DNA from: an uncultured Mycobacteriaceae bacterium
GTDB taxonomy: Bacteria > Actinomycetota > Actinomycetes > Mycobacteriales > Mycobacteriaceae
Reading direction: 5' to 3'
DNA: 32,462 bases
NCBI GenBank assembly: GCA_903927745.1
Contig: CAIYOH010000328.1
Coordinates: 1-32,462, forward strand
Both the position numbers and the translations under genes were made by a program. Below are positions 1 to 32,462 of the stretch, piece after piece. Positions within the stretch are counted from its first letter, which is position 1. Each line of letters begins with the position of its first letter. Under the pieces are notes generated by a model. The model saw nothing but the letters and a program-made list of their open reading frames with translations, made no database searches and was not told where the DNA came from.

Positions 1-1574
<1,574 letters not shown>

Positions 1575-1578
<4 letters not shown>

Positions 1579-2135
1579 CCGATCCGAACCCCGACCAGGT
1601 GACGGTCACCGACAAGCGACGGATCGACCCCGAGACCGGCGAAGTGCGGCCCGAGGCGGAGCGGGGGGCCTTCGCAGGCGAAACCCCCGAGGAAGCCGAC
1701 AAGGCGGCCGAGCTGCTCGGCGACCTGCAGCGGGTGCAGGCCGACTTCGCCAACTACCGCAAGCGGGCGCTGCGCGACCAGCAGGCGGCGGCGGATCGGG
1801 CCAAGGCCACCGTCGTCACCGCGCTGCTGGGCGTGCTCGACGATCTCGATCGGGCGCGTACGCACGGCGACCTGGATTCCAGCCCGCTGAAGTCCGTGGC
1901 CGACAAGCTGATCAACGCGCTGAACGGGCTCGGGCTCACGGCGTTTGGCGCAGCGGGGGAGGACTTCGACCCGGTGCTGCACGAAGCCGTGCAGCACGAG
2001 GGCGATGGCGCCGACGGCTCCAAACCCGTCATCGGCACCATCATGCGGCACGGCTACAAACTGGATGATCAGGTGCTGCGCAACGCTCTGGTCGCCGTCG
2101 TGGACACGGTCGCGGGCCCGGATGGCGACGGGTGA
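1575..2135 (+). CDS. grpE: GrpE nucleotide exchange factor, short C-terminus
   Basis: Exchange factor that releases ADP from DnaK. It starts at a GTG whose bases overlap the dnaK stop (GTGA), so translation is probably coupled. The 186 residues show a disordered start ([16 protein letters not shown]), a long helix ([25 protein letters not shown]) and the beta-domain signature [16 protein letters not shown] with [15 protein letters not shown]. The M. tuberculosis protein, as I recall it, is about 235 residues because of an acidic disordered tail. Here the protein stops soon after the folded beta domain ([12 protein letters not shown]). All folded parts are present, so it should be functional. 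Confidence 0.97.
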
Positions 2136-2150
2136 GCGGGGTGACGCGGC

Positions 2151-3329
2151 ATGGCCCAGCGTGAGTGGGTCGAAAAGGACTTCTACAAGGAGTTAGGGGT
2201 CTCCTCCGACGCCAGTCCCGAAGAGATCAAACGCGCCTACCGGAAGCTGGCGCGCGATCTGCATCCCGACGCCAATCCCGACAATCCCGCCGCCGGTGAA
2301 CGTTTCAAGGTGGTCTCCGAGGCGCACAACGTGCTGGCGGACCCGGCTAAGCGCCAGGAGTACGACGAAACACGCCGGCTCTTCGCGGGCGGTCGTTTCG
2401 GCGGCCGCCGGTTCGACACCGGCGGCTTCGGCGGGCCCGGTGGCGGCGCAGACGGCGCGGAGTTCAACCTCAACGATCTGTTCGACGCCGCCGGCCGCAG
2501 CGGGGGCGCCAACATCGGTGACCTCTTCGGCGGCCTGTTCGGGCGCGGCGCCGGCGCCCGCCCCAGCCGGCCGCGGCGCGGCAACGACCTGGAGACCGAG
2601 ACGCAGCTGGATTTCATTGAGGCCGCCAAGGGCGTGGCCATGCCGCTGCGGTTGACCAGCCCCGCGCCGTGCACCAACTGCCACGGCAGTGGGGCGCAAC
2701 CGGGTACCAGCCCGAAGGTGTGCGCGAGCTGCAACGGTACCGGGGTGATCAACCGCAACCAGGGTGCGTTCGGATTCTCCGAGCCCTGCGCCGACTGCCG
2801 CGGCAGCGGCTCCATCATCGAGCAGCCCTGCGACGAATGCTCCGGCACCGGGGTGACCACCCGTACTCGCACCATCAACGTGCGGATCCCGCCCGGTGTC
2901 GCCGACGGACAGCGGATCCGGCTGGCCGGGCAGGGTGAGGCCGGGTTGCGTGGCGCCCCGTCCGGCGACTTGTACGTGACGGTACATGTGCGGCCCGACA
3001 GGGTCTTCTGCCGCGACGGCGACGACCTGACGGTGACCGTACCGGTCAGCTTTACCGAATTAGCCTTGGGCACAACACTTTCGGTGCCCACTCTGGACGG
3101 CAAAGTAGGAGTTCGGGTGCCCAAGGGCACCGCCGACGGCCGCATCCTCCGGGTGCGGGGGCGCGGCGTGCCCAAGCGCAGCGGCGGAAGCGGGGATCTG
3201 CTGGTCACCGTCAAGGTGGCCGTGCCGTCCAACGTGGAAGGCGCCGCGCAGGAGGCGCTCGAGGCCTACGCGGCCGCCGAGCAGGCCAGCGGTTTCGACC
3301 CAAGGGCCGGATGGGCGGGCAACCGCTGA
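2151..3329 (+). CDS. dnaJ: DnaJ co-chaperone (DnaJ1 type)
   Basis: Hsp40 co-chaperone that stimulates DnaK ATPase and delivers substrates. The 392 residues have the full type I layout. A J domain at about 9-70 contains the HPD motif (RDLHPDANP). A Gly/Phe-rich linker covers about 80-135. Four zinc-binding CxxCxGxG repeats follow ([32 protein letters not shown]), then two C-terminal beta domains. The ATG lies 15 nt after grpE with no strong Shine-Dalgarno, which fits coupled translation. Mycobacteria usually carry a second DnaJ elsewhere; the linkage to dnaK-grpE-hspR identifies this one as DnaJ1. Confidence 0.97.
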
Positions 3330-3715
3330 TGGCCGTCAACCCCCGAGAATCCGAGTCGAGGACCTTTCTGATCTCGGTCGCCGCCGAACTTGCGGGCATG
3401 CACGCCCAGACCCTGCGCACCTACGACCGTCTCGGCCTGGTGAGCCCCACTCGCACGTCCGGCGGTGGGCGGCGCTATTCGCAGAACGACGTCGACCTGC
3501 TGCGCGAGGTGCAACGGCTGTCCCAGGACGAAGGTGTCAACCTCGCCGGCATCAAACGCATCATCGAACTGACCAACCAGGTTGAAGCGCTGCAGTCTCG
3601 GGTCAAGGAACTTGCCGACGAGCTGGCGCGGGTGCGCACCGCCCCGCGCCGCGACATCGCGGTGCTCCCCAAGAGCACCGCGCTGGTGGTGTGGCAGCCG
3701 CGCCGAGGACGCTGA
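3329..3715 (+). CDS. hspR: HspR, MerR-family heat-shock repressor
   Basis: Autoregulatory repressor of the dnaK operon and clpB; it binds HAIR inverted repeats, with DnaK as co-repressor in actinobacteria. I place the start at the ATG of TGATG ([16 protein letters not shown]), overlapping the dnaJ stop by 1 nt. The ORF track's ATG at 3311 adds six residues inside dnaJ. The 128 residues contain a MerR-type winged helix-turn-helix (SVAAELAGMHAQTLRTYDRLGLVSP), a wing (SGGGRRYSQNDV) and a coiled-coil segment (LTNQVEALQSRVKELADELARV). A hydrophobic tail (KSTALVVWQPRR) is conserved in mycobacterial HspR. A HAIR-like site upstream of clpB at 5880-5900 is a probable target. Confidence 0.97.
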   Translation: MAVNPRESESRTFLISVAAELAGMHAQTLRTYDRLGLVSPTRTSGGGRRYSQNDVDLLREVQRLSQDEGVNLAGIKRIIELTNQVEALQSRVKELADELARVRTAPRRDIAVLPKSTALVVWQPRRGR

Positions 3716-3724
3716 GCGCCGCCG

Positions 3725-3743
3725 ATCCGGGTCAGACCCGGAT
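3725..3743. terminator. Perfect hairpin between convergent genes
   Basis: ATCCGGGTC-A-GACCCGGAT is a perfect 9-bp inverted repeat around one base (8-bp stem, 3-nt loop when folded). It lies between the hspR stop and the end of the epimerase gene on the other strand, overlapping the epimerase stop codon. There is no U-tract, as is common for mycobacterial terminators. Position and symmetry suggest a bidirectional terminator, but this is inference. Confidence 0.55.
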
Positions 3744-4634
3744 GGAGAATTGCGCGACCGCCGGCTCCCCCGGCCGAGCGCACCGGTAATCGCCGCGGCG
3801 CAGCGCGTCGGTCGGAGCGGTCATCGGCTCGAAGCAGATCACGGGTTCTGTGTCATCCTCGGCGCGGGGCGCGAAGATCTGCGCCGCCGGATACCCCTGA
3901 TCGAAGATCACCTCGATGCGCCGGCCGCCGCCGGACACCGCGAACATCGCGGCGTCGGAGACCTCGTCGTAGCCGTCGTCAAAGGTGTTGTCGCCCAGCA
4001 ATTCGCTGCGCACCGGTTGCGGTTCGGACTCCCCGGTGGACAAACCACGATCGTCGAGTTTCAGGTGCCGCATCCGCGGTGTATCGATCACCCATTCGCT
4101 GCGGGCCGCTCCCGGGAGATGCAGGTAGGGGTGGAATCCGAAGCACAACGGGACCGCGTGCGCCCCGGTCGCGGTGACCGTGGTGCGGATCGTCAAGGTC
4201 CGCCTCTCCAGCCGCACGGCGAGGGTGAGGACGTGGGGATACGGAAAACCGGCCAGCAGGTGCGGATCGGCGCCGAAATCCACCTCCGCCGTCAGCGTGT
4301 TCGGCGACTGCGCGGAGACCCGCCAGCCCGGGTAGGCGGCCATCAGGCCATGGATGGGTAGGCCGTTGGAGTCGATTCGGACGCCGTTGTCGCCCGGGCT
4401 GAGGTTCACCGTCACACCCTGCGCGCTGTATGTGGTGGCGCCCAGGCGATTTGCCCACGGGTAGAGAATCGGGATACCCATCGTCTTGCCGGCGTTTACG
4501 TAGGCGTCCAGGCCGCGACGCTGCCCGAGCAACTCCACGCCGGCGTCGGTCAGCGAGGTGCCGATCATGCCCGCCTCGGGCACGAACTGCGCGGCGACCG
4601 GGGACACGGGGTCGTTCAGCGTGACCACTATCAT
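3732..4634 (-). CDS. Aldose 1-epimerase-like protein (GalM superfamily)
   Basis: Member of the galactose mutarotase-like beta-sandwich family, which interconverts anomers of aldoses or hexose phosphates in the cytosol; the substrate cannot be read from the sequence. The likely start is the ATG of MIVVTLNDP, preceded by AAGG 7 nt upstream. The ORF track's longer version runs back into the neighbouring gene's stop. The 300 residues show the conserved histidine pair (LPIHGL near 95, FGFHPYLHLP near 168) and a C-terminal glutamate segment (VICFEPMTAPTDAL) expected of the catalytic base. It lies 29 nt downstream of the flavohaemoglobin gene and is probably co-transcribed, ending 16 nt from hspR. 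Confidence 0.88.
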   Translation of the reverse strand: MIVVTLNDPVSPVAAQFVPEAGMIGTSLTDAGVELLGQRRGLDAYVNAGKTMGIPILYPWANRLGATTYSAQGVTVNLSPGDNGVRIDSNGLPIHGLMAAYPGWRVSAQSPNTLTAEVDFGADPHLLAGFPYPHVLTLAVRLERRTLTIRTTVTATGAHAVPLCFGFHPYLHLPGAARSEWVIDTPRMRHLKLDDRGLSTGESEPQPVRSELLGDNTFDDGYDEVSDAAMFAVSGGGRRIEVIFDQGYPAAQIFAPRAEDDTEPVICFEPMTAPTDALRRGDYRCARPGEPAVAQFSIRV

Positions 4635-4663
4635 GGAGCACCTTCTCTCATCTGCGTGTGTCC

Positions 4664-5842
4664 TCAACTACTCAACGGGTCGTGCTGAATGCTTTGCGGC
4701 GGCGCGGCTTTCGCGATCAGCGCGGCCTTAGTGGCGCGGACCATGGCGGGGCCACCACTGACCAGGATCTGCCGGTCGCCCCAGCCTCCGTACCGCGACA
4801 CCACCTCCGGCAGCCGGCCGGTCTGGTGCACGTGCAGGCCCCGCGGCGGTGTCGCGTCGGGGTAGTCGGCCGCCCACGCAGGATCGTGGCCGTGCTCGGA
4901 GACCGGCGAGACCGACAACCACGGATTGTGCGCCGCAACCCGCCACAAGGTCGGCAGGTCGTAGAGCTCGCAGGGGTACCGGGCACCGAAGAACAGATGC
5001 ACGCGGGGGTTGTCCGCGAACCGGCTGAGGTCCAGGATCAGCGCGCGCAGGGGCGCCAGGCCGGTGCTTCCGGCGACCATCAATACGTCGCCGCCGCCGC
5101 GGTCGACCCGCAGGCCACCGTGCGGAGCGGACAGCCGCCACCGGTCCCCGGTGCGGGTTTCGCCGACGATCGCCGCGCTGACCAGGCCGCCGGGCACTTG
5201 CCGGATGTGGAATTCGATCTGGCCGCCCGGGTCCGGGGGGATCGCGGGGCTCAGGTAGCGCCAGCGGCGCGGGCACTGCGGGACCTGCGCGTTGACGTAC
5301 TGACCCGGGTAGTAGTGCATCGGGCGGTCCAACTGCAGCCGCACGACCGCGAGGTCGCGTGACACCCGGCTGTGCTCGACCACCGTGGCGTCCCACCAGG
5401 CCGGTCCTTCGTCGGCCTCGGCGCCGCCCCGCATCACCCCTGTGATCAGGGTCAGCGACTGCGTAGCCGCGGCGTCCACGGCATCGGTCCAGGTTGCGCG
5501 GTGCCCCAGGTGTTCGCGCAGTGCCGCATACAAGGCGCGGCGCACGGTGTCGTAGTGGCTCGGCAGCACACCGTACTTGCGGTGATCCCGGCCCAACTGG
5601 GCGAGAAAGGACACCGGTTCCTCGGCGCGCTGCTCGACCAGTTCGCCGTAGACCCAGTGCAGGGCGTGGGCGAAAGCGGCCCGCTGCCCGTCCAGTTCGG
5701 GTGGGAACAGGTCGCGCACCGAGACGTCGAGACCGAACCAGTGGGAATAGAAGCTCTGCACGAGGCCCGGTTCCTGGGGGCTGAAGGCGTCCCGCAGCAC
5801 CCGCAACGCGTCCCGGTCCTCCAAGCCCACGGGTAAGCCCAC
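4664..5842 (-). CDS. Flavohaemoglobin-type oxidoreductase (Rv0385-like)
   Basis: Predicted globin fused to a ferredoxin-reductase module. Positions count from the GTG at 5842. The globin-like part (residues about 10-135) has FYSHWFG near 31-37 and a candidate proximal histidine at about 87 ([10 protein letters not shown]). An FAD domain follows ([17 protein letters not shown]), then an NAD(P) domain ([24 protein letters not shown]). The GTG at 5842 gives 392 residues, and a TAGACT hexamer ends 8 nt before it; the longer ORF start at 5926 would run through the clpB operator. Its M. tuberculosis homologue has been described, as I recall, as an unconventional type II flavohaemoglobin linked to D-lactate oxidation rather than classical NO dioxygenation. 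It is divergent from clpB. Confidence 0.88.
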
Positions 5843-5850
5843 GGCCCCCG

Positions 5851-5856
5851 AGTCTA
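5851..5856 (-). promoter_or_regulatory. -10 element of the flavohaemoglobin gene
   Basis: Read on the minus strand, TAGACT fits the mycobacterial TANNNT -10 pattern and ends 8 nt before the GTG at 5842, which would give a leaderless or nearly leaderless mRNA. No clear -35 is visible. The HAIR repeat begins about 24 bp further upstream, so HspR could also affect this promoter. Confidence 0.5.
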
Positions 5857-5879
5857 AGCGGCCCCCCCGCACCCGGAAA

Positions 5880-5900
5880 ATTGAGCGGAATAGACTCAAC
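5880..5900. promoter_or_regulatory. HAIR-like HspR operator upstream of clpB
   Basis: The sequence ATTGAGC-N7-ACTCAAC matches the HspR inverted repeat CTTGAGT-N7-ACTCAAG in 11 of 14 arm positions with the exact 7-nt spacer. It lies 67 bp before the clpB GTG and 37 bp before the divergent flavohaemoglobin GTG. HspR is encoded 2 kb away, and clpB is a known HspR target in actinobacteria. Confidence 0.85.
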
Positions 5901-5912
5901 CTTGACGGCGTT
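5886..5912 (+). promoter_or_regulatory. SigH-like promoter of clpB, interleaved with HAIR
   Basis: CGGAATA-N16-CGTT fits the SigH-type consensus (GGGAAYA, 16-17 nt, CGTT). The -35 GGAATA begins exactly at the HAIR spacer, so HspR bound to HAIR would cover it. A transcript starting near 5919 would have a leader of about 50 nt and include the GGAG ribosome-binding site at 5959-5962. This is a pattern match, not a mapped start. Confidence 0.6.
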
Positions 5913-5967
5913 GAAGAAGCCGACAAGCATTTTCAGCACCCCCCGAACGGACCCGAACGGAGATGTC

Positions 5968-8514
5968 GTGGACTCTTTCAACCCGACCACCAAGACCCAG
6001 GCGGCGCTGACCGCTGCGCTGCAGGCGGCGTCGGCCGCCGGCAACCCCGAGATCCGGCCCGCCCATCTGCTGATGGCGCTGCTGACGCAGGTCGACGGGA
6101 TTGCCGCGCCGCTGCTCGAGGCGGTCGGGGTCGCTCCCGCCACCATCCGCACCGACGCTCAGCGCCTGCTCGACGCGCTGCCGCAGGCCAGCGGTGCCAG
6201 CGCGCAGCCGCAGCTCTCGCGGGAATCGCTGGCCGCCATCACCACGGCCCAGCAGCTGGCAGGCGAGATGGACGACGAGTACGTGTCCACCGAGCACCTG
6301 CTGGTGGGGCTCGCCACCGGCGACTCCGACGTCGCCAAGCTGCTGAGCGGCCACGGCGCCTCGCCGCAAGCGTTGCGGGAGGCCTTCGTCAAGGTCCGCG
6401 GCAGCGCCCGCGTCACCAGCCCCGAGCCCGAGGCCACCTACCAGGCGCTGGAGAAGTACTCCACCGACCTGACCGCGCGCGCCCGGGAGGGCAAGCTCGA
6501 CCCGGTCATTGGGCGGGACAACGAGATCCGCCGCGTCGTGCAGGTGCTCTCCCGCCGCACCAAGAACAACCCGGTGCTGATCGGCGAGCCCGGCGTCGGC
6601 AAGACCGCGATCGTGGAGGGCCTGGCCCAGCGCATCGTGGACGGCGACGTGCCGGAAAGCCTGCGCGACAAGACCGTTGTCTCGCTCGACCTGGGCTCGA
6701 TGGTGGCCGGCGCCAAGTACCGCGGCGAGTTCGAGGAGCGACTCAAGGCCGTCCTCGACGACATCAAGAACTCCGCGGGGCAGATCATCACGTTCATCGA
6801 CGAGGTGCACACCATCGTGGGCGCCGGCGCAACCGGCGAGGGCGCCATGGATGCCGGCAACATGATCAAGCCGATGCTGGCCCGCGGCGAGTTGCGGCTG
6901 GTCGGCGCCACCACGCTGGACGAGTATCGCAAGTACATCGAGAAGGACGCGGCGCTGGAGCGGCGCTTCCAGCAGGTGTTCGTCGGCGAGCCGTCGGTGG
7001 AGGACACCGTCGGGATCCTGCGCGGTCTCAAGGACCGTTACGAGGTACACCACGGCGTGCGGATCACCGACTCGGCGCTGGTGGCGGCCGCAACGCTGTC
7101 CGACCGCTACATCACCGCGCGCTTCCTGCCGGACAAGGCCATCGACCTGGTCGATGAGGCCGCCAGCCGGCTGAAGATGGAGATCGACTCGCGGCCTGTC
7201 GAGATCGACGAGGTCGAACGTTTGGTGCGCCGGCTGGAGATCGAGGAGATGGCGCTGGCCAAGGAGGAGGACGAGGCGTCCAAGGACCGCCTGGAGAAGC
7301 TGCGTTCCGAACTGGCCGACAAGAAGGAGCAGCTCGCCGAGCTCACCACCCGCTGGCAGAACGAGAAGAGCGCCATCGACATCGTCCGCGAGCTCAAGGA
7401 GCAGCTGGAGATGCTGCGCGGGGAGTCCGAGCGTGCCGAGCGCGACGGCGACCTGGCCAAGGCCGCCGAGCTGCGCTACGGGCGGATCCCCGAGGTCGAG
7501 AAGAAGCTCGACGCCGCGCTGCCGCACGCCGAGGCCCGCGACAACCTGATGCTCAAGGAGGAGGTCGGGCCCGACGACATCGCCGAGGTGGTGTCGGCGT
7601 GGACCGGCATTCCCGCCGGCCGGATGCTCGAGGGCGAGACCGCCAAGCTGCTGCGCATGGAGGATGAGCTCGGCCAGCGCGTGATCGGGCAGAAGAAGGC
7701 CGTGCAGGCGGTGTCCGACGCGGTGCGCCGGACCCGGGCCGGTGTCGCCGACCCGAACCGACCCACCGGCTCGTTCATGTTCCTGGGCCCGACCGGTGTC
7801 GGTAAGACCGAGTTGGCCAAGGCGCTGGCGGAGTTCCTGTTCGACGACGAGCGGGCGATGGTCCGCATCGACATGAGCGAATACGGGGAGAAGCACTCCG
7901 TCGCCCGCCTGGTCGGTGCCCCGCCCGGCTACATCGGCTACGACCAGGGCGGCCAGCTGACCGAGGCGGTGCGCCGCCGCCCGTACACGGTGATCCTGTT
8001 CGACGAGATCGAGAAGGCCCACCCCGACGTGTTCGACGTGCTGCTGCAGGTCCTCGACGAGGGCCGGCTGACCGACGGGCAGGGTCGCACGGTCGACTTC
8101 CGCAACACCATCCTGATCCTGACGTCCAACCTCGGGTCGGGCGGCGACGAGGAACACGTGATGGCCGCGGTGCGGTCGGCGTTCAAGCCCGAGTTCATCA
8201 ACCGGCTCGACGACGTGATCATCTTCCACGGCCTGGAACCCGGCGAGCTGGTGTCGATCGTCGACATCCAGTTGGCCCAGCTGCAGAAGCGGCTGGCGCA
8301 GCGTCGCCTCGCGCTGGAGGTGTCGCTGCCGGCCAAGCAGTGGCTGGCCCAGCGCGGGTTCGACCCGGTCTACGGTGCGCGTCCGCTGCGCCGGCTGATG
8401 CAGCAGGCCATCGGCGACCAGCTGGCCAAGATGCTGCTGGCCGGTGACGTGCACGACGGCGACGTCGTGCCGGTCAACGTCAGCGCCGACGGTGATTCCC
8501 TGATCCTGGGCTGA
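5968..8514 (+). CDS. clpB: ClpB disaggregase (Hsp100)
   Basis: Hexameric AAA+ disaggregase that rescues aggregated proteins with DnaK. I choose the GTG at 5968 ([11 protein letters not shown]), with GGAG 5 nt upstream; it gives 848 residues, the mycobacterial length. The ORF track start at 5881 runs into the HAIR operator. Domains in order: N-domain about 1-150; first AAA+ module with Walker A GEPGVGKT and Walker [10 protein letters not shown]; a coiled-coil middle domain (about 400-520, rich in EL/EK heptads); second AAA+ module with GPTGVGKT and [11 protein letters not shown]; a C-terminal domain ending DSLILG. Control is probably double: HspR repression and SigH-type activation. Confidence 0.98.
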
Positions 8515-8568
8515 CCTGTCGCGCTTCCCGGACGGGGAACAGCGATGAGCAGCTGTGACGGGGTTGTG

Positions 8569-8610
8569 ACCCGGGCGACTGGCATCAACCCGGGCGACAG
8601 CAGATACCCT
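8569..8610 (+). promoter_or_regulatory. ttfA promoter region with a direct repeat
   Basis: The 103-bp gap between clpB and ttfA contains two perfect copies of ACCCGGGCGAC (8569-8579 and 8588-8598), 19 bp apart start to start. TACCCT (8605-8610) follows, ending 7 nt before the ttfA ATG. TACCCT fits TANNNT and would give a leaderless mRNA. The repeats lie over and upstream of the -35 region, where an activator or repressor could bind. Confidence 0.45.
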
Positions 8611-8617
8611 GTCTGGG

Positions 8618-9415
8618 ATGGTTCCCCTCTGGTTCACGCTGTCCGCACTGTGCTTTGTCGGTGCAGGTGTGCTGCTGTACGTCGACATCGATCGTCGGCG
8701 CGGGCGTAGCCGACGCCGCAAATCCTGGGCGCGTTCGCATGGCTTCGACTACGAGCGCGAATCGAGCGAGATCCTCAAGCGCTGGAAGCGTGGGGTGATC
8801 TCGTCGGTCGGCGACGTCGCCGCGCGCGACGTCGTGCTGGGCCAGATCCGCGGTGAGGCGGTGTACGTCTTCGACCTCGAAGAGGTCGCAACGGTGATCG
8901 CCCTGCATCGCAAGATCGGCACCAACGTCGTGCTCGACCTACGCCTCAAGGGGCTCAAAGAACCACGGGAAAACGACATCTGGTTGCTGGGTGCGATCGG
9001 CCCCCGAATGGTGTATAGCACCAACCTGGATGCGGCGCGGCGCGCCTGCGACCGCCGCATGGTCACATTCGCCCACACCGCGTCCGACTCCGCCGAGATC
9101 ATGTGGAACGAGCAGCACTGGACGTTGGTCGCCATGCCGGTGGCGAGCACACGCGCCCAGTGGGACGAGGGTCTGCACACCGCGCGGCAGTTCAACGACC
9201 TGCTCCGGGTGTTGCCACCGACACCGGAGGAGACCCCGCTGGAAGCGCCGGCGGGACTTCGTGCGGCATCGCCGGGCCGGCCCCTGGCGTCGCCGGGCCG
9301 GCCGGAGTTGCGGCGCGCGCAGCCGGACATGGTGGGGCTGCTGGGTTCCGACGCCGATCGCCGCCAGCCTCCGCCGCAGCGCAGCGGTCGTCCGGCCACG
9401 AATTATCAGCCCTGA
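8618..9415 (+). CDS. ttfA: TtfA-like trehalose monomycolate transport factor
   Basis: Homologue of Rv0383c/MSMEG_0736, described as TtfA, an inner-membrane accessory protein that works with MmpL3 to export trehalose monomycolate for the mycomembrane. Recognition rests on conserved sequence and on position directly after clpB. The 265 residues begin with one membrane segment (about 4-22, LWFTLSALCFVGAGVLLYVDI), then a basic cytosolic stop-transfer (RRRGRSRRRK). A conserved cytosolic domain follows (GFDYERESSEILKRWKRG, DVVLGQIRGEAVYVFDLEEVATVIAL, WTLVAMPV), then a low-complexity Pro/Arg/Ala-rich tail with the repeated block SPGRP. The ATG is 7 nt after a TACCCT hexamer, so the transcript is probably leaderless. 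Confidence 0.88.
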   Translation: MVPLWFTLSALCFVGAGVLLYVDIDRRRGRSRRRKSWARSHGFDYERESSEILKRWKRGVISSVGDVAARDVVLGQIRGEAVYVFDLEEVATVIALHRKIGTNVVLDLRLKGLKEPRENDIWLLGAIGPRMVYSTNLDAARRACDRRMVTFAHTASDSAEIMWNEQHWTLVAMPVASTRAQWDEGLHTARQFNDLLRVLPPTPEETPLEAPAGLRAASPGRPLASPGRPELRRAQPDMVGLLGSDADRRQPPPQRSGRPATNYQP

Positions 9416-9438
9416 CAGCCAACAGCCCTGACAAGCCC

Positions 9439-10212
9439 ATGCCCCGCCCCATCGCCCTGATCACCGGGCCCACGTCCGGGATCGGAGCGGGCTACGCGCG
9501 GCGCTACGCGCGCGACGGTTACGACCTGGTGCTGGTCGCCCGCGACGCCGGCCGGTTGACCGCGCTGTCGGACGAACTGCGGGGCCGGGCGGGCTCCGTC
9601 GAGATCCTGCCCGCGGATCTGGCAGACGCGGACGACCGCGCGAAGGTCGCCGAGCGTCTCGGCGCCGGAGTGCGCGTCCTGGTCAACAACGCCGGCTTCG
9701 GCACCACGGGCGACTTCTGGGCGACCGACCCCGCTGTGCTGCAGTCGCAACTCGACGTCAATGTCACCGCCGTCATGCATCTCACCCGTGCTGCTCTGCC
9801 GGCCATGCTCGGCGCCGGCGCCGGCACCGTCGTCAACATCGCCAGCGTCGCCGGACTGGTGCCGGGGCGCGGATCGACTTACTCGGCGTCCAAGGCGTGG
9901 GTGATCGCGTTCAGCGAGGGCCTCGCCGTCGGCCTGCAGGGCACCGGCGTCGGCGTGCACGCGGTGTGCCCGGGCTACGTGCACACCGAGTTCCACGCCC
10001 GCGCCGGGATCGACATGACCACGCTGCCGTCGTTCATGTGGCTCGAGGTCGACGACGTGGTCAACGCGAGCCTGGCCGACATCGCCGCCGGCAAGGTGAT
10101 CAGCATCCCGGGCACGCAGTACAAGGCCGTGGCCACAGTGGGCCGGCTGATGCCGCGGGGCCTGATGCGGGCCGTGGTGAAACGAGTCGGGGGTGGCCGT
10201 GGCCGGAGCTGA
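9439..10212 (+). CDS. Short-chain dehydrogenase/reductase
   Basis: Classical NAD(P)-dependent SDR of 257 residues with unknown substrate. It has the cofactor motif TGPTSGIG near residues 9-16 (the usual TGxxxGIG), NNAG (LVNNAGFGT), the catalytic Ser in VVNIASVAG, and YSASK with catalytic Tyr and Lys, then PGYVHTEF. The ATG at 9439 (MPRPIALITG) puts the nucleotide motif at the normal N-terminal distance; the ORF track version starting at 9103 only extends through ttfA in another frame. It sits 23 nt after ttfA, and its end overlaps pyrE by 14 nt, so the three genes are probably co-transcribed. I do not recall it at this place in M. tuberculosis, where ttfA and pyrE are neighbours. Confidence 0.93.
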   Translation: MPRPIALITGPTSGIGAGYARRYARDGYDLVLVARDAGRLTALSDELRGRAGSVEILPADLADADDRAKVAERLGAGVRVLVNNAGFGTTGDFWATDPAVLQSQLDVNVTAVMHLTRAALPAMLGAGAGTVVNIASVAGLVPGRGSTYSASKAWVIAFSEGLAVGLQGTGVGVHAVCPGYVHTEFHARAGIDMTTLPSFMWLEVDDVVNASLADIAAGKVISIPGTQYKAVATVGRLMPRGLMRAVVKRVGGGRGRS

Positions 10213-10741
10213 CGAACGCCTGGAGTTGGCCGACCTGGTGCGACGGCTGTCGGTCGTGCACGGCCGGGTCACGCTGTCGTCGGGTAAGGAAGCCGACTAC
10301 TACGTCGACCTGCGCCGCGCCACGCTGCACCACCGGGCCTCGGCGCTGATCGGCCGGCTGATGCGCGAGCTGACCGCGGACTGGGACTACGCGGTGGTCG
10401 GCGGTCTGACCCTGGGGGCCGATCCGGTGGCCACCGCGATCATGCACGCCCCCGGGCGCCCCATCGACTCGTTCGTCGTCCGCAAGTCAGCGAAAGCCCA
10501 TGGCCTGCAACGGCTTATCGAAGGAAGCGACGTCACCGGCAAGCGGGTGCTGGTCGTCGAGGACACCAGCACCACGGGCAACTCGGCGCTGACCGCGGTG
10601 CACGCCGTGCAGGATGCCGGCGGTGAGGTGATCGGGGTGGCGACGGTGGTCGATCGTGCCACCGGCGCGGCCGAGGCGATCGAGGCGGAGGGCCTGCCGT
10701 ACCGCAGCGTGCTCGGCCTGTCCGACCTGGGACTGGGCTAG
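10199..10741 (+). CDS. pyrE: Orotate phosphoribosyltransferase
   Basis: Makes orotidine 5'-phosphate from orotate and PRPP, step five of pyrimidine synthesis. The 180 residues contain the PRPP-binding motif VLVVEDTSTTGNS near 117-129, the region VVGGLTLGADPVA, and the active-site-loop lysines (VRKSAKAHG). The GTG at 10199 (VAGADERLELADLVRRL) aligns with the mycobacterial start as I remember it; a GTG at 10193 two codons earlier is possible. It overlaps the dehydrogenase gene by 14 nt. Confidence 0.97.
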   Translation: MAGADERLELADLVRRLSVVHGRVTLSSGKEADYYVDLRRATLHHRASALIGRLMRELTADWDYAVVGGLTLGADPVATAIMHAPGRPIDSFVVRKSAKAHGLQRLIEGSDVTGKRVLVVEDTSTTGNSALTAVHAVQDAGGEVIGVATVVDRATGAAEAIEAEGLPYRSVLGLSDLGLG

Positions 10742-10766
10742 GCCCCGCCGCCGTGCGGACGCGGCG

Positions 10767-11447
10767 ATGAGCGATCCCGGACCCACCGAGTGGGGGACGC
10801 CGACGGGCGGCGTGGGACCCTGGTCTGGCGCCGGGTCCGAGGCTGGGTCCGGCACGGGGTCGTGCAGTGTTCCCGACGACCCGCGCTACGACCCGGTTCT
10901 GTTGGCAGAGGGCGATTCCCGCAACGTCGTCGACGCCTACCGGTACTGGACCCGGGACGCGATCATCGCCGACATCGACCGCCGCCGGCACCCGTTGCAC
11001 GTGGCGATCGAGAACTTCGGCCACGACGCGAATATCGGTTCGGTGGTGCGCACTGCCAACGCCTTCGCCGCGCACACCGTGCACATCGTGGGCCGCCGCC
11101 GCTGGAACCGCCGCGGCGCCATGGTGACCGACCGCTATCAGCGGCTGTGCCATCACGACAGCGTGGCCGACCTGCTGGACTTCGCCGCCGCCGCCGGGTT
11201 GACCGTGGTCGCGGTCGACAACGTCCCGGGCGCGGGGCGCCTCGAGCAGACGCCGCTGCCCCGGGAATGCCTGCTGGTGTTCGGCTCCGAGGGCCCCGGC
11301 ATCACCGATGAACTGCGGGCAGGTGCGGCGCTGACGGTGTCGATCGCCCAGTTCGGCTCGACGCGCAGCATCAACGCCGGCGTCGCCGCCGGGATCGCGA
11401 TGCACGCCTGGATCCTTCGCCACGCGGACTTGGCGCAGGCCTGGTAG
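10767..11447 (+). CDS. SpoU/TrmH-family RNA 2'-O-methyltransferase
   Basis: SAM-dependent 2'-O-ribose methyltransferase of the trefoil-knot SPOUT class, probably acting on tRNA or rRNA; the target base is not evident. The 226 residues show the three SpoU motifs: NIGSVVRTANAF near 89-100, LLVFGSEGPGI near 168, and SINAGVAAGIAMHAW near 200. The first about 35 residues are a low-complexity Gly/Ser/Pro stretch without a recognisable RNA-binding domain. The ATG is 25 nt after pyrE. It corresponds to Rv0380c by family and position. The gene ends 4 nt from the convergent LysR gene. Confidence 0.92.
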   Translation: MSDPGPTEWGTPTGGVGPWSGAGSEAGSGTGSCSVPDDPRYDPVLLAEGDSRNVVDAYRYWTRDAIIADIDRRRHPLHVAIENFGHDANIGSVVRTANAFAAHTVHIVGRRRWNRRGAMVTDRYQRLCHHDSVADLLDFAAAAGLTVVAVDNVPGAGRLEQTPLPRECLLVFGSEGPGITDELRAGAALTVSIAQFGSTRSINAGVAAGIAMHAWILRHADLAQAW

Positions 11448-11451
11448 CCCG

Positions 11452-12417
11452 TCAGCTCCAGAGCGTGACGTGCACCTTGGGTTTGAACCGGGTGACCCCG
11501 ACGCCGGAGCCCCGGACCATCGCCTGGGTGCACCGCGGGGTGGTGATGAATCGGATGAGTTCGGACGCGGCGGGTTGGTGTGCCGACGGCGGCAAGGTCG
11601 CCACGCACCATTCACCCGGCCGCTCCAGGCCTGGACCGCTCACGCGGGTCAGCCGTGCGGCCGCGAGATCCTTGGCCACCGTGAACCCGATGCTCAACGT
11701 GGCGCCGCCGACGCGCCGTACCTCCTCCAGCGCGGCCGCGTCGCTCTGGAAAATCCGCTGCTGTGACTCCGGGATCGCCAAGTCGCGCAGCATGGCGGCG
11801 ACCTCGCTGCCCGCGCCGCCGGCCGACGGGCCCAGCATCCACGGCTGCTGGCGTAACTGCGCGGGTGTCGGAACGCCGACGGTCAGCGGGCTGTCCGGCG
11901 TCACGACTGCGATGATCTGATACCTCAGGAAGGGCTGCGTGACGATCGAGCCGTCGGAACCGGGCGAGCTTTCACTCGCCGGACCGATCGCGAGGTCGAC
12001 GGCCCGCGACAGGATCAGTTCGCGGAACCGGCTCGTCGGATGCACGCTCAGCTCCACCGTCAGGTCGTCCGCCCGCGCCGAGAAGAGCTCGATGAGGCCG
12101 GGGGCGGCGTGTTCGGCGAACGTGGTGGACGCGGCGATCCGCAGTAGCCGGCGCCCGTGCGCGGCCTCGGTGACCTCGATGGCCGTTTGTCGCTGCAGGC
12201 CCAGGATCTCGACCGCACGGCTCGCCAGCCGCAGCCCGCCGGGTGTGAACGCCAACCCTGCGCCCGCTCTGGTGAACAGCGGGTCGTCCAGTTCCTTGCG
12301 CAGAGCCGCGACGTGCATGGAAACCCCGGCGTCGGAGACGCCGAGCTCGGTGGCGGCCGCCCGCACCGAGCCCAGACGCACCACCGTCGAATAGGCCAGC
12401 AGTTGCGCCGGAGTCAC
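11452..12417 (-). CDS. LysR-type regulator next to the CO dehydrogenase locus (CutR-like)
   Basis: DNA-binding regulator of 321 residues. The N-terminal winged helix-turn-helix (AYSTVVRLGSVRAAATELGVSDAGVSMHVAALRKEL) is followed by the LysR linker helix and a periplasmic-binding-like effector domain (from about 90). It starts at a GTG, with a TAAGCT hexamer ending 6 nt before it, so the mRNA is probably leaderless. It is divergent from the xdhC-like gene with only 23 bp between start codons. In Mycobacterium sp. JC1 a LysR protein, CutR, is needed for CO dehydrogenase expression. Position makes this gene the likely counterpart (Rv0377 in M. tuberculosis), but orthology is inferred. The effector is unknown. 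Confidence 0.9.
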   Translation of the reverse strand: MTPAQLLAYSTVVRLGSVRAAATELGVSDAGVSMHVAALRKELDDPLFTRAGAGLAFTPGGLRLASRAVEILGLQRQTAIEVTEAAHGRRLLRIAASTTFAEHAAPGLIELFSARADDLTVELSVHPTSRFRELILSRAVDLAIGPASESSPGSDGSIVTQPFLRYQIIAVVTPDSPLTVGVPTPAQLRQQPWMLGPSAGGAGSEVAAMLRDLAIPESQQRIFQSDAAALEEVRRVGGATLSIGFTVAKDLAAARLTRVSGPGLERPGEWCVATLPPSAHQPAASELIRFITTPRCTQAMVRGSGVGVTRFKPKVHVTLWS

Positions 12418-12423
12418 ACGGTG

Positions 12424-12433
12424 AGCTTACGTT
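12424..12433. promoter_or_regulatory. Overlapping divergent -10 elements (lysR / xdhC)
   Basis: Within the 23-bp gap, TACGTT on + (12428-12433) ends 7 nt before the xdhC GTG. TAAGCT on - (12429 down to 12424) ends 6 nt before the lysR GTG. Both fit TANNNT and share two base pairs. RNA polymerase could not open both at once, so expression of regulator and target should be mutually exclusive at any moment. No leader and no room for a separate operator remain in the gap. Confidence 0.5.
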
Positions 12434-12440
12434 GGGAGCC

Positions 12441-13595
12441 GTGCGTGACGTTCTTGCTGAGTTGCTGTCGATCTGGCGCGCCGACGGGACCGCGGGCCTG
12501 GCCACGGTGGCGCGCACCTTCCGGTCCGCGCCGCGACAGCCCGGGGCCGCCATGGTGGTGGCGCCGGACGGTTCGGTGACGGGGTCGGTGTCCGGTGGCT
12601 GCGTGGAGGGCGCGGTCTACGAACTAGCCACCGAGGTGGTGACAACCGGGACGCCGCGGCTGGAACGCTACGGGGTGAGCGACGACGACGCGTTCGCGGT
12701 CGGGCTGACCTGCGGCGGTATCCTCGACGTCTTCGTTGAGGCGGTCTCGAAATCGACGTTCCCTCAGCTCGAGGCGGTGGCCGAGGACATCGCCGCCCAT
12801 CGACCGGTTGCCGTCGCGACCGTCATCGCACACCCGGAGGCTGCGCGCATCGGCCGCCGGCTCGTGGTCCGGCCCGACGCCGATACGCCCGCGGCCGGCT
12901 CGCTGGGATCGGCGCGCGCCGACGCCGCGCTGACCGACGACTCGCGTGGCCTGTTGGCGCTTGGCCGCAGCGAGGTGGTCGAGTACGGACCCGACGGGCA
13001 GCGACTGGGCGAGGGGATGGAGGTCTTCGTCGCCAGCTACGCGCCGCGCCCGCGGATGCTGGTGTTCGGCGCCATCGACTTCGCCGCGGCCCTGGCCCAA
13101 CAGGGGTCGTTCCTGGGCTACCGGGTCACCGTGTGTGACGCCCGCGCGTTGTTCGCCACACGCGCGCGCTTTCCGATGGCCGACCACGTCGTCGTCGACT
13201 GGCCGCACCGCTACCTCGCCGCCGAGGCGGAAGCGAACGCCGTCGACGCGAGCACGGTGATCTGCGTGCTGACGCACGACCCGAAGTTCGACGTCCCGGT
13301 GCTCGAGGTGGCGTTGCGGCTGCCCCACGTCGGTTACGTGGGGGCGATGGGATCGCGCCGCACCCACGAGGACCGGGTGAGCAGGTTGCGGGCGGCCGGG
13401 CTGACCGACGCCGAACTGAGCCGGTTGTCCAGCCCCATCGGACTCGACCTCGGTGCCCGCACCCCCGAGGAGACCGCGGTCTCGATCGCCGCCGACATCA
13501 TCGCCCGGCGCTGGGGCGGCGGGGGCCGGCCGCTGGCCGAGACCGCCGGCCGCATCCATCACGATTTCCAGCCCGATCTTCGGGCCGGCGGTTAG
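12441..13595 (+). CDS. XdhC/CoxI-family molybdoenzyme maturation protein
   Basis: XdhC-family proteins help sulfurate and insert the molybdopterin cofactor into xanthine-dehydrogenase-family enzymes. The 384 residues have an N-terminal XdhC/CoxI domain (TVARTFRSAPRQPGAAMVV, GSVSGGCVEGAVYEL) and a C-terminal Rossmann-like domain (RMLVFGAIDFAAALAQQGSFLGYRVTVCD, IGLDLGARTPEETAVSIAADIIA). I prefer the GTG at 12441 (VRDVLAELLSIW), 7 nt after a TACGTT -10, over the TTG at 12432 listed in the ORF track. It precedes coxM by 59 nt and corresponds to Rv0376c. A second XdhC-type protein lies after coxL, so the two probably have separate maturation tasks. Confidence 0.9.
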   Translation: MRDVLAELLSIWRADGTAGLATVARTFRSAPRQPGAAMVVAPDGSVTGSVSGGCVEGAVYELATEVVTTGTPRLERYGVSDDDAFAVGLTCGGILDVFVEAVSKSTFPQLEAVAEDIAAHRPVAVATVIAHPEAARIGRRLVVRPDADTPAAGSLGSARADAALTDDSRGLLALGRSEVVEYGPDGQRLGEGMEVFVASYAPRPRMLVFGAIDFAAALAQQGSFLGYRVTVCDARALFATRARFPMADHVVVDWPHRYLAAEAEANAVDASTVICVLTHDPKFDVPVLEVALRLPHVGYVGAMGSRRTHEDRVSRLRAAGLTDAELSRLSSPIGLDLGARTPEETAVSIAADIIARRWGGGGRPLAETAGRIHHDFQPDLRAGG

Positions 13596-13613
13596 TTCAG
13601 CGATTACTTAACC
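13590..13613. promoter_or_regulatory. Candidate LysR-regulator dyad upstream of coxM
   Basis: GGTTA-N14-TAACC is an AT-rich inverted repeat in GC-rich surroundings. It overlaps the xdhC stop codon. Relative to the predicted coxM start at 13655 it covers about -65 to -42, the usual place for a LysR recognition site. The assignment is positional inference. Confidence 0.4.
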
Positions 13614-13618
13614 AGGTG

Positions 13619-13647
13619 TTGACGCGCAGCTCAGGGCGGTACAGACT
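13619..13647 (+). promoter_or_regulatory. Predicted coxMSL promoter
   Basis: TTGACG (13619-13624), a 17-nt spacer and CAGACT (13642-13647) end 7 nt before the coxM ATG. The -35 is close to consensus, while the -10 is poor (3 of 6), as expected of a promoter needing an activator. It would make a leaderless coxM transcript. Confidence 0.5.
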
Positions 13648-13654
13648 GGCCGAC

Positions 13655-14536
13655 ATGCAGGTACCCGGACCCTTTGAATACGAACGCGCAACCAGCGTCG
13701 ACCATGCGATCGGACTGCTGGACCGATTGGGGGAGGGGGCGCGCATCGTCGCCGGCGGGCACAGCCTGCTGCCGATGATGAAGCTGCGGATCGCCAACCC
13801 CGAATACCTCATCGACATCAACGACCTGGCGGCCGACCTCGGCTACATCGTCGTCGACCCGACCCGGGTGCGCATCGGCGCGATGGCCCGTCACCAGGCG
13901 ATCCTCGACCACGATGCCCTGGCCGCCGCGTGCCCCATCTTCGGCGACGCCGAGCTGGTGATCGCCGACCCGGTGGTGCGCAACCGCGGCACTATGGGCG
14001 GATCGCTGTGCCAGGCGGATCCGGCCGAAGACCTGTCGACCGTGTGCGCCGTCCTCGACGCGACATGTCTGGTCAAGGGGCCGTCGGGGGAGCGGGAGAT
14101 CCCGATTCACGACTTCGAGGTCGGGCCGTACGAGACGGCGCTGGCCCCCAACGAGATGCTCATCGAGGTCCGGATCCCGCGGCGGCCCAACTCCGCGAGC
14201 GCGTACGCGAAAGTGGAGCGACGGGTGGGCGATTGGGCGGTCGCCGCCGCCGGGGCGGCCATCACGATCGACGGCGGCACCATCGCCGCCGCCCGCGTAG
14301 GCCTGACCGCCGTGAACGCGGACCATGCCGCACTCGACGAGCTGTCGGCGGCTCTGGTCGGCCGGGGTGTCAGCGAGGAGACCTTCGCCGAGGCGGGCCG
14401 GCTGGCCGCCGAGGCCTGCGAACCGGTGACCGACGTCCGGGGCACCGAAGCGTACAAGCGACACCTGGCCTCCGAACTGACCATCCGCACGCTGCGCACA
14501 TCCGCTGAGCGCGTCGGCGAACAAAGGAGCGCATGA
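13655..14536 (+). CDS. coxM: CO dehydrogenase medium subunit (FAD)
   Basis: Flavoprotein subunit that takes electrons from the iron-sulfur subunit CoxS. The 293 residues show the two FAD motifs of the family: AGGHS at 33-37 ([14 protein letters not shown]) and the TMGGS segment ([17 protein letters not shown]), then the CO-dehydrogenase flavoprotein C-terminal domain. The ATG at 13655 ([12 protein letters not shown]) is the family start; the upstream TTG in the ORF track would lie at the -35 element. Its end overlaps coxS by ATGA, so translation is coupled. It corresponds to Rv0375c. Confidence 0.95.
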
Positions 14537-15014
14537 CGATGCAGGTGACAATGACCGTCAACGGCGACGAGGTGACCGCCGACGTCGAACCGCGGACGCT
14601 GCTGGTGCACTTCCTGCGGGACCACCTGCGGCTCACGGGAACTCACTGGGGTTGCGACACCAGTAACTGCGGAACCTGCGTCGTCGACGTCGACGGTATA
14701 CCGACGAAGTCCTGCACGATGCTTGCCGCGATGGCCTCCGGGCACAGCGTGCGGACCGTGGAAGGGCTCGCTGCTCCCGATGGCACGCTCGACCCGGTGC
14801 AGGAAGGGTTTATGCAGTGCCACGGTTTGCAGTGCGGTTTCTGCACGCCGGGCATGATGATCACGGCCCGCGCACTGCTCGACCGCAACCCCGATCCCGA
14901 CGAGGAGACCATCCGGGAGGCGATCTCCGGGCAGATCTGCCGCTGCACCGGGTACACCACCATCGTGCGGTCCATCCAGTGGGCCGCCCAGCACTCCACG
15001 GTAAAGGCCGAGTC

Positions 15015-15018
<4 letters not shown>
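14533..15018 (+). CDS. coxS: CO dehydrogenase small subunit (2x[2Fe-2S])
   Basis: Carries electrons from the molybdenum site to FAD. The 161 residues contain a plant-type [2Fe-2S] domain with Cys 41, 46, 49 and 61 ([10 protein letters not shown]) and a C-terminal helical [2Fe-2S] domain with Cys 101, 104, 136 and 138 (CGFCTPG, CRCTGY), the full ligand set. It starts within the coxM stop (ATGA), and its own stop overlaps the coxL ATG in the same way. It corresponds to Rv0374c. Confidence 0.97.
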
Positions 15019-17414
<2,396 letters not shown>

Positions 17415-17423
17415 CGTGCGCAC

Positions 17424-18302
17424 ATGAAGATCAGCGAGCGGGCGCAGCAGCTGCTGGCGTCCCGGACGCCGTTCGTGCACGCGACGGTCGTCCGGGTGCA
17501 GCAACCCACGTCTGCCTACCCCGGTGACCAAGCGATCCTGTTGGCGGACGGGACGATCGAGGGTTTCGTCGGCGGCGAATGCGCGCAGAACTCCGTCCGC
17601 AAGGCCGCGCTCGGCGCGCTGCAGGCCGGTGAGAGTGTGCTGCTGCGCGTGCTGCCCGACGGCGACGTGCACTTCCCCGAGGCCCCCGGCGCCTCCGTGG
17701 TCGTCAACCCGTGCCTGTCCGGCGGATCGCTGGAGATCTTCCTGGCGCCACAGCTGCCGGCGCCGCTGATCCGCATTCACGGGGCCACCCCGATCGCCGA
17801 GGCGCTCGCCCAGGTGTGCGCCGTCCTGGGGTACGAGGTGCGCACCGACGCGGGCGATGCCGACACCGTGCCGACGGCTGTCATCATCGCGAGTCACGGC
17901 GGTCCGGAAGCCGAGACCGTCCGAGCGGCCCTCGACGGCGGTGTCCGGTATATCGGCCTGGTAGCCAGCACTGTTCGCGGGGCGTCCATCCTGGAGTCGC
18001 TCGGCCTGTCGCAGGACGAGCGAGCTCGCGTGCACACCCCGGTTGGACTGCCCATCGGCGCCAAGACCGCATCCGAGATCGCCGTCTCGATCGCCGCCGA
18101 GCTCGTCGCCGGTATCCGCGGCGGCAGCCTGAGCGAGCCGGTGGCCCTCCCGGACACACCGGTCGAGGCGATCGACCCGGTGTGCGGGATGACGGTGACG
18201 ATCGGACCCGCCACGGTCCACATGCTGCGGGACCGGGCGGATTACTGGTTTTGCTGCCCGGGATGTCGCACGGCATTCGCCGCGTCGAAAGCCGGCGGGT
18301 GA
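17424..18302 (+). CDS. XdhC-family protein fused to a C-terminal YHS-like cysteine domain
   Basis: Probable CO dehydrogenase maturation factor. Residues about 1-235 form an XdhC/CoxI protein: N-domain with FVGGECAQNSVRKAALGAL, and Rossmann-like part with TPIAEALAQVCAVLGYEV, ASHGGPEAETVRAALDGGVRYIGLVAS and GAKTASEIAVSIAAEL. From about 250 a small YHS-type metal-binding domain follows (DPVCGMTV, then YWFCCPGCRTAF), with cysteines at about 254, 277, 278 and 281. YHS domains occur in metal-transport and metal-sensing proteins. I infer that this one could handle copper or sulfur for the Mo-S-Cu site. It starts 9 nt after coxL, and its stop overlaps the next gene (GTGA). Confidence 0.88.
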   Translation: MKISERAQQLLASRTPFVHATVVRVQQPTSAYPGDQAILLADGTIEGFVGGECAQNSVRKAALGALQAGESVLLRVLPDGDVHFPEAPGASVVVNPCLSGGSLEIFLAPQLPAPLIRIHGATPIAEALAQVCAVLGYEVRTDAGDADTVPTAVIIASHGGPEAETVRAALDGGVRYIGLVASTVRGASILESLGLSQDERARVHTPVGLPIGAKTASEIAVSIAAELVAGIRGGSLSEPVALPDTPVEAIDPVCGMTVTIGPATVHMLRDRADYWFCCPGCRTAFAASKAGG

Positions 18303-18877
18303 CCGTCACCGGCGTCGTGCTCGCAGCCGGATACTCGCGCAGGCTCGGAACGCCCAAACAGCTTCTGCCCTTTCGGGACACCACCTTGCTCGGTGCGACG
18401 CTGGATCTCGCCCGCGACGCCGGTTTCGACCAGCTCATCGTCACCCTGGGCGGTGCCGCGGACGCGGTGCGTGACGCGGTACCGCTGGCCGGCACCGACG
18501 TGGTGGCCGTCGAGGACGCCGACGGCGGCTGCTCGGCGTCGTTGTGCGCCGCGCTGGGGCGGGTAGACGCGCAGGCGTCCGGGATCGTGCTGATGCTCGG
18601 TGATCAGCCGGGCGTGGATCCCGCCACCCTGCGCCGGCTGGCCGCTCACGGCCCGGGCTCCGACATCACGGTGTGTCGCTACGCCGACGGGATTGGTCAC
18701 CCGTTCTGGTTGGGCCGCAACATTTTCGGCGAGCTGGCGCGCCTGCACGGCGACAAAGGGGTCTGGAAGATCGTGGAGTCCGGTCGCCAACCGGTGCGCG
18801 AACTCGAGGTCGACGGGCCCGTTCCGCTGGATGTCGACACCTGGGACGACTACCACAGGCTGGTGGCGTCGTCGTGA
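18299..18877 (+). CDS. MobA/MocA-like molybdopterin nucleotidyltransferase
   Basis: NTP-transferase family protein of 192 residues that probably attaches CMP to molybdopterin, making the MCD cofactor used by CO dehydrogenase. It shows the nucleotide-binding signature VLAAGYSRRLGTPKQLLPF at about 7-25 and the acidic metal-site segment IVLMLGDQPGVDP. It starts at a GTG inside the preceding stop codon and ends by overlapping the coxD-type GTG, so it lies in a run of coupled genes. The ORF track entry from 17711 is a frame-extended version. It corresponds to Rv0371c. Cytidylyl rather than guanylyl specificity is inferred from the enzyme it serves. Confidence 0.9.
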   Translation: MTVTGVVLAAGYSRRLGTPKQLLPFRDTTLLGATLDLARDAGFDQLIVTLGGAADAVRDAVPLAGTDVVAVEDADGGCSASLCAALGRVDAQASGIVLMLGDQPGVDPATLRRLAAHGPGSDITVCRYADGIGHPFWLGRNIFGELARLHGDKGVWKIVESGRQPVRELEVDGPVPLDVDTWDDYHRLVASS

Positions 18878-19764
18878 CGTTCACCGACCCCGATGACGTG
18901 ATCGCCCGTTTCGACGCGCACGACTACCTGCTCGACACCGGAACGGCGTCCGCGATCTATCTGGCGGTCACCCTCGGCCGGCCGCTGCTCATCGAAGGGG
19001 AACCCGGCGTCGGTAAGACGACGGCCGCGAAAACCCTGGCGGCCGTGCTGGGCACCCCGCTGGTCCGGCTGCAGTGCTACGAGGGCCTGACCGCGAACGA
19101 GGCGCTCTACGACTGGAACTACCAGCGCCAGTTGTTGTCCATCCGGTTGGCCGAGGCGCGGGGGGCCGGCGGGGCGAACATCGGCTCGACAATTTCCGAG
19201 GCTGACCTCTACACCGAGGACTACCTGGTCGATCGACCCATCCTGCGATGTGTACGCCACCGCGGCTCGACGCCTCCGGTTCTGTTGATCGACGAAATCG
19301 ATCGCGCTGACGACGAATTCGAGGCGTTGCTGCTGGAGTTTCTTGGGGAATCCGCAGTCACCATCCCCGAGCTGGGCACCTTCGTCGCTGAGCGGCCGCC
19401 GATCGCGGTGCTCACCTCCAACCGGAGCCGGGACCTGCACGACGCGCTACGCAGGCGTTGCCTGTACCACTGGATCGAGTACCCGGAGCCGGCCCGGGCC
19501 GCCGCGATCGTCCGCCGGACTGTGTCGGGAGCGACCGCCCCGTTGATCGAACACGCCACCCAATTCGTCTGCCAAGTAAGAGACCTCGACCTGGACAAGC
19601 CACCGGGGTTGGCCGAGACCATAGACTGGGTTTCGGCCCTGGTGTGCTTGGGCGTCGCCGATCTCGTCGACTCGGCCGCGCTGACCAGCCTGGGCGCGCT
19701 GGCCAAGACGCCCGATGACCGCAGCCTGATGCGCGACGCGTTCACCGAGTACAGCCGCATATGA
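18874..19764 (+). CDS. coxD: MoxR-type AAA+ ATPase (CoxD)
   Basis: AAA+ chaperone thought to act with the VWA protein CoxE in building the Mo-S-Cu active site. The 296 residues show Walker A GEPGVGKT at 42-49, Walker B VLLIDEIDRAD at about 136-146, and sensor/arginine-finger region TSNRSRDLHDALRRRC. It starts at a GTG overlapping the preceding TGA. The pairing with a VWA gene two positions downstream is typical of MoxR systems. It corresponds to Rv0370c. Confidence 0.93.
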   Translation: MTFTDPDDVIARFDAHDYLLDTGTASAIYLAVTLGRPLLIEGEPGVGKTTAAKTLAAVLGTPLVRLQCYEGLTANEALYDWNYQRQLLSIRLAEARGAGGANIGSTISEADLYTEDYLVDRPILRCVRHRGSTPPVLLIDEIDRADDEFEALLLEFLGESAVTIPELGTFVAERPPIAVLTSNRSRDLHDALRRRCLYHWIEYPEPARAAAIVRRTVSGATAPLIEHATQFVCQVRDLDLDKPPGLAETIDWVSALVCLGVADLVDSAALTSLGALAKTPDDRSLMRDAFTEYSRI

Positions 19765-19786
19765 CGCACACGAGAGGACACAAAGA

Positions 19787-20425
19787 ATGATTATCGCCAA
19801 CGAGTTCACGGTCACCGCGCCCATCGACAAGGCCTGGGATCTGCTCTGCGACCTTGAGCGGGTGATACCTCTGATGCCGGGAGCGTCGCTCGTCGGCCAC
19901 GAGGGCGACGATTACTCCGGCAAGGTGAAGGTCAAGGTCGGGCCGGTCACCAGCGAGTTCGGCGGGAAGGTTCGCTTCGTCGAGTTGGACGCCGAAAACC
20001 ACCGCGCCGTCATCGATGGCAAGGGCAAGGAGCTACGCGGCACCGGCAACGCGGCCGCGACCGTCGTCCTGCAGCTGCACAGCGAGGGCGAACGCACGCG
20101 GGCCACCGTTGACACCGACCTGAAAATCGTCGGCAAGCTCGCCCAGTTCGGCAGCGGCATGCTGCAGCAGGTCTCGGAGAAATTACTGGGACAGTTCGTG
20201 GAACAGCTGGAGGCCGAACTGGCCCCGCAGAAGGCGCCGGCCGCAGCGAGCGCAGCGACAGGAGCCACGGGCATCGCGGAAACACCCCGCGCCACCAGGG
20301 CCGAGCCCGAGGCCATCGACCTACTGGAACTGGCCGGGGGTGACCAGCTCAAGAAGTACGGTGCGGCGGCGTTCGCGGCGCTGGCGGTGCTGGTGCTGAT
20401 TTGGGTGCTGCGCCGGAGTCGTTAG
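19787..20425 (+). CDS. coxG: CoxG, SRPBCC-domain CO dehydrogenase partner with C-terminal membrane anchor
   Basis: Residues 1-145 form an SRPBCC/CoxG hydrophobic-pocket domain (MIIANEFTVTAPIDKAWDLLCDLERVIPLMPGA, QFGSGMLQQVSEKLLGQF). An Ala/Glu-rich linker and a single C-terminal transmembrane helix follow (about 191-207, AAAFAALAVLVLIWVL), ending in basic residues. CoxG in mycobacteria has been reported to bind menaquinone and link CO dehydrogenase to the respiratory chain. The pocket domain on a flexible, membrane-anchored linker fits that role. The ATG is preceded by AGAGGA, 22 nt after coxD. Confidence 0.93.
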   Translation: MIIANEFTVTAPIDKAWDLLCDLERVIPLMPGASLVGHEGDDYSGKVKVKVGPVTSEFGGKVRFVELDAENHRAVIDGKGKELRGTGNAAATVVLQLHSEGERTRATVDTDLKIVGKLAQFGSGMLQQVSEKLLGQFVEQLEAELAPQKAPAAASAATGATGIAETPRATRAEPEAIDLLELAGGDQLKKYGAAAFAALAVLVLIWVLRRSR

Positions 20426-20431
20426 CGACTC

Positions 20432-21676
20432 GTGAACACCCCAGTCTTGTTGCGGGGCGTCGACCTGGCGGCATTCGCGGCCGCCCTGGTGGCGCGTCTG
20501 CGCGGTGCGGGTGTGCTGGTGTCCGCCGACGGCCAGGCGAATTTCGTGCAGGCGATGCGACACCTCGTGCCGCACACCACGTCGGCGCTGTACTGGGCAT
20601 CCCGGCTGACCCTGGTCAGCCGGATGGAAGACCTAGGACCGTTCGACGCCGTGTTCGCGGTCGTGTTCGGCAGCGACCGGCCCGAGGAGTCTCGCGGCGT
20701 GGATCCGCTGCTGTCGTCGTCCGGGCCGAAGGCCCCCGGGGCGGGGACCGTGCGCCAACCCGGCGGGCGGCCGACTGTGACCGAGACACTGCCCTGGGTC
20801 ACCCCCCGTAGCCTCACCGCGCCCGACGACGCCGATGTCTCCGACGACGCGGGCGTCGCGGTTCCGGAGTTGCTGCCCAGCCGCCTTGCCGCGGTAGAGG
20901 ATCAACCGTTCGACGAGTTCGACGAGGCCGATCTGCGCCGGCTCGGGTCCTGGCTGGAAACGAGTGTGGCGCAGTGGCCCCGGCGCCGAAGCCTGCGGTT
21001 CGAGCCCAGCGCCGGCGGCAAGAGGATCGACCTGCGGGCCACCATGAACTCCTCGCGCGCGACCGGTTTCGAGTCGGTGACCCTGGCGCGCACCCGTCCC
21101 CGGCGCCGGCCGCGGCGTATCGTCCTGGCCTGCGACGTGAGCCGTTCGATGCAGCCCTACGCCGCGATCTACCTGCATCTGATGCGTGCAGTGACGCGGG
21201 TAGTCGTGCGCCAGAACGGAATTCGGCCCGAGGTCTTTGCGTTCTCGACGTCGCTGACCCGGCTCACCTCGGTGCTGTCGCACCGCTCCGCCGAGGTGGC
21301 GCTGGAGAAAGCCAACGCGAAAGTCACCGACCGCTACGGCGGCACGTCCATCGGCACCAGCGTCGCTGCCCTGCTGGCCCCACCGCACGGCAACGCGCTG
21401 CGCGGCGCGGTCGTGATCATCGTCTCGGACGGCTGGGACAGCGATCCCCCGGACGTGCTCGCCCGCGCCATGGCCAGACTGAGTCGCCGCGCCGCGCTCG
21501 TGGTCTGGCTCAATCCCCGCGCCGCGCAGAGGGATTTTCAGCCGCTGGCCGGCTCGCTGGCCGCGGCCCTGCCCTACTGCGACCTGTTCCTGCCGGCCAA
21601 CTCCCTGGCCGGCGTACGCCAGTTGCTGCGGGCGTTGACGGGTACTTTTAACGGGCACAGAGACCACGTCCGGTGA
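20432..21676 (+). CDS. coxE: CoxE, VWA-domain CO dehydrogenase maturation protein
   Basis: VWA_CoxE-family protein of 414 residues, partner of the MoxR ATPase. The C-terminal VWA domain begins near residue 230 (RRIVLACDVSRSMQPYAAIYLHLMR) with the MIDAS motif DxSxS intact, followed by YGGTSIGTSVAALL and the acidic segment IIVSDGWDSD. The N-terminal half is alpha-helical with a low-complexity Pro/Gly/Asp linker at about 95-145. It starts at a GTG 6 nt after coxG. It is the last recognisable cox gene; a GH76 gene follows after 24 nt. Confidence 0.93.
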   Translation: MNTPVLLRGVDLAAFAAALVARLRGAGVLVSADGQANFVQAMRHLVPHTTSALYWASRLTLVSRMEDLGPFDAVFAVVFGSDRPEESRGVDPLLSSSGPKAPGAGTVRQPGGRPTVTETLPWVTPRSLTAPDDADVSDDAGVAVPELLPSRLAAVEDQPFDEFDEADLRRLGSWLETSVAQWPRRRSLRFEPSAGGKRIDLRATMNSSRATGFESVTLARTRPRRRPRRIVLACDVSRSMQPYAAIYLHLMRAVTRVVVRQNGIRPEVFAFSTSLTRLTSVLSHRSAEVALEKANAKVTDRYGGTSIGTSVAALLAPPHGNALRGAVVIIVSDGWDSDPPDVLARAMARLSRRAALVVWLNPRAAQRDFQPLAGSLAAALPYCDLFLPANSLAGVRQLLRALTGTFNGHRDHVR

Positions 21677-21700
21677 CGCCGTGAGGCAGGATCGACAACC

Positions 21701-22861
21701 ATGGATCGAATGGAGCAGCTCTGGGTCAACCGGGCGGCCAGCTCCGAGGCCGCCGTCACGCGGCGGCATCTCACACGGCTCTGGGCGCTGCCGGGAACTC
21801 AGCTGGGACTCGTGGGCTGGCCGCCGACGCGCCGCGACCGGATGTTCGGCACCTGGCACTACTGGTGGCAGGCGCACCTGCTGGACTGCCTGGTCGACGC
21901 GCAGCTGCGCGACCCGCAGCCGGAGCGGCGCACCAGGATCAACCGGCAGGTCCGCACCCACCGACTGCGCAACAACTTCTCGTGGACCAACAACTATTAC
22001 GATGACATGGCCTGGCTGGCGCTCGCGCTGCAACGCGCGGCCGCGGTCGCCGGCGTCGAGCGCAAGCGGGCGCTGCCCACACTCGCCGACCAGCTCCTGG
22101 GGTCCTGGGTGCCCGAGGACGGCGGCGGCATCCCGTGGCGCAAACAGGATCAGTTCTTCAACGCCCCCGCCAACGGACCGGCGGGCATCTTCCTGGCCCG
22201 TTACACGGACGGCCACGGCGACCGCCTCAAGCGGGCCGAGCAGATGGGCGACTGGATCGACCGCACCCTGATCGACCCGGAGACGCACCTGGTGTTCGAC
22301 GGGATCAAGGCGGGCTCCCTGGTGCGCGCCCAGTACACCTACTGCCAGGGCGTGGTGCTCGGGCTGGAGACCGAGCTGGCCGCCCGCACCGGCGCGCAGG
22401 CCCGCGACCGACACGCCGCCCGGGTGCATCGCCTGGTCGCGGCCGTCGATGCACACATGGCCCCGGCGGGCGTACTGCCGGGTGCGGGCGGCGGGGACGG
22501 CGGCCTGTTCGCCGGCATCACCGCGCGGTACCTCGCGCTGGTGGCCACCACCCTGCCCGGCGACTCCGCCGACGACGCGCTGGCCCGCGACACCGCCCGC
22601 CGGATTGTGGTGTCGTCGGCGCGGTCGGCGTGGGACAACCGGCACACCGTGGACGGCCTGCCGCTGTTCGGCGCGTTCTGGGACCGCGAGGCGGAACTGC
22701 CGGCCCAGGTGCCCGCCGCGGGCCAGGAGGCGCAGTTCGTCGAGGGGGCCGTGAACGCCTCGCGGATCGCCGAACGGGATCTGTCGGTGCAGCTTTCGGG
22801 GTGGATGCTGATGGAGGCCGCCGGCACCGTCTCCGCCGGGACCGCGGGCGGCGGTTCGTGA
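21701..22861 (+). CDS. Glycoside hydrolase family 76-like protein (alpha-1,6-mannanase fold)
   Basis: The 386-residue protein resembles GH76 endo-alpha-1,6-mannanases. It has the tandem acidic catalytic pair in NNYYDDMAW (Asp 101-102) and the later YTYCQGVVLGLE segment typical of the barrel. No signal peptide is visible, so it appears cytosolic, which is odd for an enzyme acting on mannan; trimming of lipomannan-type precursors or intracellular glycans is possible but unproven. It corresponds to Rv0365c. The ATG at 21701 is used; a second ATG at 21710 is possible. Its TGA overlaps the next GTG (GTGA), so it is translationally coupled to acetoacetyl-CoA synthetase. Confidence 0.85.
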   Translation: MDRMEQLWVNRAASSEAAVTRRHLTRLWALPGTQLGLVGWPPTRRDRMFGTWHYWWQAHLLDCLVDAQLRDPQPERRTRINRQVRTHRLRNNFSWTNNYYDDMAWLALALQRAAAVAGVERKRALPTLADQLLGSWVPEDGGGIPWRKQDQFFNAPANGPAGIFLARYTDGHGDRLKRAEQMGDWIDRTLIDPETHLVFDGIKAGSLVRAQYTYCQGVVLGLETELAARTGAQARDRHAARVHRLVAAVDAHMAPAGVLPGAGGGDGGLFAGITARYLALVATTLPGDSADDALARDTARRIVVSSARSAWDNRHTVDGLPLFGAFWDREAELPAQVPAAGQEAQFVEGAVNASRIAERDLSVQLSGWMLMEAAGTVSAGTAGGGS

Positions 22862-24888
22862 CCGAACCCGGCGGCTGGATCCCGGACGAAGCGGCGCGGG
22901 CCGACGCCAACCTGACCCGCTTCATGGCCTGGCTGGCTCAGACCGGCCGCGGCCACTACGGCGACTACCACGAGCTGTGGGCGAAGTCGGTCGCCGACAT
23001 CGAGTGGTTCTGGGACGCCGTCTGGCACTACTTCGACATCCAGACGGGCAGCGACATCCAGACGGGCAGCGACATCCAGACGGGCAGCGACATCCAGACG
23101 CCCACCCCACCGCGCGTCGTGCTGGGCAGCAGGTCCATGCCGGGCGCGCAGTGGTTTCCGGGCGCCACGCTGAACTACGCCGCCGAGGTGTTCCGGCACG
23201 CCACCGACGAACGCCCCGCCCTGATCGTCGTCGGCGAGGACAGCTCCTGCGAATGGTCGTGGGCCCGGCTGCGACGCGAGACCGCGGCGTTCGCGGCCTA
23301 CCTCCGGGGCCTCGGCGTCGGACCCGGGGACGCGGTGGTCGGCTACCTGCCCAGCGTCGGTGAGGCCGCCGTCGCCGCCCTCGCCGCGGCCAGCGTGGGC
23401 GCGATCTGGGCGGTCTGCAACCAGGACGTGTCCGTCGACGGGGTGATCGCGCGTCTGGGCCAGGTGGAGCCGGCAGTACTGGTGGCCAGCGACGGATCGC
23501 TCTACGGCGGCAAGCGAATTGATCGCCGTGCCGAGCTGGCCGCGATCCGTGACGCGATGCCTACCCTGCGCGCCACGGTCGTGGTGCCGCGGCTCGGGCT
23601 CCCGCTCGACGCCGAAGGAGGCACCGTCACTGTGTCGTGGGCGGAGGCCATCACGCCGGGGGCCTCCGAAGTCGGCTCCGACGCGCCCAACGACATCGTC
23701 GCCGTGCCCTTCGCGCACCCGCTGTGGGTGATGTTCTCCTCGGGGACCACCGGGAAGCCGAAAGGGATCGTGCACGGCCACGGCGGTGTCGTGCTCGAGC
23801 ACCGCAAGTACCTCTCCCTGCAGCTGGACCTGCACCCCGGCGATCGCTTCCTGTGGCACACGTCCACCAGCTGGATGATGTGGAACCTGCTGCTGTCCGG
23901 CCTCCTTGCCGACGCCACGATCGTGCTCTACGACGGCAGCCCCACCCACCCGGGCACCGACGGCCTCTGGCGGGTGGCCGCCGAGGCCGGCGTCACCGTG
24001 CTCGGCGCCGGGGCGGGCTACCTGCTCGCCTGCGCCAAGGAGGGGCTCACGCCGGGCTCGGCCTACCCGCTCGACCGGCTGCGCGCCGTCGGTTCCACCG
24101 GCTCGCCGCTGCCGGCGTCCGGATTCCGCTGGGTGCAGGAGGGGATCGGGCGCGCAATCCCGGTCATCTCGATGAGCGGCGGCACCGACGTGTGCACCGC
24201 GTTCGTCGGCGGCAGCCCGCTCGTGCCGATCGTCGCCGGCGAGTTGTCGAGCATCTGTCTGGGCGTGGCCGTCGAATCCTGGGTCGGCGAGCGCCGGCCC
24301 GTCATCGGCGAGGAGGGCGAGCTGGTGGTGACCGAACCGATGCCCTCGATGCCGGTGTTCTTCTGGAACGACGACGACGGCAGCCGTTACCGCGCCGCCT
24401 ACTTCGACAAGTACCCCGGGGTGTGGTGCCACGGCGACTGGATCACCATCACCGACCGGGGATCGGTTGTCGTTCATGGACGTTCGGACGCCACCCTCAA
24501 CCGGTTGGGCGTCCGGATGGGCAGCGCCGAGATCTACTCCGCGGTGGAGCGGCTGCCCGAGGTGCACGACTGCCTGGTGGTCGGTATCGAGCAGGACGAC
24601 GGCGGCTACTGGATGCCGCTGTTCGTGCACCTCGCCGACGGGGTCGTCCTCGACGACGAACTGCGATCGAAGATCACCGCGGAGATCCGCCGCCATGCCT
24701 CGCCGCGACACGTGCCCGACGACATCCTCGCTGTCCCCGGCATGCCGCGGACGCTGACCGGCAAGCGGCTCGAGATCCCGATCAAGCGCATCCTGCAGGG
24801 GGCGGCGCCGGGAGACGCCGCGCAGCTCAGTTCGATCGACCGGCCCGACCTACTGGACGCCTTCGTCGCGCACCGCAGGATGCCCTGA
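22858..24888 (+). CDS. Acetoacetyl-CoA synthetase
   Basis: ATP-dependent ligase that activates acetoacetate to acetoacetyl-CoA. The 676 residues have the ACS-type N-terminal domain (FMAWLAQTGRGHYGDYHELWAKSVADIEWFWDAVWHYF, MPGAQWFPGATLNYAAE). The phosphate loop is VMFSSGTTGKPKGIVHGHGG near 290-308, followed by STSWMMWNLLLSGLL and the C-terminal MPRTLTGKRLEIPIKRIL with the catalytic lysine. The start is the GTG at 22858 overlapping the GH76 stop; the ORF track version from 22135 is a frame extension through GH76. An 18-bp tandem repeat encodes DIQTGS units in the N-terminal domain. The 3' end overlaps the DedA gene on the other strand by 39 bp. Confidence 0.95.
   Translation: MTEPGGWIPDEAARADANLTRFMAWLAQTGRGHYGDYHELWAKSVADIEWFWDAVWHYFDIQTGSDIQTGSDIQTGSDIQTPTPPRVVLGSRSMPGAQWFPGATLNYAAEVFRHATDERPALIVVGEDSSCEWSWARLRRETAAFAAYLRGLGVGPGDAVVGYLPSVGEAAVAALAAASVGAIWAVCNQDVSVDGVIARLGQVEPAVLVASDGSLYGGKRIDRRAELAAIRDAMPTLRATVVVPRLGLPLDAEGGTVTVSWAEAITPGASEVGSDAPNDIVAVPFAHPLWVMFSSGTTGKPKGIVHGHGGVVLEHRKYLSLQLDLHPGDRFLWHTSTSWMMWNLLLSGLLADATIVLYDGSPTHPGTDGLWRVAAEAGVTVLGAGAGYLLACAKEGLTPGSAYPLDRLRAVGSTGSPLPASGFRWVQEGIGRAIPVISMSGGTDVCTAFVGGSPLVPIVAGELSSICLGVAVESWVGERRPVIGEEGELVVTEPMPSMPVFFWNDDDGSRYRAAYFDKYPGVWCHGDWITITDRGSVVVHGRSDATLNRLGVRMGSAEIYSAVERLPEVHDCLVVGIEQDDGGYWMPLFVHLADGVVLDDELRSKITAEIRRHASPRHVPDDILAVPGMPRTLTGKRLEIPIKRILQGAAPGDAAQLSSIDRPDLLDAFVAHRRMP
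23035..23100 (+). repeat. 18-bp in-frame tandem repeat, 3.67 copies
   Basis: Three perfect copies of an 18-bp unit (GACATCCAGACGGGCAGC) and a 12-bp partial copy lie inside the acetoacetyl-CoA synthetase gene, encoding DIQTGS three times plus DIQT. The unit length is a multiple of three, so copy changes keep the frame. The copies are identical at every base, which points to recent expansion. Confidence 0.97.
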
Positions 24889-25530
24889 GGCGCGGCGGCT
24901 CCAGTAGCCGCGCAGGGCGCCAATGAGCAGCGGCAGCAGCGAAACCACCGCGATCCCCAGGATGATCGACTCCAGGTGCTGGTTCACGAACGGCACCGAG
25001 CCCAGGAAGTGGCCCGCCAGCGTCACCCCGGCACCCCAGGCGATGCCGCCGACGATGTCGAACCCCAGGAACACCGGGTACCGCATGTACGACACCCCGG
25101 CGACCACCGGGACGAACGTCCGCACGATCGGGACGAAGCGGCCGAGGATGACCGCCCACGGCCCGTACCTCTCGAAGAACGCGTGCGATTCGGTCACGTA
25201 GTGCTTCTTGAAGAACCGGGAATCCTCCTTGTGGAATAACGCCGGCCCGAGCCGCCGCCCGATGAAATAGGCGGTCTGATCGCCCAGCACCGCGGCCAGC
25301 GCCACGCTGGGCGCCAGCACCCAGATGCTCACCGGGGGCTGGGGGTGCGCGGTCAGCAGCCCGCCGGTGAACAACAGCGAGTCGCCCGGCAGCAGCGGGA
25401 ACAACAGCCCCGTCTCGACGAACACGATGAGCAGGATCCCGGGCAGCACTGCCGAGCCGAACACGCCGTTCGCCCCCAACCAGTACATCGGGTCGAGGAT
25501 GTGGGGCATGGCCGCCCATGTGGTACTCAT
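24850..25530 (-). CDS. DedA-family membrane protein
   Basis: Integral membrane protein of 226 residues in the DedA/VTT superfamily, linked to lipid scrambling or transport and envelope homeostasis. It shows the DedA hallmarks: ETGLLFPLLPGDSLLF near 39-54, the re-entrant-loop region GDQTAYFIGRRLG, and GRFVPIVRTFVPVVAGVSYM with the conserved arginines. Several hydrophobic segments follow. It corresponds to Rv0364. TATGTT ends 8 nt before the ATG, suggesting a leaderless mRNA, and overlaps the oppositely directed -10 of the fba remnant. Its last 13 codons lie antisense to the end of the acetoacetyl-CoA synthetase gene. Confidence 0.93.
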   Translation of the reverse strand: MSTTWAAMPHILDPMYWLGANGVFGSAVLPGILLIVFVETGLLFPLLPGDSLLFTGGLLTAHPQPPVSIWVLAPSVALAAVLGDQTAYFIGRRLGPALFHKEDSRFFKKHYVTESHAFFERYGPWAVILGRFVPIVRTFVPVVAGVSYMRYPVFLGFDIVGGIAWGAGVTLAGHFLGSVPFVNQHLESIILGIAVVSLLPLLIGALRGYWSRRASGHPAVRDEGVQ

Positions 25531-25537
25531 GATGGCC

Positions 25538-25544
25538 TAACATA
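25538..25544. promoter_or_regulatory. Overlapping divergent -10 elements (DedA / fba remnant)
   Basis: TAACAT on + (25538-25543) and TATGTT on - (25544 down to 25539) share five base pairs. The + element would start RNA near 25550, upstream of the AAGGA ribosome-binding site (25561-25565) of the fba remnant, so it is probably the old fba promoter. It now should drive the glycosyltransferase. Confidence 0.45.
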
Positions 25545-25571
25545 CCGGCGAGCCTGTCAGAAGGAACCCCC

Positions 25572-25691
25572 ATGCCGATCGCGACGCCCGAGGTCCACGC
25601 AGAGATGCTGGCCTGGGTCGAAACATCGATGACTGAGCGCATCGTTGAGGGCTGCAACGACCCGCTCTGCGGCGGAGGGTCTTTACGATGA
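25572..25691 (+). pseudogene. fba: Class II fructose-bisphosphate aldolase remnant (both ends kept, middle deleted in frame)
   Basis: A 39-codon ORF, too short for the ORF track, reads MPIATPEVHAEML at its start and TSMTERIVEGCNDPLCGGGSL at its end. From memory, mycobacterial Fba begins MPIATPEVYAEML and ends EASMTERVVQACNDLHCAGKSLTH. So about 300 middle codons, with all catalytic residues, are gone, yet the frame is intact. The fba Shine-Dalgarno (AAGGA, 6 nt before the ATG) is kept. Position also fits: in M. tuberculosis fba is divergent from the DedA gene. The TGA overlaps the ATG of the following glycosyltransferase (ATGA). It cannot be an aldolase; it may be a leader for coupled translation or, less likely, a retained peptide. 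The last codons (tct tta cga) are atypically AT-rich and may belong to the incoming segment. Confidence 0.85.
25674..25679 (+). promoter_or_regulatory. Strong Shine-Dalgarno of the glycosyltransferase
   Basis: GGAGGG ends 8 nt before the ATG at 25688, the best ribosome-binding site in the window. It lies inside the fba-remnant reading frame (encoding Gly-Gly-Gly), so the glycosyltransferase can be translated by coupling or independently. Confidence 0.75.
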
Positions 25692-26791
25692 TCACCATCA
25701 GTCTGTGCCTGATCGTAAAGAATGAGGAGAAGGTCCTCGACAGTTGTTTGAGCTCCGTGGCGGGCATTCCCGACGAGATCATCATCGTCGATACCGGGTC
25801 GGACGACGCCACCAAAGACATCGCCGAAAGGTTCGGCGCGCGGGTGTTCGACTTCGAGTGGATCGATGATTTCTCCGCGGCCCGCAACTACTCCTTCGCG
25901 CAGGCGAGGATGGACTACATCCTGTGGCTGGACGCCGACGATGTCCTGCTCCCCGCAGACCGGGCCAAACTGCTGGAACTCAAAGGGACCCTGCAGCCCC
26001 ACGTCGATGCGGTCACGATGATGTACAACTACACCTTTGACGAGGGGGGCAACGTCACCCAGACGGCGCGACGCAGCCGCCTGGTGAAAAGGTCGAAGAA
26101 TTTCACGTGGCATGGTTACGTCCACGAGGACCTGGCGCCGCCGGAGAGCCACAACTACTTCGACAGCGATATCGCAGTCACTCACCGGAAACTGGAATCC
26201 GGTCCTTCCTACCGGAATATGCGGATCTACGAGAAACATTTCGCGCAGGGCAGCACGATGCGCCCGATAGACCTCTTCCAGTACGGCCTGGAACTGGAGG
26301 CGGTGACCGAGGGCTTCGAGAAAGCCATCCCGTACTACGTCAAGTTTTTGGAGCGTGAGGAGCGGGAAACCGATCTGAACATGACGATGGTCGCGCTGCA
26401 CCGGCTGGCTCGCTGCTATTACATGGTCGGCCAACCGGAGAAGGAGTGGGAGTGCACACTCGAGTCGCTGGATTTAGACGTGCCGCGGCCGGAGTTCAGC
26501 TGCCGCATCGGTGAACGCTTTGTGCAGCGGGAAAAGTGGCGCCAGGCCATCTTCTGGTACGAACTCGCCATCCAGAACCCCGCGGGTGAGGAGCGGGTGG
26601 TTCAAAACTACCCCTTCAGGACCTGGCTGCCGCATAAACAACTGGGGCTGTGCTATTACCGGGTCGGGGACTATCCAAGATCACTGCGGCACAACGAACT
26701 AGCCTTGACATACCAGCCGCACGATCAGGACATCCAGACCAACATCGGCGTTCTCACGCGCGTGATAGGGAAATCGGCCGGCCCGGTCTAA
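25688..26791 (+). CDS. GT2 glycosyltransferase with C-terminal TPR-like repeats (SunS-like)
   Basis: The 367-residue protein has a GT-A fold domain at about 1-220: ISLCLIVKNEEKVLDSCLSSV, EIIIVDTGSDDATKDIAERFG, and the metal-binding DxD in YILWLDADDVLLPADR (Asp 82, 84, 85). TPR-like helices fill the C-terminal part. The architecture and wording resemble the TPR-glycosyltransferases common in Firmicutes, the family that includes the peptide S-glycosyltransferase SunS; acceptor and sugar donor here are unknown. The gene is visibly poorer in GC than its neighbours (the 60 bases from 26161 hold 32 G/C). It replaces the place where fba and mgtE would be expected. Its TAA overlaps the convergent next gene by 4 nt. 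Horizontal acquisition is likely. Confidence 0.9.
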   Translation: MITISLCLIVKNEEKVLDSCLSSVAGIPDEIIIVDTGSDDATKDIAERFGARVFDFEWIDDFSAARNYSFAQARMDYILWLDADDVLLPADRAKLLELKGTLQPHVDAVTMMYNYTFDEGGNVTQTARRSRLVKRSKNFTWHGYVHEDLAPPESHNYFDSDIAVTHRKLESGPSYRNMRIYEKHFAQGSTMRPIDLFQYGLELEAVTEGFEKAIPYYVKFLEREERETDLNMTMVALHRLARCYYMVGQPEKEWECTLESLDLDVPRPEFSCRIGERFVQREKWRQAIFWYELAIQNPAGEERVVQNYPFRTWLPHKQLGLCYYRVGDYPRSLRHNELALTYQPHDQDIQTNIGVLTRVIGKSAGPV

Positions 26792-27588
26792 CCGCTGGAG
26801 GACTGGCAGATCTTCCACTGATTGTCGCGAAACTGAAGGTCCAGGCTGCGGGTGGAGCGGACCTGCGGGGCGTACGCCATGAAAGCGGTGACGTTCGCCT
26901 CGGCGTGCTCTCCGTTGACGACAACCTGGTCGATACTGGCGATCACCGGGTACTGCCTGGCGGCCGAGACCCGGCTGAAGAGATCGGCCCAGGCGTGATC
27001 GTCGTAATCGGCGTACCCGTCGCGGGCAGCGCCGCAGGTCATGCCGCGCAGCGCACTCAAATCCCCCCGCTGCACGGCGATGTCGTACTGCTCGATCGTG
27101 TGCCGGACCTGTTGTTCGGGGGAGCCGTTCGGGTTGGCGGCCCGCACCAGCAGCATCGTTCCCAGGATCGAGATCGCCGCCAGTGCGACGAGGGTCACGA
27201 CGACAGCCAGGACCCAGCCCCAGGTGAATCGTCCGGACGTCCGTAGTTTCGAGAGGAGTCGGGGCGGCCTCGACTGCGGGGGTGCCGGTTGCTGTGTCAC
27301 GCCCAGTACGGCCGTCGCGTCCGGGTCCGTTGCCGATGCGAACACCTCCGTGGCGGGCTCCGGCGGGGTGTCGATGACCGCGGTTTCCTTCGCGTCGAAT
27401 CCTGGTGCGGTGAAACGCCGTTCGCCATCTTCGGCATCTGCCGACGCGTCCGGATCGTCCTCGGTCCTGCTGATGATGACGGTCTCGGTCTCGGTCTCGC
27501 CGGGTATCAGCGACTGGTCTTCGGTCGCGTCATCGCCAGGGTCCGCGGGCGGTGCCCCGCCGCGATCGGGCTCGGGTGCGTTCGGCAT
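26788..27588 (-). CDS. Conserved mycobacterial single-pass membrane protein (Rv0361-like)
   Basis: Function unknown. The 266 residues comprise a long acidic, disordered cytosolic segment (1-110, rich in D/E/T/P), one transmembrane helix at about 123-147 (WGWVLAVVVTLVALAAISILGTMLLV), and an extracytoplasmic domain of about 115 residues. That domain (VRHTIEQYDIAVQRGDLSALRGMTC, ANVTAFMAYAPQVRSTRSLDLQFRDNQWKIC) resembles the small cone-shaped folds of the DUF4878/NTF2-like kind. Two external cysteines (about 185 and 261) could form a disulfide. TAAGCT ends 7 nt before the ATG, suggesting a leaderless mRNA. It is divergent from the DUF3151 gene. Confidence 0.85.
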   Translation of the reverse strand: MPNAPEPDRGGAPPADPGDDATEDQSLIPGETETETVIISRTEDDPDASADAEDGERRFTAPGFDAKETAVIDTPPEPATEVFASATDPDATAVLGVTQQPAPPQSRPPRLLSKLRTSGRFTWGWVLAVVVTLVALAAISILGTMLLVRAANPNGSPEQQVRHTIEQYDIAVQRGDLSALRGMTCGAARDGYADYDDHAWADLFSRVSAARQYPVIASIDQVVVNGEHAEANVTAFMAYAPQVRSTRSLDLQFRDNQWKICQSSSG

Positions 27589-27595
27589 GGGGTGG

Positions 27596-27644
27596 AGCTT
27601 AGCGAGCGGCCATGTCGACGGGCCGCACGGACTAGCGGCAGAAT
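27596..27644. promoter_or_regulatory. Divergent promoters, Rv0361-like / DUF3151 genes
   Basis: In the 63-bp gap, TAAGCT on - (27601 down to 27596) ends 7 nt before the membrane-protein ATG. CAGAAT on + (27639-27644) ends 7 nt before the DUF3151 ATG at 27652. Both spacings fit leaderless transcripts; the + element is only 4 of 6 to TATAAT. Confidence 0.4.
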
Positions 27645-27651
27645 GGTGGCC

Positions 27652-28065
27652 ATGACGCGCATGGGAGACCTCCTAGGACCTGAGCCGACCCTGCTGCCGG
27701 GGGACATCGACGCCGAGGCGGAACTGCTGGCCGGCAACAATCCCGCCGCCGTGGCCGCTGCACACCCGTCGGCGTCGGTGGCCTGGGCGGCGCTGGCCGA
27801 GGGGGCGCTGGCCGGCGATCAGGCCGTCGCCGCCTACGCCTACGCCCGCACCGGCTACCACCGCGGCCTCGACCAGTTACGCCGACACGGCTGGAAGGGC
27901 TTCGGTGCCGTGCCCTACTCCCACGAACCCAACCGCGGCTTCCTGCGCTGTGTGGCGGCGCTCGCGCGGGCTGCCAAGGCGATCGGCGAAACCGACGAAT
28001 ACCAGCGTTGCACCGATCTGTTGGACGACTGCGACCCCGCGGCCCGCGGGGCTCTAGGTGTCTAG
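27652..28065 (+). CDS. DUF3151-family protein (Rv0360c-like)
   Basis: Small conserved actinobacterial protein of 137 residues with unknown function, mostly helical. The core HPSASVAWAALAEGALAGDQAVAAYAYARTGYHRGLDQLRRHGWKGFGAVPYSHEPNRGFLRCVAALARAA is almost unchanged from Rv0360c as I remember it. No signal peptide or membrane segment is seen. The ATG at 27652 (MTRMGDLLGPEP) is chosen because a -10-like CAGAAT ends 7 nt upstream; an in-frame ATG at 27643 is possible. The ORF track start at 27289 is a frame extension. It converges on the CDF transporter with a 43-bp gap containing two copies of CTAGTTGGG and no clear hairpin. Confidence 0.9.
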   Translation: MTRMGDLLGPEPTLLPGDIDAEAELLAGNNPAAVAAAHPSASVAWAALAEGALAGDQAVAAYAYARTGYHRGLDQLRRHGWKGFGAVPYSHEPNRGFLRCVAALARAAKAIGETDEYQRCTDLLDDCDPAARGALGV

Positions 28066-28108
28066 TTGGGCGCCTAGTTGGGGCCCTGGTTGGTGGCTCT
28101 AGCGGTCC

Positions 28109-29005
28109 CTAATACGTCTCGGCGCAGCCGGCGTTTCCAGGGCACTCGATCTGCACCGTCGCGTGGCTCAGGCCGCGAGCCGACAGCACCGCGCGAGCAT
28201 CCTCCAACACGCGGGCCGAGTCCCCGGCGCTCGTCAGGTGCGCCGTGCACATGTCCTTGCCGGGCGAGAGCGTCCACACGTGCAGGTCGTGCACCTCGGT
28301 CACGCCGTGGACCGCGCCCAGGGCGGCGCGCAACTCGTCGACGTTGATGTGGGCCGGCGAGGCTTCGGAGAGGATGTGCAGCGCGTCGCGGGCCAGCGCG
28401 ATCGCACGCGGCAACACCCAGAGCGCCACGAGCACGGCGACCACCACGTCGGCGTAGGGCCAGCGGGTTGTGACGGTGACGATGCCGGCGATCAGCACGC
28501 CCAGGCTGCCGATACTGTCGGCGACCACCTCCATGTAGGCGCCCCGGACGGCCATACTGCCCGACGAATGCGAGCGCAGCAGCAGCGCGACCACCAGGTT
28601 GGCGGCCAGGCCGGCCAGCGCCACCACGATCATCGGCACGCCGGGTACCGCCTGGGCGTGCCGGAGTCGCTGGATCGCCTCCCGGAGAATGAACAGCGCG
28701 ACCGCGATCAGGAGGACGGCGTTGGCCACCGCGGTGAAGACCTCGGCGCGATGCCAGCCGTAGGTGCGTGCGGGCGACGCGCTGCCGCGCCGGGCCAGGG
28801 TCAGCGCGACAAGCCCCATGAACACGGCGACGACGTCGGTCAGCATGTGCCCGGCGTCGGCGAGCAGCGCGATCGAGTCGATGAGCAGTGCGGTCGTCAA
28901 CTCGACGACGAAGAAGGCCGCCAGGATCGCCGCGGCCGCGATCATGCTGCGGATCACCCGAGGCGACGCCGGCTCGGTCGGGGTGTGACTGTGACCGGCG
29001 CCCAT
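28109..29005 (-). CDS. Cation diffusion facilitator (CDF) metal exporter
   Basis: Predicted proton-coupled divalent-metal exporter of 298 residues, probably for zinc or a similar ion. It has a short His-containing N-terminus (GHSHT), six membrane segments, and a cytosolic domain with VHDLHVWTLSPGKDMCTAHL, the ZT_dimer signature. The TM2 metal site is D50 with H53xxxD57 (ADAGHMLTD). The TM5 site reads E159xxxD163 (MEVVADS), where zinc CDFs usually have HxxxD. The ATG is 7 nt downstream of TATATT, which lies within a perfect palindrome, pointing to a leaderless mRNA under tight repression. It is downstream of the M50 gene (40-bp gap) but evidently has its own promoter. I do not recall it here in M. 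tuberculosis. Confidence 0.93.
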   Translation of the reverse strand: MGAGHSHTPTEPASPRVIRSMIAAAAILAAFFVVELTTALLIDSIALLADAGHMLTDVVAVFMGLVALTLARRGSASPARTYGWHRAEVFTAVANAVLLIAVALFILREAIQRLRHAQAVPGVPMIVVALAGLAANLVVALLLRSHSSGSMAVRGAYMEVVADSIGSLGVLIAGIVTVTTRWPYADVVVAVLVALWVLPRAIALARDALHILSEASPAHINVDELRAALGAVHGVTEVHDLHVWTLSPGKDMCTAHLTSAGDSARVLEDARAVLSARGLSHATVQIECPGNAGCAETY

Positions 29006-29012
29006 GGCGAGA

Positions 29013-29038
29013 AATATATGCGGTTTATCGCATATATT
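29013..29038. promoter_or_regulatory. Perfect palindromic operator over the CDF promoter
   Basis: AATATATGCG-N6-CGCATATATT is a perfect inverted repeat with 10-bp arms. On the minus strand it contains TATATT (-10, ending 7 nt before the CDF ATG) and lies in the spacer after TTGCAA (-35, 18-nt spacing). The AT-rich arms resemble ArsR/SmtB-type metal-sensor operators. A repressor bound here would block the promoter. Confidence 0.75.
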
Positions 29039-29045
29039 GCAAGGC

Positions 29046-29819
29046 TCAGAGCCAGCGGCTCCAGAAGCGCGTCAGCGAATTGCCCCGCGCGACCAAAATG
29101 TTCGGGACGCCGGAGAAATCGAAGAACCACAACACCATCCCGTAAATCCACCCGCTGGCCGACAGGAGCAGGAACAGCAGGAAGAGAAAGCCGTACTGCT
29201 TGGCCGGCGCCACCGCCCGCTGCGTCTCGGGGCTCAGATGCGGTTCCAGCGCGTCGTAGCCGTCCAGGCCCGGGATCGGCAGCAGGTTCAACACGACGGC
29301 GGTCAGTTGCAGGAAGCCCAGGAACGCCACCCCGGACCACAGCACCGTGTGAGCGGGGTCGAAGAACACCCGTGTCGCAGTCAGCAGCAGCACCGCGAGC
29401 GCGAGGTTCATCGCCGGGCCCGCCAGGCTGACCAGGGTGCGGCGCCACGGCGTCATGAACCACGTCCGCAGGTACACCGCGGCACCCGGCAGGCCGATTC
29501 CGCCGAGCGCGACGATCACCAACGGAAACACCAGCGAGAGCCCTGGCTGGGTGTACCGGCGCGGATCCAGCGTCAGGTAGCCGCGGACCGCGGCGTCGTG
29601 GTCACCGAACCGCCATGCGGTCACCGCGTGCCCGAATTCGTGCAGGCACAGCGACACCAGCCAGCCGGCGATCACAAAGACGAACACCCCGGCATACGAC
29701 AGCGCCCGATCGCTCACCCCCGACTGCCAGGCCAACGCGCCGCCCGCCGCCGTCGCCGCCACCAGGCCCAGGAACACCGGGCTGGGCCGCATCGCGTCGC
29801 GTCGGGCCGGAACGTTCAC
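29046..29819 (-). CDS. M50-family membrane metalloprotease (Rv0359-like)
   Basis: Site-2-protease-type zinc peptidase embedded in the membrane, 257 residues. It has the HExxH motif in SLCLHEFGHAV (about 57-67) and the second metal-ligand motif NLLPIPGLDGYDAL (about 179-192), with several membrane helices around them. There is no PDZ domain. Substrate unknown. A TAACTT hexamer ends 6 nt before the GTG at 29819, which supports that start over the ATG at 29792 and suggests a leaderless mRNA. It starts 9 nt after the Rv0358-like gene. Confidence 0.92.
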   Translation of the reverse strand: MNVPARRDAMRPSPVFLGLVAATAAGGALAWQSGVSDRALSYAGVFVFVIAGWLVSLCLHEFGHAVTAWRFGDHDAAVRGYLTLDPRRYTQPGLSLVFPLVIVALGGIGLPGAAVYLRTWFMTPWRRTLVSLAGPAMNLALAVLLLTATRVFFDPAHTVLWSGVAFLGFLQLTAVVLNLLPIPGLDGYDALEPHLSPETQRAVAPAKQYGFLFLLFLLLSASGWIYGMVLWFFDFSGVPNILVARGNSLTRFWSRWL

Positions 29820-29828
29820 CGGTCGAAG

Positions 29829-30470
29829 TTACCGGACCGCCAACCAGCCTTCGACGTGGCGGTAGAACGTGGAGCGGCGCGCAGCGCGCGACGCGAAGAC
29901 GCTGTCACGCTCGACGCGGACACCGGCGCTGCCGAGCTGGGCGGCACGGCCGGCCACCCACCGGCCGCCCCGGATCCGGGCCCGCAGGCCCGGCACGTCC
30001 CGAGTCGGTTCAATGCACACCCCGGCGACGTCCCCGTCGAACAGCACCGTGTCATCGACCACCGCCTCGCCGTGCAGCGATCGGCCTCCGTCCTCGGGTA
30101 ACCAGCGGGCTCGGCCGACGATCACCGAGCCGGTGTCGTCGCGGATCAGGGTGACCCGCCGTGCGAACCCGTGCCGGGCCCGCCGCGCCGCGCGGTGCCC
30201 GGCCGGCAGGCGATAGACCCGGGTCGCGCGGGTGCGCCGCCCCGGCACGTAGGCCACCTCGACATCGAGCCGCTGTGCGCGCAACAGCCGGGTCAGCGTC
30301 GCGGCGAGGTCGGCGTCGGCGCCGACGATCACCAGACGGCGCTGACCGCCGATGGCGGCGTCGATAACCCCGGGGCCGGCGTCGCTGTCTATCCGGCACG
30401 CGGTCAGATCCCGCAGCGGCCGCGGTACGCGACGATTCCCGAACAGCAACACCACCACCCCGGCGTTCAT
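29829..30470 (-). CDS. Conserved hypothetical protein (Rv0358-like)
   Basis: Function unknown; 213 residues from the ATG at 30470 (MNAGVVVLLFGNRRVPRPLRDLTAC). The longer ORF start at 30650 would run antisense through the purA promoter and start codon. No membrane segment or recognised domain is seen. It is Arg-rich (KR-type patches such as GRRTRATRVYRLPAGHRAARRARHGFARR) with a central segment QRRLVIVGADADLAATLTRLLRAQRLDVEVAYVPG that looks like alternating strands and helices. GAGGA precedes the ATG closely and TAGATT ends 10 nt upstream. It is divergent from purA. Confidence 0.8.
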   Translation of the reverse strand: MNAGVVVLLFGNRRVPRPLRDLTACRIDSDAGPGVIDAAIGGQRRLVIVGADADLAATLTRLLRAQRLDVEVAYVPGRRTRATRVYRLPAGHRAARRARHGFARRVTLIRDDTGSVIVGRARWLPEDGGRSLHGEAVVDDTVLFDGDVAGVCIEPTRDVPGLRARIRGGRWVAGRAAQLGSAGVRVERDSVFASRAARRSTFYRHVEGWLAVR

Positions 30471-30490
30471 GGGTCCTCGCAATCTATGGG

Positions 30491-30544
30491 GGCGGCAATC
30501 CTGGGGCGGCGATCCTGGGATGCTGGGATCTCGGGATGCTCGGA

Positions 30545-30548
<4 letters not shown>
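30491..30548. repeat. Imperfect short tandem repeats in the purA / Rv0358-like divergent region
   Basis: GGCGGC(A/G)ATCCTGG occurs twice in tandem (30491-30504 and 30505-30518, one mismatch). GGGATGCT then occurs twice at 16-bp spacing (30517-30524, 30533-30540), each followed by a GGAT-containing stretch. The repeats run into the purA -10 region. They may be replication-slippage products or protein-binding sites. Confidence 0.6.

Positions 30549-32462
<1,914 letters not shown>

Follow-up and report, generated by a model that had tools for sequence, protein, structure and literature searches.

In Mycobacterium smegmatis, SmtB binds at the cation diffusion facilitator (CDF) gene zitA (MSMEG_0755) and acts as its repressor (Goethe et al. 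2020; PMC7174638). Indeed, in that study the gene was up about 80-fold in an smtB mutant, down about 34-fold with TPEN and up about 14-fold with zinc, its promoter was zinc-inducible in the wild type and constantly high without SmtB, and SmtB ChIP enriched the zitA promoter fragment; at the smtB-zur promoter, SmtB ChIP was positive only after zinc depletion with TPEN. The M. smegmatis genome was searched there with the M. tuberculosis SmtB site, none was found, and the SmtB motif of zitA was left for future work (PMC7174638). In the same species, zinc resistance is carried by zitA alone (PMC9374683). The smtB-zur operator of M. tuberculosis SmtB (Rv2358) is described, in the account of Canneva et al. 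(2005) cited in PMC13284343, as a 26-bp motif overlapping the promoter. Cyanobacterial SmtB, ZiaR, AztR and AzuR have 12-2-12 operators, e.g. AATACCTGAACA-GA-TGTTCAAGTATT (PMC8790569).

The window (the whole stretch of 32,462 nucleotides analysed here) is a Mycobacterium contig (dnaK-grpE-dnaJ-hspR, clpB ... purA) from a genome of 3.45 Mb in 357 contigs that is 93.4% complete. Between clpB and purA, it encodes on the minus strand (i) a zitA-type CDF protein of 298 amino acids (28109-29005) with Cation_efflux and ZT_dimer domains, and (ii) an Rv0359-type M50-family peptidase (29046-29819), the upstream neighbour, which ends 7 bp before the palindrome described below and lies outside the switch. 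The TM5 residues of this CDF protein are EVVAD, that is E-x3-D, as in almost all orthologues where the motif was found; the usual TM5 motif of zinc CDF proteins is H-x3-D. By synteny with MSMEG_0755/MAP3865c, the CDF gene is the counterpart of M. smegmatis zitA, and the tables of PMC7174638 pair MSMEG_0755 with Rv0359/MAP3865c.

Upstream of this gene, an exact 26-bp palindrome, assigned to neither strand, occupies positions 29013-29038 and reads AATATATGCG-GTTTAT-CGCATATATT, i.e. two perfect 10-bp arms (half-site AATATATGCG) around a 6-bp spacer. Its GC content (27%, compared with 69% overall) is the lowest of any 26-mer in the window. On the minus strand, a -35 element TTGCAA (29042-29037) and a -10 element TATATT (29018-29013) are separated by an 18-nt spacer; this is the sole promoter-like match in 28900-29200 (mean of 0.0 in shuffles). 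On that strand, the palindrome runs from where TTGCAA ends to where TATATT ends, and it contains the whole -10 element. The original prediction, which had called the palindrome flawless, the most AT-rich spot around and overlapping both TATATT and the spacer after TTGCAA, was thus accurate on all of these points. The ATG of zitA (29005) lies 7 nt beyond the -10 element, a distance consistent with a leaderless mRNA, which is predicted here.

Perfect palindromicity alone is not rare in the window, which holds four perfect 10-bp inverted repeats (0-4 per shuffle), although no shuffled window produced one with low-GC arms. The evidence is conservation, and it is conservation, not palindromicity, that rules out a chance palindrome. 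The pattern ATATGCG-N6-CGCATAT (at most one mismatch) was present in 222 of 298 Mycobacterium genomes, compared with about 14 genomes for the reversed pattern used as control, nearly always in one copy and usually directly before the same CDF gene, which adjoins the site at 29 of the best 30 loci. Extra copies of this strict pattern that were fetched from other genomes and did not precede zitA fell within or across coding frames and were taken as chance matches. When the search started from the protein, almost every Mycobacterium locus showed the box ahead of its CDF orthologue, and the box was seen there in Gordonia, Rhodococcus, Williamsia, Millisia and Jongsikchunia too. Where the strict pattern gave no match in a genome with a CDF orthologue, a degenerate box was often present. 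The frame of 54 distinct mycobacterial zitA promoters reads TTGC-N-AYATATGCR-N6-YGCATATATT-(6 or 7 nt)-ATGGG, where TTG of the -35 element is invariant and TTGC is kept in 96%. ATGC and GCAT never vary, and more variation is seen at the six central bases; this set was partly gathered by pattern, which inflates the conservation of the core, and the loci collected through the CDF protein and the pattern-negative loci agree with it. The invariance of ATGC and GCAT is telling because both sit in the spacer between -35 and -10, where a promoter as such requires no particular bases.

In the genome of the window, ATATGN10CATAT has a single exact copy. The degenerate pattern AYATGCR-N6-YGCATRT (at most one mismatch) has exactly two sites, namely the zitA promoter and the promoter of an smtB-zur operon on a different contig, and its reversed control none. 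The second site reads TTGACATGCG-TCATCA-CGCATGTGAC, with ACATGCG-TCATCA-CGCATGT standing before smtB. The original prediction had proposed an ArsR/SmtB-type operator read by a sensor acting in trans, the window encoding no such regulator, and had suggested searching for further copies and for an ArsR/SmtB gene preceded by one. Each of these ideas is borne out: no ArsR gene was found on the contig of the window, three PF01022 genes are encoded elsewhere in the genome, and the only other site is the promoter of smtB-zur. The box thus stands before the regulator's own gene, and the genome encodes an SmtB with the alpha5 ligands. Indeed, the SmtB motif D-x-H-x10-H-x2-E is kept in 37 of 37 genomes and lines up with identical residues in Synechococcus SmtB; these four alpha5 positions are zinc ligands in the SmtB family. 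The structure of a close SmtB homologue is available (PDB entry 8qkf); a literature search found no paper describing it.

With exact matching, the degenerate pattern was found in 133 of 149 Mycobacterium genomes (control, 6/149) and in 71 of 101 genomes of the family, covering 20 of 30 genera (control, 3/101), mostly in one or two copies per genome; at 47 of 52 sampled family sites, what comes next is either a CDF gene or an smtB gene with zur behind it. The smtB boxes read TTGACATGCR-N6-YGCATGT. They share the core ATGCR-N6-YGCAT with the zitA boxes and differ from them in the outer arms (AYATATGCR at zitA, TTGACATGCR at smtB). The genus-wide smtB box very probably corresponds to the M. tuberculosis Rv2358 operator; a slow-grower smtB box was not found as text in the literature search. 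In G078, the nearest to M. smegmatis among the genomes found, the zitA box is GACATATGCA-GACTTG-CGCATATATT and the smtB box is TTGACATGCG-AATCAG-CGCATGTATT, with the published MSMEG_4486 Zur box after it. G078 carries this Zur box letter for letter and the MSMEG_6069 Zur box with one mismatch, its identity with M. smegmatis being uncertain. As a side observation, zur comes immediately after smtB in several further genera of this family (L227-L245, L250-L253); the 2020 paper names Mycobacterium, Nocardia, Saccharothrix and C. diphtheriae, and no others, as carriers of the smtB-zur operon (PMC7174638).

Taken together, sequence conservation and the published M. smegmatis data make us highly confident that the palindrome is an SmtB operator in the promoter of zitA, the zinc exporter gene, and it is very probably the operator that the 2020 study sought without success. 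SmtB would contact exactly this 26-bp sequence directly. Repression and binding by SmtB and induction by zinc at the M. smegmatis counterpart (PMC7174638) agree with the operator type and with the probable inducer, zinc, named in the original prediction. Regulator, target and signal were already known; the operator box was not, as far as the literature search could show, and the zitA box sequence was not found there in any later paper. Under the proposed mechanism, an apo-SmtB dimer would sit on the box, over the spacer and the -10 element, when zinc is not in excess, and would sterically exclude RNA polymerase, because the box contains both of these promoter parts. Zinc at the alpha5 sites would loosen SmtB from the DNA and its release would allow the leaderless zitA mRNA to be made, while the same core at smtB-zur could provide autoregulation.

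Three other readings of the box were weighed. Another ArsR-family sensor (KmtR-, NmtR- or CmtR-like) could read it and make zitA responsive to nickel and cobalt or to cadmium, as similar palindromes are used by the family and the genome of the window has two further PF01022 genes. However, smtB is the only ArsR gene preceded by the box in this genome, the box precedes smtB-zur throughout the genus and the family, and the M. smegmatis counterpart is under the control of SmtB and zinc, with constantly high expression in the smtB mutant (PMC7174638), so that a sensor of this kind appears very unlikely. The box could also be a by-product of an AT-rich promoter, or an RNA hairpin, with no protein reader. 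Such an origin would fit the chance occurrence of perfect 10-bp inverted repeats in the window and the need of the promoter itself for TATATT, but the conserved core is symmetric and lies between the hexamers while the spacer bases vary, and at smtB-zur, where the promoter is different, this core is found again. Moreover, with a leaderless start the palindrome would not be transcribed; we consider this origin extremely unlikely.

Regulation of zitA by zinc-bound Zur through the box would have a precedent, since zitA exports zinc and Zur control of an exporter is known, Zur inducing zitB in Streptomyces coelicolor (PMC5472717). Yet the mycobacterial Zur consensus, GANAANNNTTNNC, differs from the palindrome, and a Zur box was rejected on that ground; in rapid growers the Zur box stands beside the smtB box and not inside it, and deletion of smtB derepresses zitA in M. 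smegmatis (PMC7174638). A role of the box as a Zur site is therefore given next to no credence.

The original prediction had treated absence of the palindrome from orthologous promoters, with the gene still metal-induced, as evidence against it; the palindrome is generally present there, and is missing in one clade (L128-L134). In this M. terrae-type clade, so named on the basis of L026 (Mycolicibacter senuensis) and of sequence similarity, the zitA promoters (L026, L128-L134) lack both the palindrome and TTGC and keep TATATT and its spacing to the ATG; smtB-zur is present and the smtB promoters keep the box (L152, L155-L157, L159, L162, L164). In Mycobacterium leprae, zitA (L049, 3001-3909) is frameshifted in the C-terminal domain and the operator is intact.

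A third box occurs in some rapid growers; it has a TATAAT-like -10 element at its centre and directly precedes the start codon of a gene for a P-type ATPase, which lies next to an additional copy of ctaD (L254, 1950-1969; L255, 1984-2003; L256, 1961-1980; L257, 1992-2011; L258, 1986-2005). Pfam E1-E2_ATPase was confirmed for the ATPases of L254 and L255, and this box is likely a third SmtB target, predicted to control a leaderless exporter. In addition, among the smtB loci compared (L149-L178, L182-L187), a Zur box, AATGAAAACGNTTTCCA, directly follows the smtB box in rapid growers and several M. terrae-type genomes, and was not seen next to it in slow growers or in the genome of the window; co-control of smtB-zur by SmtB and Zur may thus be lineage-specific. 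In genome G159 (L260, 1977-1996), ABC transporter genes on one side and a second Zur-family gene on the other flank a box, and a Zur-like box stands next to it. A previously unmapped, family-wide SmtB regulon seems probable, with a fixed two-gene core formed by the zitA-type CDF gene and smtB-zur, a leaderless P-type ATPase as a lineage-specific third target, and clades in which the circuit is rewired, among them the M. terrae type. If so, M. terrae-type zitA, having lost the operator, should be free of SmtB control.

The box supplies a candidate for the specific sequence that the 2020 study said must be identified. That only the core ATGCR-N6-YGCAT is shared between the two promoters could explain why searching with just the one M. 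tuberculosis site failed. Any mycobacterial genome could then be inspected for SmtB control of zinc export, which point mutations could put to the test, and the locus offers a compact, presumably zinc-inducible promoter with natural variants for reporter work.

Compared with known systems, the locus is closest to M. smegmatis zitA (PMC7174638), with which it has in common the syntenic CDF gene and, as described for that species, repression by SmtB, induction by zinc and SmtB at the promoter; it differs in that no motif was given there, whereas a specific box with family-wide conservation is proposed here. The M. tuberculosis smtB-zur operator, compared by its description as cited in PMC13284343, is alike in length, promoter overlap and regulator. 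Written in the 12-2-12 frame, the palindrome reads AATATATGCGAT-AA-ACCGCATATATT, an inverted repeat of about 26 bp with TG...CA half-sites and perfect 10-bp arms, which overlaps the core promoter (spacer and -10) of a metal-handling CDF gene. It thereby resembles the cyanobacterial 12-2-12 operators, which are also 26-bp inverted repeats over promoter elements and have the TG of the half-site at the same place in the frame, and it differs from them in carrying TGCG/CGCA where they carry TGAA/TTCA (PMC8790569).
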